In this document: positions 1 to 64,000 of the stretch, in pieces
Layout: each line of letters starts with the position of its first letter
Numbering within the stretch: the stretch's first letter is position 1
Origin: Lindgomyces ingoldianus
Lineage: Eukaryota > Ascomycota > Dothideomycetes > Pleosporales > Lindgomycetaceae
Reading direction: 5' to 3'
NCBI RefSeq assembly: GCF_010093535.1
Contig: NW_022985187.1
Coordinates: forward strand, 788,051-852,050
Length of the DNA stretch: 64,000 bases
Position numbers and translations under genes: made by a program
The notes under the pieces: model-generated
Databases searched by the model: none
What the model was told of the DNA's origin: nothing
Seen by the model: only the letters and a program-made list of their open reading frames with translations

Positions 1-1727
1 CGGAGCATTGCCAGCATTGCCACATTTGTTTTTCCAGATCCAGTTGGGGCGCAAATGAGCATGTTACCATCATCGTTGAAAGCGGTCGGGAAACATTTCG
101 TCTGGATGCGGTTTAGCTCCTTTGACGAGCCAAAACCCACTTGAGCCCAGTTAGGCAAGTCGGATGTAGGCATATTCCTCTTTTCATTTGGATCACGCCT
201 TGCCTTAGGAGCTGGAACGTGTATCTCCTCATATCCTTTGAACTGACGCCGAGTGGATCCTTGGGGGAGTTTAACACTCGGATTTGTCATGAGATGGTTG
301 CCCTGGTCAAAGACAAGGTTGTCTAATGTGATTAGACGTCCTGACGGCTGGAGTCCTCCAACCAAGCCCTCGTGTTTAGGAGCATCCTCCATCTCCGTGT
401 CTTTCGATACAGTTGGGATATCGATATCCATCAGATCAAATTTCAATTTTTTTGCGCCTGTAGAATCCGCCGCTGCAGTTCCAGTCTCTCGTGCACGCAA
501 CTCTTCCAGAATTTTTCGGTGTCCAGCAGCCTTCATTTCTCGCTCAACTGCTGCTCGTTCATCCTGGTCTTCGGCCGCACGCCTCCATTTAGTGACCCAG
601 ACAACTTTGTCTCGGTTGAGAACTAGCTTTGTGACGAGCTCGTGGTGTTCATAATCAAAGAGCTCCATCAGGTCGTTTTCAATCTCACGCAAGGGCTTGT
701 CTTCCTCGTCTTCTGTAAGTCCAGATAGGATCTTGAGCGCATCTCGGGTCTTCTCTTGCTGTGTGTGGGCGTCTTCGTAAATTTGACCAATTTGCCTCTG
801 CAACCAGTACGCATCAATCTCGTGGGCGGGTATGAGCTGGTCTACCTCTTTCTTATTGTCCGTAGACGCGGCCACATCGCCTTGGAGAATCATCTCTTCT
901 ATGTCGCCTAGATTGCGCTCCGGGCCGGGAGCGTCTGTATCTTGTTCAGGCTCCTCATCCTCGTCCTCATCCGAGGTGTCTTCGTCTCGCACCTCAAAGG
1001 TCTGACCTGCGTTCTCGTCGTCCTCGTCTTCATCGAAAACAACCGCGACACCTTGGTTTTCATCAACCTCAGCGTCATCAGCAGCTTCCGCACCTTCATC
1101 TGCGTCCTCATCCTCGTCTTGGGCCTCATAGTCCGTGATCTTCTTGCTGAGGCTGACCAGCTCGTTAAACTCTTTTGGTCCCATAGATGTACCAAGAATA
1201 TCGTCAACCTCCTTCTTTTTATCGAAGTCTTTCAGGTCTTCGTCCTTGAGATATTCAAGAACGGCGTCGGCAGCACTCCTTGTAACATGTGTAGGGACAT
1301 CTCCTAGGTTCTTGCCTACAATTGTCGTAATCAGCTCGTAAGTCGCTCGAGTCGCAGGAGTTCGCGGTTTGTATTTGAGATCTTCGACGAAAAGGTCTTG
1401 CTGGGCCACTTGATTTGCTCCAAGAGCGCCTGCTCCATCTCCTCTCTTCCTCTTCCGCTGTTCGCGCTCGAACACCTCGGCTCCTTCGTTTATACTTCCC
1501 CGCTCGACACCAAGGGGACCCTTAGACTTCTTCTGATCCGTGGGGGCGTTGTCCCTCGCAGTGCGCCCGCCCATATCCCGGATGTTAATTCGACCGGCGA
1601 GCGACTCTGGATCACCAGTGTTCTCATCTCCTCGGCGTGTGACAAAGCGTCGATCCGCCTGGAGGACCAAATTGGACATGGCCGCATATTTGAACTGCGC
1701 GAGGTTGTTTTCCTTCCTGTCCGCCAT
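1..1727 (-). CDS. BRR2: Pre-mRNA splicing helicase BRR2 (U5 snRNP 200 kDa), N-terminal part, cut by window edge
   Basis: This is the N-terminal 575 or so codons of the Ski2-like RNA helicase that unwinds U4/U6 during spliceosome activation. The frame is open from the ATG at 1727 to the window edge without an intron. The start reads MADRKENNLAQFKYAAMSNL, followed by the family's GEPESLAGRI-like region (here GDPESLAGRINIRDMG). Next comes a long acidic stretch around residues 190-270. Near the edge is the Walker A segment of the first helicase cassette, MLICAPTGSGKTNVA, at about positions 18-62. Both helicase cassettes and Sec63 domains would lie outside the window. An upstream alternative start was not examined in detail. 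The family call rests on recalled motifs and is strong because the N-terminal plug region and the Walker A context both fit BRR2. Confidence 0.93.
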   Translation of the reverse strand, partial: MADRKENNLAQFKYAAMSNLVLQADRRFVTRRGDENTGDPESLAGRINIRDMGGRTARDNAPTDQKKSKGPLGVERGSINEGAEVFEREQRKRKRGDGAGALGANQVAQQDLFVEDLKYKPRTPATRATYELITTIVGKNLGDVPTHVTRSAADAVLEYLKDEDLKDFDKKKEVDDILGTSMGPKEFNELVSLSKKITDYEAQDEDEDADEGAEAADDAEVDENQGVAVVFDEDEDDENAGQTFEVRDEDTSDEDEDEEPEQDTDAPGPERNLGDIEEMILQGDVAASTDNKKEVDQLIPAHEIDAYWLQRQIGQIYEDAHTQQEKTRDALKILSGLTEDEEDKPLREIENDLMELFDYEHHELVTKLVLNRDKVVWVTKWRRAAEDQDERAAVEREMKAAGHRKILEELRARETGTAAADSTGAKKLKFDLMDIDIPTVSKDTEMEDAPKHEGLVGGLQPSGRLITLDNLVFDQGNHLMTNPSVKLPQGSTRRQFKGYEEIHVPAPKARRDPNEKRNMPTSDLPNWAQVGFGSSKELNRIQTKCFPTAFNDDGNMLICAPTGSGKTNVAMLAML

Positions 1728-2313
1728 CTTGAATGGGAGGCTGTCGCGACCTCAGCGGAACGAATGAAGGAAATATCTGGTTTTGGGGTTATTGGATTAT
1801 TTGGAAGTCGCGTCGTACCACGTGCCTGTAGGGATTGAGCGCGCAAAGAAGCGCAGGTGGGATACCGAGGGGGTGTCGGTGGAAGGCAATAGAGCGCAAA
1901 AGTTGAGGCAATGGAGGACGAAATGCTGAAGCCCAGACTAACCCCAGAAGGCAGCCACGTCTTGCCTAACAAAGACTAGCGCGAAAGTGGTCCCTCAATC
2001 CTAGCAACAAAGTGAAGTAAAACCTTGGAAAGCTGCGGATAGGCAATGAACGCCTTTAGTGCAAAATCGCATGCTCAGTCTTTCATGATCGTAGGAAGTA
2101 AAAATATTTTGAGTTCACGCGCTATTTCATCTGTAAGACTGCATATTTGAAGGGTTTGAAGCTGAGAGATAAACTCTACTATCCGGCACTTGCTTCTTGA
2201 ACAACACAGGAGATGCATCATTGTATCAGTCTCTATTAGGTAGTAAATCGTGAGTCTCAAATCCCCATCCTAAACGCGCGTGGATATCATGCAAGCGAGC
2301 CCAGTTAACCAAT
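1728..2313. other. Intergenic: BRR2 promoter and 3' flank of the CAP-Gly gene
   Basis: No coding signal or RNA gene was recognised. The stretch should hold the BRR2 5' leader and promoter and the 3' UTR of the CAP-Gly gene, because both genes lie on the minus strand. Confidence 0.5.
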
Positions 2314-4712
2314 TTAAAACGCATCTTCATTCGGACAAGCCGTGACATCATGTCCCTCACTCTCACAGAGAGCACACCATTTGTCCGGGTCAGCTACGGT
2401 TGCACCCTTGGGGGGCACAAGCGATGAGTTGTATGGGGTCGGAAGAGGAGCGGTTGGTGCGCTCCCTGGTGCCTTCGCGGGGGTGTGAGGTGTAGTCCGA
2501 GAGCGACCGGAGGACATGGATAGGTTGCGCAGGCCTTCAATAACGGCTTCTTTCCCGCTGTGCTTGCCGTTCTCTTGCGGCTTTGCCACGCCGTCCCCAC
2601 CCATAGCGGCGCAGTTGAGGATATCATGACCTCCAGTTTCGCAGATCTCGCACCAGAGAACACTGCCGTCAGCAGACGAATGCCCATCAGACTCGATCAT
2701 CGGTTCTAAGGCTGAGGCTGGTTCATGACGAGTAAGCTGTGGTGACCCTCTCCAGCTGACAACGGTGCCCTTCGAGTCTCGTCCAGAAGACCGATGTTCC
2801 TGTGTTGCAGTTCGCTCTGACATGCCGTTGCTAATTACACTCTCGCGTTGCTCTGCAATTCCGACCTGGGTTTTCAACCTTTCAATTTCTCGCTCCAGTT
2901 CCTCTTCCCTGTAGGCTTTCCGCTCCACAAGACCTCGCAGCTCCTCTTTTTCGCGTTCTAGGCGTTCAACATTTGCCTCTGCAGACTTGAGATCTTCAGC
3001 GTTCGCCATTGAGCCTTGGCGTGATAGGAGAGATCGACCGTGTTCCTCAGGGCCAGAGCTAAGGGAGTGAATAATAGCTTTGAGGCCACGAATCTCATCG
3101 TCTCGCTGCTCAACCTCCCTAGATCCCGGGCTAAGTGGATTGTCCACCATCGCACCAGCGCCTTTCAGGGCCGCAGCAGCTTTCTCTCGTTCTCGACGAA
3201 GTTCTGAGCGGCCACGTTCTACCTCACCCCGAAGAAACTCAACCTCCCCACGTGCTTCTGCTTCTCCCCGCCTTGCATCCTCAAGTCCTTCCTCCAGCTC
3301 CTGGACAAGCTCTTCCAATTGCTTCAGCTGCCTCGCTACACTTTCCACGTCTTCCCCTCGTTCGTGAAGTTCCCGGATTTCGCTCTGAAGCTCTTCTACC
3401 TTTCTCTCGTAGACACGCTCTGTCTCCGTACTCGCCATCTCCAGCGTATCTATTGTGCTTCGGAAGTCGGCTCGATGGGCATCAAATTCGGCTGTAAGCA
3501 GAGAGATCCTTTCGTTCTTTTCGCGAAGGAGAATTCGCAACTGGGCTACGTCGCCGGATTCATTTCCGTTGCTCCGCGAACGTCCCAGGTCCAGGCCCTC
3601 TTCAGGAATGAGGTTTTGTATTTCTGATAGACTAGCCTCCATCTCTGCCAAAGATGACGCTTGCTCTTTCAGTTGCTTATCTCGTTCCTCTAGCATATTC
3701 TTGAGTCGTTTCACCTCCTCTTGTGCTTGACCAGACCCAGGACGTCGCCCTTTAAAGTTTGAGGTGGAGTCGTTGCTTGTCCGTGAGACACCAGTTGGTG
3801 TCGTTTCTGCATCTTCATCGATAACATCGTGTTGTCCTAAGCGAGAGTTGTTTCGTGAGTATGGCCGAGGAGGTCCTGGTGTTCGGGGTTTTTGGAAACC
3901 TCCAGCTTTGGGGCCAGGACTATTGAATCTTGGTGGTCCGATCGCACTCTTTGAGAAACCTGCTGGGGTTGTCGATAGGGTCCTTCCTGGAGTGGGTGCT
4001 AGGTTCGGTTGCCTTCTGAATGGAGATTCAGGCCGAGGAAGGGATGGCCTGCCTTTAGGTTTGAAGTTGGGACTCGGTGCGCGGGCGCCTGGTCCTACGG
4101 ACTGAGAAAATTTGGGTATTGATGGAGCATCTGGGCTGAATTTGGGCTTTTCGGTAGTAGAGAGACTAAAGTTGGAGAAGGAGGGTGTTGTAGGCGTGGG
4201 AGGGAACGTGTCCGATGATAGTGTAGGGGAGGCACGTTTAGAAGCTCGGTGGATAGGCAAGAAGATGCCGGAGCCAGGAACAGAGGTCGTGAAATATCTG
4301 GTGCTGCAGCACAGTCAGTATTTGATTTCGGGTTGCGGGAGCTGCCCTGGTTGATAAGGTAGAAAAAGAAATAGGATACATACCCATCTACATCCCCATC
4401 ATTCTTACCACGCGTAGCATATTCTCTGCCTAGCTCGACGCCAGCGAAGACACCCTTCTTGCCGCGCACACTTCCGATGAACTTTACGACCCCATACATG
4501 CCACCGGGGACGTCAACGGTGTCACCCACCTCGATATCTTGGCCGTCACCCGCCATTTTGTTCCCTGGGGTGACTGGAGCACCTATCAATGCATTGAGTG
4601 AGGCTTTCCGTGCGATAGCGGTACTGGCGGCGAGGGATAGGTTTGGTGACGAAGCGGTATTAGAGAGCGAGGGGCGCGGAGGTGCGAGTCTTCTAGGTGT
4701 TTGTAGTGCCAT
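2314..4712 (-). CDS. CAP-Gly microtubule plus-end protein, CLIP-170/tip1 type
   Basis: Predicted two-exon gene: 4712-4384 and 4297-2314, with an 86-nt intron (GTATGT donor, CACCAG acceptor) inside the CAP-Gly domain. The product is 770 aa. The CAP-Gly domain spans about residues 63-124 and has the GKNDG signature (residues 102-106) that binds the EEY/F tails of tubulin and end-binding proteins. A basic Pro/Ser-rich region follows, then a long heptad-rich coiled coil. Two CCHC-like zinc knuckles (CEICETGGHDILNC and CALCESEGHDVTAC) sit at the C-terminus. This order matches CLIP-170, S. pombe tip1 and A. nidulans ClipA, which track growing microtubule tips. An in-frame upstream ATG at 4940 exists, but the MALQTP start fits the gene better. 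The splice was chosen because it rejoins DVDG to YFTTSVPGSGIFLP, the usual CAP-Gly ending. Confidence 0.88.
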
Positions 4713-5769
4713 GGTTGAAAACGCGGCGGGCGTCTTTTCAGGGACTACCGGGAGGGTTGCCCTGTCTGCGACGCGGCTTCCTGCTGTGTTATTGTTGTGA
4801 CTGGCGCATAGGATCCGAGCCTGCCTGGGCCTGTCGCACGAGGTCGACGGTATTGTTTTGGAGATGCCGACTCGAGGGAGACAGGGGCTAAGATTGATTG
4901 TGCGACCTTTCAGGACAGACCAGCAGATCCAGCGAATCACATGGCGCTGTTCGGCTACCCATCAACATAATGCCACACACCATATAGCACCCGAAACGCT
5001 TGTAAATGTCAACAACACGATCCTTCTCATATCCTTTGCTTTGTTTACTGCTCGAGGTTGCGCTGCCTGCTCGCCCTCTAGCTCCCGTTTGAAGAACGGG
5101 CATGAACCCGGTTCCCCCCGCAGGCTGACTGTCGCACAGATGCCGGGCTTGCTTTTCAGTGGGAACTGAAAAGTAAAATACCATCTTTTTCGCACGCATT
5201 AAGTCGCATATAAATTGCTAGTATCATTAGAGACCGCCGGAATCAGCTATTAGAAATGGCCCTTTGCTGAGTCAACGTCAACTATGAACCCCCTATTTGC
5301 AGATATGGTTGGCCCGTCTTTCCTCTCCTTCCGATCAGAGAGGCCAGCACCAGCGCAAAATGTGTGAGCCACTGGTGCTTTCTTAAGAATTCGCTCCTAT
5401 CTAGTATCCCAGCTTCAGTTCCAAGAGTCGCGCCCAATACGGATTCTTATCAACACGAAAACACGTGATCACTGAGCAATCCCGAAGTTGCAGGAGAGGT
5501 GCAAGGTAACGCATTTTTGATATACAACCACAAGACTAGGCTATGGTTTACCTCGCGTGCTGAATTGCTACTCTAAGCTTCCCTAGGCAATAAATCTGCA
5601 CAAGAATGTTTCCCTAGTATTCGATAAACCAGAAGTTTTTGGGCCGACTCGCAACCCTCCAATCCCACCATTGCCTCGGCCCAGCGAGGATCAGCTTTCC
5701 CGCAACTATGACCTTTAAGTACGTCGATCTCCACAACACCACAATGCTGTCCACATTCGAATACCCACC
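4713..5769. other. Divergent intergenic region between the CAP-Gly gene and the APH-like gene
   Basis: About 1.06 kb containing two outward-facing promoters. No convincing ORF, RNA gene or repeat was seen. An ATG at 5744 is out of frame with, and overlaps, the APH start at 5770, so it may act as a weak upstream start. Confidence 0.4.
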
Positions 5770-7046
5770 ATGGCGGGCGCAGTTCGACAGCATATAGACG
5801 TAGTCTCATTGGAGCGTTATATCAGCTCGAATGTTCCTGAGATCGTGGTGCCGATCGATGTCAAGCAGGTACAGCCCCTCTGAAGCTAAAGCCCAAGAGC
5901 ACACAGTAACAATTGCAGTTCGGATATGGCCAATCCAATCCAACATACCAATTGAAGGATAAGAATGGTCGAAAATATGTCATGCGAAAGAAGCCTCCGG
6001 GGCAGTTACTGTCCAAGACGGCACACAAAGTTGATAGAGAATACCGGATAATCCATGCCTTGGAGAACACCGATGTTCCGGTGCCTAAGGCATTTTGTCT
6101 TTGCCAGGATAGCAGTGTGATTGGCACCGACTTCTATATCATGGAGTTCTTGGATGGAAGGATATTTGAGGATCCCGCTATACCGGAAGTATCCCCAGAA
6201 GAAAGGACCAAGATGTGAGTGCGCATAGTAGTCACACTATGCCATGCATCGAGTCGCTGATCTAGGTTTCTAGGTGGCATTCCGCCGTCACTACTCTTGC
6301 AAAATTTCACAGAGTCCTCCCAAAGAGCGTCGGACTCGAGAGCTTCGGCAAGCCTTCTGGCTTCTACAATAGACAGATAGCAACGTTCAACACAATCTCA
6401 AAAGCACAAGCACAAGCTGTTGACAAGGATACAAAGATACCTATTGGAAAGATTCCACATCAGGACGATATGGTTACTTTCTTCAGCGACCCCAAAACAC
6501 AGCCAACCGACCGAAGCAGTTTTGTGCATGGTGATTACAAGATCGACAATATAGTCTTCCACAAGACAGAGCCACGGGTCATCGGTATCCTAGAGTAAGT
6601 GAAGCGGATGTGGTGGCCCCATGCTGTTGTGTAAGCACTGACGGTTCTGTAGCTGGGAGATGTCAACAATAGGTCACCCGCTTTCCGACCTCAACAACCT
6701 GCTGTCACCCTTCATAACAGCCTCTTCTCAAAAGGCCCTGGGCATCGGTCGCGCAAATAAAGCGTTCCAGCCGGGTGCGACTGAGGGCTTACCGTCAAGG
6801 GATCAGCTTATAAGCTGGTATTCAGAGATAGCAGGCTGGGATCCCAGACCAGACATGACGTGGGGAGATGCTTTCGGGACATATAGGGGAGCAGTTATCA
6901 TGCAAGGAATAGCTGCACGGTATGCTCTTCGGCAAGCAAGTAGCGCAAAGGCGCAAGACTACGGCTCACAAATGAAGCCGTTCGCCGAGATTGCGTGGGA
7001 CTTCGTGCAAGAGTACAAGAGGATGCATGAGAAGCCACGGTTGTAG
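5770..7046 (+). CDS. APH-family phosphotransferase (ACAD10/11 N-terminal kinase-like)
   Basis: Four exons are predicted: 5770-5868, 5919-6214, 6274-6594 and 6653-7046, with introns of 50, 59 and 58 nt. They give a 369-aa protein. The start sits in a good context (caccATGgc). The kinase-like fold shows a nucleotide-binding N-lobe around YVMRKKPPG, the Brenner catalytic motif HGDYKIDN at about residues 217-224 (Asp base and Asn metal ligand), and the metal-binding LDWE at about 237. This set defines the aminoglycoside/choline kinase superfamily. The overall form matches the fungal and animal ACAD10/11-like APH group, where some members phosphorylate hydroxyacyl-CoA intermediates. Whether this protein does so is inference. 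It is stand-alone, with no acyl-CoA dehydrogenase domain fused. It is not evidence of antibiotic resistance. Confidence 0.85.
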
Positions 7047-7359
7047 CCTACATGCAATCTAAGTTGTTGAAGCCAGTCACGCTTTTGTATACTGCAATCC
7101 ATTCGGTATGTCAACTAAGTGGACATCGCAGAGTGGGTATCGGCTTCCTTTCGACCTATGAATTCGGATAGGTGTCAACCAGTTGGTCTAGACATTCCGT
7201 AGTTGTGTGTACCTTTCGCCAATGCCAGCTCATCCTAGGGCAAGGATGGTTATCCAGAACCCATCATTCCGTGACGCCCATGTCGCGTTGCCTAGTCATA
7301 AATCTCCTGCGAAAACATTTTCATGCACAGCAAATGATCACCTAAAACAAGTCGCACAT
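7047..7359. other. Convergent intergenic spacer
   Basis: 313 nt between the 3' ends of the APH-like gene and the SmG gene. I see nothing beyond presumed 3' UTRs. Confidence 0.5.
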
Positions 7360-7775
7360 TCATCGTCCGCCCTTGTCATCCGTGTTGATACGGTCCAAGG
7401 CCTAAAGTAGGTTGTTAGGGGAGCTGCTAAGATTCAAGTTTTAGAGATACAAACCTCGAGCATGACAACAGCGTTGCCTCGAATTACCACCATCCCAAGT
7501 CTGTCTCTCTGAGTGGGTCCCCTCTCCTCGATAGCATCATCCAAGACGATATTCAAGTAAACCTAGAACACATGAGTCTGACGGTTCATCCAATTCTCAA
7601 AGCCGGGGCATGTACATCATATCCTCTTAAGACCCCCATAACTTTGCGACTACCATTGAGCTGTACAAGAATGCGCTTTTCCAGGTACTTTTGCGAACGT
7701 CAGCATCGAAATGACAAGACAGCGGAAAGAGGAAAGAAGATATACCTTCTTCAGCTCGGGCTGCGCTTGAGGCAT
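7360..7775 (-). CDS. Small nuclear ribonucleoprotein SmG
   Basis: A tiny gene in four exons: 7775-7746, 7687-7616, 7562-7455 and 7401-7360, with introns of 58, 53 and 53 nt. It encodes 83 aa, the usual SmG length. The protein starts MPQAQPELKK. It has the Sm1 motif (YLEKRILVQLNGSRKVMGVLRGYD) split over the second exon and the Sm2 motif with the IRGNAVVMLE signature. SmG is one of seven proteins in the heteroheptameric ring that loads on U1, U2, U4 and U5 snRNAs. LSM7 is the closest alternative, but the PELKK start and the RGN context favour SmG. The last exon adds ALDRINTDDKGGR. It is divergent from NTR2, another spliceosome factor. Confidence 0.92.
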
Positions 7776-8033
7776 TTTGACAGCGTTTAGTTTATTGTGC
7801 TCAACCCAGAGTCCACATTCGTATGGGTAACGGTCGTCTTGAAGAGGGAAGGGAAGGTGGTGGAGCTGCTGTAGAATGGCTTTGGATGGAGGTGCCGTGT
7901 CCAGGTCCACTGGGGCATTTAGCTTCCTTCTACGCTTGGCGCGGAGGTCCGTGCACATCACGGAAGGAGCCAGAGTGAAGTTCAAAGTTGCCTCACCCTC
8001 ACTCATTACCACTCGTACTCACCACTAGACGAT
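7776..8033. promoter_or_regulatory. Shared divergent promoter of SmG and NTR2
   Basis: Only 258 nt separate the start codons of the two oppositely oriented genes, so their promoters must overlap. No specific factor site was identified. Confidence 0.5.
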
Positions 8034-9398
8034 ATGAAGCGATCCTCTTCCACAGCGAAGCGTGTACCGCGAAAGATCAGGAACGACAATGAAGACTCTA
8101 GCGCAGACGGTTCTCAAGGCGGCGCAGAGAACAGACAAAGAGGTGAGTTTCCAAGCCCAGTACCATTGCAAGCTTTGTCGTCTGACGTTCCTAGGAGCCG
8201 CGTGCTAACTCAGTGCATAGAGCCCGTAGTCAAACGGCCAGTATTTCCCAAGTCTAAGAAGCGCTCATCACTTCGTCTCTCCTTCGGGCCTGGCGATTCC
8301 TCCGCGAACGATGGTGACGAATCTAGTGATGCTGCTGTAGCCACTCCAAAAAGAACTAATCTCAGCCGCATAGCGATCGAAAAGAACGCCGAACGCAAAG
8401 TCAGGTCGTCACTTCTTTATGAGCTTCCCCGCCCTCGGGACAGTCTCGACGAAGACAGGCCATCATATAGCAAAGACTACATTGCTGAGCTTCGAAAATC
8501 CACGCCTTCGACCCCCAAAGAGATAACAACGGACAACGATGAACACAATGTCCAGGCACTTGATGTCGCGTTAAAATTCGGACCACTCGCTACTCTCTCT
8601 ACGGACGAACTGTCTTCCATACCATCTGCGGCCGAGATTCGGGAGAAGAAAGCAAGGCGAGCACGCTTGGCACGGGAACAGATAGCGCATGCGACCCTTG
8701 GTGGGGATGAGGACGATAATTGGGCTTCCGATGGCGATGATGAATTTCGAACCAACAGGAATGAGGTCTCCTTGAGGCCGAAGGAAAAGTACGCGGAGAC
8801 GCGTCTCGTTCGGGAAGATGAGGATATTGCGGAGGGATTTGATGAATATGTCGAGGATGAGCATATATCGTTGGGCCGGAAAGCAGAACTTGCAGCGCAA
8901 AGGAAACGGCGAACGGAGATGGCGGAACTCATTGCCGATGTGGAGAGGGACTCAGACAATGATGATTCTGACTCTGAAGCGGATCGAAATGCCGCTTATG
9001 AGGAGGCTCAGACTCGAGCAGGAGCATACGGCAGAAAGGAGCAGCTAAAGGACCATGGTGCTAAAACACCACCTCGGATCACGCCTCTACCTGATCTAGC
9101 CGAAGTCCTAGAGCGCCTGCAGGCTGAAGTCAAAAGCAGAGAACAGAGGAAGGAGGTGGTTCTGAAGAAACTGGAGGAGGTCAAAGAGGAAAAGGCACGC
9201 ATTGCAGAGAGCAAAAAGTATGTCCAGGAACAGCTACAAAAGGCAGGCGAAGAGTATGAGAAGTTGCGACAAGAATCTGGCATGGCTGCTTTGCCAATGA
9301 ATGGGGCCAATGGTGGCAAGCTAATTGTCAACAGGGGTTTGGATAGTCTTGGAGCGACACCTATGCCTACATCGAGAGAGGATTCGAGCGAGGAATAA
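8034..9398 (+). CDS. NTR2: NTR2-like spliceosome disassembly factor (nineteen complex-related protein 2)
   Basis: The frame is open throughout, but an intron at 8143-8220 is very likely. It has a GTGAGT donor, a GCTAAC branch and a CATAG acceptor. It is 78 nt long, so its retention would not break the frame. Spliced exons 8034-8142 and 8221-9398 encode 428 aa. Family marks are the basic N-terminus, the KKRSSLRLSFGPG block, the conserved centre with EDEDIAEGFDEYVED and ISLGRKAELAAQRKR, the TPLPDLAEVLERLQ segment and a C-terminal coiled coil. In yeast, Ntr2 recruits Ntr1 and the Prp43 helicase to take apart intron-lariat spliceosomes. GCFC2/PAXBP1-type proteins share parts of this architecture and are the main alternative. 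Confidence 0.8.
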   Translation: MKRSSSTAKRVPRKIRNDNEDSSADGSQGGAENRQRGEFPSPVPLQALSSDVPRSRVLTQCIEPVVKRPVFPKSKKRSSLRLSFGPGDSSANDGDESSDAAVATPKRTNLSRIAIEKNAERKVRSSLLYELPRPRDSLDEDRPSYSKDYIAELRKSTPSTPKEITTDNDEHNVQALDVALKFGPLATLSTDELSSIPSAAEIREKKARRARLAREQIAHATLGGDEDDNWASDGDDEFRTNRNEVSLRPKEKYAETRLVREDEDIAEGFDEYVEDEHISLGRKAELAAQRKRRTEMAELIADVERDSDNDDSDSEADRNAAYEEAQTRAGAYGRKEQLKDHGAKTPPRITPLPDLAEVLERLQAEVKSREQRKEVVLKKLEEVKEEKARIAESKKYVQEQLQKAGEEYEKLRQESGMAALPMNGANGGKLIVNRGLDSLGATPMPTSREDSSEE

Positions 9399-9769
9399 GA
9401 AATCTATGAACCCATGTCAACGAGATCATGGTGCATTATTAGTGTCTCAGTCTGCAATTGGTGTCTGCTCCGTCGTTGATGACACAGCCTCAACTCCGAT
9501 TTAACTTGTTTTCCATGTGGTGGGATAATGGTCCCAATACATTGCCAGCCGGATATGATTCATGAGCTTGCATGGTACTCACAGGGTCCCGTTGAAAAAT
9601 CCTCTATCGTGTTATCGCTGAACTGAATAATACACATTCGCGAAGTTTCAATTCGAAACTTCGTCCCTGTGACCTGGGGATCCCATATATAGTACACTGC
9701 ATTACGCCCGCGAACTCCTTTTCCGCTTTCAATATGCTTGTCCCAGCGATGGTGATTCCGTCCCACAGT
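9399..9769. other. Convergent intergenic spacer
   Basis: 371 nt between the ends of NTR2 and CMC2. Two overlapping minus-strand ORFs here show no domain or codon support and are taken as chance. Confidence 0.45.
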
Positions 9770-10063
9770 TCAGTTATTGCCATCAAACTCCGCCCACACC
9801 TTCTCAATGTGCTTTCGCTTCTCTTTTGCCTTCTCTCGATTCAGCCTTGTACGCTCTAGCCGTTGAGCTCGTAGACACATGTTGACTTTGTGTTTTGCGT
9901 CGCTGCAGTTTCCAAAGACTTTCCAGAGAAAGCCGCGGGCGTGACACTCTTCGAGAGCTGCGATCACCTCTTCGCATTCTGCGATTGTTAGTGTACCGCG
10001 TTGGACGACTCCTCAGGATTACTGATTACGTTTGTTTTCTGCAGTATGTAGATGAGGATGCAT
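9770..10063 (-). CDS. CMC2: CMC2-like twin Cx9C mitochondrial protein
   Basis: Two exons (10063-10030 and 9978-9770) with a 51-nt intron (GTAATC donor, CACTAACA branch, CGCAG acceptor) encode 80 aa. The protein begins MHPHLHTAENKQC. It carries two Cx9C motifs, CEEVIAALEEC and CSDAKHKVNMC, which form the disulfide-linked helical hairpin typical of intermembrane-space proteins imported by Mia40. CMC2 takes part in cytochrome c oxidase assembly. The N-terminal MHPHLHT and the spacing are those of CMC2 rather than COX17, COX19 or COX23. The C-terminal tail is basic and helical. It is divergent from prefoldin 2, with 238 nt between the start codons. Confidence 0.9.
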
Positions 10064-10301
10064 CCCGAGTGGACTGATCGAAATCTTCCGTAACCGGCGT
10101 TTGAGTTGAGGCTGGGACAGTGAGTTTGGTGGCGTGCTTCCGAGGCCTCGAGGTTATCCTCGGAAGTCACAAGATTTCGTGGAACTGGCCCGAGCGTTCG
10201 ACGTTCTCCAGAGTACCTGGGCACGCTAGGTTCTTCGTCTGCACAAGCTCACTTAACTCACAACACTACACCATAGAACTCCTACTAAAGAAGTTGCAAC
10301 G
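10064..10301. promoter_or_regulatory. Shared divergent promoter of CMC2 and prefoldin subunit 2
   Basis: 238 nt separate the two start codons. No defined element was recognised. Confidence 0.45.
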
Positions 10302-10989
10302 ATGGCTTCGCAGGCTTCATTGAAGAAACAGCAAGGTAGGAAATACAGAATGGGCAGACATCAAGTTCAGACAACTATCTAATCCTAAACAGAGCTCCAG
10401 AACACTTACCAGAATTACAAGAGCACTCTGCAGACAATCGCCCAGAAGATCGGCGACATCGAACAGGAAACCGAAGAGCACAAGTGAGTCTCGAAGTCTT
10501 CCTTTCTTTCAAGAAATTATGCAACTTATCTGCACCATACACCGCTCTTTCATCGACAGTCATCTTTGCCTGCGTTTCTATTCCCTTCAGTCATCTCACC
10601 GCTTCGTAATTACCATAGAGACTATCTAGGATTATTCTTTAACTGCATTACAGGCTCGTATTAGAAACTTTAGAGCCGCTCTCCGGGGATCGGAAATGCT
10701 TTCGCATGGTAAATGGCGTTTTGGTTGAAAGGACGGTGAAGGATGTGGTGCCGGTGCTGAAAATCCACTCTGAGGGCCTGAAGAAGGCTTTGGAAGAGTT
10801 AGTCAAGCAGTACAAAGTCAAGCAGGACGAGATGGAGAAGTGGAAGGTATGTTCATCCTTTCTTGTGGTGGCCAGATTTACTCTACCTGTTTCACGAACT
10901 GCAAAACGCCCACGTCCGTCTCCCTCGATGCTGACTGCGTCACTTTACAGAAGAAGAACAATGTGCAGGTCGTTCAGCAGCCTCAATAG
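10302..10989 (+). CDS. PFD2: Prefoldin subunit 2 (beta-type)
   Basis: Four exons are predicted: 10302-10335, 10393-10483, 10654-10846 and 10951-10989, with introns of 57, 170 and 104 nt. The product is 118 aa, normal for the family. The N-terminal helix (KKQQELQNTYQNYKSTLQTIAQKIGDIEQETEEHKLVLETLEP is split across exons) leads to the beta-hairpin region with CFRMVNGVLVERTVKDV. A second helix with KKALEELVKQYKVKQDEMEKW follows. Prefoldin is a hexameric jellyfish-shaped co-chaperone that hands nascent actin and tubulin to CCT, and this is one of its four beta-type subunits (yeast Gim4/Pfd2). The last exon is only 39 nt and adds KKNNVQVVQQPQ. Confidence 0.92.
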
Positions 10990-13413
10990 CAGTGAACATG
11001 TTCACGAAGCGTTACCCATGCACCTCGCCTTCGATTGTCACGCCAAGTATGCCCAAAGCCACATGGCATCCGCCCGGGTCACTGCACCGGGCTCATGAAC
11101 GATTGCAAAAGCGAATCTGCAGCTCGAAGCTGATTCCTTGGTATGACATCGGGTCTCCCGAAGAGTGGGCAGCGATCATCCCGCGCCAAAAGCATTAGTG
11201 CATAGAAACCACGACAAACGAGGCATATTTTCATTGTCTAAGCTTCTGATCGTCGTCATGCTGCTTCGAGGCCGAAGCTGGTGTCCTCATTCTCTTGCAC
11301 TAGCTAAGCATGCAGAGACGATGCGCTGTACTTAGCACCTGATGTGGCAGATCCAGCACTGTGGGAGAATGCCCCAATTGTCAAATTTTGGGCAGGAGTA
11401 CAGCAGAATTCACGCATGAGGGCAACATTTCAACCCGATCTACTTGACCACGAACACACCATGGCGTGGATTCATGCATCGTCATGTCCACGCTTACGAA
11501 AGCCGAACGATTCTACAGTTGAGGCCGGTGCCGTGCGGCCGGGATCTGGCAAGGCTGAAGATGGCGTGGCTCAGTGGCTTCTGCAGCGATGTGTTGGCGT
11601 TCAAGCTAACTCTGATCGCCGCCCTCCTTTGCATTGACTCCCATCAACATGGGCACGTAGCTTATAGGGTACCGTGGAGGACGGACCGTACAGTTGTGGA
11701 CGACGAATGAAGTGATGGTGAGTGGTCGAGGCCAATGTCATTTGAAATGGTGAATGAAGCTGAAACGAGGCCGCAATGTAATCAATCAACACCTCAACGC
11801 CATACGAACCTATTCCGCTCTCTCCACGTCGGCAGTTGTCCGGGGTGGTGTCAGTAGTATGCACACATTGTCCGGGACAACGCACACAACCTTGGAGGTC
11901 GAAGGGGACCCGAAACATGCACTGACAACTAATCCCTCCGATCTCTTCTGCGGGCCAGCTCGCGAGCTAAAGATCCTGGGTCAAAGTGCAGGGCACCGGT
12001 CTCACCGTGAGGAGAAGGTGGATGCGGGCGGAGGGCCGAAGGCAAATGTGCTTTTGAGAGTCGAGGTCGCAACAGCAGACGAAGATACAAGTTGGCCAGG
12101 TAACTTAATATTTAAGAAATAGCGAATATGTGCCACGCTCCAAACATCAACAGCAGTGGGAGTGATCCAATAGGAGAAAAAAGAAATGAAGATGTTCTCA
12201 AATCTCGTAGGGCAGTCGAATGAGAGCCGGGCGACTACCATCACGCGCATAAGCATAATCACCCGCAAGACAGGGCATGTTCCGACGTGCGACCAGTGCT
12301 TCTCTCAAAGCAACCTCGGAGCTGAAACACACTCCACTGCGAGTGCAGTGCGATGGAGACGAGGCAACATGAGTGGACGGAGTGTGTGCAGGTGGGAGGT
12401 GAGGCGAGAGGAGTGGAGTAGGTGAATGCTAAATTAGCAGGTCTCAACGGGCCGCAGCCATGGACAAAGAGCGGAAGCTGCCCTCGCGGGCCTTCCGCTG
12501 GCGCCTGGCAAAAATGCCTCGATATTACTGGGCGTCCGCCAGCAAATTTGGCCCTTCCCACGATCATTCGTTCGTCGCGCTGTATTTCCTCCCTTCACCG
12601 CCGCTCTTCTGACTGGCTGCCACACTCAAGCTCGTCTTTCTGCGCCCAAGCTCCCAAAAGAGGGCTGAAGCTCATCAAGCTCGTCCCCACGCTTTCTCTC
12701 GAGCCTCCCGCGTCGGCCGCCCAGCTGATCTCCCATTGGCCCCGGCGTGCAGCGCGCTGTTGTGGTCTCTCGCCGACATCATCTGCGAAAGCAAAGCAGT
12801 AGCTCATCAGTTTAGATTGCCAACACCCACCTCCCACACGTTGCCGTCCGCCTCAATTCACCCATCGCCGACCGCCCGCTAGCATCTTGCGCCTGCATGA
12901 GCCCGGTGCAAAGGATCGTTGTAGCTCTCGTCGCGTTGCACATGGTGTCAAGCTGCAGTGACAACGACATCCGCTGTGCGCCTTCGCTGCCTCGCTCCAT
13001 CGCGCAGCAGTCGACGGCTCTGTGGCCAGGTAAACCGCCCTCGGCCCACTCAGGGCTCCCCAAGTGCGCGTGTCGGGTCCCAATTGCTAACCTCGGAGCC
13101 CGCAGTCCAGCTTCGCGCCTGCTGCATCTGAGTGCTCCGTGTGCTCCTGCCTCCCTTGCGCCCGTCGCGCTTTCCTCGCCCTGGGCAGCGCTTTCCCAAG
13201 CACCGTACGTTAGCTTGCATTCACCCCGCTGCATATGCCGCTAACCGCATCCTCTGGTCAGACGCTGCAGTTACACAGTGGGTTGCATACTCGGTCGCCA
13301 AGCCATCGTAGCATCCCCCCAGTGACGTGGACGGCCAGCGAATAATTGAGCAAAGCGCCAGCGCACACAGCTTCTCGAAGCAGGTCTCCGGGCCTGCAGG
13401 CGACCGAATAAAC
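10990..13413. other. Long gene-poor region upstream of HAP3, partly GC-rich
   Basis: This 2.4-kb stretch has several overlapping ORFs of 60-140 codons on both strands, none with a recognisable domain. From about 12430 to 13250 it is GC-rich and resembles a long 5' leader or regulatory region for HAP3. CCAAT pentamers occur at 12167-12171 and 13080-13084, with an inverted copy at 12735-12739. They could be sites for the complex that HAP3 belongs to, but such short motifs occur by chance. No tRNA was seen. Confidence 0.4.
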
Positions 13414-14545
13414 ATGTCTTCCACCCCCCCAAAGAAGGAGGGCGTGGAACCAGGACCACAGTCGCCTGACGATTCTGAGCCGCATATGGACCGCGAAGCT
13501 CACGAAACACAAGCGCAAGGACTCGGGTACGAATTCGAAGTCAAGGAGCAGGACCGATGGCTTCCAATCGCCAATGGTGGGTCGTTTTCTATTCGTCTTC
13601 TCCTTCATTCTGATTTGCGCGCTGTTCTGCTTCCATCTGCACGTCGACGGATTGCTACCATTTGGCGTCGCTAGAAGCCCGCAATCCCCATAATCGCGCG
13701 CTTCACTCGTTTCTGCGTCGAATCACACGTCTTTGTTTCTTCCCCCCCCCCCCCCCCCTCCCCCGCGAACCTGTCAGGTCTCTGTGTGCCTGGAAAACGG
13801 TCGCCCTGCAGCCAGCGTCATGTCATCCCCTTCCCCACAGTCCTCCACTTCGCCACCACCTCGCGGCTCCAAAAACGTAAACGCCAATCTCGCATCAGAC
13901 GCTAACATTCGCAACTTTGCTCCAGTCGCGCGAATTATGAAAATGGCTCTTCCAGAAAACGCCAAAATAGCGAAAGAAGCAAAAGAATGCATGCAGGAAT
14001 GCGTGAGCGAGTTCATCTCGTTCATTACCAGCGAAGGTCAGTTTCAGATTGATAGATGACCAGCTTCAGCAACTGACGTCTCGTATCTAGCTTCCGAAAA
14101 GTGCCAACAGGAGAAGCGCAAGACCGTCAATGGCGAGGATATCCTTTTTGCTATGACTTCTCTTGGCTTCGAGAACTATGCCGAAGCATTGAAGATCTAT
14201 CTGTCACGGTATCGCGAGGTAAGCTGCCAGGCTCTCCTTCTCCCGCCTCCTCCCCTTCTCTTTTGTTGCCTCAAATAGGCGAAGACATATATCTGAACTA
14301 TTGGTATTGATGGGTGGCACGAGACCCTCCTCGCAAATCAGAACAAACCACCTTCCAGCGGGTTCAATGCAAGCGGGGCCAGCGGGGCCAACTCAAGTGT
14401 CAATGCCGCCGCCGGGGGTTCCTTCAGCCAGACCGAGAATGCCCAACACAACAACGTTCTGAGCGGCGATACGGAGATGACGGAGCAAGACAATACGGCC
14501 TTCGGCTACACTGTCCACAACGGAAACGGCGCCGCCGAGTTCTAA
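13414..14545 (+). CDS. HAP3: CCAAT-binding factor subunit HAP3 / NF-YB
   Basis: Predicted exons are 13414-13576, 13926-14036, 14091-14218 and 14324-14545, giving 207 aa. The histone-fold core is complete and spread over three exons: [20 protein letters not shown], then [20 protein letters not shown], then [21 protein letters not shown] and [17 protein letters not shown]. This is the H2B-like partner in the HAP2/3/5 heterotrimer that binds CCAAT boxes and controls respiratory, nitrogen and iron genes in fungi. Intron 1 is 349 nt, long for this window, and includes a run of 17 C. The last acceptor is a weak GAG at 14321-14323. It was chosen because upstream acceptors meet a stop at once, while this one opens a Gly/Asn/Ser-rich tail ending NGNGAAEF. 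Confidence 0.9.
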
Positions 14546-15362
14546 AAGCCGCGTCGAGAATAGGAGGCAAATTTTTAAGTCACAAATCGAGTCGAAATCT
14601 CGTGTTAGCCTTCTTGCGGCATCTCGGCCACCGGAAAAGAAGAAGATTGCGTGAGTGAGTTGACGGAGAATATTCGGATCAGACTGTCAGGGTAGTGATG
14701 GAGTGTTTATGGTGTTGGGAGAGGGAGGAACGTTTCTCATTTTGGTTGTAAAGGGGTAAAGGGGCGAGTATGAACAACTTCCGTGGGCATTGTCACCGTA
14801 ACAAATACCAAACCTATACAGAAGTACGAGTCGATGCAGGGACATGGATGGATGGTCATGGAAGGGACGGGTAAATGGTGGTATTGGAGTAATTATCTTC
14901 GACTATTAGGACTAGATTTCTTCTTTGCTCACGCAAGCCGTACAACACTAATCGTGCTTTCTTTTTTTGGACACATGTATTTGATCCCACACACAAACAC
15001 ACACACAATCTTAGCCAGTGTGTGTTTTGTGTTGCCTTCCCAGGCTTTACGAACAAACACAGACTCCATGATGCTGCATGATCTCCACGTGCGCGGTCCC
15101 TCCAACTTGCCGTTCAGGGATCATCAGGGACGGAGACACAAGGTCTTGAGCAGACGACCTCGTGCTTCATGCGGGTTTCCGTTGCATGAAGCTTGACGAC
15201 AATTTGACCGCGGGGTACGACAATGTTGATTGGTCAAAATGGAATGGAACGGTGGCTTTGGAATAGAAGTGTTCATGTGATGGTGTATATTCCAAGAATT
15301 TATTTGCTTTGTAGTTTCAGGCTAGAGGAACGAGGGCCTTGAGTAAGGTGTATCAGATTCTA
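14546..15362. other. Convergent intergenic region HAP3/PFA4
   Basis: 817 nt of presumed 3' UTRs. A short CA-rich patch lies near 14990-15060. Overlapping ORFs have no support. Confidence 0.45.
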
Positions 15363-16837
15363 TCATTGCGCTCTTACCTCTGCTTGCATCCTCTTCCTAG
15401 CTAGGAGCTCACCCAAGGGCAGGTCATCCTCGTCATAGAATTCAACATCTTCGTCCACCCCAAAATCTCGTAATCTTTCTCCTTCTGAGTTCTTCCAGCT
15501 TTCCTCTCCGCTCGCGCTCCCTGCCCCGCTTCCTTGCAAATCTTCACACTCATCGAATGCACCCTCGACCCCGGTACTCTCTCCCCGAGCCACTTGAGAC
15601 TCGACACGCTGTACAAAGGGTTTCCTCCGTCGGACAATATCGGCTTCCTGTCGTCGTCGGAACGCAGCTATTGTCTCTCTTGGAGTCAACTCCGCGTTTC
15701 GGTAGGTGAACGCTTCTTCACCTCTGTCGAAGCCGTGAGGAACCCTGCGATTTATACGGTCTGGATCTGGGGGCGGCCATTGAAGGCCTGGTTCTTCGAG
15801 GTCGTTGGTTTCGAATTCCAGGCCGGACTCAATAGATGGAGTGGTAGCAAGAGGCCAAAACCAGGCGAGCGTCTACCTAAGAATAAGTTTACATCCCTAT
15901 AATAATGACAGCGGTCGGTGAAGTGTTCCTTACGTTTCCGGTTCCCATCCCTTGCTTGAAGTTCTTCCAGATCCCTATATCGTAGGGAAATTCTTGTCTT
16001 TGGATCCTCACCTTGACGCCATCAGGTCCGTCGAGGTAGCCTCCGAAGTACCTGGCACGGCGGACGAGCGTTTTATGTCGCTCGATTTCCCACCCTTCGA
16101 TGGTGGTGGTATTGGCGGCTAGACACCATATGTTTCGAATGAAGAGAATACCAACCGCGAAGAGAGTAACAAAGTTGGTAACAGATAGCAGGAATAAATG
16201 CGCGAGCTGAAATATATTCGGTCCCAGATACTATCCGCTATACGTGAGTCGGCATTTCGGGGTTAAGCTATAGGAAAGTGATGGTTTTGCTTACACTCGG
16301 AAGATCGCGGTCATCCCATACAACTTTACAGCGGGCCCATAGGAAAGAAGCGAGATAGATCATAGATGTTGTAGCATAGAAAAGAAACCGCAGAAAGTGG
16401 GGGAAAGTGGTGTGAGAAACGCAGTTTGAAGTCCATGGGCAATGATGATCCATTTTTGGTATACATCTTATCCATTATTAGCCTCCAAGTGGTCAATAGG
16501 CTTTTGGATTTCCATGCCTTTTGCACTCCTTGCAATGATGAGATCGTGGAGGCTTCGTCGCCTTGCATTTTCGACACCAGCGCTGTCGAAATTTTCCAGA
16601 AAACTTCCCATCAGATTCTTCAGTCTCTTGACCAGCTACTTTTGGAACATGACCTGGATCAACGACGACTGATTGAGTGTAGCTGATCAGGAGGCAGATT
16701 AGGAGAACGTTGAACCGGATGAGTTGCTTCTTTGAGAGCGGATGGGGTTCAAGGTATAGGAACAACCATTGTGAAGAATAGGCAAGGAAAGTTATGAGGC
16801 CATATACGGCTGGAACTGCGAGAGAAGAAGCCTCCAT
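15363..16837 (-). CDS. PFA4: Palmitoyltransferase PFA4 (DHHC family)
   Basis: Exons 16837-16518, 16466-16295, 16230-15934 and 15872-15363 encode 432 aa. Hydrophobic segments lie near residues 5-25 and 45-60 in the N-terminal part. The DHHC cysteine-rich domain has [21 protein letters not shown] joined to [16 protein letters not shown]. Two further membrane segments follow, then the PFA4-type tail with [23 protein letters not shown] and a TTTIEGWE (TTxE-like) motif, and the LAWFWPLA block. PFA4 works in the ER and palmitoylates chitin synthase Chs3 in yeast. The first intron (16517-16467, 51 nt) starts with GC (AAAAG then GCATGG). No GT donor there restores the conserved cysteines. MEASSLAVP is taken as the start because it matches the family and leaves 184 nt to ALG12. 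Confidence 0.88.
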
Positions 16838-17021
16838 ATCGGGAAGCATGAGAAGGAGTCCTAAAAGCGGGTGGTCGGAATGGAATGCCATGGCACGTGC
16901 TGCGCTAAACTTAGAATGGAGACCTCCAAACCCTAACCTGTCATCTCCACCCTTCATTCCCTCGTCAATCCTTCTGTCATCACGAATTAAAGAGAATATT
17001 AACCCAAGGAAGGTTGATGCC
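16838..17021. promoter_or_regulatory. Divergent promoter of PFA4 and ALG12
   Basis: 184 nt between the start codons of two ER membrane enzymes facing away from each other. No specific element was identified. Confidence 0.45.
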
Positions 17022-18863
17022 ATGGCTAAGACTGAGTTTTTATTCTCTCTCCTCATTCCGATTGTCATTTTAATCCATCTTTTCGTGTCTCCATATACCA
17101 AAGTTGAGGAATCTTTCAACATCCAGGCCATCCACGATATTTTGATTCATGGTATACCGGATGAGAATGCAGGGCAGTTCTTCATGGCGAATTATGACCA
17201 TACTTCCTTTCCAGGATCAGTGCCAAGGACATTTGCGGGTGCTTTGATTCTTTCGGGAATTTCGAGACCTTGGGTGGGCTTGTTTACGTCGACTGCTCAA
17301 CTCCAGACATTCGGTGCGTGCTCTATAATATCATTTTATTTCTTCTGAACATCCCAAGTTAATTCTAAAGTCTAGTTCGAGCTGTACTTGGATTGGCGAA
17401 CGCAGCTGCACTCGTCTGGTTTAGCACAAGTGTGAAGAAGGCTTTTGGTTCAAATGCTTCGACATGGTATGCGTTGCTGCAAGCCAGCCAGTTCCATGTC
17501 ATATACTACGCATCGCGAACCTTGCCGAACATGTTCGCATTCGTATTCAGTAAGTCTAAGCCCTGCATTTAGATTTACGGCGCCCTAATTGAAGATTATA
17601 GGCACCATAGCATTAAAGAGCCTCCTAGATGCATATGTAACTCCGCGGAGTAGTGCTACAGCCTCAAGGAACTACCGTTTATGCCTGTATCTTCTAACAT
17701 ACTCCGGTGTAGTGTTCCGGTCGGAACTGGCAATCCTCGTAGGCACGATAACATTATATCTGTTCGCAGCCCATAGAATCTCCATTGCCAAAGTCATCAT
17801 TCCAGCCGGACTCGGCGGACTCTGCATCGGCCTTCTATGCACTATCCCTACTGACTCGTTCTTCTGGCAATCCTTCCCCTTATGGCCTGAATGGACCGCA
17901 TTCTACTACAACACGATCCAAGGGCATTCTGCCGATTGGGGCGTCTCGCCTTGGCACTTTTATTTTGTGAACGCACTCCCCCGGCTTCTCATGAACCCCA
18001 TGATCTACATGGTTTGCATTCCGGTTGCGATAGTTAACCTTGCAACTCGAGAAAGCACCGTGCAACTTCTCATACCTCTATTAGGTTTTGTTGGGCTCTA
18101 TAGCATTCTTCCGCATAAAGAGTGGCGTTTCATCATCTATGTTGTTCCAGGAATAACGGCGACTGCTGCCGCCGGTGCTTCCTGGATCTGGACCCGAAGA
18201 TCAAAGTCTGCCATCTATACCACGTTGAGCCTGGCTCTAGTGGGATCTGTTCTGTTCTCCTTCGCCGCATCCGCCTCCTTGCTGGCCATATCAAGCCTGA
18301 ACTATCCCGGTGGTGCAGCTCTAGACTTCCTACACCACAGAATAGAGCATCCGATAGGGCGGCATTTTCAAGTGTACTTCGACAATCTGGCATGCCAAAC
18401 AGGCGTCACAAGATTCCTGGAAAACCACGATAGCCCTCAGACCATTTTAGACGTTCTGGAAACTCAAAATCTAACTGGCCAGAGAACATGGAGCTATTTG
18501 AAGACTGAAGATCCTGATGCGCTCCTTGATCCGGGGTTCTGGTCGAGTTTCGATTATGTGCTTGCAGAGAGACCGGAAAAGGTGATTGGAAAGTGGAACG
18601 TTATCCACACCGTTTATGGGTTCGGCGGTGTTAGAATTCTCAAACCAGGGGAGAAGAGCAGCGGTCAAGCAATTGGACATCTCAAACATGCCGGGGTGGT
18701 TGAAATTTCGACAGACGTGGTTGCGAAGATTGCAACATCATGGAAGAACTTAGAAGGAATGCTGAGAGAGACGCTACTGAGGGGATGGTGGGTTGAGGTC
18801 AAGATGGAGCCAAAGGTCAACATTCTCGCGAATCTAGGTTCTCAAAAGAGCTATAAGGGTTAA
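17022..18863 (+). CDS. ALG12: Alpha-1,6-mannosyltransferase ALG12 (GT22)
   Basis: Exons 17022-17313, 17376-17549 and 17602-18863 (introns of 62 and 52 nt) encode 575 aa. ALG12 adds the eighth mannose in alpha-1,6 linkage to the lipid-linked oligosaccharide in the ER lumen, using dolichol-phosphate mannose. The N-terminal helix is followed by the GT22 luminal loop motif [18 protein letters not shown] (acidic pair after KV). Other marks are the [13 protein letters not shown] segment, the [17 protein letters not shown] stretch and the [12 protein letters not shown] motif seen across ALG9/ALG12/PIG-B proteins. Many hydrophobic helices fill the middle. The soluble C-terminal part includes [16 protein letters not shown]9 and SMP3 are relatives, but the NMFAF and PGGAAL context favours ALG12. 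Confidence 0.88.
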
Positions 18864-19059
18864 GGCTGTTGCAAAACTCGAAGCATACTTTGTATCAGGG
18901 AGTTTTTTTCTTGCACGTGAGTGAATCAACATGCCCCTACCACTACCCCGCCATTGCCCCACTATGAACCTCGTTCTTGGCAAAGACAGACTCGAACTCC
19001 ATGTCGGGTAGAACCTCGTCACAACGGTCCCACCACTCGCTTCCAATTTAAACCGCACG

Positions 19060-19847
19060 ATGGCGGAAGCTTCAACATCTTCAGGACCTTATCCAAAGAA
19101 AGTCACGTACTGCGGGGGTATGTAGATATCATTCCAGCTTATCCCGAACACGCACATACTGAAGCATTATAGTCTGCAGCCTTCCGCCTGAAGTAGGTAG
19201 GACACCGAGAAGCATCATGGTGTTCCTCATATCCGCTGACCGTGAATGGGATATAGTACTGTGAATTTGGAGGCACAGTCAGGAAGTGCGAAGAATGGCT
19301 CAAACAGCATCATCCAGATATGCATGAGAAGCTGTATTCACAAGGTAAAAATCGCCTCAGGGGGATCGCCTCAGCAAGCTTCCCCCAACCACTCCGAGCA
19401 TAATTGTTGGAATTCGGCTAACATTGCGGGCGCACAGAGGCAATCGAACAAAATTTATCAACACTCTCGCTCGAAGCCCAAAAACGCGCGGAGAAAGACT
19501 CGCAAAAGAAAGCGGCCAAAGCAGCGTCCGCCGAAGCCAAGGCGGAGGAGCTGCGTGCCACTTCGAAAGTTCTGATTAAGCGGATCGAGCGGAATAAACG
19601 CAAATATGTCACGGCTGTGCAAGGTTTGGAAGCCTTCGGATTGGACATTAAGAAGGTAGCAAAGGACTTTGGAAAGAAATTTGCCACGGGAAGCAGTGTG
19701 ACTAAGGTTCCTGGAGGCGGGGAAGAGATCACGGTGCAAGGTGATCTGAGCGATGACATCTACGATTATGTGGTTGAGACGTATCCCAACATTCCAGAGG
19801 ACAATGTGGATTGCATTGAGGACAAGAAGAAGAAGACGGCAGTTTGA
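19060..19847 (+). CDS. TMA22: Translation machinery-associated protein TMA22 (DENR homologue)
   Basis: Four exons are predicted: 19060-19117, 19173-19192, 19257-19344 and 19438-19847. Exon 2 is only 20 nt. They give 191 aa. The N-terminal zinc-binding part reads YCGVCSLPPE then YCEFGG and RKCEEWL. The C-terminal SUI1/eIF1-like domain has KRIERNKRKYVTAVQGLEAFG, then KKVAKDFGKKFATGSSVTKV, and ends in a basic KKKK tail. TMA22/DENR pairs with TMA20/MCT-1 to recycle 40S subunits and promote reinitiation after short ORFs. Each junction restores the conserved cysteines (CG joined to VCSLPPE, then to YCEF). The third intron has a GGCTAAC branch. It lies 196 nt downstream of ALG12 on the same strand. 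Confidence 0.92.
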
Positions 19848-20494
19848 AGCCAAGGGTAGCAACCCGCTGATCCGGGGAAGAAGCGGGACTTTAGGCAGGC
19901 AGTGACCGCTGATTCTGGTAGCGAGTCCGGTCTGAGTGACAAGCAGCGATCTAAGGCAACGGCAACTGTGTCAGTCTGAAAGAATTGCAGCCTGGGAGGG
20001 CAGATAGCAACCCAGGGGGCAATGTGGTAGAGCATTGCGCCGTGGGACTAAAATGATAGATGAGATTGCTCGCTCTGACAGGTGAACACCAGGTTGCCCC
20101 CTCCCATGAGCCAGCACGGTTCAATCGATGTATAAATAGTGAATGAAACCTTTCCGCCATGCCTACGGACACCTCAATCACAAGTCACTGGATCTTTCGC
20201 ATTGTGAGGCTCAGCCAACATGGTCTGTGCGCCAGGCACTCTCTCCAAAACCATGCTGCCGCCTACTTCGGGTTTCCCTCTTCAACTTTCGCCCACACAC
20301 ACAACGCTGACGTGCGACACAATCACACAACCGCCTAAGCCTGCAGCGTCTTCACCACTTTGAGGCAGTCTGCACGGCTTTTCGCAGTTCCACACTCATT
20401 CCACCACCGTCCTGGACCCGCCGTTCTGTCGTTCCGCACCCCCGTTCTGCACCATTTTCCACCGCTCCCTTTCACGCCAACCACCGTTTCCAGT
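19848..20494. other. Intergenic region TMA22 to MEX67
   Basis: 647 nt holding the TMA22 3' end and the MEX67 promoter and leader. The MEX67 frame stays open upstream to an ATG at 20360, but the 45 extra residues are basic and Pro-rich and look like translated leader. Confidence 0.45.
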
Positions 20495-22387
20495 ATGGCA
20501 ACGCCAACTGGACCTCGTCGCACCGGCGGCGCAATTCGGCGACGCAACCGAATGGACCGCGACGGCGACCTCGTCATGGGCGTAGCTCCAAAAGCCCCTC
20601 GTCCAACAAGGCCAGCTTTGTCCACGCCAAATAGTGCCTCTCTCACTGAACTGAAGGTTACCGGCTGGACCGACAAGAGCGAGGTTCCTAACATCACTCA
20701 CTTTCTCGAGAAGCACGCCGCAAAGCGTAGTATACATGCTAGGCGAAGTGGCCCCGTAGCACAGCTGATCAAAAAGCATCGCATCGAAGGTGATGGGCTG
20801 CTCATCCTCCGTGTCAAGCCAGAAGACGTGGTCCCGTTCAGCAAGATCAACGGTTTCACTTTCACCTCCAAACATGGGAACCAGAAGCTTACCATTGCTG
20901 GCCCTGGCATCCGACCTCGCGAAGGCTCACCAACAAACAGCGCGTCCAAACCTACCACCGCTACCGAGAGCAGTGAGACCCTCTCTCTCAAACAGCAGTT
21001 TCTGCAGATTCTAGGTCGCCGCTATAATGTTGCCGAGAAGCTTCTAGACTTGTCCACCCTCGCCACTGACGAGGACATCCAGAAAACTGGCATGTTCGAC
21101 AAGAGCTCCACCTCATCGAAGTTCTTTCCCGCCCTCATGGCCGTCCTAGACAAAGAGATCAAGACCGAGGCAGAGAAGCGAGAGGCCATTCACAGTGTTA
21201 AGCTTAACGACAACAATCTGTCGGATCTCGCTCTCGTCTTCGACCTTGCCGTCACTCTCCCACATATCAAAAATCTTGATCTTTCAAGCAACAAGTTCAC
21301 AAACACCAAAGCGCTGGGCCGCTGGAAGAACAAGTTCAGGAATCTTGAACACATTGTTATCACCAACAACCCTCTCGAGGTTTCTCAACCCGGCTGGGAA
21401 CAAGAACTCATTACGTGGTTTCCCCGACTCCGACAATTGAACGGTCAACAAGTTCGTACCGACGCTGAGATTGCTCTGCTTGATAAACCAAAACATACAC
21501 CAGTTCCATCGCAGAAGCAAGTTTGGTTCGATCCCGATAAGATTGCGGAGAATTTCCTACTCGACTTCTTCCCTTCATATGACTCCAGCCGGGATGCTGT
21601 CGTGCAGAGATACTACGACAGTACTTCCACCTTTTCTCTCAGTGTCAACACTGCTGCCCACGGAGGCTCTAATCATGAGAAGACGCCTTGGGATTCATAC
21701 ATTCCCTTGAGCCGAAATATTAGGCGCATCAACAACAGCAGGCCGCGCTTTTCACGAAAGCATATTGGAGTTGAGCGAATCCAGAGGGCATGGGCTCAAC
21801 TTCCACCAACCCGACACCCGAGCTTTCAGACCGACATGCAGAAGTACTCCATGAACTGCCAAACCCAGGCCAGCGTCCCAGACCCCACCGGTCAACACCC
21901 TGGCCTCAATGGCCTCATTGTCACCGTCCATGGAGAGTATGAAGAGCACCGCACCGCGAAGGGTGCCAATGAAATCGTCCGCCGCTGCTTCGACCGCACC
22001 TTCATTCTAGGACCTGGCGGCGCTACGGGCGTGAGGGTTGTGAGTGACATGCTCTGCCTCCGAGCATACGGTGGTGTTCCTGCTTGGACCCGTATTGCCA
22101 CCCCATCAACCACCACCAACAAGCATCAACCGGTACCTGTGGCTACCACAACTACTAATCAATTGGGTGTTGCGACTACCACGACTACCACGACTACTAC
22201 GACCGACACGGTACTCACACCAGAACAACAACAATTGGTGTTGTATGTCTCTAAAGAAACCAACATGACTCTTGACTACTCGAAGTTGTGCTTGGAGTCC
22301 GCCAATTGGGATCTTCAGCAAGCTGCAGAACTCTTCACCGCCCAACGAGGCAGCCTTCCAGCTGAAGCCTTCATCACCACCATATAA
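20495..22387 (+). CDS. MEX67: mRNA export factor MEX67 (NXF1/TAP family)
   Basis: A single exon from the ATG at 20495 gives 630 aa. The order is that of fungal MEX67. A basic N-terminus (RRTGGAIRRRNRMDRDGDLVM) leads into an RRM-like region. Leucine-rich repeats follow, with LNDNNLSDLALVFDLAVTLP and IKNLDLSSNKFTN. Then comes the NTF2-like domain, with FLLDFFPSYDSSRDAVVQRYYD and the later FDRTFILGPG segment. A Thr-rich linker (an ACT/ACC/ACG run at about 22143-22212) precedes the C-terminal UBA-like TAP-C domain, which contains NMTLDYSKLCLESANWDLQQA and binds nucleoporin FG repeats. The protein forms a dimer with MTR2/NXT1 and carries mRNPs through nuclear pores. The in-frame ATG at 20360 is an alternative start. 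Confidence 0.93.
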   Translation: MATPTGPRRTGGAIRRRNRMDRDGDLVMGVAPKAPRPTRPALSTPNSASLTELKVTGWTDKSEVPNITHFLEKHAAKRSIHARRSGPVAQLIKKHRIEGDGLLILRVKPEDVVPFSKINGFTFTSKHGNQKLTIAGPGIRPREGSPTNSASKPTTATESSETLSLKQQFLQILGRRYNVAEKLLDLSTLATDEDIQKTGMFDKSSTSSKFFPALMAVLDKEIKTEAEKREAIHSVKLNDNNLSDLALVFDLAVTLPHIKNLDLSSNKFTNTKALGRWKNKFRNLEHIVITNNPLEVSQPGWEQELITWFPRLRQLNGQQVRTDAEIALLDKPKHTPVPSQKQVWFDPDKIAENFLLDFFPSYDSSRDAVVQRYYDSTSTFSLSVNTAAHGGSNHEKTPWDSYIPLSRNIRRINNSRPRFSRKHIGVERIQRAWAQLPPTRHPSFQTDMQKYSMNCQTQASVPDPTGQHPGLNGLIVTVHGEYEEHRTAKGANEIVRRCFDRTFILGPGGATGVRVVSDMLCLRAYGGVPAWTRIATPSTTTNKHQPVPVATTTTNQLGVATTTTTTTTTTDTVLTPEQQQLVLYVSKETNMTLDYSKLCLESANWDLQQAAELFTAQRGSLPAEAFITTI

Positions 22388-22983
22388 ATAGCGAGACTAT
22401 CCCTGGCCTTCCACAATATGTGCGAGCAGTCTTTCTTCCACTAGAACCTCTTTTCAGCGCCGAGCGGGTAGGAGGAAGGCGCTATCTCAAAAAAATTTCT
22501 ACGAGCAAAAACTTGCTTCGTTCACAACTTCTTTACACTAGATACGAACTTAGTTCGGTTACAACTGCTCTACACTGGATACAAGCTTACTCCAATCGAA
22601 ACTTCTTTACAACGGGTACAAAAACGGGTTTTGCATTAATGGGGTCTATGGGCCTTCGGGTTACATTGCATGGGTGGAAGCAATCAAATCGGCATTTTCA
22701 AGGTGTTGGGAAAACATTCTGGCAGATAGGAAGATACCCAGCTCAAGTCCTCCAAAAAAGAGGCGGCCTCCATGAAGAGGTATTTCATAGCTACAAGTCT
22801 AACACCTCTTCTGCATGCTTGTTGAATGTTCGTGATGTGTTTGACGGCAAAGTCGAATAGCCAGTAGTTTTTGCCTCGGTCAATGACAACAACCCCTCCG
22901 ACTTACAAACGTCCATGTCTCGAAGCCACTCGGCCCTCTGCCCCCAGCATGGCTATCGACTATGAAAGAGTCGCATTTTCACC
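22388..22983. other. Intergenic region MEX67 to NUDIX, with a degenerate short repeat
   Basis: A 146-codon ORF (22420-22860) has no recognisable domain and lies where the MEX67 3' UTR should be. Within about 22512-22622 a phrase resembling ACAACTTCTTTACAC is repeated about three times at roughly 40-45-bp spacing, with substitutions. This suggests a decayed tandem repeat. Confidence 0.4.
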
Positions 22984-24112
22984 ATGCTTTCCCCGTCTTC
23001 CACTGTAATTCTCCTGCCTTCTGCTTGTGATATTGTCGTAGAAGTGGCTTATTAGAATGTAGCAAGCTCTCGCCCGTCTGCGCGCATACAGCCCACCTCC
23101 GACAAATTGGTATAATTGTCCAGTAACACGACGCGCGGCCGTCTTGATACTTCTTTTCCCGGATCGGTATGGAGAACTCAAGGTCGTGCTCACGATGCGC
23201 GCAAGCACGTTGAGGAGTTATGCGGGGCAGGTTGCACTGCCTGGTGGTAAGACAGCCATCCAGCACAATTGATGAAGGGTATTACTGAGGAGCGGAACAG
23301 GCAAGGCAGACAGTTTGTCTGAAACCCCGTTCGATACTGCAAGAAGAGAAGCATATGAAGAAATTGGCCTGCCGACAACGAATACAAAACTCCCGCCCGG
23401 CTTCAAGGTTGAACATCTCTGCGAATTGCCTGCGAATCTTGCGAAGACAGAACTCGGTGTAAGGCCTTGTGTGGCCTTTTTGTGTCCTTCTTCCCCGCCT
23501 TCATCTTCCGCTTCATCCGGGTCCGGGTTTTCATCTGCAGCCCCATCCTCAAGCCCCGTAGAAGAAAAAATGATTCCACGTCTCGACCCCAAGGAAGTCG
23601 CCGCCGTCTTCACCGCCCCCTTCCATAACTTCCTCCGAAAGACATGGGCGGCCGAAGCTCCCGGGCCCCTGCAGAAAAATGGGAAACCCGAGAAATGGTA
23701 TAGGGGCAGTTGGACGGATTGGCATGAATCTAGGTGGAGGATGCATAATTTCTACATACCGAAACCGTCGCAGAGCCCGAGCCAGATGAGGGAGAAATCG
23801 CCATTGCCTGATTCGCAAGCGGAGGGTGACGCTGCGAGATATAATCTAAGGACGCGGAAAAAGGTGGGTAAGGCGGAGGAACCGAATCCGCTGGACGATC
23901 TTGCGACGTTTCGGGTTTTTGGTATGACGGCGAGGATCCTGGTGGATGCGGCGAGAGTAGCTTATGGCGAGGAGCCGGAGTTTGAACATAACAGTCATTT
24001 TGGAGACGAGGATATGATTGGGAGGTTGTTGAAGATTGGGCGGTTAAGTGAGATTAGGAAGAAGGGGGAGGAATTGACGAGGGAGGTTATTAGGGAGGCT
24101 AGCAAGATCTAG
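22984..24112 (+). CDS. PCD1: NUDIX hydrolase, peroxisomal/mitochondrial CoA diphosphatase type (PCD1/NUDT7-like)
   Basis: Exons 22984-23004, 23063-23246 and 23301-24112 (introns of 58 and 54 nt) encode 338 aa. The tiny first exon gives MLSPSST, which joins to QALARLRAYSPPPTNW, the usual N-terminus of the fungal family. RRAAVLILLFP then begins the Nudix fold. The Nudix box reads VALPGGK, then DTARREAYEEIGL, with the metal-binding REAYEE complete. A CoA-diphosphatase-like stretch follows with KTELGVRPCVAF. Such enzymes cleave CoA and acyl-CoA to phosphopantetheine and 3',5'-ADP. A long Ser/Pro/Gly insert lies at about residues 126-145, and the basic C-terminal third includes RTRKKVGK. The gene ends only 9 nt before a very long G tract. 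Confidence 0.85.
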
Positions 24113-24121
24113 AAAAAGGAA

Positions 24122-24179
<58 letters not shown>

Positions 24180-24269
24180 GAGAGAGAAGGGGAGGGGAGG
24201 GGGGGGGGGGAGGGAGGAGGGGGGGGGGAGGGGGGGGAGGAAAAAGAGGGGGGGGGGGGGGGGGGGGGA
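24122..24269 (+). repeat. Extreme poly-G / G-rich tract
   Basis: An uninterrupted run of 57 G at 24122-24178 is followed by about 90 nt made only of G and A, including several further G runs of 7 or more. It begins 10 nt after the NUDIX stop codon. It could form G-quadruplex structures, mark an assembly or base-calling artefact next to a short G-run, or be a true microsatellite. Confidence 0.9.
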
Positions 24270-24744
24270 TGGTGGGACTGCGAGGGATAGATCGGTGTAG
24301 AGGCGGACGACTTAGGCATAGATGGCTAGATGGGTTGATATTTGGATTCGCAATTAGATATTCCTTTCATTGTTAAATATACCGCCCTCGGCAGCTCATG
24401 AGAGGATATTGGTTAGTCTCCACGTTGTCATTCCATTCTCACAGTCAACAAGTCAATCGCATCGAATGTTTCCTCACCATATGTTGCACTCTAGGGTCAA
24501 AGGTCAGTGGTATGGGGTTAGCATTACTACATGTTTCCTTGCGTTTGAGCAAATGTGTAGTAGTGCTAGGTTTGTTAGATACGTCTTGTTCACGACTAGA
24601 ATACTTTATAGACGGCAGGTGAGTGTGGAGAATGCCTGTGGGATGTGTGTAGACCACTCAAGCGACATGTAGGGGTCTCCCGATACCCAGACCACAGATT
24701 TCCGAATATATAGCTCTTTAGATGCGACGCGAGCATCCACCATA
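24270..24744. other. Convergent spacer after the G tract
   Basis: 475 nt between the G tract and the end of the F-box/JmjC gene. No gene was seen. Presumed 3' UTRs. Confidence 0.45.
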
Positions 24745-26516
24745 TCAAGGCACCTCAGCATCATCATCATTCTGTCCAAATCCAAAGCTGAATCCACCAC
24801 CCTCTTCCTCCCCTTCATGCTTTGTGAGCTCCTCCCACTTGCCTCTCCCTTTCTTTTGCTTCCTCTCTAGTTCCTTCAACCCTTCCTCCAGAATCTCCGG
24901 ATGTTTCTCTCCGAGCTTTTCCACGAACAGCTCATATGCCTGATCCGCTATCTCTTCCTTAAACCCACTGACTTGATTACGTTGATCTCGCAGGAAGCTT
25001 AATATATCCGCGAGCCTTTTCTGTGGCACAAAATTCTGCGTCAAAGCGAGGCTGTCTTCCAGATTAAGCACAAGGTGAAACCACCCTGACGGGACGTGGA
25101 GCACTTCACCGGCATAGCAAATTCCTTCGCGGCAACCGGGTGTGCGGCGAGCTAGGGAGTGGAAGGTGAGAAGGTACTCGGCGATGGAGAGGGGGGATGT
25201 GATTTCTGATTGGTCACCGGAGAGAATGACACCAGGTGGTGGAGCGATGGATGGGGAGGAGGGAAACATGAGCCAATATTTAGACCCTGTGAGGATGGCG
25301 TTCCACGCGCTAGTAGCATTAGGGTCCTTGTGGAAAGTACTTCCACTGCGCTTTGGGCCCATAATCATCCATCTGCAATCCGGACGTTGCTCGCCTAAGA
25401 CGCTGAAGAGGTCTTCACCAAAGCAGTCGGGCGGCCAGTACGCTGCATCAGATGCATCGCGCCCAGTAGCTATCCCGGTCCTCTCGACGAAGGCACGGTC
25501 GAAGAGATACAAGGGGCTCTCATCGCTACTATTGGCCATATAGCTCATGTACTTGCTCATTGGCCAGTCGACAGCTTCGGCTCGAAATTTAACATCCGGA
25601 TACTTCTTCAGGAGCGTTTCTGGTGTCCATGTTCCACATATTGGCCATTCCTTTACAGGAGAAGTGAGAATGAAGGGAACGTCGGTCCACTTTTCAGAGA
25701 ACTCCTCACGTGTGAGGTCTGGAAACCGGGAGATAGCATTTTGTGAGGGAATTCTCGAGGTAAAGGCCTCTAACGAGATGTTTGCACATTGGAATGGTCG
25801 ATGGAGCACGTCTGAGAAAAGATTCTTGCAAGAGATTGAGGTGACATGTTCCTGAGGGATCCCAAGAAAAGTTGACCGCCAAGTACCATGCCATACGAAG
25901 TCTTTAGGCGGTGACCTGTTTGCCTGTTAGTCGGGTTGTAGGATCCTGGATTGTGAGGGCTGGGAGTAAAGGAGTCACGGAGTGGATTGTCGAATCTAAA
26001 TGCAAGACTCATCCAGTGTGCATGGTATATACGATTTCATGACATTCTACAAGCGGCGTGGCCCCTATGCGAGGATCAAAGTATGTCACGACCCGTACCT
26101 TTCTTCACGGGGGCTGGAAATGACAAGGAGAGAGCTGGGGTGTTTAGAATTGAGAAAAACATCACCACCTACTCTATGAACAAGGCTCTCCACAGCTCAT
26201 CAAACCGAGTAAAGGCATACAAAGCTCTGCACGTGCTTCCCAACCGGACAAGAGCGTCAGCATCGAATGACTCAAGAATGAGGTTCAAGAGCTCATCAGG
26301 CAGCCTTCTGAATGCGCCACATCGTGATTTGATGTTCTCCGAGGCAGTGTAGGCATTGCCAGAGGGTCTAATGCCTAGTGGGTGAGTTGGAACAGCCGCC
26401 GCCACGTTTTCGGCATCTTCGGTGAAGGCATTCGCCGCTGGCGATAATTTGATCTTTTTCAAGGGCCGTGATTCGGCGCTGTCAAAGTGTGGTTCGAGAA
26501 GCGTTCCCGGGGCCAT
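24745..26516 (-). CDS. F-box and JmjC domain protein (JMJD6-like oxygenase)
   Basis: Two exons (26516-26173 and 25915-24745) with a 257-nt intron give 504 aa. Residues about 71-115 are an F-box (RLPDELLNLILESF to DELWRALF). The JmjC oxygenase domain covers about 165-430. Its iron ligands are visible as HKD (His310, Asp312) in STFHKDPN and His388 in EVLHVPSGWFH. TSAWNAILTGSKYW is the usual cosubstrate-strand segment. The junction restores FIE-ESPPKDFVWHGTWRSTFL, a conserved F-box/JmjC linker. The family includes JMJD6-type lysyl hydroxylases/arginine demethylases, and the F-box suggests recruitment to an SCF ubiquitin ligase. The substrate cannot be told from sequence. The C-terminus is acidic and Glu/Gly-rich. 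An in-frame ATG at 26585 would add 23 residues. Confidence 0.85.
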
Positions 26517-26961
26517 ATCAAGGGCAACACAGGAACAATGGTAGCTTGCCGGGAAAGACGTTGGGAGTTTCGTCAGCAGGGGCAAATGAAGGATTGCAAA
26601 GAGTCACCAATATGGTCGGGCAGTGAAGGAAGTGTGGGAGGTTTGGCTCATCTTTGTCGATGTGTGGCGCTAGTGAGAAAATTAGCGCCGCTTCGCTACG
26701 AAAAAAATCTCATAAGAAGGTCAGACCTCCCCTCCACCCTCTCCATCAACCAACATCAACAACATAACAAGTCCAGAGAAACCTCCAACCCTAGATACCC
26801 CTTCGATTCTCGCTAAAGAGGATCTGGTATCTAGCTTTTCACGACTACTTTCCACACCAGCGGCGGTATCCAGAGGATCACCACCGCTATCAGCCCCGCC
26901 ACGAGCTTTTCGTTCGACTACAGAGCAGCGCCTGTAGTCGCCCGTTTCCATCAGCACAATC
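26517..26961. promoter_or_regulatory. Divergent promoter region of the F-box/JmjC gene and eIF4A
   Basis: 445 nt between start codons. The eIF4A side (about 26730-26960) is CT- and CA-rich, as usual for highly expressed fungal genes, but no defined element was identified. Confidence 0.45.
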
Positions 26962-28372
26962 ATGGCTGAAAAGGGACTTGAGGATGTGCCAGAGGGTGAG
27001 CATTCTTCCATCCAAAATATTCTGATTATTTTGCGGCCGGAGCGTTTATCCGGGCCGCAAGCCTCACTTGCGAAAATTCCCGAACCGTGACTGACGAATT
27101 CCCGTGCTGCAGGCCAGATCGAGTCCAACTATGACGAGACTATCGACTCCTTCGACTCCATGGCCCTGAAGCCAGAACTCCTTCGTGGAGTGTACGCCTA
27201 CGGCTTCGAGCGCCCCTCGGCCATCCAGCAGCGCGCCATCATGCCCGTTATTAAGGGTAGGTTGCCCCGTCTCTGTTGAGGCTGCAATTGATTGACCCAG
27301 TTATCAGGCCACGATGTCATCGCGCAAGCTCAGTCAGGTACCGGTAAAACGGCTACCTTCTCTATCTCGGTCCTCCAGAAGCTGGATCCCAACATCAAGG
27401 CCTGCCAGGCGCTCATTCTCGCCCCTACCCGAGAGCTCGCCCAGCAGATCCAGAAGGTTGTTGTCGCCATCGGTGACTTCATGAACGTTGAGTGCCACGC
27501 CTGCATTGGCGGAACTAGCGTCCGTGATGACATGAAAGCTCTGCAGGAGGGCCCCCAGGTCGTCGTCGGAACCCCGGGACGTGTCCAGGACATGATCCAG
27601 CGCCGTGTTCTCAAGACCGACCACATGAAGATGTTCGTCCTCGACGAGGCCGACGAGATGTTGTCCCGTGGATTCACTGAGCAGATCTACGACATCTTCC
27701 AGCTGCTGCCCCAGTCCACCCAGGTCGTCCTCCTATCCGCCACCATGCCTCAGGACGTCCTCGAGGTCACGACTAAGTTCATGCGCGACCCCGTCCGTAT
27801 TCTGGTCAAGAAGGACGAGCTCACCCTCGAGGGTATTAAGCAGTTCTACATTGCGGTCGAGAAGGAGGATTGGAAGCTTGACACCCTTTCTGATCTGTAC
27901 GAGACTGTTACCATCACCCAGGCCGTCATCTTCTGCAACACCCGAAGGAAGGTCGACTGGCTTACCGACAAGCTCACCGCCCGTGACTTCACCGTCTCCG
28001 CCATGCATGGTGACATGGACCAGGCCCAGCGTGATATCATCATGAAGGAGTTCCGTTCCGGCTCGTCCCGTGTCCTCATCGCCACGGATCTTCTTGCCCG
28101 TGGTATCGATGTCCAGCAGGTCTCCTTAGTCATCAACTACGATCTCCCTGCCAACCGCGAGAACTATATCCATCGTATTGGTCGTGGTGGACGTTTCGGA
28201 CGAAAGGGTGTCGCCATCAACTTCGTCACTGCTGATGATGTCCGCATGATGCGCGAGATTGAGCAATTCTACAGCACCCAGATTGAGGAAATGCCCATGA
28301 ACGTGGCCGGTGAGTTGTAGATTCCTCTTAGAAGTTGGACCACATGCTAATCAAGCTTTAGACCTCATCTAG
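26962..28372 (+). CDS. TIF1: Translation initiation factor eIF4A (DEAD-box RNA helicase)
   Basis: Four exons (26962-26995, 27113-27256, 27308-28309 and 28362-28372) encode 396 aa. The last coding exon is only 11 nt and supplies most of the DLI ending conserved in fungal eIF4A. All helicase motifs are present: the Q-motif region ([12 protein letters not shown]), Walker [17 protein letters not shown], the GG and TPGR motifs, DEAD within [12 protein letters not shown], then [18 protein letters not shown] and HRIGRGGR. eIF4A is the helicase of eIF4F that unwinds mRNA leaders for scanning. Codon use is visibly biased to C-ending codons, unlike most neighbours, which fits high expression. FAL1/eIF4A3 is excluded by the N-terminal ESNYDE and the VADLI end. 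Confidence 0.96.
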
Positions 28373-29563
28373 ACGACCAATCTATTCCGCGACACGAGTC
28401 CCTAATACCCCCTCCCCGCCGAAATTTTTGGTGGTGTCCTGGCTTAGGGTTATCCGTTCTATTTATTGAGTCTGTCTGCCTGGTCAGATGGCGCTCACAA
28501 CTTTTTTTTTTCGTGAACCAAAAGCAACCTGAGGTGAGACGTGGTGGTCATACACATTCGTGGCATCTCGGCGTTTGTCGATTTTTTTCTTTCCGTGTGC
28601 AAAGTGGTTTCTGTCTGTCAGTCAATAAGAAGATTACGCGGATAGAAATTGCGGTGGATTCCTAGCAGTGTGGCTGGTATTTCCTCTTTACCTTACAAAT
28701 GCGCGTTCTCCTCTTTTCTCTCTCAAATCATCGGCTATCCCTGTACGTGTGCTACGGGTTTTCGTCTTGGTTATCATGGCACTGGCACTGTCGTGGGAGG
28801 ATACTCGTCCCTTTCCATGGCTAGGCTATGCGTGTCACGAACAGATAACGCTAATGATTTCCTTTTCTAGCTATAGAGATGGTTTCGAATGCATTTTAAT
28901 AGTCTTGCATCTTCGTCTATAGGTGTATGTGGTGCCGAGGCTGTTATGTTTCCTCATTTGATGACATGGTATGGCAATGCCGATCATTGGTCCCACTTAG
29001 AACGAAAAGCGTTGTCTAGCAGGAGAATGACCATATCGTACTCCAGACATTTCTTGTTGGTCTGACGTCATCTGGTTTGTTCTTAATGGCGGTGAAGGAT
29101 GAATCGAATCGTACAGCCTGCTCGTTACAGGCCAATACGCCTTGCATGGCGTTCACCGGGGTAATACGCGAGTAGGGCGGATACGCTAGTAAGGTGAGAA
29201 AGTAAGTAGATGCATAGTATCCACCGCAATTTGATCTCCCGGTTAAAGTATATGTATCAACGATTACGATTAAGATGGTGTGGGATGACGGGAACGGAAG
29301 TGTTAGAGATAAATCTTCGAAGCCATTTGGAATTTGTGGGCTGGACTAATTCGGTGGCTGACGAGGATTAATAGATTTAGGAAAGCATTTGTATTAGATC
29401 TAAAGCCTAATAGCTCAATGATTTAGATTCCACTATGAATACACCTTGACATAGACCTCCCTTGGCTAATCATCCTGTTTAGCCCGCCTGCAAAACGCCG
29501 CGACCAAGGGACACGAATGAACACACCAAAACCCTATATTTGATGCTCGGGGGTAGGCCCCTA
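28373..29563. other. Convergent intergenic region eIF4A/SNX4
   Basis: About 1.2 kb, partly T-rich (28500-28600), with short ORFs but no domain. Likely a long eIF4A 3' UTR plus spacer. Confidence 0.45.
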
Positions 29564-30894
29564 CTATGCGGCCTCGGCAGCGGCCGCCCTATCATCCTCC
29601 TCCTTCCTCATATCTTCCAGAAATTTCTCCCATGTCTCGATCGTCCCCTGGAAGAACTCAATGTGCGCATCTGCCATATCCCCCAGCGTATCCTTGAATT
29701 CGACGGCCTTGATCCTCTCGAAATCAGCGACTTCCTTGACCGTGTGCTCGTCAAAGGCCTCGGTTGCTTTCTTCGAGTTCTCAACTTCTCCAGTGAGACG
29801 TTCAATGTCGACTTCGAGTTTACGAACACGTTGCCGCCGAGCTTGTTCGTGGTCAATGCCGCGCAAATCTTCCACCTTGGACCGCAGGAAACCGGAGGCG
29901 CCGAGGCCAGAGGATCCGTGTTGGGAAGCGAGCTGGTCTCGATCAGCGGCGGATTTGGCGAGGTAGTCGGTCAGGGCTTCGAAGTCGAGCTGCTTGTTTT
30001 CCCGCGTCCGGAGGAGGGTTTTTAGGGCTTGGATGTAGGCATCCATATCCCGGAGGCTGGTGAGGTAGTTTTGGTCTGTGTGCTCTTTGAGTGTTTTAAA
30101 GCCTTGCGAGGTGGTTGCAACGGAGGATGCGAAGGAGGTCAAGGGCCCTTCCACGCCGGGTTCTAGCGTAATGAGCTTCTGACACTGGGTTGCGAGGTCG
30201 GCGTAATCAGCCTCGAGATCGGCCTGCCGTCTTGCGACTCGTACCGTCACCTTTTCCACGTTGGAGAGGTCTTCAGTGAGTTTGGTTGCGCGCTCGCTGA
30301 CTTCGATGAAGCGCTTATCTGGCTTGTGGACCTTGCTAAAGGTATTGAGGAGGCTTTCCGCAATCGAGTCGACTATGCCTGTCCCGCCGGACGGCTCAGA
30401 CATGGATGTCCCTCTTGACTGTCGGCCTTTCATGTGCTGGTTCCAATCGGGAGACTCGAGGAAAGTGATGAAGAGAACAGCTCGCCGTAGCACAGGATGC
30501 AGCGTCACACGTTTAAGAAATCGATGCAATGAATGTGCCCGCCGTTGGGTGAAGTCAGGCCCAAAGCGATCCCCACGCACATATTCCATCTTGTGTTTGT
30601 CCGGTAATGGCGGGACGGCGCATTGCGGATATTCCTTGGACAGTGTTTTCCATAGGAAGACGAAGTCTGTGAAGCGGCGGCGGACGGAGAACTCGGGGCG
30701 CTGGAAGGATTGGAAGTCGGACTGCACACAACGTTAATTTTCGATCTCCAATGAGCCCACGCTAGGTTCAAGGGCGAGATACTTAACTTAGTTGTGACTT
30801 GATAGGACACATAGGCATCTTTGGTGCCTGGCAGCTCCTTAATCGGCTTTCCGACGGAGCACTCCAGGCGGCCTTCGCTGAAGTCGGCGGCCAT
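29564..30894 (-). CDS. SNX4: Sorting nexin SNX4 (PX-BAR), with irregular first intron and uncertain N-terminus
   Basis: The large exon (30721-29564) carries most of the PX domain (FSVRRRFTDFVFLWKTL, PPLPDKHKMEYVRGDRFGPDF, RRAHSLHRFLKRVTLHP) and the BAR coiled-coil region to the end. The upstream exon ends TKDAYVSYQVTTK, the start of the PX domain, and must join to SDFQSFQ. No in-frame GT-AG pair does this: AAG is followed by TTAAGT rather than GT. The exon and intron limits (exon 30894-30787, intron about 30786-30722) are therefore set by protein continuity. The only in-frame ATG is at 30894, in a strong context, giving 421 aa. That is shorter than I expect for fungal SNX4. An open stretch with acidic residues runs on upstream to about 31141. 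SNX4 retrieves SNAREs from endosomes and supports selective autophagy. Confidence 0.78.
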
Positions 30895-31341
30895 GGCTGG
30901 GCGCGGGGGACTTGATACAGCAACTTCGCTAGCAAGACTACCAAAGTAGTCAGAGATATCGAAATCGTCGAAATCGTGTGTGTTGGTGAATGTAGGAGGC
31001 AGTGTTGAGGCGGGAGTGTAGGTTAGGGTGACGTCGGAGTCGGAGCTCGCTGGTTTGGCATCTGGAGGGGTCGCGCAAGACGCTCGGACGCTCTCCCAGA
31101 TTTTGTGCAATATCCTCGAAGTCAACCGCGTTATTATCGGTGTTCATGGGCACGCGTTTTCTGGCAAAAGCAATGGCATGCAATTATATCGTTCTACGGA
31201 GAAAAAGTGTTGCGCTGGCTGCTATATAACCCAGGCCAGCGCGCTGTACAAACAGTGAACGCAAAATGTGAAGCCACACCACGCACACCGTGTTTGGGGC
31301 GCTTTCACCCTCTACCACCGATGAGCAATGACGTTGAACGC

Positions 31342-32189
31342 TCAGTTGTTGTCCACACCGAAAACCTTCCCAAATTCTTCAAACAGTTGTGGGGTAATCT
31401 CATCGCTACTATTCCCATTCAAAGTCCGCAAAACGCCCAGCTTGTCGTAATGTTCAAGCAAAGGGAGACTGGTCTCCCTGAAACTCTTCAACCGCGCCTT
31501 CCACACTTCAGGGTCGTCGTCCTCGCGGCGTGTAAGGCTTTCTCCGGTCACATCATCTTTTCCCGGCACCTTGGGTGGGTTGAAAGTCGTGTTGTACACC
31601 CGGCCCGATGGTGCGTGGACCCACCGACCAGAGATGCGATCGATGATGATGTCACTGGGAGTGTTGAGATTTACCACCATGTTTATAGGAATAAGTTCAT
31701 CCAGCTGTGCGGCCTGCGCTGCTGTCCGCGGAAAGCCATCCAGAATGAAAGAGGCCGATGGATGGTCCGAGTAGTTGTACTTAGACATCCGGAGCCCGGA
31801 AGGAATGAAGACGGAATCCACGGTGTCGTCCATATCCATGCCCATTGAGCTGGAGTAGACTGTGTAAGGCCTGACGGTGCTATCCGTCAGCCATCCGCGA
31901 GTGGTGAGCTCGTTGACGATGAGTCGTAGAATCATCGCGTCGGGGACTAGTGCACCAGTCTTCATCCTGTGCTCAGCCTGGATACCTGTTCAAGATTAGA
32001 GGAGGTCTCTGTTTAGGAACGAACAAGCGTACCGAGAGGTGTTCTTTCTCTAACATTCTTTCTTAGCAGGTCGCCCGAACTTATCGAGGACAGATCCGGG
32101 AAGCGCTTCATCAAGCGCTCTGTTTGTGTCCCCTTCCCCACACCTGGTGCGCCAACCAGTATAATTCTTGCTGCTCTAGAAAGGGCCAT
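31342..32189 (-). CDS. ADK2: Mitochondrial adenylate kinase, AK3 type (GTP:AMP phosphotransferase)
   Basis: Two exons (32189-32033 and 31985-31342) with a 47-nt intron encode 266 aa. The P-loop is [11 protein letters not shown] near the N-terminus. The AMP-binding region has [10 protein letters not shown], and ILDGFPRT follows. The LID segment is [12 protein letters not shown], then [17 protein letters not shown], of the long AK2/AK3 type. The splice rejoins TPLG to [14 protein letters not shown], as in the family. AK3-type enzymes in the mitochondrial matrix phosphorylate AMP with GTP or ITP; yeast Adk2 is the counterpart. The start [13 protein letters not shown] is chosen because it matches homologues. 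An in-frame ATG at 32222 would add 11 residues. A cytosolic ADK1 assignment is less likely given the N-terminus. Confidence 0.88.
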
Positions 32190-32994
32190 TCTAGGTAATA
32201 TAAACCTGATATTTGGTGACAAGTGACGAGTGAGGAGGTGGGAGATTTGTATATATGCCGGGGCAGTGGAATGGAAGCCAGAGGGCTTCTTCTGAAGTCC
32301 AAACGTACTAAAGTAAATCCATGCTGGCAGGTTCGAAGGGGATAGAGATAGGGATTGTATAGCACAAAGTCGGGCAGAGGGAGTGACAAAAGAGGGGCAA
32401 GGCAGACGCGACAGAGTGCCAGGTCAGAGAGGATATTTCAGTCAAGGGTGCAGGGAAGGATAGGGTGGAGTGGGAGTCTGCGTTGGGTGAGGGGCCGGCT
32501 GTCGCACAACAATTGCGACAGTCGGGGACCGGGGGGTTCTCCAGACAAAAGCCGAGCACAAACCGCTGACCCCGAAGGCAACGCGCTCTCACGACGGCCG
32601 TGGTCGAGGAACCTTTGGCGCTTGCCGGATTATAGGCGCTGAAATGGAGTTTTCTCGCATGTAAGATCTTTGAGTCCTGATTATTTTCAAGTCGAGCACC
32701 AGAGGCAATTGCGTGGCCAGCCTGGGGGCACGTGCATGGGCCGGACAGATGCGGAAGCTATGCCAAGCTTTTTTCGATCGTCGTTCGTCGGGCCAGGACA
32801 GGCTCTGAACCCAGTCAGCACACTTTCACTTTGCGCTCGCTGTCCAACGACTCTCCTTCCCATCACTACCACTTACCACTTCTTTGCAGTCTCTGTCTGC
32901 GCCCGTGTATTAACATAACCTACCTTTGCGTCACTCCCCTCTTGGCCAGAATCTGACCAGCCGCCGCTCCTTAGTTCTTTCCTGTTCCGGCGCA
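32190..32994. other. Divergent intergenic region ADK2/LETM1
   Basis: 805 nt with two outward promoters. No ORF or RNA gene with support was seen. Confidence 0.45.
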
Positions 32995-34782
32995 ATGTAC
33001 GTCAGTCGAACTGCCTCTCGGGCTGCGCCTGCTCTGCTCAGAGGAGGCATCAGGACCGCCGGCCGGCCCCATCGCCCCCTACCTCGAAATATGCCCGCCA
33101 TTGCCATTTTGCTTCCCCGCCGGGCACTGTCTACAGAAACTTCAACCGCTGGTCCCGGCGGGAGTTATCCCCCCCCCGGTTTCAACGCAGAGAAGGCAAA
33201 GAAGCCTCTTCCTAAGGAGGGCCAGCACAAGCCCAAGGAGAAGTCAGCAGCCCCAGAAATACCCGACGTCGCAATCCCCAAGGGCGTCCCAACCACCCAC
33301 CCCAACACCAAGCCCCAGGAGCCGCAAACTCTAAAAGAGTTGGCCGCGGAGAAGGCTGCTGCGGAGAACCTGGATGAGAAGAAGCTGGTCGCGAAGGAGG
33401 AAGTGGAGAAGAAACTCACAATTTGGCAGAAGGTGAAGAGGGAGGCAAATCATTACTGGGACGGCACAAAGCTGCTTGTTGTCGAGGTTAGGATCAGTTC
33501 GAAGCTGGCCCTGAAGATGGCAGCAGGTTACGAGCTCACGCGAAGAGAGCATCGACAGGTACAAATGAATTAACAATAAGGCCGGTCGCATTGGCTAATG
33601 TTGGGTACAGTTGACCCGAACAGTGCAAGATCTCGGCCGCCTAATTCCATTCTCGGTCTTTGTTCTCGTCCCCTTCGCTGAGTTGCTCCTTCCAATCGCT
33701 CTCAAGCTCTTCCCGAACCTTCTTCCCAGCACCTATGAGGGGCAGACAGCCAAGGACTCCAAGGCCAAGAGCCTTCGTTCAACTCGGAAAGAAGTCAGCA
33801 ACTTCCTTCGGCAGACCCTGAAAGAGACTGGATTGCCAGTTTCTGTAGAGAGCGCGCAAAGGGAGGAATTTGCAGAATTCTTCCGCAAGGTTTGTAATAC
33901 CCCATCTTTCCTCTCTTGAACTTGTCGTTGTCACATGATCCTGACGTGCTCTCACAGGTCCGAACCACCGGAGAGTCTCCCTCCCAGGAGGATGTCATCA
34001 GGGTCTGCAAGATCTTCAAGGATGATTTGACTCTCGACAACCTCTCGCGACCACAGCTTGTTGCCATTTGCCGATACATGAACATGACCTCTTTCGGCAC
34101 AGACAATTTCTTCCGGTACCAGATTCGCCACCGTATGCGACAGATCAAGCGTGACGACCGTGCCATATCTTTCGAAGGCGTCGACTCTTTGTCTGTTCCG
34201 GAACTCCAGACTGCATGCGCGAGCCGAGGCCTAAGGACCCACGGTGTGTCTCCTGCCCGATTACGTGAAGATCTCCAGATGTGGCTAGATCTCCGACTCA
34301 AGCATGGCATTCCGTCTACCCTCCTAGTGCTGTCTAATGCCTTTGTGTATGCCCAAGGCAAGGAGTCAGAGATGACCTCCCAGATTGATGCTCTGCAAGC
34401 TGTCCTATCTAGCATCCCCGAGGAGCTCTACCATGAGATGGAGCTCGAAGTCCACACTCTCGAGGGTGCAGCAACCAACAAGCAGCGTCTCGAGGTCCTC
34501 AAGGAACAACAGGAACTAATCGAGGAAGAAAATGAGCAGAGCCAAAGCCACGAGAACAAAGCCACAGCCTCACCTAAAGACATAGAAAACATCGACGAAG
34601 AGGATAAGCCGAAGCGGAAACAAGGAGATGGGGACAAAGAAGCCAGTTCCGCTGATAACAGTTCTGGCCCAGGCAGTGCAGAAATGGCAGAGCAGGATAG
34701 ACGGGCGGCTGTTGACGCAGGGACAGCGACAGAGACTGCTTCACCGAAAGAGGAGAAAGCCACAGACCCCAAAAAGGATTAG
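32995..34782 (+). CDS. MDM38: LETM1/MDM38 mitochondrial inner-membrane protein
   Basis: Three exons (32995-33558, 33611-33889 and 33958-34782; introns of 52 and 68 nt) encode 555 aa. The first 45 residues are Arg/Ala-rich with no acidic residue and end RRALSTE, a typical mitochondrial presequence and cleavage area. A Pro/Lys-rich part follows. One membrane helix lies at about residues 200-220 (IPFSVFVLVPFAELLLPIAL). The ribosome-binding 14-3-3-like LETM1 domain comes next, with LSRPQLVAICRYMNM and the FRYQIRHRMRQIKRDD stretch. The C-terminal coiled coil is Glu/Lys/Ser-rich. Mdm38/LETM1 proteins act in K+/H+ exchange across the inner membrane and bind mitoribosomes for insertion of respiratory subunits. 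YLH47 is the alternative paralogue. Confidence 0.9.
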
Positions 34783-35145
34783 GCTTGCTTGACAGGACTT
34801 TTTTTTCTTTTGTTTCTCCACTTTGTGTAATTAGATAGATGGACGAATGCCTCCGGTCAGTAGGAGTTGGGTTCTGGAAACCGCCGGCCGTTACTGCTGT
34901 AAGGCGGACGGGGGTTATTAAAACGATATAGAAAATACCCAGATTTCTCGAGGTATGAGAATAGACATGTTACAGTAGCACATCAAAATATTCGTATAAT
35001 GAATACTTCCATTGAATTCGCCGAGGCCCATTTGCGTGCAAATGGCTACATGAATCTATCTCTCCGGACGGATACTTTCTAATATTCGCCCATCGACATG
35101 CATCCGCGTCCCTGTCACACTCATTCCACCAACTCTTCCCTCGAT
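34783..35145. other. Convergent spacer LETM1/NOP14
   Basis: 363 nt of presumed 3' UTRs. Nothing else seen. Confidence 0.5.
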
Positions 35146-37656
35146 CTACCTCCCCATCTTTCTCTTCCTCCGCTCCCTCTCATAATCGTTCTTCTCTCTC
35201 CCTTCTTCCTCCTGTATACTCGCCACCAACTTCCGATACTTCTCAGCATACGCACGATCCTTCTCCTTCTTCTCCCGCAACTTCTCCCTTGCAATGAAAT
35301 TTGCATCCTTCCGCAGCTCTCGCAGCGCACCTTTCCTTTCCCTCTTGTACTCCTTCTGAAGTCGCTTGGATTCTGCACGCTCGCGGTCTGGGTCGTAGTG
35401 TTTGTTCGGGTCGAAAGATTCTTCGAATTTGGGGATTGAGGATTTTATCGGGAGCGGGCGGTGGAAATGTAGGGTTTGTGGTCGGCGGTGGAGACGAGAT
35501 TGCCGTAGGAGGATGGTGAGGCGCTGTATAGCGTGCGTTTGCCCAGAGAGGGCGGTCAGAATGGGGAGAGTTGGCGAAAATATTTCGGTGAAGGATGGGA
35601 ACGGCGTCCAGAGGTCGGCTAAGGAAAGGATATTCTTGGTGAGGGCGGTTGTGAGGGTGGGGGTTAGGTGGGGGGATTTCAGGCAGAGGAGGGTATAGCG
35701 CATGAGTTCGGGGATGTAGCGTTTGGAGAGTCGGATGTAGTGGATGCATAGAGCGCCTATGTAGGCTCCTGTGGCGATGTCTTTGGTGGATGAGGGTGTT
35801 GTGAGGCCTAGCCAACGTGCCATGAGTGTAATGGCGGGTGTAGCGACTTGGTGGAAGTGATCTGAGGTAGGATAGATAGATCCAATTGCGGTGAGAATTG
35901 TGAGATCTCCTGGTGTCGGGTCATTGGAGGTTTGGAGTTGCTTGAGATGATGTCGGAATCGAGTGGCGATCTGCACTGGATACGATCGAGAGAGGGAATG
36001 GATGTGGCGAATGAGTGTCTCAATGACAGGGAGAGGCGCGGAAGGTGTCTGGCAGGATAAATAGGAGACGTGGTCGACGAGCGCGCAAGCAAAGTCTGCG
36101 AGTTTAGTCTTGTTGTCGGCGTGCAAACCCGCGTGATATAGGGCACGAATTCTCTGAACGACAGTTGGAATATCGCCGTGTGAAATATCCTTGAATACTT
36201 GCAAGAGTTCTTCGTGTGACTGGGGGCATGGGTATGTGTACGCCAGCTTAGAAGACTTGGGTTCCGTTGTGATACTGAGGATGCCATTCGTAGGTTTTCC
36301 AGATTCGGTCTTTGCTGGGAGGATGTCCCTCAAGAATTCATCGTCCTCATCTACACCCATAGTGTTATCCTGGTTAGATTCTTCGTCCGATGCCTCAGAA
36401 ATATCGGCCTCAGAGTCGCTAGCAATGAGATCATCATCAACCATAAAGTCGTCCTCATCATCTACTCCGTCAGGACGGCTCCCCTGAACCAGCACAGTTG
36501 AAAGACCGAATTCTGCCGCATCATCTGTAACAACCTCCTCTTCGCTCTCCGCATCACCCCTCGGCTTTTGCTCGTCCTCTGATTCGCTATCAGGCTCTCC
36601 CTTCATTCTGCGCATCCGTTTCTCCTCCAATTCTTTCAGACGATCAGCTTCCTCTTTAGCCTTTTCTTCCTCAGTCTTAGTTCGTTCTGTCGGCTTGGAC
36701 CGCTGATCGTAGAGCATCTGGCGAACTCTAGCATCGTATTCCTTGTCAGCCGCGTCTCTATCTTTCCCAGCAAGTAGCGCAGCACGATCAGGGTTCATCG
36801 AGAAGTCGTTGTTTGAGTGGTCTTTTGGTGGTTCGGGGGTTGGTGCAGTCTTGTTGAGATGACTACGCAACGCGACGAGAACATCTGGTAGGTCCTTGTC
36901 GAGCTCCTCTCGCAACTCATCGTCGTCTTCTTTCAGTTGTTGCCGTTCGTATTTGTGAAGTTTCGACTTGGCAATGACCTCCTTCATGACCTCTGCCTTG
37001 CTCTTTTTCCGCTCAGGCTGTTCTTCTTCAGGCTCTCCAACCCGTTCAATCTCTCCATCAGAGTCTCTCCGTCTCTTTCGCTGCAGAAAGCTACTCGCCT
37101 CCCCATCACTAGATACTTCCACGCTTGCAGCATCATAATCCTCTCCATCCTCATCGAAGTTCAGCGATCTCCCACCATGCGTTAGCTCGACTTCATCATC
37201 TGCCTCTTCAAGATCAAAAACATTAGCACCCTTTCTGCTCTGCTGCTCCCTCTCAAACCTAGCCATCATCCTATCATCCAAGCTCATACTCGGATCATTC
37301 TCGCCAATCCTTCTGTCCAAAATCCCTCCCACTTTATTCCTCCTATTCATCTCAGGTAACAGTGTCTTCCTCCTCGTCTCCTCACCCTGACTCTTTGTGA
37401 CCCCCGGTCTTCCCAGCACCTTTTTCGCATCCTGGGGTTTGTTTGTTGTATATTCGAATTTCTTGGGACGGGAGAGGGTTTTGTATTCGAATGGATTGAA
37501 GGATTCACGAATGCCAGCTAGAACGGCGGCTCTTTGAGCTCGCGCGTCTGAATTGTCGTTTTGGCGGGCTTTCTTCTGCTTTTTAGATTTTTGCGGCCCC
37601 GTTATGCCTTGTTCGCGGAGGGAGGCTTTAAGCCGTTTTAGCTGAGAAGGGGGCAT
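35146..37656 (-). CDS. NOP14: Nucleolar protein NOP14 (SSU processome)
   Basis: A single exon encodes 836 aa, typical length. The start MPPSQLKRLKASLREQG matches NOP14, and the upstream open codons lack an ATG. Conserved blocks include FNPFEYKTLSRPKKFEY, then RRNKVGGILDRRIGENDPSMS, then DDRMMARFEREQQ near residues 50-150. Long acidic stretches (for example DDEDDFMVDDDLIASDSE) follow. The helical core includes HGDIPTVVQRIRALYH and YPVQIATRFRHHLKQL, and the basic C-terminus has KRLQKEYKRERKGALRELRKD. NOP14 works with NOC4 and EMG1 in 18S rRNA maturation and 40S assembly. It is divergent from the small gene at 37996. Confidence 0.94.
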   Translation of the reverse strand: MPPSQLKRLKASLREQGITGPQKSKKQKKARQNDNSDARAQRAAVLAGIRESFNPFEYKTLSRPKKFEYTTNKPQDAKKVLGRPGVTKSQGEETRRKTLLPEMNRRNKVGGILDRRIGENDPSMSLDDRMMARFEREQQSRKGANVFDLEEADDEVELTHGGRSLNFDEDGEDYDAASVEVSSDGEASSFLQRKRRRDSDGEIERVGEPEEEQPERKKSKAEVMKEVIAKSKLHKYERQQLKEDDDELREELDKDLPDVLVALRSHLNKTAPTPEPPKDHSNNDFSMNPDRAALLAGKDRDAADKEYDARVRQMLYDQRSKPTERTKTEEEKAKEEADRLKELEEKRMRRMKGEPDSESEDEQKPRGDAESEEEVVTDDAAEFGLSTVLVQGSRPDGVDDEDDFMVDDDLIASDSEADISEASDEESNQDNTMGVDEDDEFLRDILPAKTESGKPTNGILSITTEPKSSKLAYTYPCPQSHEELLQVFKDISHGDIPTVVQRIRALYHAGLHADNKTKLADFACALVDHVSYLSCQTPSAPLPVIETLIRHIHSLSRSYPVQIATRFRHHLKQLQTSNDPTPGDLTILTAIGSIYPTSDHFHQVATPAITLMARWLGLTTPSSTKDIATGAYIGALCIHYIRLSKRYIPELMRYTLLCLKSPHLTPTLTTALTKNILSLADLWTPFPSFTEIFSPTLPILTALSGQTHAIQRLTILLRQSRLHRRPQTLHFHRPLPIKSSIPKFEESFDPNKHYDPDRERAESKRLQKEYKRERKGALRELRKDANFIAREKLREKKEKDRAYAEKYRKLVASIQEEEGREKNDYERERRKRKMGR

Positions 37657-37995
37657 CTTCGGCACAGAGGAGGGCTTCAAGTGGCTTCACTATGTGAATC
37701 AAAAACCGGGCCGGTGAGAAGAGAATCGGCGAAAGCAAGGTAGCATGAAAAGAGAGTGTCGTCGGAATTTTAGAGAGAGTGCCAAGATTTCGAATTTCTC
37801 GGTCTGAGCTCGGGTTCACCGCCTTCCATACTAGAATTAGTCCGAAAGCACCCCCTGCTCTCGTATGTGGTTTCCATCATCGCCTGCAGGCATTCACAGT
37901 CGCCACTAGTGTGCTTCATTCATTCCTCCCCCAAACTTCCCAAAGTCTGCATAGCCTTAAGAGACCATGCAGTTCTCGCGCATGCACACTCAACA
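37657..37995. promoter_or_regulatory. Divergent promoter of NOP14 and the orphan gene at 37996
   Basis: 339 nt between start codons. No defined element was seen. Confidence 0.4.
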
Positions 37996-38799
37996 ATGGC
38001 GCCCAGAATAGACGACCGCTGGCTTTGGCTCGGCCTTGGTATGCAATCCCCACAATCTGCAACTCCACTTCCAGCCTTACTAACCAAGCTTCAACTCACA
38101 GGCGTATTCACTTTCATCGCTATAAAAGGCGTAGCCCACGGTCTTCGCACCATCGTGCACCTAACCGAAGTTCACACCAAGCCGCCACAACCCTCAAACC
38201 CCCTCCCCGCGCGCGGCAAAGAAGACGCCATAAAAACCGCCTCGCTCGAAATCCTCGCCACATGTGACAATGTCGAGATCCGCAAAGCCGCGACCAAGAT
38301 CCTGTGCGAGCGGTTCTTTGCGCACGGGCCCTCGCGCACTAGACTGCTAAGAGAGCTTAGCAGTCCAAATGCTACGGTGCAGCGTAGAGCGAGACTTGCG
38401 TTTAATCTGCTTTGTGATTATGGCGTCGTACAAGAGGTTGTTTTGCCGCCTACGCCGCGCACCCTGAGAGCTGAGAGACGTCCGGATCCGAATGCCACGT
38501 TGACATGGTTGGATGGGCGGACGAATCGGCCGAGGAATCATGAAGGAAGTAGTGCTGAGGAGAGGGATTTGCGAAGGAGGAGGCGAGAGGCTATGGTGAT
38601 AAACGAAGGGGATAGGCCAGTTAGTCAAGAGGATGTTTGGATGAGAGATGGAACTGGCAGAATGAGTTCGGAGGAGACTAGGGATCCTAGGGAGTTGTAC
38701 GCCGATTTGAGGAGATTGGCGGATGCCCTGGCAAGTGCGGATCAGACGGCTGAGGGGCTGAGGGTGAGGCTGGAACATTTGGGTTTCGATACGGAGTGA
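37996..38799 (+). CDS. Uncharacterised 246-aa protein with N-terminal membrane segment
   Basis: I do not recognise the family. The frame is continuous, but an intron at 38039-38101 is supported by a GTATGC donor, a TTACTAACC branch and a CACAG acceptor. It is 63 nt, so frame-neutral. Spliced exons 37996-38038 and 38102-38799 give MAPRIDDRWLWLGLG joined to VFTFIAIKGVAHGLRTIV, which forms one uninterrupted hydrophobic helix. That is good evidence the intron is real. A helical region (about residues 55-130, IKTASLEILATCDNVEIRKAA and similar) resembles armadillo-type pairs. The C-terminal part is Arg/Glu-rich and ends with a helix (ELYADLRRLADALAS). A membrane-anchored fungal-specific protein is the most that can be said. 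Confidence 0.7.
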   Translation: MAPRIDDRWLWLGLGMQSPQSATPLPALLTKLQLTGVFTFIAIKGVAHGLRTIVHLTEVHTKPPQPSNPLPARGKEDAIKTASLEILATCDNVEIRKAATKILCERFFAHGPSRTRLLRELSSPNATVQRRARLAFNLLCDYGVVQEVVLPPTPRTLRAERRPDPNATLTWLDGRTNRPRNHEGSSAEERDLRRRRREAMVINEGDRPVSQEDVWMRDGTGRMSSEETRDPRELYADLRRLADALASADQTAEGLRVRLEHLGFDTE

Positions 38800-40173
38800 A
38801 CTGGAGGGACCGGGAATCGTGGGGATTCATTTGCATTTGATACCCTAGGCGTTGGTGCTTTGATTTTGCAGTAGAAAGAGTTTTCCATGTATGCACATGA
38901 ACTTATTGTTTGCTGTCTTCCAATTTACCGTACATGAGTTGCGAGAAGCGTCATTCCAACTTAGTCTCCAAACCTCCAAAAACCAAGACATATATATATA
39001 TATATACAAGTGTACCCACAAACCAGTCTAAGCATCACCAAATTCCTTTTCCGTTTCCAGACCTGAATACGTGCCAGTTTAGCCTAATCCATTAGTAGGA
39101 ACTCTGAGCTTGGCTGTGCAAGCCTGTGCTCAGCATGAGCAGCAGTGAGCAGGGCCCGAGTACTCCCGTGCTCAGGTAGATTGAGAACCACGCGAATTTA
39201 GCATATGTAAAAATGGACAGAATTCTTGGCGCTCTGCGAGATTTTCGTTTCCCCTACCGCATTTTCTTTCATATCTCAGCAACGAAAATATATTTCTTAA
39301 TAAAAATAATACCCTTGGCTCTATAAACTATTCTCTATATAATATTAACGTCTATATTCTGTATTAGAAAGACATGCTTTGGTACTGGAACTGCGCCATC
39401 GATACTAGCTCATCGACCTCCAGCAACGGCTTGACAGCACGTGGAATGACCCTGCAGATGTAAACGTGATTACATTTAGACTCATCTTAAGTGATCCGAC
39501 ATCTCCTTCTTTGAGGGGCTCGGAGACGCTAGCTGGGCAGGATAATCACCTAGTAAAAGCTAGAGTTTTTGTTGTAGAATTAGAAACACGGTGCGCATTG
39601 CAATTTCACGCTTAAATTGGTGACCACTTCTAGGTCTCATGGTCCTTAGTTGCCAGATGTACGAAGTAATATCTGGCTCTGTCTTTGAAAATTTCACAAC
39701 TTTACACCTGCTCCTGCACGCCTACACACCTAACGTTGGCTAATAAGGCTTACCTTTTTCTTTTACTAAGCCTTCGTTTTCTTGAAAATAAGTCTATATA
39801 GCTATAATTAATCTATTTGCCCTGGTTTTATAGATATTCTGCGGTTGCTTAACCTTCTTCTTGCTCACTATCTTACGAAGCAGATGCATGCGCTATGCAG
39901 TCTACTGTGCACTTCCCTCCTAGCGCTAGCCACTAGGCTTCGACCTTTAGGTTTTGTCTCTGTACCCTGTTTCTAACCCTAATAATCTAGTTGCCGGGCT
40001 CCACCCTTAAGCCGTCTTAACTTATTCAAGAATTCATTAAGAGCTATCCAATGCAACCACTTTGCTATCAAATCAGTACCAAAATAAAGGATGGCTTTGG
40101 GGCTTGGGTTGTTTAAATATCCGTATTTGAAGTGCCACAGCTCGTTCCGCGAGAGACTGAAAGCAGATCTATG
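38800..40173. other. AT-rich gene-poor region
   Basis: 1.4 kb without a supported gene. A TA dinucleotide run lies at about 38990-39006. From about 39280 to 40150 the sequence is AT-rich with stops in all frames and TpA-rich patches (for example around 39290-39350), as in RIP-degraded repeats. No terminal repeats could be defined by eye. Confidence 0.5.
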
Positions 40174-42349
40174 CTATGAATCGTGTGATAGGAGCCTTGG
40201 CCGTTTGCGGCGTCGTTCATGACTCCCCCATTCGTGGCGGACAGACGACGAATCTGAATCGCTCAAATTCCTCTCTTCCTGAAACGTCACCATCGCTTTG
40301 ATCGTGGTCCGCAGATGGTCCGCAGTAAGGCTTGATCCCTTACTAAGTGCAATGGCATACGCAGTGCGAACAACATTCCGCATCTGGCGACCATTGAGGT
40401 CATGCGACGCCAGTTCATCCAGGAGACGGTCATCGAAGTGGTTGAGGTTACTGCCCGAAGATCCTGTTTGCAAGAAATCGTGCCATAACGCTCGTCTGGA
40501 TGCCTCCGACAATCGGCTATACTTCAGGGTCAAGTGGATTCTAGACTTGACAGCAAGGTCGAATTGCTCAACGCGATTCGTTGTCAAAAACATGATGCCT
40601 TCATAGTACTCAAGGACACGTAAGAATACTGTAGAATTATTAGCTCGCCGTTGTCAAATGTAGATGCTCTCCCTAGTACCGGAAACAAGACTATTCCGCT
40701 GGAGCTCGTTGGGCTGCCGTTGTTCGAGGTACACATCCGCCTCGTCTATGAGGATGATTGCATTCCATTTCGCAGCCATTTCGAAAGCTTCATTTAGGCA
40801 CTTTTCAAGAGACGAAGCCTCAACGCCCAAGTCTCCGCTACGAATTGGGAACAATGGCTTCTTAGTATAGTCTGCAATGCTTTCTGCCGAAGATATGTCA
40901 GGATGGTCTAACGAAAGTGCTTCAGAACATCAGATACCTGCAGTAAGCGTCTTGCCAATACCGGGTTCTCCGTGCAGCAAAACTATCATGCCTCTCCCTT
41001 TCCCTTTGATGAAATCGTCGAACTGGAAATCGTCCTTTGTATGGATCTTGGCCAAGGCTAGAAGTGTATCTTTCTGTTCCTGGGGTAGACGCAGATTGTC
41101 AAATGCTTTGCCGTCGTAGTCAATAGGCTTGATATTGTCTACCTCAAAAACACACCATCGTTTGTCCGTAAGCGAGAACCCGTGCACTTGGTGGCTGTAT
41201 ATCAGTTTCTGTTCGCCGGAAAGGGAGTCGGGTGCAATCTGAGCAATCTTGCTCTTTTCGTATGAACTAAAGTACGCATCTGCATGGTCTGGACGAGCTT
41301 CACAAAAACCAGCTGCGTCGATCATGACTCGGCTTGTTACCTGCACGTTCGAGGATCAGCCTCTAGATTTCTCAAATTATCATTGCGCATCCAAATACCT
41401 TGAATTTCTCAAAATGGAAATCCCAGTCGTCATCCTCGTCATTCTTCCGATCTGAAGCCCATTGTGCGGGACCACAATAAAAACGTTGATGGACACCCTT
41501 TAGGCCAAGGAACTTCTCTCCTCTATCCATCATTTTCCTCGTAATGGCCTGACGTTCGGGATGATATCTCAGTGGGAAGACATCCAGGTCCTTGAATTGT
41601 TTGAAACCATCATACGTAGGGATCTGCACATCCTCAGTCCAATAGCGGAGCACTGAACCTTGGTAGATGATTGTCTCAAGTTCCACATCCCAATGTTTCC
41701 AAATGAAGCCAGCAGCTGTCATACGAACGAGCCTTCCAATCCACTCCACACCATTAGACTTGACGAAGATAAGGTCTCCAGGACGATATTCCATCCACAG
41801 TCGCTCGAAGTCCAGTCCAGGGGAATCGCCATGCTTCGCTATGCAATTATTGTAATGCGATATGTCCTCCGCCAAATTGGTTTGCATGTAGTTTAATGCA
41901 AATGCTAGATGCTCTGCAGCATCTCTGTCCCTAAGCTGTCGCCCGTAAGCTCTGAGCTCTTTTCGGAAATGAAAGAGGCATCGCGGCGGACCGATAATGG
42001 TGATCTTTTCGTCACCCAAATTCATCTCGGGGTACTTCTTTATGACAGATGCCATGGCGGCTTTGATATGCGGCGACCTTATGACGAGTTCAACTTGCTT
42101 CAAAGTCTGATTGCTGTAATACGATTTCGTCACTACCATGGCAGAGTTGCGATCTTTGTCCACCTGAGCCCGGAATTTCGTTGTTTTCCCAGTCTCAAGG
42201 GGAACTTTGTCTCCTTTCGAGGTTTCCCGGACATCGTAGGTCCTTAACTCCAGCTTCAAACCCGGCTCTGGAGCTGATTGATTTTCAGGCTGGTCCAGCT
42301 CATCCCAGTCGAAAAGCTGGAACGGATCCGACATATTTGCGGTAGCCAT
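40174..42349 (-). CDS. AAA-family ATPase with N-terminal DUF7025-like region
   Basis: Exons 42349-41399, 41340-40938, 40883-40680 and 40628-40174 (introns of 58, 54 and 51 nt) give 670 aa. A second in-frame ATG five codons later is also possible. The N-terminal half has the YPEMNLGDEKITIIGPPRCLFHFRKELRAY type region found in the large fungal AAA group. The AAA core has Walker A GEPGIGKT (about residues 441-448), the ESIADYTKKPLFPI segment, Walker B ILIDEAD ending near residue 501, sensor LTTNRVEQFD and the arginine-finger-like FDLAVKSRIHLTLKY. The C-terminal tail is Ser/Asp-rich, then basic (RRRKRPR). This family is expanded in Pezizomycotina and of unknown job. It is related to Bcs1 and classical AAA folds, but not to a named enzyme. 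Confidence 0.87.
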
Positions 42350-42890
42350 CGGCGATATGTCTATAATTTCTCAGTGTTGCTGACTCTCGCTCGTCGTCGC
42401 CTTTTCAATAAGCACATACCATTGGGCAGTCCCCAAGATCGAGAGGCGTAAGACTGTTCAAAGCAAGGCTTCGAAACGCGGAGGAAGCGCTAATGAATAT
42501 CCGATAGTACGTAGAAAAAGTAGTATGAATTCTCGAGATGATTGAAATTGATCAGAGTCGATGTGAGGACTGGAAATTCGAATTTCATTATGTATCCGCT
42601 CATCTTGATTGCGAGCAACGCATTTATATGTGATTGCGGCTGCGGGCAGTGGTGGAGAGGAGGCATTGCAGGTGCACGCTTGGACCTCCTTGGCGGTTGC
42701 CTTCCAGGGTATGCCACCCACGGCCGCAGTTGTATCTTACACATAGCACGTAATGTATCATGTTTCATTGTGGGTTTACAAACGTGCTTATCGCAACGCC
42801 GTTTATTGTAGTGAGTCTGTTTGACCTGCTCCACCATGATCTCTTTCCTCCTCCCACTCAATTGCAAGCTGGTGAGCTTAGCCAAATTTC
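42350..42890. other. Intergenic region upstream of the AAA ATPase
   Basis: 541 nt holding the ATPase promoter and the 3' end of the small orphan gene. No supported gene was seen. Confidence 0.45.
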
Positions 42891-43371
42891 TTAGTCGCTG
42901 CTTTCCTTCTTCTCTTCGGTACCAGCCGACTTAGAGCCTGGCTTCAATTCTCGCGCAATCCGACTGGAAGACTTAACGGCGCCAACATTGTGAAACGGCC
43001 CATCTTGGAAAGATTCTTCCAGCCAATGAGTCATCATCGTTCCAGCTATTACCATACTACCGCTGAATTGCTTCAACCTCTCACCCGTCAATTCCGCTAG
43101 CACAGCAGGCCTATTTTCTGAAGTGCCTGAACGGGTGATCTTGGTGCGCTTTCGAGATATTTCAGTATAGCTAGCAGTAGCGGAAGAATCCGAATTTGGC
43201 TATAGGATGACAATCATATAAGTCAGTTGATAAATCATTGATAAATCCTGTCAAAGTCACCTTTAGAAGCGACAGTTGCCCGCCAACTTTTGCGTTGCTT
43301 CGCTGGGACTCACTACCAAGAGTGTCCGGATCCGCAAAATTCATCGTTTTAGGAGATGAGTGGGCCGCCAT
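42891..43371 (-). CDS. Small orphan protein, 139 aa
   Basis: Two exons (43371-43261 and 43199-42891) with a 61-nt intron (GTGACT donor, CTATAG acceptor) give 139 aa. I recognise no domain. Residues 1-37 are polar (MAAHSSPKTMNFADPD), then a basic SRKRTKITRSG segment. The core is VLAELTGERLKQFSGSMVIAGTMMTHWLEESFQDGPFHNVG, split here only for citation, followed by a Lys/Ser/Glu tail. The frame change across a normal-sized intron with good splice sites supports a real gene. The location between the AAA ATPase and a Clr5-type gene fits an accessory block. Confidence 0.55.
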
Positions 43372-44665
43372 TTGACCGTGCAAACCGATACAAGAGGTGC
43401 GTATCGCAAGTATATCTGTCTGAGCTTTGAAATAATAGTCGGGGAAGCAGTGAAGTAGGGAGTAAGTGAATGAGGAGAGAAGACTTGAAGGCTACAGAGA
43501 AGAGGCAGTTGAAGGGAGCGAGAAGATATTCTTTATATCTAAGGGCAATGGAAGAAGGCAAAAGAACCAAGCGCCATGCAAGAGACTCACTGACCACAAA
43601 GGACAGCGTTCGAACAGGCTAACCCGGAACTTTGAGGGTACTTTGAGGAACTTTCCTCTGGGACGTACAACCGATGCAATTGAGATGCAGGATTGCCTAA
43701 CGGGAGGAGGATACAAACTCATAGGCCGACAAGGGTCTATGGGCACAGAAGTCCCCAAAAAGTACGGCCAAAGTTCGACCAAAGTTCGAAACGAGCGTTA
43801 GTCTCGACGATTGGTGGGGGCGTACAGTCATGTGTCCTAAGGCAGCATCACTGCTATTCCGTGATAGACATTCTCACGGTAGCTACGGGCTGGTGATGCA
43901 TATTTGGTCGTAAGAGGTTGAAAGAAAAAGGCGAATGTGCATGTAGGATTTCGGAACACGAGAGGGGACCGTATTATAACATTCGTTGCGTAACGGATGA
44001 CTAATTACGTTAGCAGACGTCTAACAACCTTGAGACTTGCACTTTTTCTCTCGAAAGCAATTGAACTCCAATAGAGACTTTTGGAAAAATCAATACATCC
44101 TCAGGTGGCTTACATGATTCACTGTCATCGTGTTGGTATGTAGACATTTTGTCTGCGATTTAATATTACCTAGTGATTTTCGGACACTGGCGCCCGCTGG
44201 ATCAGAAAAGTTCTGGAGATCAAGCGAAGCAGCCGGCGGCTGAGGCGAGGGACGTTCGGTGTGCTGCAAGGTCCATTCGAAAGGCACCCAACCAGGGAGC
44301 GAGAAAAAGTCCTGCTGAAGTTCTGCGGAAAGTACTGCGTCTCCCCGAACAGACCAATGCAGGGATATAGTGGGTCTCTCTGCCTTGCGCTTAACTTTGG
44401 ACAACACATTTGATGGCCCAACGGTGGGGGAGTCAGCCGAGTACTTTCAGCCGTCCTTTCGAAGGTACTTTCTGCAAGCCAATCAAGACGGACACCGCCG
44501 CACGGTTCCCGATTCCGAGGAAACTTTGCCGCCTCAGTGAACGCGGCCTGGCGATGTCCCGTCCCGTCTTTACCCCAAACTGGGGACTCCGACGGTGCCA
44601 TTTCGAAAGTGAGTAATTCCGGTTACAATTTCTACCAACACCGAAATATTGAAGACGGAAGAACA
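43372..44665. other. Gene-poor divergent region
   Basis: 1.3 kb between the orphan gene and the Clr5-domain gene. ORFs of up to 143 codons overlap on both strands near 44170-44740 without domains. No repeat was clear by eye. Confidence 0.4.
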
Positions 44666-46704
44666 ATGGACCCACCGCGCAACCACTGGGACGCAACTGG
44701 ACGCACATCTCTGGGTGCTCCTTCAACATGGCATTCAAATGGTGCTCTCCCTCAAACTACTCCTGCCTTCGGCTCATTCCCCAGCACAGAATATCAAACA
44801 CTTGTTCCTGATGCTTCACTTCCGACGGTCCCCCTATCCTTCCCACCGTATGGGGACGGTGTGACAGCCTGGTCGCAAGAAGCAGAGCTGGCACCCCATT
44901 TCAGACATAGCCAACCTTTCCAGGAACCTCGCCATGAAACTATTCCACTCCCAATTACGCAAACAAAGGGCAAATCTAAGCGGCCCAACAGGCGTGATCT
45001 ACCATGGGATAATCATAAGCAAACGATGTACGATCAATATATGAAAGGGAATAAAAAGCTCAAGGAGTTGCAAAGATATATGATCGAAACGCACAAGTTT
45101 GATGCAACGTTGGTGATCTAATACTTCCCTCTCCCGGTATGTAAGGGCGCTAAGTTTTTCAGGGAGAAGCAATACAAGGATCAGTTTAACGACTGGGGAT
45201 GGTCGAAAAATCTTGGGAAACGAGAGCGTCAAATAATGAAGACCAAGGCAGGCAAGAGAAGAAGAGAGAACCCGCCAAGAGATACAGAGTTCCAGTGGGG
45301 TGGTCAAGTGTGGACCGTTGATCGTATAATGAAGACTCGTGGCAATGAAAATGGAAACGAGGAAGAAGATGCTCACCTTGGTCAGCTTAATTGCATGTTT
45401 CGTCCCTCTACGCTTTCGATTGACTTCTTTCAGATGAACCAACTCCACTCGGTATGACCTATTACACACCCCAAAACCACACCGTTCCCGGTGTAGTGGC
45501 CACGCCAAACATTTCTCCTCAGCGGGCGCGAAACCACGTTGGATCCTCTGGTGGTATGGCATCCCAATATTGTGGAATCCGACTGAGGTGGAACGGGCAC
45601 ACAGTAGCAGATATATCTACCGTGAAAGGCCAAGCGCTTGACCTAGAGCGGCTCAATGATTTCGATGGTGCAGATGAGAAATTCACTGAGGCCTTGGAGG
45701 CTTGTCGAAATCTACTCCCTCCCGCTGACGAGCTCAGGGCCAACATCACATACCAGGTAGCCCGCTTCTACGGGCGACGCAATCACATGACGAGAGCCGA
45801 CAGTGTGCTCGATGAACTGACGGATCAATTTGTACATCGGTGGGGTCAAGGTCATGAAAAGACGTTGAATCATTATGGAACAGTCGGTTTACTCCTGCAA
45901 GCATGGGACCGACACGAGGATTCCCTTAACCTCATGAGACGGTTGACAGATGACTTGAAATCAACGTCCTTATATTCTAATACTAAGGGAAAAGAGGCAC
46001 AATCAGCAATCAACGTCGACCTACCATCGTTATATACCTCCACTATGCTCTCAGGAACATCCGGCGATGAGAGAAATCCAGCATCTTCTCAGCTGGTCCT
46101 TCAACTAGAGATAGAAAATGCGGCTGTAACTAATTTAGAGAGCATAGATCGGCCAGAACAAAGACTGCTCAACTTACTTAACCAACTAATGAAGAATCCG
46201 GAACGCAACTTAATAGATATCGTTCGGATTAGACGTCTACTAGTGAATCTCTACAGCAAATCCCTTATGTCCGACGAAGCGGGCGAGGCTTTTGCACAAG
46301 CCAAAATTTCCATAACGTCGCTCTGTAGTCTTGACTGCAGCAAAACAAACGACTTCTTCAGAGCTGCTGTTGACCTGGCTGAATATGGCCTGGAAGAGGG
46401 GTTTACAGCCGACGCCTACGAGATTCTTGAAGTTGTGGAATCAGAGGTTGTTGCAGAAAATGGGCCTGATCATCCTAACACCATTTCCTTGCTAATGAAG
46501 ATCGGCAAGATGGTCCAAGAGATGGCTTCCTGGGAGGAGGCCGAACCGCGTTTTCAACAAGCATATGCAGCTTGCATTACCGCATTTGGTTACAAGTCTA
46601 TTGTCACACAAAAGCTTGAAAAGTCCCTTGAAAAAGGTAGTTATTTGGGCGACTTGGAGGATGATGTCTCTGATAAAGGGTTGTTCCAATTTATTACTCT
46701 GTAA
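44666..46704 (+). CDS. Clr5-domain protein with TPR-like C-terminal region
   Basis: Three exons (44666-45108, 45163-45380 and 45434-46704) encode 643 aa. After a Pro/Ser-rich N-terminus, a Clr5 domain spans about residues 110-166 (LPWDNHKQTMYDQYMKGNKK, then KELQRYMIETHKFDAT joined to EKQYKDQFNDWGWSKN). The first donor, GTTGGT, is weak but is the one that restores the domain. A basic linker follows (KAGKRRREN). The long helical C-terminal part (QALDLERLNDFDGADEKFTEAL, later GPDHPNTISLLMKIGKM and similar) resembles TPR repeats as in other Pezizomycotina Clr5 proteins. S. pombe Clr5 acts in heterochromatin silencing. The fungal multicopy relatives are poorly known, and a chromatin role is inference. 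Confidence 0.83.
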
Positions 46705-47317
46705 AGGGTTGCCTATCATTCGAAAGATACTGAAGAACCTAGTGTTCATGTGCGGTTAGAACGTGGGTTTCTTTTCTTCAAATTCGTTGCTACGTAGGAT
46801 TGAGATGCAAACCCAAAGATACCTCTCTATTTCCAAGCACAATAACCTCTTACCTCACCGTGCTGGATTGGTTTAGAGGCTTCGTATCTAACGGGTGTTT
46901 CCTCCGAAAATCCGCTACAAAGAAAGTTGGTTGCGCATTTATCGTAAGGGCAGGCTGGTTTTCGTAGAACACTGTAATACAACCCCATCATTGGATATCT
47001 TGCACTCTATCTTTCCACGGGTATTCTACCGTCAACTCTCGGCAATCCCAGTGATGTCGGTAGATTGGTTACGGTAACTTAGGTTTGTGTTTGGATTGGA
47101 GACTAGAGAACCAGCTTGTTGATCGTCCCAAATTCTCACCTGGGTTCTCTCACCGGCGGGATGACCATCTGTTACATCGAGCAAGACTTTAACTCAAGTG
47201 GTAAGACAAAGGTAACGTCCTTCGAGCTAGTAGGTTTGCAATTCACAAAAGTTACTCTGCGAGACTAGCGATACTCTAGAGCCTCCGAATGACGGTCGGC
47301 AGCCCGATCACCACCAA
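46705..47317. other. Gene-poor region upstream of the decayed DUF1996 gene
   Basis: 613 nt. Around 47150-47230 a translated stretch (LTGGMTICYIEQDFNSSGK) may be the decayed N-terminal part of the DUF1996 gene, but the match is weak. Confidence 0.35.
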
Positions 47318-47840
47318 GGGCTCAAACCCAGGCCTTAGCTACACATGCTTTTGAAATGTGAGCACGCGAGGCAGTGAGGCTAACGAGTTCCCCAAAGAAC
47401 CCTGTCCAGCGGGTATCATAGCCATTCACCGCTTCCCCTCGTGCTAGGACGGGAAGAACCTCGACAGCCCCAACCAACAAGACCACATGGACAACACAGT
47501 GAAAGGAGGGTTTATGAATGCTGGGCCGTGCCCGTCCTCGCATCCCATCCGCATGCTTCAGGTTGCCTACAAGGCCATGTAGAACCCGACCTAGTTTAAC
47601 AATAAGTCGTTGCGGCTTGCGGACGGCTCGCGACTCTTCGTCTGGGGCTTCGAAGATAGCAAGGTAGCAAGGAATACGGTACCCACGGCGATTATATCTT
47701 CGGCTGGAAGGGGGACGCGCTTCAAGCGCGCTATGGACTCCGCCAGCCTAGTTAGTAATAACCTTAACACTTAGTCTGTGGCCGAGGTGAATAAGTGCGC
47801 CATCAAGAATAGCGTTAGTGAGTCTACCGACGGATGTAAG
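47318..47840 (+). pseudogene. Decayed DUF1996-domain secreted-protein gene
   Basis: Translation of successive frames gives most of a DUF1996 domain with stops and frameshifts. In order, I see NEFPKEPCPAGI, then RFPSC-stop-DGKNLDSPNQQDH, then AGPCPSSHPIRMLQVAYKAM-stop, FNNKSLRLADGSRLFVWGFED, then in another frame YGTHGDYIFGWKGDALQ, and after a further shift RAMDSASLVS and CAIKNSVSESTDGC. The in-frame TAG codons are at 47445, 47580 and 47592. The first replaces the Trp of the conserved CWDGKNLDS, a TGG to TAG change, which is CpA to TpA on the other strand and typical of RIP. No intact gene is present. The parent family is fungal, secreted and of poorly known function. Confidence 0.8.
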
Positions 47841-49331
47841 TTGTTCCGTATACCAGAAAAGTCCCAAAGCTAATGACTTGATTCGCAGGGCTTGACAAGC
47901 TCCCCAGAATGTAATTTTTCATCTAGGTTAATTGAGTAGTAACACGTGTGCAAGGGTTTAGAAGACAGTTTTCTTAGGAAATTGAAATTGTGCAGTATTT
48001 TTTGCAAACTGATGGAACTATTCGGGGTTTTTCAAACTGTGTAGTCTACAGTCTGTCGTTGCAAGCGCCTTGTATGCAAGGTATTTGGAGTGGCATTGGC
48101 TTCCTCTTTCTTTTCGCTTTTCCCTCCCCTCCCCTTTCTAGTATGTAGCAAATACTTGCCTAACGTATCTGTCTTTTGAAGATTTCTAACACATCCTACA
48201 TTTATACACTAAATCGGCGTGTTGGCCTTATGGCAATTATCATTCCTGGCTTAATTCGCCCTCCTGTTGCATGTAGTGGCCTGGAAATAGCCGACCTCGG
48301 GGAGAGAGAAACATCTTAACCTGGCCAACGCCAAATACGCAAGAATAGACACTTTATGGTCGAAGAGTTCAATGTTGCCTGCGTTATGTTGATGAGTTAC
48401 CTTCTGTTGCTGAGGACATCGTACACAACCACCTTGGGTTTAGAAACAAATTTAGCGTTATTATCATAGAAAGGTAACAGACAATTATGCTCCTACTGTC
48501 CCTCCTGTTCCTTAGCATCTTGGCCACCATGATAAATCCTCCAAGTGCAGCAGACGTAGAAGCGTTAAGAAGTTTCAGCAGCCTTCAAATCAACTAATTC
48601 CTCCTCCGCCTTCCTGATCTGACTAGGCCTTGATGGAAGTGGAGGCGGCGCTTCTTCCTTGTCACCCTCATCTACATCCTCTCCTAGCAATCGATCATCC
48701 TCGGCAATGACCTGATCGTCCTCTCGTGCGGATTACAATAACACAGAACAGCCTGACAATCCCCATAATCACTATAGCCACTCTAAAGAGAATACAAAAA
48801 GAAATCACCATCGCCGGGGGAAGTGTGATGAAGGTGAGGAGGGTGCTGGGAATTGGCAGGCGGTGCCTGCTTATCATGCCTTTCTGGTTTGATTTGTCAT
48901 CTCAGATGTTGTGTCGGTTCATCGTGGCCGTGGAGATTTGAGAGATGCGGAAGTGGGACTGAAATTTTTTGGTAGCCGTGTGCTGCGAAGTCCAGATGAT
49001 AGGATTGCATTCTTTGATTGTTGTAGAGGCAAGTCTGACCAAGGTCTTACCACTATCGCTTTTCTGTCCTTACACAATGTTATACAATTTTACCGCCAAG
49101 AAGCTTTACCCTTTGCTAGAATTAAGCCAATCACAATAGTCGCTAAAATGAAGACTATAATACTGAAGGGGACAGAGTGACGGAGAAACGTACCAATTTA
49201 GGAGAACTAAGACGTATGCCGTACAGATATAATACAGCGAAACGAAGCAAAACGAATACTTATCCCTCATAGTTTTCATGAATCTTTACATCTAAATCAG
49301 CTTTCCTCGCTCCTCGCCCCTCTAACTCCTC
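47841..49331. other. Gene-poor accessory region with a possible coding relic
   Basis: 1.5 kb with no gene that I can assemble. A minus-strand open stretch lies at 48565-48732 and is described separately. A hydrophobic translated segment (SIIVFILATIVIGLILA) occurs on the minus strand near 49130-49185. The two might be pieces of one decayed or split membrane-protein gene. Confidence 0.35.
48565..48732 (-). other. Possible C-terminal coding fragment (acidic/proline-rich)
   Basis: An open frame of about 55 codons ends with TAA at 48567-48565. It reads EDDQVIAEDDRLLGEDVDEG then KEEAPPPLPSRPSQ and RKAEEELVDLKA. Its composition looks like a genuine cytosolic tail rather than chance. The upstream frame meets a stop at 48735-48733, and no convincing exon with a GT donor could be joined. 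It is therefore either the last exon of a gene I could not assemble or a relic. Confidence 0.3.
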
Positions 49332-51020
49332 CTACTCCGCTGCCTCCTCCATCACCAGTGTCTTCATTTTACCCGCAGCTTTCACTAACGCGCCCAAACT
49401 CTTTTCCATAATTCTCCTCCCATCATACGTGTCCCAAACCTGATGCGGTGCCTGATTCACTACATCCCAACTGACCAGATTGTCTGTCAACTTAGTCAAA
49501 TCATGTTGCTTCCTCTCCCACTCACTATCCGTCCTACACCTAATTCCACTGCTTACGATCACCACCGGAGTATCCGCACTCTGGATATTGCGGGCCGAGG
49601 CAACTTCGTTCTTGGACAGAGAGTCGGCGATTAGGTTCTCTTGAAGCTGCGCTTTAATGTATTTGCCGGATTGATAGGCGTTCCGACCGTAGACGCGGTC
49701 TTCCCGTGTCCGGCCTTTGAAGAGAGCACCACTGAGTCGCTCCAGGCCCAGCGGCGAAATGATGCCGTAGGCCCAGAGAATAAAACCGCGCCCAGGGCTC
49801 GATAATCGGTGAAGTAGGTCTTCGTGTAAAGGGTCTACGAGCATGATGCCGGTGACTTGCTTGAGGTGTCGGGAGCTGAAGATTCGAGACGTGATGCTGC
49901 CGATTCCTGCGGAGACTAGAATCCATGGGCCTTCCTCGCCAGTCTTCGCGAGAGCTTCAGAAAGGGCGTCCGCCGACATACCGGCGGAGTGTGGAGAGGG
50001 AGCATTGTCTGACCAGGCGTATCCTGGGCGGTCCCAGTAGCAGTAACGCGAGATGGTGCCGTTTTGATAGGCGCCATAGGCCCAGTGTTCAAAGTCATAT
50101 TCCAAGGGCGTCTCACCGGCTTCGAGAAGGATGGTGGCATCTTTCTGTCCTTTTGTATATGTCACGTTTCCTATGCAGGCGAGATGGACTTGATACTTGT
50201 CTCCGTCGACAAAGATTCGGTCGCCATACATTCCTAGCGTTGCATCTCGAGCCCGAATCCCAAGGGTTCCGGTCATCAAGACGGTGATGAGGATGAAGAC
50301 TATCGTGAAGATTGTTGCCAATAGAACCGCGAACCATTCCTTCAGCGTTCGTCTGGTTTCCGGTCGGCCTGTTAGCCGCTCTTCCTCCTCCCGCTTACCC
50401 CAGTCAACGACACGGTCTGTAATGATACACCATAGAGCGATAAAGACAGCCCACACAACCGACGCAATCCCGACCCAGCCTTCTTCAATTCGAATTCGAG
50501 GAACAGCGAGGATTATAATCATATCAACTAGTAGTAGCGCGGCTATGATGGCGGTGGTGATACGCATCGCCTTTGCGGGGGCGACAAAGAAGATCACAGC
50601 AACGAGGAGATTACCAATGGTAAGGCACGCGTAGGCGAAGTCAAAGAAGCCGGAACCGCGGGAGTGCATTCCTGGAGGGGAGACGAAGATAGAGACGAGA
50701 AGGAGCACCCACCAGATGAAGGATATCATCAGGAAGAGCACGGTAAAGTATCGAAGGAACCGGACGGACCAAAGATTGTATGGGGAAACCTTCTTATGTT
50801 AGCGCCATGCACATATATGTAAATGATGGGGGCTTGTTAGGCTTACTGCCGGATCGTCTGGATCCAAATAACCGTCGGAAGCGGGAGGCCGATTGTGAAG
50901 AAGTCTTGTTCGTTCGTCTGGTTCTCTTCGTTCGAGGCTCCTTCTCGTAGATGAGCGATCATCTTGCGGACCTTGAGAGTCATTGCCATTCTCCGGGTGG
51001 TCCTTCTTTGACCCCCACAT
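49332..51020 (-). CDS. DUF2417 integral membrane protein with alpha/beta-hydrolase-like part
   Basis: Two exons (51020-50847 and 50789-49332) with a 57-nt intron (GTAAGC donor, GCGCTAACA branch, AAG acceptor) encode 543 aa. The soluble Asp/Arg/Ser-rich N-terminus (residues 1-57) precedes the family motif SPYNLWSVRFLRYFTVLFLM. At least four membrane helices follow to about residue 150, and another around LLATIFTIVFILITVLMTG. The rest is an alpha/beta-hydrolase-like domain (HLACIGNVTY, PWILVSAGIGSITSRIF, GIMLVDPLHEDLLHRL). The usual nucleophile elbow reads SAGIGS, so GxSxG is not clear. A His late in the chain (NQAPHQVWD) could be the catalytic one. Function is unknown, and membrane hydrolase activity is only inferred. 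Confidence 0.82.
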
Positions 51021-51623
51021 CGAGAGTGAGTGGAGTGAATGGAGCTCGGGTGACGGTGAAAGCCAGTATCAGAGCTACACAAGCCCTAGTAAGCCACCGA
51101 GTGCTTGGGACTCGACTGAAACGAATTAGAGTGAAAAGCTTTGAGATTAGAGGAAGAGCGAAAGAGGGGAGCTCGATGGACAACTCTTTGATTTTATGGT
51201 AGTGGTGTTGAGAGGCGAGAACTTATTGATGGTCCAGAGCGCCTTCGATAGGGATCTACGTCATGTTGTTTCTGTTGAGCAGCTATCCCGGCTTGTCAAT
51301 CCTCACAACGCGCCAGGGAATGCACCATGCGACTTTGATTGGAGAGTATTGCATAGAGAGTGAACTCGTGCAAAATATTGTTTGACCTTCCCCCTCCCTT
51401 TGACCTTTCGCACTCACTGACCAAACATTGAACGCCGGCACGAGGCAGTGATTACATCATAGCCACGCTCGCCACGCCAAGCTCAAGAGTACTCAAGCTA
51501 ACATACCCCTGCTGCATTTTAACTGCACCTCCACCATCAAATCGCCCTATTATCGGATTCCCACACCCACAAGCTCGAAATCCCATAGATCTGCACTCAG
51601 CCTAGTTCTTGCCACTAAGTACC
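51021..51623. other. Divergent intergenic region DUF2417/PPE1
   Basis: 603 nt with two outward promoters. CT/CA-rich leader sequence precedes PPE1. No other feature seen. Confidence 0.45.
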
Positions 51624-52808
51624 ATGTCCAGTCTCGCCAAGACCTTCGCAAAGACGAAGCTCGGGCCGCTACCGCCAGAACCGCCTGTCTATGAAGATGT
51701 CGAGCACGAAGATGATTCCTCCTCCGCTTCCTCTATGTCGAGCACCGGCACTGTAATCCCTACGTCTTCACAGCGGCCTGCACCATCCGTTCGTTGGTCT
51801 GATTATTTCTCTCAGGAGTTCTATCTCGAGCGTCTGTCGCCGGATTCGAGCCATGCAAAGTTCCACGTATACTTGACCCCTCCGAATTCCGCTAAGGCTC
51901 CATTACTGGTGTTGCATCATGGTGCCGGAAGCTCTGCACTGAGCTTCGCTCTGTTTGCCAAGGAGCTTCAGAAACAGCTTCCAGATGCGGGGATACTGGC
52001 TGTGGAGGCAAGGGATCATGGGAGTGTGGTTTGGGGCCCAGAGGGGCATGTTGATAACGATTTGTCGATTGATCTTTTGAGTCAGGATATGGTGGATATG
52101 ATGCACCTCACACAGGCAAGGATGGGCTGGAAAGAGTTACCCACCGTCGTTTTGATAGGACACAGCTTGGGTGGTGCTGTGGTCACGAATGCTGCAAAGC
52201 AAGGGCTCCTGGGGAACAAGTTGCTTGGGTACGCTGTTTTGGATGTGGTAGAAGGTTCAGCTATGGAGGCATTGAAACATATGCAAGCGTATCTCGCCAA
52301 TAGACCGAAAATGTTCCCTACGCTGGACGCCGCAATTGACTGGCATATTCGATCTCGGACGTTGCGAAACCCAAAATCTGCAAGAGCCAGTGTTCCGAGT
52401 CTGTTACTACAGACATCCGAAGGTCGATGGGCATGGAGAACCGATCTTTCTACAACGGAAGCATACTGGGAGAACTGGTTTTCCGGTATGAGTTCCAAAT
52501 TTCTGGGCGGGAAGGGTGCAAAACTGCTCATGCTCGCTGGTACTGATCGGCTGGACAAAGAATTGATGATCGGGCAGATGCAAGGTGGGTATCAAAGCTA
52601 TTCTACATTTCATCTGTCAATATCGCTAAATGATATTCCAGGGAAATTCCAGCTCCAAGTCTTCCCCTCCGCCGGCCATTTCCTTCAAGAAGACCAGCCG
52701 GAGAGGACTGCAGAGGTCGTTGTGGAGTTCGTGAAACGCAACGACCGCAGCGCATTGGTTCTCCCCCCGAAAGTATCAGATCTTCTAGCGCAAGGCAAAA
52801 AGGTCTGA
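51624..52808 (+). CDS. PPE1: Protein phosphatase methylesterase 1
   Basis: Two exons (51624-52584 and 52642-52808) give 375 aa. The 57-nt intron (GTGGGT donor, CGCTAAA branch, CCAG acceptor) is frame-neutral, so the unspliced frame also stays open. The splice restores GQMQGKFQLQVFP. PPE1/PME-1 removes the carboxyl-methyl group from the C-terminal Leu of PP2A catalytic subunits. The alpha/beta-hydrolase features are present: the oxyanion-side LLVLHHGAGSSALSFA, VEARDHG, the nucleophile elbow GHSLGGAV with its Ser, a late LMLAGTDRLDKE and the catalytic His in FPSAGHFLQEDQPE. The N-terminus has MSSLAKTFAKTKLGPLPPEP, as expected, with an acidic Ser-rich insert (residues 25-45). Confidence 0.94.
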   Translation: MSSLAKTFAKTKLGPLPPEPPVYEDVEHEDDSSSASSMSSTGTVIPTSSQRPAPSVRWSDYFSQEFYLERLSPDSSHAKFHVYLTPPNSAKAPLLVLHHGAGSSALSFALFAKELQKQLPDAGILAVEARDHGSVVWGPEGHVDNDLSIDLLSQDMVDMMHLTQARMGWKELPTVVLIGHSLGGAVVTNAAKQGLLGNKLLGYAVLDVVEGSAMEALKHMQAYLANRPKMFPTLDAAIDWHIRSRTLRNPKSARASVPSLLLQTSEGRWAWRTDLSTTEAYWENWFSGMSSKFLGGKGAKLLMLAGTDRLDKELMIGQMQGGYQSYSTFHLSISLNDIPGKFQLQVFPSAGHFLQEDQPERTAEVVVEFVKRNDRSALVLPPKVSDLLAQGKKV

Positions 52809-53002
52809 TGTTCGAGGTGCCTCCTGCCTCAAATCTCCTCTCATGTTCATGAGAGATTAATAGGAGCAATCTGGAGATGATACAATCTGGACCGCTATAT
52901 CAGCATACCGACGTGCAAGGCGATACACTCAAGACCCGGAGCGAGAGCGCTCAGACGGCCGTCCAGCGAAGTGGAGCTTTGACGTGGATTGAACGGGGTC
53001 CC

Positions 53003-53985
53003 TCATGGTGTATTCGACTCGACTTCAGCTTTCATCTGACTGCTGGCTCCACTATCACTTTTTGGCTTGTGTTTCCGTTGCCTCTTCCTCTTGGCCGACT
53101 CTTCGCCTTCTTGAATCGGCGTTTCAGGCTCCACGCCCTGCTGCCGGCGCGCCTCCGGCTCGGCTTTCTTTGGCTTGACAGGAACGTTGCTGTGAGGCTC
53201 GACTGGCGGATGAACTCTCTTCTTCGGCTTCTTCACACTAAGCGGATTCGGGCCTTTTGGTCCCCTTGTGCGCTTCTTCTTCTGAGGCCCATCGTCTCCT
53301 GTAGATCGCTCCATAATAGAACTGCCGTGTTGCTCTTGAGTGCTGTCCTCCTCGGCTTCGTCTCGTTTCCTCTTTTGGCCCGGATTTACTCCTCTCCGGC
53401 CCTTGAGCCCCGCCTTGAACTTCGCCTTCTCGCCTTGTTCGCGATGGTTGTGAGTGCTTGCCGCCATGGGTTCCAGAATCACGACGCTCTTATTTATGTA
53501 GATCAGCGGCACGCCGGGTATGGCCCGCATGTGTGCCCTCACTTTGGGGTCCTGGGATGCCACGACATAGCGGTTTTTGTTGGTCAGACTGTTTTTTGGG
53601 TCGACGACGGAGGAGAGGCATTCGAGGGTCGAAAGCGGGTCCTCGAGCTCGTGGTGGTTGCAGCGGCGCCGTTCATACTCCTTCGCCTTGAGGATCAGAG
53701 CTTGATCCTTCGGTTCGGCGTTGTAGAGGTGCCGCATGTCGCACTGCGTGATCATGGGCTTGACCTTGCCCTGGAGAGTCCTCTCCAACAGGCCGACAAG
53801 GTCCATCTTGAAGCGCGCCGCATCTTGAAGAATCTGCGAATCCACTGCGAGATTGTCAGCCGCAACGGGCGCAAACGCCAATCAGCCAGCCACTTACGAA
53901 GGACCTGATAGGGCTCCCGGAAGTTAAAGGTAACTTGATACTGGTGGATCAGCTTGCGATAGGCCTTTGCACGCTTCACCCGCAT
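53003..53985 (-). CDS. UTP23: rRNA-processing protein UTP23
   Basis: Two exons (53985-53898 and 53844-53003) with a 53-nt intron (GTAAGT donor, GGCTGACA branch, CGCAG acceptor) encode 309 aa. The start MRVKRAKAYRKLIHQYQVTF leads to the PIN-like FCF1/UTP23 domain (FREPYQVLLDSQILQDAARF, then KPMITQCDMRHLYN, then CNHHELEDPLSTLECLSSVV). RYVVASQDPKVRAHMRAIPGVPLIYIN follows. A Cys/His zinc site (RRRCNHH) is kept. The C-terminal half is Lys/Pro-rich nucleolar sequence. UTP23 is part of the SSU processome and helps release snR30. FCF1 is shorter and lacks this tail. It is divergent from the TMCO4-like gene, with 300 nt between start codons. Confidence 0.93.
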
Positions 53986-54285
53986 TGTGACGATTCACGT
54001 TTGAGGATGCTGCGGGGTGTGCGAAGGAATGCAAAGGTCGACCACAAGTTCGGAAATTTAAATTCGGTCGGTCTCGGGAGTGGCCCAAGCGTCAGACGGC
54101 TGCGGAGGTGGACCCTCGAATTCGCACGCCAGAAAGCTAAGCCTTTGTCTCCCGCGACCACTGAGAGCATCTGGCTGATATCTGTACATAATCGCTGACT
54201 CTGAGCTCTCCTGCGCAGACTCCTCTTTATATTCGTTCATATTTCCTTTGGCTCGTCCCTCGATGCATGCGAACTAGCCCAAAAC
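53986..54285. promoter_or_regulatory. Divergent promoter of UTP23 and the DUF726 gene
   Basis: 300 nt between start codons. No defined element was identified. Confidence 0.4.
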
Positions 54286-57200
54286 ATGTCGAACGAGCTC
54301 ACTCCAGGGCCCCCTATCAAAATAACAGAGAAGGCCGAACCGAGGGACAAGACCACGGCCGACATCGAGTATGACGACTTTGGCTTGCCTATAAGAAAAC
54401 GGCGGCCTAGGACCCCAGTGGACGACAGCTCGGACTCGGACTCAGATGTGTTTAAAAGTGCGCCAGCAACAGCGTCAGCCAGCCGACAGGATATTGCGCT
54501 GCCAGAAGAGAGTACTGCAAAAGTAGAACAAGTCACGGGGAAGCTAAATGAACCCCACACTGTCAACTCGCCGGTCAACGGTCTTGTTCACGACAAGGAG
54601 AAGCAGGAGAAGCAGGAGAAGCCGGAGAAGCCGGACCACGGGGTCCAGGTGAAGGACGAGAAGTCCTCAGAACCCACATCGCCAAAAGAGTTTCCCGAGA
54701 CTGCCCCGCCGGCAGCCACGACCCGCAATCGCAGCATATCGATACCCACAAATGTCGAAGGACATCATGCCTTCGCCATATCCGAGTACTCTCATCAGCA
54801 GCTCGCCCCTCAAACTCACAAAGAGCAGGAAGCGCATCAGGAGGTCGAGGAATGGCAGGAAATGCCGGCCTATGCCCATTTTGACATGTACAACGACGAT
54901 AACAAGCTCGTTGCCCGGGAAAACCAAGAGGAACTCGAGGACATGAACGGTTATGGAAACCTCGGAGGTGCTGCAAAAGGCTACACGAGAGTCACGATGG
55001 ATGATGACGTAGAGTCCGTAACTAGCATGGACGACAATACTGCGTATCTCTTCAAGGAGAAAGGTACCACCTTGTTGGACGAAGACGAAGGCGCCCGGGA
55101 TCCGCTCGCACAGATGCAGACCACCAAAGGACTTCTCACCGAAGGTCAGCGCATAGCCTACGTTGGCCTTGTGCGGCTGGCCATGGTGCAAATGGCGAAA
55201 CAACCCGCTGGTCTGGACCGTACGAAAGGCACTAAAAAACTGCTGGATCTGTGTGAGGCGGCTTTGAAGATGTGGTCCCAGAAGATGATGGTTCGCCTTT
55301 ACACACATATGGATATCGATTCCTCGGAGCAAATTATGATTGAACAACTTGCCGAGCATGGGGTAGAACCGCCAGATTTAGTCCCTGCCTTAATGCAGAA
55401 TGCTCGGGTAAAGAACCCTGTTACCGAGGAAACAGATTCACCAAGACTGTCAGTCTCCTCACCGCGCCCCAACTCACATTCCGAAAAGTCCATGTCTTCG
55501 TCTGCCGTCAACCTCTACGATGCTGCTGAGAGCCCTCCACCTCCACCCTACAATGAGCATGAAGGCGAAGAGCTTCCAGAAGTCCGCACTCCGTCCCAGC
55601 TCCCCCAGACTAAGAATCTTGACATCGACCTCCGGTGGACCATTCTCTGCGACTTGTTTCTAGTTCTTATCGCAGACTCTGTCTACGATTCGCGGTCGAG
55701 ACAGCTTTTAGAGCATGTTGGCAGCTATCTTAGCGTGGATTGGCTCGAGATCTGTAAATTTGAGAAGCGAGTAACAGACGCCCTGGAAATGCAAGAGGAA
55801 GCCAACAAGGAGAACTGGAATGAAGACGACCATATGGAAAATAGACGAAAGAGGGCTTACAAGAAACGTCTTGCCTTTATGGGGCTTGCCACGGTCGGAG
55901 GTGGTTTAGTCATTGGACTGTCTGCCGGTCTTCTTGCTCCTGTCATCGGTGCTGGTCTCGCCGCGGGCTTCACCACGATTGGCGTCGCAGGGACGGGTAC
56001 ATTTCTTGCTGGTGCTGGAGGTGCTGCTATCATCACTACAACAGGTGTCCTGAGTGGCGGTACGATTGCCGTAAGAGCAGCAGACAGACGCACGGGTGCG
56101 GTTAAAACTTTTGAATATCGCCCTCTTCACAACAACAAAAGAGTCAATCTCATCGTCACAATATCCGGGTGGATGATTGGCAAGGTCGATGACGTTCGGC
56201 TGCCATACAGCACAGTAGATCCAGTTATGGGCGACATCTACTCCGTCCTCTGGGAGCCGGAAATGCTCCGAAGTATGGGTGACACTATCAACATTCTTGC
56301 GACAGAGGTAAGTCTTCCCATGGTATGATGAAAGGGGGTACCAACGATTCTCCAGGCTCTCACGCAAGGCCTCCAACAAGTGTTGGGTAGCACCATCCTC
56401 GTCGCCCTTATGGCGGCTCTGCAGTTGCCCATTGTGCTCACAAAGCTATCATATCTAATCGACAACCCTTGGACGGTTTCACAGGCAAGAGCAGATATGG
56501 CTGGGCTTATTCTTGCCGACTCGCTTATTGACCGTAACCTTGGGACACGGCCGATTACTCTTGTTGGGTTCTCTCTAGGGTCTAGAGTCATCTTCGCCTG
56601 CCTTAAGGAGCTCGCAAACCGTGGAGCCTTCGGTATCGTCCAGAATGTGTACATGTTCGGCACGCCGGTCGTAGCAAAAAAGGACGAATACATCAAAGCA
56701 CGAGCAATTGTCCCTGGGCGATTTGTAAATGGATATGCAACAAATGATTGGATCTTAGGTAGGTATGTCCAATTTCTCCCGTAGCTGACTCTAATAAGCT
56801 GTTTAGGATATCTCTTCCGAGCAACCAGTGGAGGTATTATGCGCGTAGCAGGTCTAGCGCCTGTTGAAGTGCCAGGGATCGAAAATCATAATGTCACTGA
56901 ACTTGTCCCAGGACATATGGCTTACAGAGCAGCAATGCCAAAGCTTCTCAGAGAGGTTGGCTGGAGCGTAGAAAGCGACGAATTCACGGAAATCGAGGAC
57001 CCCGACCCAGAAAACCATGATAAGAGACAGCGAGAGCTCATCAACGAGATCGAAGAGGCCAGAAAAGAATTAGAAAAGAAACCGGAAAAGAAGGGCTTCA
57101 GCTTTTGGCGGAAGAAGAAAGTGGAGAAGAAAGAGTGGGAGGTGTATGATGAACATTCAAAGGCACCAGTGGGTAAAGAAGGAGATGCCGCTCCTGAAGG

Positions 57201-57768
57201 ACCAGTCCTGTTTGATATCGACGCAATCAGAGCGGAGGTTGCAGCACTTGCTGTCGATTCTGGAGAAACCATTGAGATCAAGGAGATCAAGTCCACATTG
57301 CCGCCAATGAAGATTGATATGGGAGCAATTTCGCCCAATCCGTACTCAACACTCCGCGAAACCAAGAGTTACAATGATAGCCTTGGACCTGATCCTTCAG
57401 ATCTCAACGCGAGTTCCAGCAATCTTTCCACCCGCTCCAACGGAAACTATTCAGTCAACTCCCATCACTCAGACCATGAGCTCCCAAAAAAGAGGTTTGA
57501 AGAGTACGATGAACACGAAGATGGCGGTATGACAATGACATTCGAGTCATCTTTCAAAGATCCCCCTTCAATACCACCTTCGAAGTCCCCTGTTCCTTCC
57601 CACGAACCCCCGGAAATGCCGACGTGGAATGCAGCTGCAGAGCAACCGCCAATGAAATCAGCTCTAACGGACTCTAATGCAAATTTTACGCCGGGGTATA
57701 ATGCCTGGGCCGACGAATACGATGACGAGTTTGGGAAAGAGAAAGAAATGAAGATGACCTTCGAGTAG
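54286..57768 (+). CDS. TMCO4 family protein (DUF726, alpha/beta-hydrolase-like)
   Basis: Three exons (54286-56307, 56356-56758 and 56807-57768), separated by two 48-nt introns, encode 1128 aa. The first 300 residues are acidic and low-complexity. The conserved part starts near DPLAQMQTTKGLLTEGQRIAYVGLVRLAMVQMA (cited in part). A Gly/Ala-rich membrane stretch at about residues 530-600 (GLVIGLSAGLLAPVIGAGLA and GGAAIITTTGVLSGG) precedes the hydrolase region, with LIVTISGWM, SVLWEPEMLRSMG and the elbow GFSLGSRVIF, which contains Ser. NVYMFGTPVVAKKDEY and RFVNGYATNDWIL follow. The C-terminal third is charged and probably disordered. TMCO4 and yeast Mil1 belong here; a lipase role is inferred from the fold. 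An insert of KQEKQEKPEKPE repeats lies near residue 105. Confidence 0.88.
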
Positions 57769-58564
57769 ATATATCTGGTTTTCGGTATTGGCGTGACATT
57801 TGGATGTGGAGCGGCGCCCGTTTTGCATATGGCTTTCTTTTCCAACTGGCATGTTCTAGCTTGCCCTAGCGTGCATGCATTAGCGGTGTTGTGGACTCCT
57901 GGCGTTTCGCAGGGCATAAGGCTTCCTTGATGTAACTAGTCTGTAATATGCCAGCGTTGTATACGTGGTGGACATTTGGGTAGTGTTAACTCATTCATCA
58001 TCACCGCGAGGAGGGTTTTTTGATTAGATACATCGTCATTGCTCGATAGAGAATCTAAGACGTTCATATTGCTATCTAGCCAATACGGAGTATCTTGGCA
58101 TAATGAATAAAGTGAATTAAATCTAAACCTCTAATTTAACCTCCTAAATGATTAGGTAGTGGATTCTCTCCATTCTCGCCGCTCGTTTTACCTCTCCACA
58201 CAGAAATGCTGACAGATCATGCTCAGCGACTTGTGAATACGAAGAGCGGACATCCTAGAATAGAATAGGCTGTTGGCTGTCTGCCGTGGCTGCTCACAGC
58301 CACATCCTTGGCATCTGTGAACGAACCACATCGTCAACTTTCCCGAAACTGTTAACTGTGCAAGCCCATCTCACCTAAAACAAATCGCTTTTCCACTACT
58401 ATTCTTCATCCACTCACCACTCACTCTCCTTCCGAAATCTTACCACATTGCTTGCACAACCAACCCGACATTTATTTTGCTACTCAGCCCTCGCATTGCG
58501 CTGCGTAGCTCTGGAAGCTCCCCACACCTGCCCCAACCCTTCGCCAACGTTCAAGAGTAGTTTG
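57769..58564. other. Intergenic region DUF726 to ENV7-like kinase
   Basis: 796 nt with the 3' end of the DUF726 gene and the kinase promoter. The part at about 58015-58160 is AT-rich. No gene was seen. Confidence 0.45.
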
Positions 58565-59967
58565 ATGAACATGGCAGCGTTAGGCTCATATTTCCTCGAC
58601 CTGGTGTATTCGTTTACGAATTGCATGGTCTGCTTTCCCTCGTCTCCGCAGCTTAAAATCAACAGTCGGAGTTTCAAGATACTGCGACTACTTGGAGAGG
58701 TAAGCTCCCCTTCCCATCCTATCCCGCACAAACAATAGCAGATAGGACATGGCATATGAATAACAATTTCCTTTATTGAATAGGGCGGCTTCTCATACGT
58801 CTACCTCGTTCAAGACACGTCGAACCAACAGCTCTTCGCGCTAAAGAAGATTCGTTGTCCCTTCGGCCAGGAAAGCGTGGCCCTGGCCCTCAAAGAAGTC
58901 GAAGCCTACACGCTCTTCTCGCCCCACCCGAATATCATCCATTCCATCGACTATTCTGTCGCGAGCGATAAATCGGATCCGCAGGCAAAGACAGTCTACA
59001 TCCTGCTGCCGTACTACCGGAGGGGGAATCTGCAGGATATGATTAATGCGAATTTGGTCAACCATACAAAGTTTCCGGAGAGGAGACTAATGGTACTTTT
59101 CTTGGGAGTATGTAGAGCGCTGAAGGCTATGCATCAGTATAAGGTGAAGGGCCCGCCTGGTGGAGCCGGAAGTCAGAATAAGGCGAAGAAGGTTAGGAAG
59201 GAGGCGGCGAGGGGGGATGCAGACGCTGCGGAGGCGATGGAAATGAGGGCGAGTAGACGACATAGGGAGGGCGATGATGAGGAGGAGATGGAGGCCGAAC
59301 CGTTGATGGAAGCAGAGGTTACCATGTCACAGGAGGGGATCGCGCCGGGTGGGGAGAGGGCGTATGCGCATAGGGATATCAAGCCTGGTACGTCCTTCCA
59401 GCGCCCTCTTCATCTGCACCCGTATCTGCGGTTGTCACTTGATACTAATATAGAGCAGGAAACGTAATGATAGCCGATGACGGCAAAACCCCCATCCTCA
59501 TGGACCTAGGCTCCCTCGCCCCATCCCCAACCCCTATAACCTCTCGCTCTCTCGCCCTCCAAGTCCAGGACACCGCCGCGGAACACTCCACAATGCCCTA
59601 CCGCGCCCCAGAACTCTTCGACGTAAAGACCGGCTCTATCATCGATACTAAAGTCGACATTTGGTCGCTCGGCTGCACGCTCTACGCATGTCTTGTCGGC
59701 AAGAGCCCATTCGAAGCGAGGAGTGAGGAGACAGGTGGTAGTCTGAGCATATGTGTGCTGGGAGGAGATTGGAGATTTCCAGATGAAGGGCCACAAAGGG
59801 GAAAGCAGAAGGCGAATGCCGAGGATGCAATTACTGACACAGTGAAAGAGGTCGTGAGGAAGTGTTTGAAGGTGGAGCCAAGCGAGAGGCCAGACGTCGA
59901 TGACCTGATAAGCATCGTTGAGGATGTTATTGCGGGCCTGCCGGAAGATGGATCAGAGGATTCGTGA
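58565..59967 (+). CDS. ENV7: Serine/threonine kinase of the NAK family (ENV7/STK16-like)
   Basis: Three exons (58565-58699, 58784-59387 and 59459-59967) encode 415 aa. The N-terminal CMVCFPSS (Cys25 and Cys28 near residue 25) recalls the palmitoylated Cys cluster of Env7/STK16, which anchors it to vacuole or Golgi membranes. Kinase motifs are the Gly-loop GEGGFSYVYLV, the catalytic Lys in FALKKI, the catalytic loop HRDIKPGNVM (split by intron 2) and metal-binding DLGS in place of DFG, as is usual for this branch. APE is present in MPYRAPELF and DIWSLGC follows. A lowly conserved, highly charged insert of about 70 residues (about 165-238) sits between the alphaE helix and HRD. In yeast, Env7 restrains vacuole fusion. 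The start at the second Met (58571) is equally possible. Confidence 0.9.
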
Positions 59968-60302
59968 ATGATTCGGTTGAGGGAACGGCGTTCTTGGGTG
60001 CTTTGGAAGACTGTTTTCTTTGTACGACTACTGTTCCTCACATCCAGACTGCTAACAGCAGCGCGGATTCTAGAAGTTGGGGCCGAAGGAACATGGTTGT
60101 GGTCTGCTTCATTATGCAGGGGATGCTCCCAGGGACCTTTCATAATATACCCTTTATCAAAGCGGCAACAGTCACGTCCCAAGACATTGATGAGTGAGCG
60201 TTGCATACCTCTATTGAAGTTGAAAAGAAATCACTTCTCGATCCTTGTGACAAAACAAAACTCGAATCCTTTTTTCTGCCCAAACGACATATCCTGACTC
60301 TT
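59968..60302. other. Convergent spacer kinase/DPP5
   Basis: 335 nt of presumed 3' UTRs. Short ORFs only. Confidence 0.5.
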
Positions 60303-62648
60303 CTATTCCTTTTGCTGGACTGTAACCTTCCACTCCTTCGTCTTCCTACTTTCCGAATACAGCGGCAACCCCACCCTCGGGTTAATCCAATCCAATACCG
60401 TCTCATGCCACAACAAACTATTCTCCGGCTTCACCACCCAATGATTCTCATCCGGGAACGTCAAAAACTGACTCTCAACGCCTCTACTCTGAAGCGTATG
60501 AAACGCGGCCAACCCTTCGCTAATCGTCAACCTATAATCCAGCTCATTGTGGATGATGAGATGCGGAGTGGCCCAGTTTTCTGTGAATGCGGACGGATCC
60601 CATTTTGCCCAGGACTCACGGTTTTTCCAGAGCGGGCCTTTCAGGTCATGGAAGGGGAAGTAGAGTTCTTCTGACGCGAGTTGGCCCGTCATGCTGAAGA
60701 CGCCGTCGTGGGTGACGAGGGCTAAGAATTTGCGGCCGAGGGGGTGACCTTGAATCCAGTTCACTGGGCGAAATCAATATCAGCATTTCGGAAGCAGGAG
60801 GGGAGGAGGTGGTGGGAGTGGGAGCGGGACTTACTCATATAACCACCGTATGAAGCGCCCAGCGCAACGGCGCGTTTAGTGTCGACGTAGTGGAGATTCT
60901 TCTCGATCCAGGAGAATCCCTTAACAAGATCTTCGTATGGAAGACCACCCCATTCGCCGCCAATCGCATCTGTAAAAGCTTGCCCGTATCCGGTGCTACC
61001 AGTCGGGTTCGGACAAATCACCACATAGCCCTGTTCAGCAAAGACGGCGGGATTCCAACGCGTGCTCCACCCATCTTCCCATGCGCCTTGTGGGCCACCG
61101 TGAATGAGATACGCAAGAGGGTACTTCTCCTTCGAGTTGAAATGGCTCGGTTTTATTACCCACGCGTGGACCGACGTATTCTTGGCTGCGCCTGGCCAGT
61201 GGATTTCGTCGATCTGTTTCCGCGAGAGCCCGAACATGGCGCCATTCTTGGATTGGGAGGATATGTATTTTGTGCTTGTAGCGTTAGATGAGAAGTAGTC
61301 GTCGGGGAGGGAGTAAACAATTTCTTGCTTTCGGCTTTGAAGAGGGAGGATAGAGTAGAGACTGTTGTCGATCAGGCTCGTGGAAGAGAAGAATAGATCT
61401 CCACTCCCCAAGGCTTGGACATCTATTATGGAACCTCCTTTTACGATCATTTCAGGATCAGCTAGTCCACCATGGGCCTTAAAGTCTGCCGCAAAGAGAC
61501 AAACTCGCCCATGGTCTTCGGCAAGAAGGTAGAGAGGTGATTCTCTATCAGGGCTCCAGATGATCGATGAAGGACTGCGATCCCAGCTTCCCTTCCCGTC
61601 TTCGGATGCAAGGGCGTGAACTACCCACGAAGGTCTAGAGATGTCCGGAATGATGAAGATATGGTTTTTATCGGACTCGTAGCCGTCTTTCTTCATGGAT
61701 AAGAAAGCCGCCTTCTTCCCATCCGGCGAGAATACTGGGCTTGTACTTGCACCCTCGAAGCCGTAGATGTCAACCTTTATGGGTGAGGGACTGTCGTTAG
61801 TAAATATATTATTCCAGAAAGAGGGAGCCGTGACGAGGTAGATGTTTGTCTTTGTGTGCAAGGCTGGGTTAAGACCCGGGTCTTTTGCGGTGAAAATGAG
61901 GCCGGAACTGCTAATGTCGAAATGATCTGTGCCTCCGAATGGTTCAATGGGAGACTCTAGACTTGTTCCTTTCAATGCATTTTGCAGTTTGGACAGCTCA
62001 AATTTCCCATCCTTTTTCTGAAGCTTACCCAGCCAGATGTTGCTGCGGTTTTCAGTAACATAGTGATCCCAGTGACGGACGAAAAGAGTCTTGTAGAGTC
62101 TCCCACTAGTATGAGGCTTCTTGGCGGTCTCGGGATTGAAGAAGTCACCGTCTGGGGTCGCCTTTGCTGAGATTGCAAAAGCGAAGTCTCCGTTATCCAG
62201 AGCATGAACCTTAACGTTTCCTGCTGGAGCGGGAATTGTTCCAGCGACATAGCTACTGTAGTTGCGTCAGTACACCCGATTCTCAAAACATTCCAAAGAA
62301 TTTTTTCTTCCGAGAGGACCTCTTCAAAAGGGACAAGTACCTATTGCTGAAATCATCAGCCCCTCCAACACGGACACGTGTTGTGCCATCCTCTCCCGAA
62401 TTCAAGAGTAAAATCGCGTCATCACCCAGCCAATGCGGATCATTAGCGGAAGATTCATCTGAAATCAGTGATGTTTGCTGGCTTTCTACGTCCAGAATCC
62501 GGATCTCGGACTTCTTGGAGTGATCGGCAAAGGAGTATGTCGACACACTATACAAGATCTTGGAGCCGGCTGAATTCGGAATGCCTGCGGACCGACGAGG
62601 CGCACTGAGGAGAACCTCTGGGGTGAATTTGGTTGCTCGAATCGTCAT
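60303..62648 (-). CDS. Dipeptidyl-peptidase 5-like S9C prolyl oligopeptidase family enzyme
   Basis: Three exons (62648-62341, 62255-60835 and 60763-60303; introns of 85 and 71 nt) encode 729 aa. The N-terminal part (FTPEVLLSAPRRSAGIPN, VSTYSFADHS) starts the beta-propeller. The C-terminal hydrolase domain has YLIHGGPQGAWEDGWSTRWN and the nucleophile elbow GASYGGYM (Ser571). The Asp in IIHNELDYR (Asp652) and the His in FPDENHWV (His684) complete the catalytic triad. The last intron cuts between the two Met codons after the elbow. DPP5-type enzymes release X-Ala, His-Ser and similar dipeptides and are often secreted. From this start there is no signal peptide. Just upstream the same frame encodes an Ala/Leu-rich leader interrupted by TAG (see findings). 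Confidence 0.9.
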
Positions 62649-63266
62649 AACGAGTGCGAGTGCCCGAGCAGGAAGGAGTAATAGCAAGGCCTAGGCAGCC
62701 ATTAGAAGTGGGTTATGTTAAGGTTGATATTCTTGCCGTATGGTGAGAGTTTGGGGCGACGGCAGCTCTATATGAACGAACAGTGCACCAGGGGCGCTCC
62801 TTTGCAGGTGATAGGGCGAGATGGAGCTCGAGGCTCCTTGTTCGATTCCATGCCGAGTGATCATTGGAAGGAAAGGGTAATCCTACCTCGATTGCGGTTT
62901 GCCTAATCTTCAAAGTGGATGGTGGGATCAATAGTGTCAGAAAAGGTCTGCGATGAGCGCACAGCTTTGGGAAATGGAAAGGGATGCTGATGATTGAGGG
63001 CTCGACGGTAGATGTCAGTTGTTCCTCGATCAGGTGCTTCGCACGTCCGATTCCCAACCCCTCATCCCAGCCACCAAACAGGCGGGGCAAAGCCCACAAA
63101 TGACCCAGCTAAGAAAGAAAGTGCCGTCATCATCTACGGCTGCATTTCTGCATGATACAAGGTGCGGGTGACTCATTGTAGGAAGATGGTCTTTCGATTC
63201 CTTTAATATGTATATATAGTGTGCAGAATTTTCAAAAATGATTAAATTTCACCTCGAATGATTCTA
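62649..63266. other. Intergenic region DPP5 to tRNA
   Basis: 618 nt. It includes the interrupted signal-peptide-like leader of DPP5 (62649-62702), the DPP5 promoter and the upstream flank of the tRNA gene. The last 60 nt before the tRNA are AT-rich. No other gene seen. Confidence 0.45.
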
Positions 63267-63423
63267 AGTCCTGTGGCGCAGTGGTAGCGCGCCGTTCTTA
63301 TATGATTCGTCAGACTCATATGGCCTCGTCTGGTAATGCGGATGCCGTGGGTTCGAGTGAGTCTGGTCCCCAATGTTTGTCGTTGCGTGCAGCCTAACAC
63401 ATTCAACAGACCCCACCAGGACT
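63267..63423 (+). tRNA. tRNA-Ile (anticodon UAU) with the usual anticodon-loop intron plus an insertion in the T-loop
   Basis: The acceptor stem AGTCCTG (63267-63273) pairs perfectly with CAGGACT (63417-63423). The D arm is GCGC-AGTGGTA-GCGC (63276-63290). The anticodon stem CCGTT (63292-63296) and loop CTTATA (63297-63302) give anticodon TAT at 63299-63301. A 33-nt intron (63303-63335) lies after position 37, where eukaryotic tRNA introns normally sit, and TGCGG (63337-63341) closes the stem with one T-T mismatch and one G-T pair. The variable loop is ATGCC. The T stem GTGGG (63347-63351) pairs with CCCAC (63412-63416), but the T-loop TTCGA/AC is split by 53 nt (63357-63409). The A box (TGGCGCAGTGG) is good. 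The B box is interrupted by the insert. The TGGCGCA, GCGCGC and CTTATA context is that of known tRNA-Ile(UAU) genes. A pseudogene is possible. Confidence 0.8.
63357..63409 (+). other. Spliceosomal-type intron (53 nt) inside the tRNA T-loop
   Basis: It begins GTGAGT, contains the branch-like CCTAACAC (63393-63400) and ends TTCAACAG. Length, donor, branch and acceptor match the mRNA introns of this window. Exact removal joins TTCGA to AC and restores a perfect T-arm and acceptor stem. It has no bulge-helix-bulge I could see by eye. Confidence 0.65.
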
Positions 63424-63431
63424 ATTCGGTC

Positions 63432-63438
63432 TTTTTTT
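63432..63438 (+). terminator. RNA polymerase III T-run terminator of the tRNA gene
   Basis: Seven T residues begin 9 nt after the tRNA 3' end (63423), the normal position and length for Pol III termination. This supports the 3' boundary that lies beyond the T-loop insert. Confidence 0.7.
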
Positions 63439-63774
63439 ACCATTATTTTTCCGTTTCTCTAACCTCCTTCCTGTGTGTTATATTATTTTATTTTGGCACT
63501 ATCTGATAACGCTGTCATTTAAACATCACAGCGCCCACAGAAAGCAACACGTAGACATCTTACAAACTGCCTTGGAAGAAACTAATGTACTAACAATACT
63601 CTAACGTCCATCCATGCGTAGCGGAAAAACCACCTGTGCTGGAACAAATCCATTGTTTTGGCAACTTAATACTTCCCCCGCCGCCCTATTAAGCCCTTAG
63701 TAATATAACGTTATCATACTGTAGAGTCATTGTTGGCCGTGTCCTCATCACTTCCACGCCACCACACTGCGAGT
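63439..63774. other. Spacer between the tRNA and the transposase relic
   Basis: 336 nt, moderately AT-rich. No gene seen. The left end of the transposon may lie here, but no terminal inverted repeat can be tested because the right end is outside the window. Confidence 0.35.
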
Positions 63775-64000
63775 ATGGACCGAGCCAGCCAAGTCCTAGC
63801 ACAAGATCTCCCTCTTAACGTACGTACAACTTACGCCACCTAGTCTGAACTAAGCAGCGTCCCTCTTACTACAGTCTAGCTTTGTGGAAACAGACAACAA
63901 TTAATAGGGTAAAAGGTAAAAGGCTAGCAGTATCTTACCCTAGAGGAAGAGAAAGCCTGTATTTTCTTTCTATTACTAATGTCTACCCTTAGGGAACCTG
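63775..64000 (+). mobile_element. Degenerate pogo/Fot1-like transposase, 5' fragment, cut by window edge
   Basis: The ATG at 63775 opens MDRASQVLAQDLPLN, a plausible Psq-type HTH start, then meets a stop after 22 codons. Further on, in other frames, VPLTTV is followed by QYLTLEEEKACIFFLLLMS. The latter resembles the Q-Y-L-T-P-E-E-E-K-A-L motif that opens the CENP-B-type HTH of fungal Tc1/pogo (Fot1, Tan1) transposases. Several in-frame stops show the copy is dead in this part. The DDE catalytic domain would lie beyond the edge. Confidence 0.5.

Follow-up and report, generated by a model that had tools for sequence, protein, structure and literature searches.

The DNA analysed here, referred to below as the window, is a 64-kb stretch (contig NW_022985187.1, positions 788051-852050) from a 68.4-Mb assembly in 99 contigs of the freshwater fungus Lindgomyces ingoldianus (Dothideomycetes, Pleosporales, Lindgomycetaceae). 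It contains an intergenic gene for tRNA-Ile(UAU), and the nearest ATG open reading frames (at least 60 amino acids) are found beyond 300 bp upstream or beyond 1 kb downstream of it. As listed in Table 1, the gene is divided into three exons by an intron at 37/38 and by a 53-nt insert in the T loop, and these two interruptions, which had been claimed in a sequence-only reading of the locus, were confirmed, positions included. The A box was assigned with the A-box consensus, and within the 33-nt intron at 37/38 an ATA is able to pair with the anticodon. Joining of the exons gives a product of 72 nt with a perfect acceptor stem (7 bp) and a perfect T stem (5 bp), and with a U-U at 31-39.

Table 1. 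Features of the tRNA-Ile(UAU) gene (positions are those of the window)
Feature	Position	Strand	Evidence or remark
TATA-like element TATATATA	63211-63218	+	about 55 nt upstream of tRNA-Ile(UAU)
tRNA-Ile(UAU) gene	63267-63424	+	sequence reading, ARAGORN; 37/38 intron and 53-nt insert at 58/59
Exon 1, bases 1-37: acceptor 5' strand, D arm, anticodon TAT	63267-63302	+	sequence, ARAGORN
A box TGGCGCAGTGG, unbroken	63274-63284	+	sequence
37/38 intron, 33 nt, predicted tRNA-endonuclease substrate	63303-63335	+	sequence, ARAGORN; exact ends inferred
Exon 2, bases 38-58: anticodon 3' strand, variable loop, T-stem GTGGG, T-loop TTCGA	63336-63356	+	
B box 5' part GGTTCGA	63350-63356	+	consensus complete only with 63410-63413 after splicing
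Spliceosomal-type intron at 58/59, 53 nt, GTGAGT...CCTAACAC...CAACAG	63357-63409	+	ARAGORN, virtual splicing, splice anatomy
Branch-site motif CTAAC	63394-63398	+	A 13 nt from the 3' splice site
Exon 3, bases 59-73: T-loop AC, T-stem CCCAC, acceptor CAGGACT, discriminator A73	63410-63424	+	
T7 run, Pol III terminator	63432-63438	+	sequence; 7 nt past the tRNA end

When the unspliced gene was submitted to ARAGORN, no tRNA was called, and a cmscan of the window against Rfam returned no tRNA at the gathering score. Removal of both inserts led ARAGORN to call a tRNA-Ile(tat) with a 7-bp acceptor and a 5-bp T stem, so that the perfect pairing claimed for the sequence freed of the 53 nt was borne out. 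When the 53 nt alone were removed, tRNA-Ile(tat) was still returned, with a 15-nt anticodon intron of the program's own guess; the tRNA call thus survived this removal with ARAGORN, which was used here instead of a covariance score. A covariance model provided with intron columns scored the loci well. Of the five interrupted tRNAs to which it was applied, three, namely Thr, His A and Ile(UAU), also belonged to the sequences, fitted with synthetic inserts, on which it had been trained.

To gauge how often this happens by chance, each of 8,224 virtual introns (GT-AG, containing a branch motif) was deleted in turn from 590,704 bases of sequence, which covered the window on its two strands together with 76 partly overlapping loci of some 3 kb. 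In the window, a single one of the 1,397 virtual introns created a tRNA, and this was 63357-63409. Over the whole set, tRNAs arose solely at seven of the interrupted genes described below, namely those that the chosen sequence covers, or where a junction fell close to the end of a tRNA that was intact from the start (L003/L068, L054, L066). For Ser(GCU) and Asp, further choices of GT and AG also restored a tRNA, and therefore their exact junctions are not unique. In a separate round of virtual splicing, Thr(UGU) was read as tRNA-Lys, because ARAGORN misplaced its 37/38 intron; with both introns removed it was read as Thr. The tRNA of Leu(UAG) was recovered in that round of virtual splicing. 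Among the interrupted genes described below, 13 of 13 spliced sequences were called as tRNAs by ARAGORN, two of them as 'tRNA-???' because the 37/38 boundary chosen left an extra loop base. When the 37/38 intron alone was removed, 8 of 13 gave no tRNA, and the other five needed a false anticodon-loop intron of 29-60 nt, three of them with the wrong isotype. Spliced Gly(GCC) copy 3 is identical to spliced copy 2, and spliced Asp copy 2 has one T-stem mismatch.

The insert of tRNA-Ile(UAU) has counterparts elsewhere in the genome. In a partial survey, 15 of the 50 tRNA genes found are interrupted by inserts of spliceosomal type, 16 in number, and the claim that the T loop of a nuclear tRNA holds an intron of mRNA type, so that the spliceosome and the tRNA endonuclease would both be needed, is supported by the like introns of the 14 further genes. 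This census is a lower bound, as 63 of 3,779 first-look candidates were scored in the Rfam tRNA search; it comprises 34 genes from Rfam (four of them interrupted), five additional genes without an insert (L098, L101, L106, L129 and L130) and 11 further interrupted genes, leaving out six places as degenerate or of doubtful identity (L079, L109, L115, L126, L128 and L147). The four interrupted genes that passed the Rfam cut-off are Thr(UGU), the two His(GUG) and one Ser(GCU), and their inserts were misplaced or not handled by ARAGORN. The others were obtained with A-box patterns, with a pairing script free of splice motifs, from two weak Rfam places, by DNA search and with a class II pattern. 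The pairing script, which asked for acceptor and D-arm pairing, a T loop and a T run, returned 12 candidates longer than 100 nt with a score of at least 16, and 11 of them carry an insert.

The inserts occupy ten mapped sites plus the serine variable arm. In the T arm and T loop they are found at 52/53 (Asp copy 2), 53/54 (Thr(UGU), His A and His B), 54/55 (Asn copy 2), 55/56 (Leu(UAG), locus L144), 58/59 (Ile(UAU) and Glu(UUC)) and 61/62 (Gly(GCC) copy 2), and elsewhere at 24/25 (Arg(UCU)), 25/26 (Ile(AAU) copies 1 and 2), 45/46 (elongator Met) and in the variable arm (Ser(GCU) copy 2); Gly(GCC) copy 3 has one at 19/20 and another at 61/62. A 37/38 intron is present in addition in nine of the 15 genes. 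The two Ile(AAU) genes (L132 and L133, G000:C36:228086-230174) are 1.8 kb apart and have a common intron site and diverged introns.

Several other places recovered in these searches were set aside. The one pairing-script candidate without a counted insert, L115 (G000:C6 near 146294, minus strand), has a tRNA-like D arm, T arm and acceptor and an insert that contains GTACGT...CATACTAAG; neither visual inspection nor the single GT-AG removal attempted revealed a convincing anticodon arm in it. The class II pattern matched 16 places, eight of them new: one is the interrupted tRNA-Leu(UAG), six were judged by eye not to be tRNAs, and the last (L147, G000:C33:263525-263830, plus strand) resembles a class II tRNA at its ends (acceptor GTCAGAT/ATCTGAC, T arm GCGGGTTCGAATCCCGC) and contains about 140 nt of GC-rich extra sequence, with no GT-AG solution by virtual splicing and no Rfam match at E 0.1. 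Degenerate tRNA copies also exist in the genome (L109, the Ile-like L126 and the Met-like L128). L126 (G000:C1:3081045-3081335, minus strand) is a third Ile(AAU)-like copy without the 25/26 intron; its acceptor stem is perfect and its T loop has five bases only (TTAGT).

All 16 inserts, whose boundaries follow from the tRNA fold to within a small shift, start with GTDRG and end with AG. Their 5' ends are GTAAGT in eight cases, GTGAGT, GTAGGT and GTTAGT in two cases each, and GTAAGC and GTAAGA in one case each. A YTRAY motif with its A 10-16 nt from the 3' end was likewise detected in 16/16, compared with 168 of the 4,334 AGs (3.9%) on the plus strand of the window. In length, 14 of the 16 inserts span 48-54 nt, the others 61 and 86 nt, which resembles mRNA introns of the same genome as judged from the two compared, both in the DUF726 gene of the window; these measure 48 nt each and start with GTAAGT and GTAGGT, and no YTRAY motif was found in the first of them. 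By their 5' splice site, branch motif and length, the inserts have the attributes of predicted U2-type GT-AG introns.

The survey was also inspected for uninterrupted copies of the affected genes. For Ile(UAU), an intact single-intron gene elsewhere had been proposed as the sign of a pseudogene, and when the spliced sequence was used as a DNA query against the genome, this locus was the sole match; none of the 34 tRNAs above the Rfam cut-off, among the 63 of 3,779 places scored, was read as Ile(UAU). A diverged copy could escape a DNA search, but a tRNA without interruption would be expected to reach a good score with Rfam. In the partial Rfam survey and the DNA search, no uninterrupted gene was found for His, elongator Met, Ile(UAU), Glu(UUC), Thr(UGU) or Arg(UCU). 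Interruption was seen in the two His genes found, in both full Ile(AAU) genes, in the sole intact elongator-Met gene found (assigned to this isotype because its anticodon is CAT and because it differs from the initiator, L011), in the sole copies found of Ile(UAU), Glu(UUC), Thr(UGU) and Arg(UCU) and, as far as the survey goes, in the sole Leu(UAG) copy found. For Gly(GCC), Asp, Asn and Ser(GCU), copies without such an insert also exist. No tRNA-Phe, Tyr or Cys, nor several other isoacceptors, were found in this incomplete census, and four places matched by a tRNA-Phe pattern were not tRNAs on reading. With an incomplete census, an uninterrupted gene for one or another isotype may have been overlooked. 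Provided that the assembly is complete, the living cell must be able to remove the introns, because neither tRNA-His nor elongator tRNA-Met is dispensable.

Three pairs of paralogues with a common insert site allowed exons and introns to be compared. The exons of two Gly(GCC) genes (L074 and L139) are identical over 71/71 positions, at which the uninterrupted copy also has the same letters (100% over 71 nt), whereas the introns of L074 and L139 at the common 61/62 site agree at 35/55 positions (shuffled mean 0.50, maximum 0.60). In the Ile(AAU) pair, 66/75 exon positions and 35/57 intron positions are identical (shuffled mean 0.50, maximum 0.59), and in the His pair 53/74 and 41/88, respectively (shuffled mean 0.40, maximum 0.48). 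The 60-nt flanks were at the level of shuffles in five of six cases, the upstream flank of the Gly pair (42/64) being above all 300 shuffles. On the whole, the introns retain hardly more similarity than shuffled sequences; those of the Gly and Ile pairs are slightly more alike than shuffles, so that divergence in these introns and in the Gly upstream flank is incomplete. When the stems were compared, 9/21 pairs of the His genes (common 53/54 site) had changed on both sides and none on one side, with 2/21 pairs non-standard in one or both genes, and in the Ile(AAU) pair (common 25/26 site) 4/21 had changed on both sides and again none on one. Exon identity and double-sided stem changes are not expected without constraint, which argues that the spliced product was selected while the intron was present. 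The three pairs point to purifying selection on the exons.

The signals expected of Pol III genes were examined in parallel. A run of five or more T within 30 nt was detected in 15/15 interrupted genes and in 30/30 other tRNA genes, compared with 1.7% of 4,000 window positions, and TATA[AT][AT] at -65 to -20 in 10/15 and 23/30, respectively, compared with 2.3% of 4,000 window positions. The A box, read by eye, is split in none of the 15 genes. The best B box of the unspliced genes keeps 9/9 consensus letters in four of them, 8/9 in five and 7/9 in six. Among the latter, His B, elongator Met and Ile(AAU) copy 2 have 7/9 letters after splicing too, and the letters are lost to the intron in Ile(UAU), Glu and Leu. 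The cost depends on the site. The 53/54 introns end in AG and therefore leave AGTTCRATTCY, with seven to eight of the nine letters; a single letter is lost with the introns at 61/62 and none with that at 52/53. The 58/59 introns of Ile(UAU) and Glu(UUC) leave 7/9 letters, and the claim that the B box of Ile(UAU) is broken by the insert was upheld, with C61 and C62 lost; no B-box core was found within 250 nt downstream of either gene.

In Asn copy 2 (54/55), the best B box, GGTTCAACCC, has 8/9 letters and lies inside the intron. In Leu(UAG) (55/56), the internal B box is destroyed, and a core, GTTCGAGTC, is found 28 nt downstream of the gene, the only downstream core in the 15 genes (88-250 nt scanned in each), at a chance expectation of 0.027 per 250 nt. 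As 15 genes and 16 introns were inspected, one chance hit is not very surprising, and the putative substitute B boxes of Asn and Leu are suggestive only.

The U6 genes, transcribed by Pol III as well, were read for comparison. Eight U6 matches were above the Rfam cut-off and nine were weaker, indicating several copies, most of them far below the best three; weaker matches of this kind also appear in prokaryote controls. The three best copies read are uninterrupted, so the inserts do not represent a general capture of all Pol III genes. Shortly downstream of two of these three copies (L152 and L154) stands a B-box-like GTTCGAGT, an arrangement like that of yeast U6 with its extragenic B box.

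Four other explanations of the inserts were weighed. Insertions in the D or T arm of eukaryotic tRNA genes are usually read as marks of pseudogenes, according to PMC4090602, and the interrupted genes could in that sense be tRNA pseudogenes hit by intron-like insertions, the more so as insert-free copies exist for Gly(GCC), Asp, Asn and Ser(GCU) and degenerate tRNA copies occur in the genome (L109, L126 and L128). Pseudogenes would not be expected to show the Gly pair's contrast of 71/71 exon with 35/55 intron positions, the 13 double and no single pair changes of the His and Ile pairs, the interruption of both His genes and of the sole intact elongator Met found, or the splice rules obeyed by 16/16 inserts, and we hold this explanation to be highly improbable. 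Even less probable appears removal of the inserts by the tRNA-splicing endonuclease, in the manner of the bulge-helix-bulge introns found at non-canonical sites in archaea and Cyanidioschyzon. Such an enzyme needs no GT at the 5' end, no branch motif and no AG, all of which are present in 16/16 inserts. Bulge-helix-bulge geometry consists of a 4-bp helix in which intron bases 2-5 are paired with exon bases 2-5; in our inserts 27 of 64 such pairs can form, compared with about 24 expected at equal base use. Pairing is near chance, and the endonuclease alternative therefore fails, despite the archaeal introns at 25/26, 45/46 and 53/54, with which three of our ten mapped sites coincide, and the non-canonical introns in nuclear tRNAs of C. 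merolae (both in PMC4090602).

The occurrence of inserts of similar length at eleven different sites of one genome could also be explained if they were copies of a single, still-spreading mobile element, with the tRNAs as incidental targets. Such elements, the introners, are known in fungi, and old ones could have decayed. When 13 of the 16 introns were used as queries (the two of Gly copy 3 and that of Leu being omitted), each matched its own place only, at E values up to 10, so an active introner is very unlikely, and it would bear on the origin of the introns and not on their removal. Self-splicing introns of group I or II were rejected as candidates: their catalytic cores exceed about 200 nt, the inserts measure 48-86 nt, and no Rfam match to such a family was obtained in the loci scanned. 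Removal by the spliceosome is the reading favoured by the inserts in 11 of the 12 candidates found without splice motifs, by the conserved exons and by the compensated stems.

Taken together, these sequence data make it very probable that the window carries a functional nuclear tRNA-Ile(UAU) gene with a short U2-type spliceosomal intron in its T loop, one of at least 15 such genes. It also seems likely, with somewhat more reserve, that about 30% of the nuclear tRNA genes, including all His genes and the sole intact elongator Met found, are obligate substrates of the spliceosome, with introns at many separate sites that mostly spare a usable B box, a substitute being placed in the intron (Asn) or downstream (Leu) where the box is destroyed. 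Translation would then require that Pol III transcripts be spliced, and two different splicing machineries would work on a single pre-tRNA. In the proposed pathway, Pol III would transcribe the gene from the region of TATA element, A box and B box and stop at the T run. The intron would be defined in the nucleus by U1 at GTRAGT, the branch site CTRAY and the AG, and the major spliceosome would remove it, as it does with the introns of fungal U6 snRNA. Only after this removal could the T arm fold onto the D loop, which would allow processing by RNases P and Z, CCA addition and export, while the 37/38 intron of nine of the 15 genes would be removed separately by the tRNA-splicing endonuclease and ligase.

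Introns of mRNA type in small non-coding RNAs have precedents. Fungal U6 (and U2) snRNA genes can carry them, and these are, as here, spliceosomal GT-AG introns, in the case of U6 also in a Pol III transcript, although the U6/U2 host is a component of the spliceosome itself, whereas the hosts in the present genome are at least 15 tRNA genes and the three U6 copies read are uninterrupted. They are also known in the nuclear rRNA genes of lichens and reportedly occur in the 18S rDNA of deuteromycetes (Rogers et al. 1993, cited in PMC11782384); these rRNA introns share with the inserts their short length, spliceosomal type and location in a structural RNA, but their host is transcribed by Pol I and they break no internal promoter, in contrast to the Pol III-transcribed tRNAs. 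Eukaryotic tRNA introns are taught as a separate class, at 37/38 and with a dedicated endonuclease. Such canonical introns coexist with the inserts in nine of the 15 genes, but differ from them in site, length, signals and enzyme.

Of the non-canonical tRNA introns of archaea, C. merolae and nucleomorphs, those of one nucleomorph are insertions of 3-24 nt whose mode of splicing is not understood, and the others are regarded as bulge-helix-bulge introns cut by the tRNA endonuclease (PMC4090602 and PMC3978253); no mention of the spliceosome was found in PMC4090602. Such ectopic introns resemble ours in lying outside 37/38, in the variable region and the D and T regions, and in some cases they accompany an intron at 37/38; unlike them, the inserts described here have spliceosomal signals and helix pairing at chance. 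PMC8450103 describes the non-canonical-intron step of tRNAscan-SE 2.0 for archaeal candidates. Among the matches listed in the open-licence literature, no report of a spliceosomal intron in a nuclear tRNA was found, which is not proof of novelty.

In this fungus, therefore, the mRNA spliceosome appears to serve a large share of the tRNA set, at sites nearly invisible to standard finders. This makes it possible to ask if spliceosomal processing of uncapped Pol III transcripts is a general phenomenon, how genes that have no reading frame acquire introns and how TFIIIC copes with a split B box. It also raises the question of how many 'missing' tRNAs or 'tRNA pseudogenes' of other fungi may really be intron-bearing genes.
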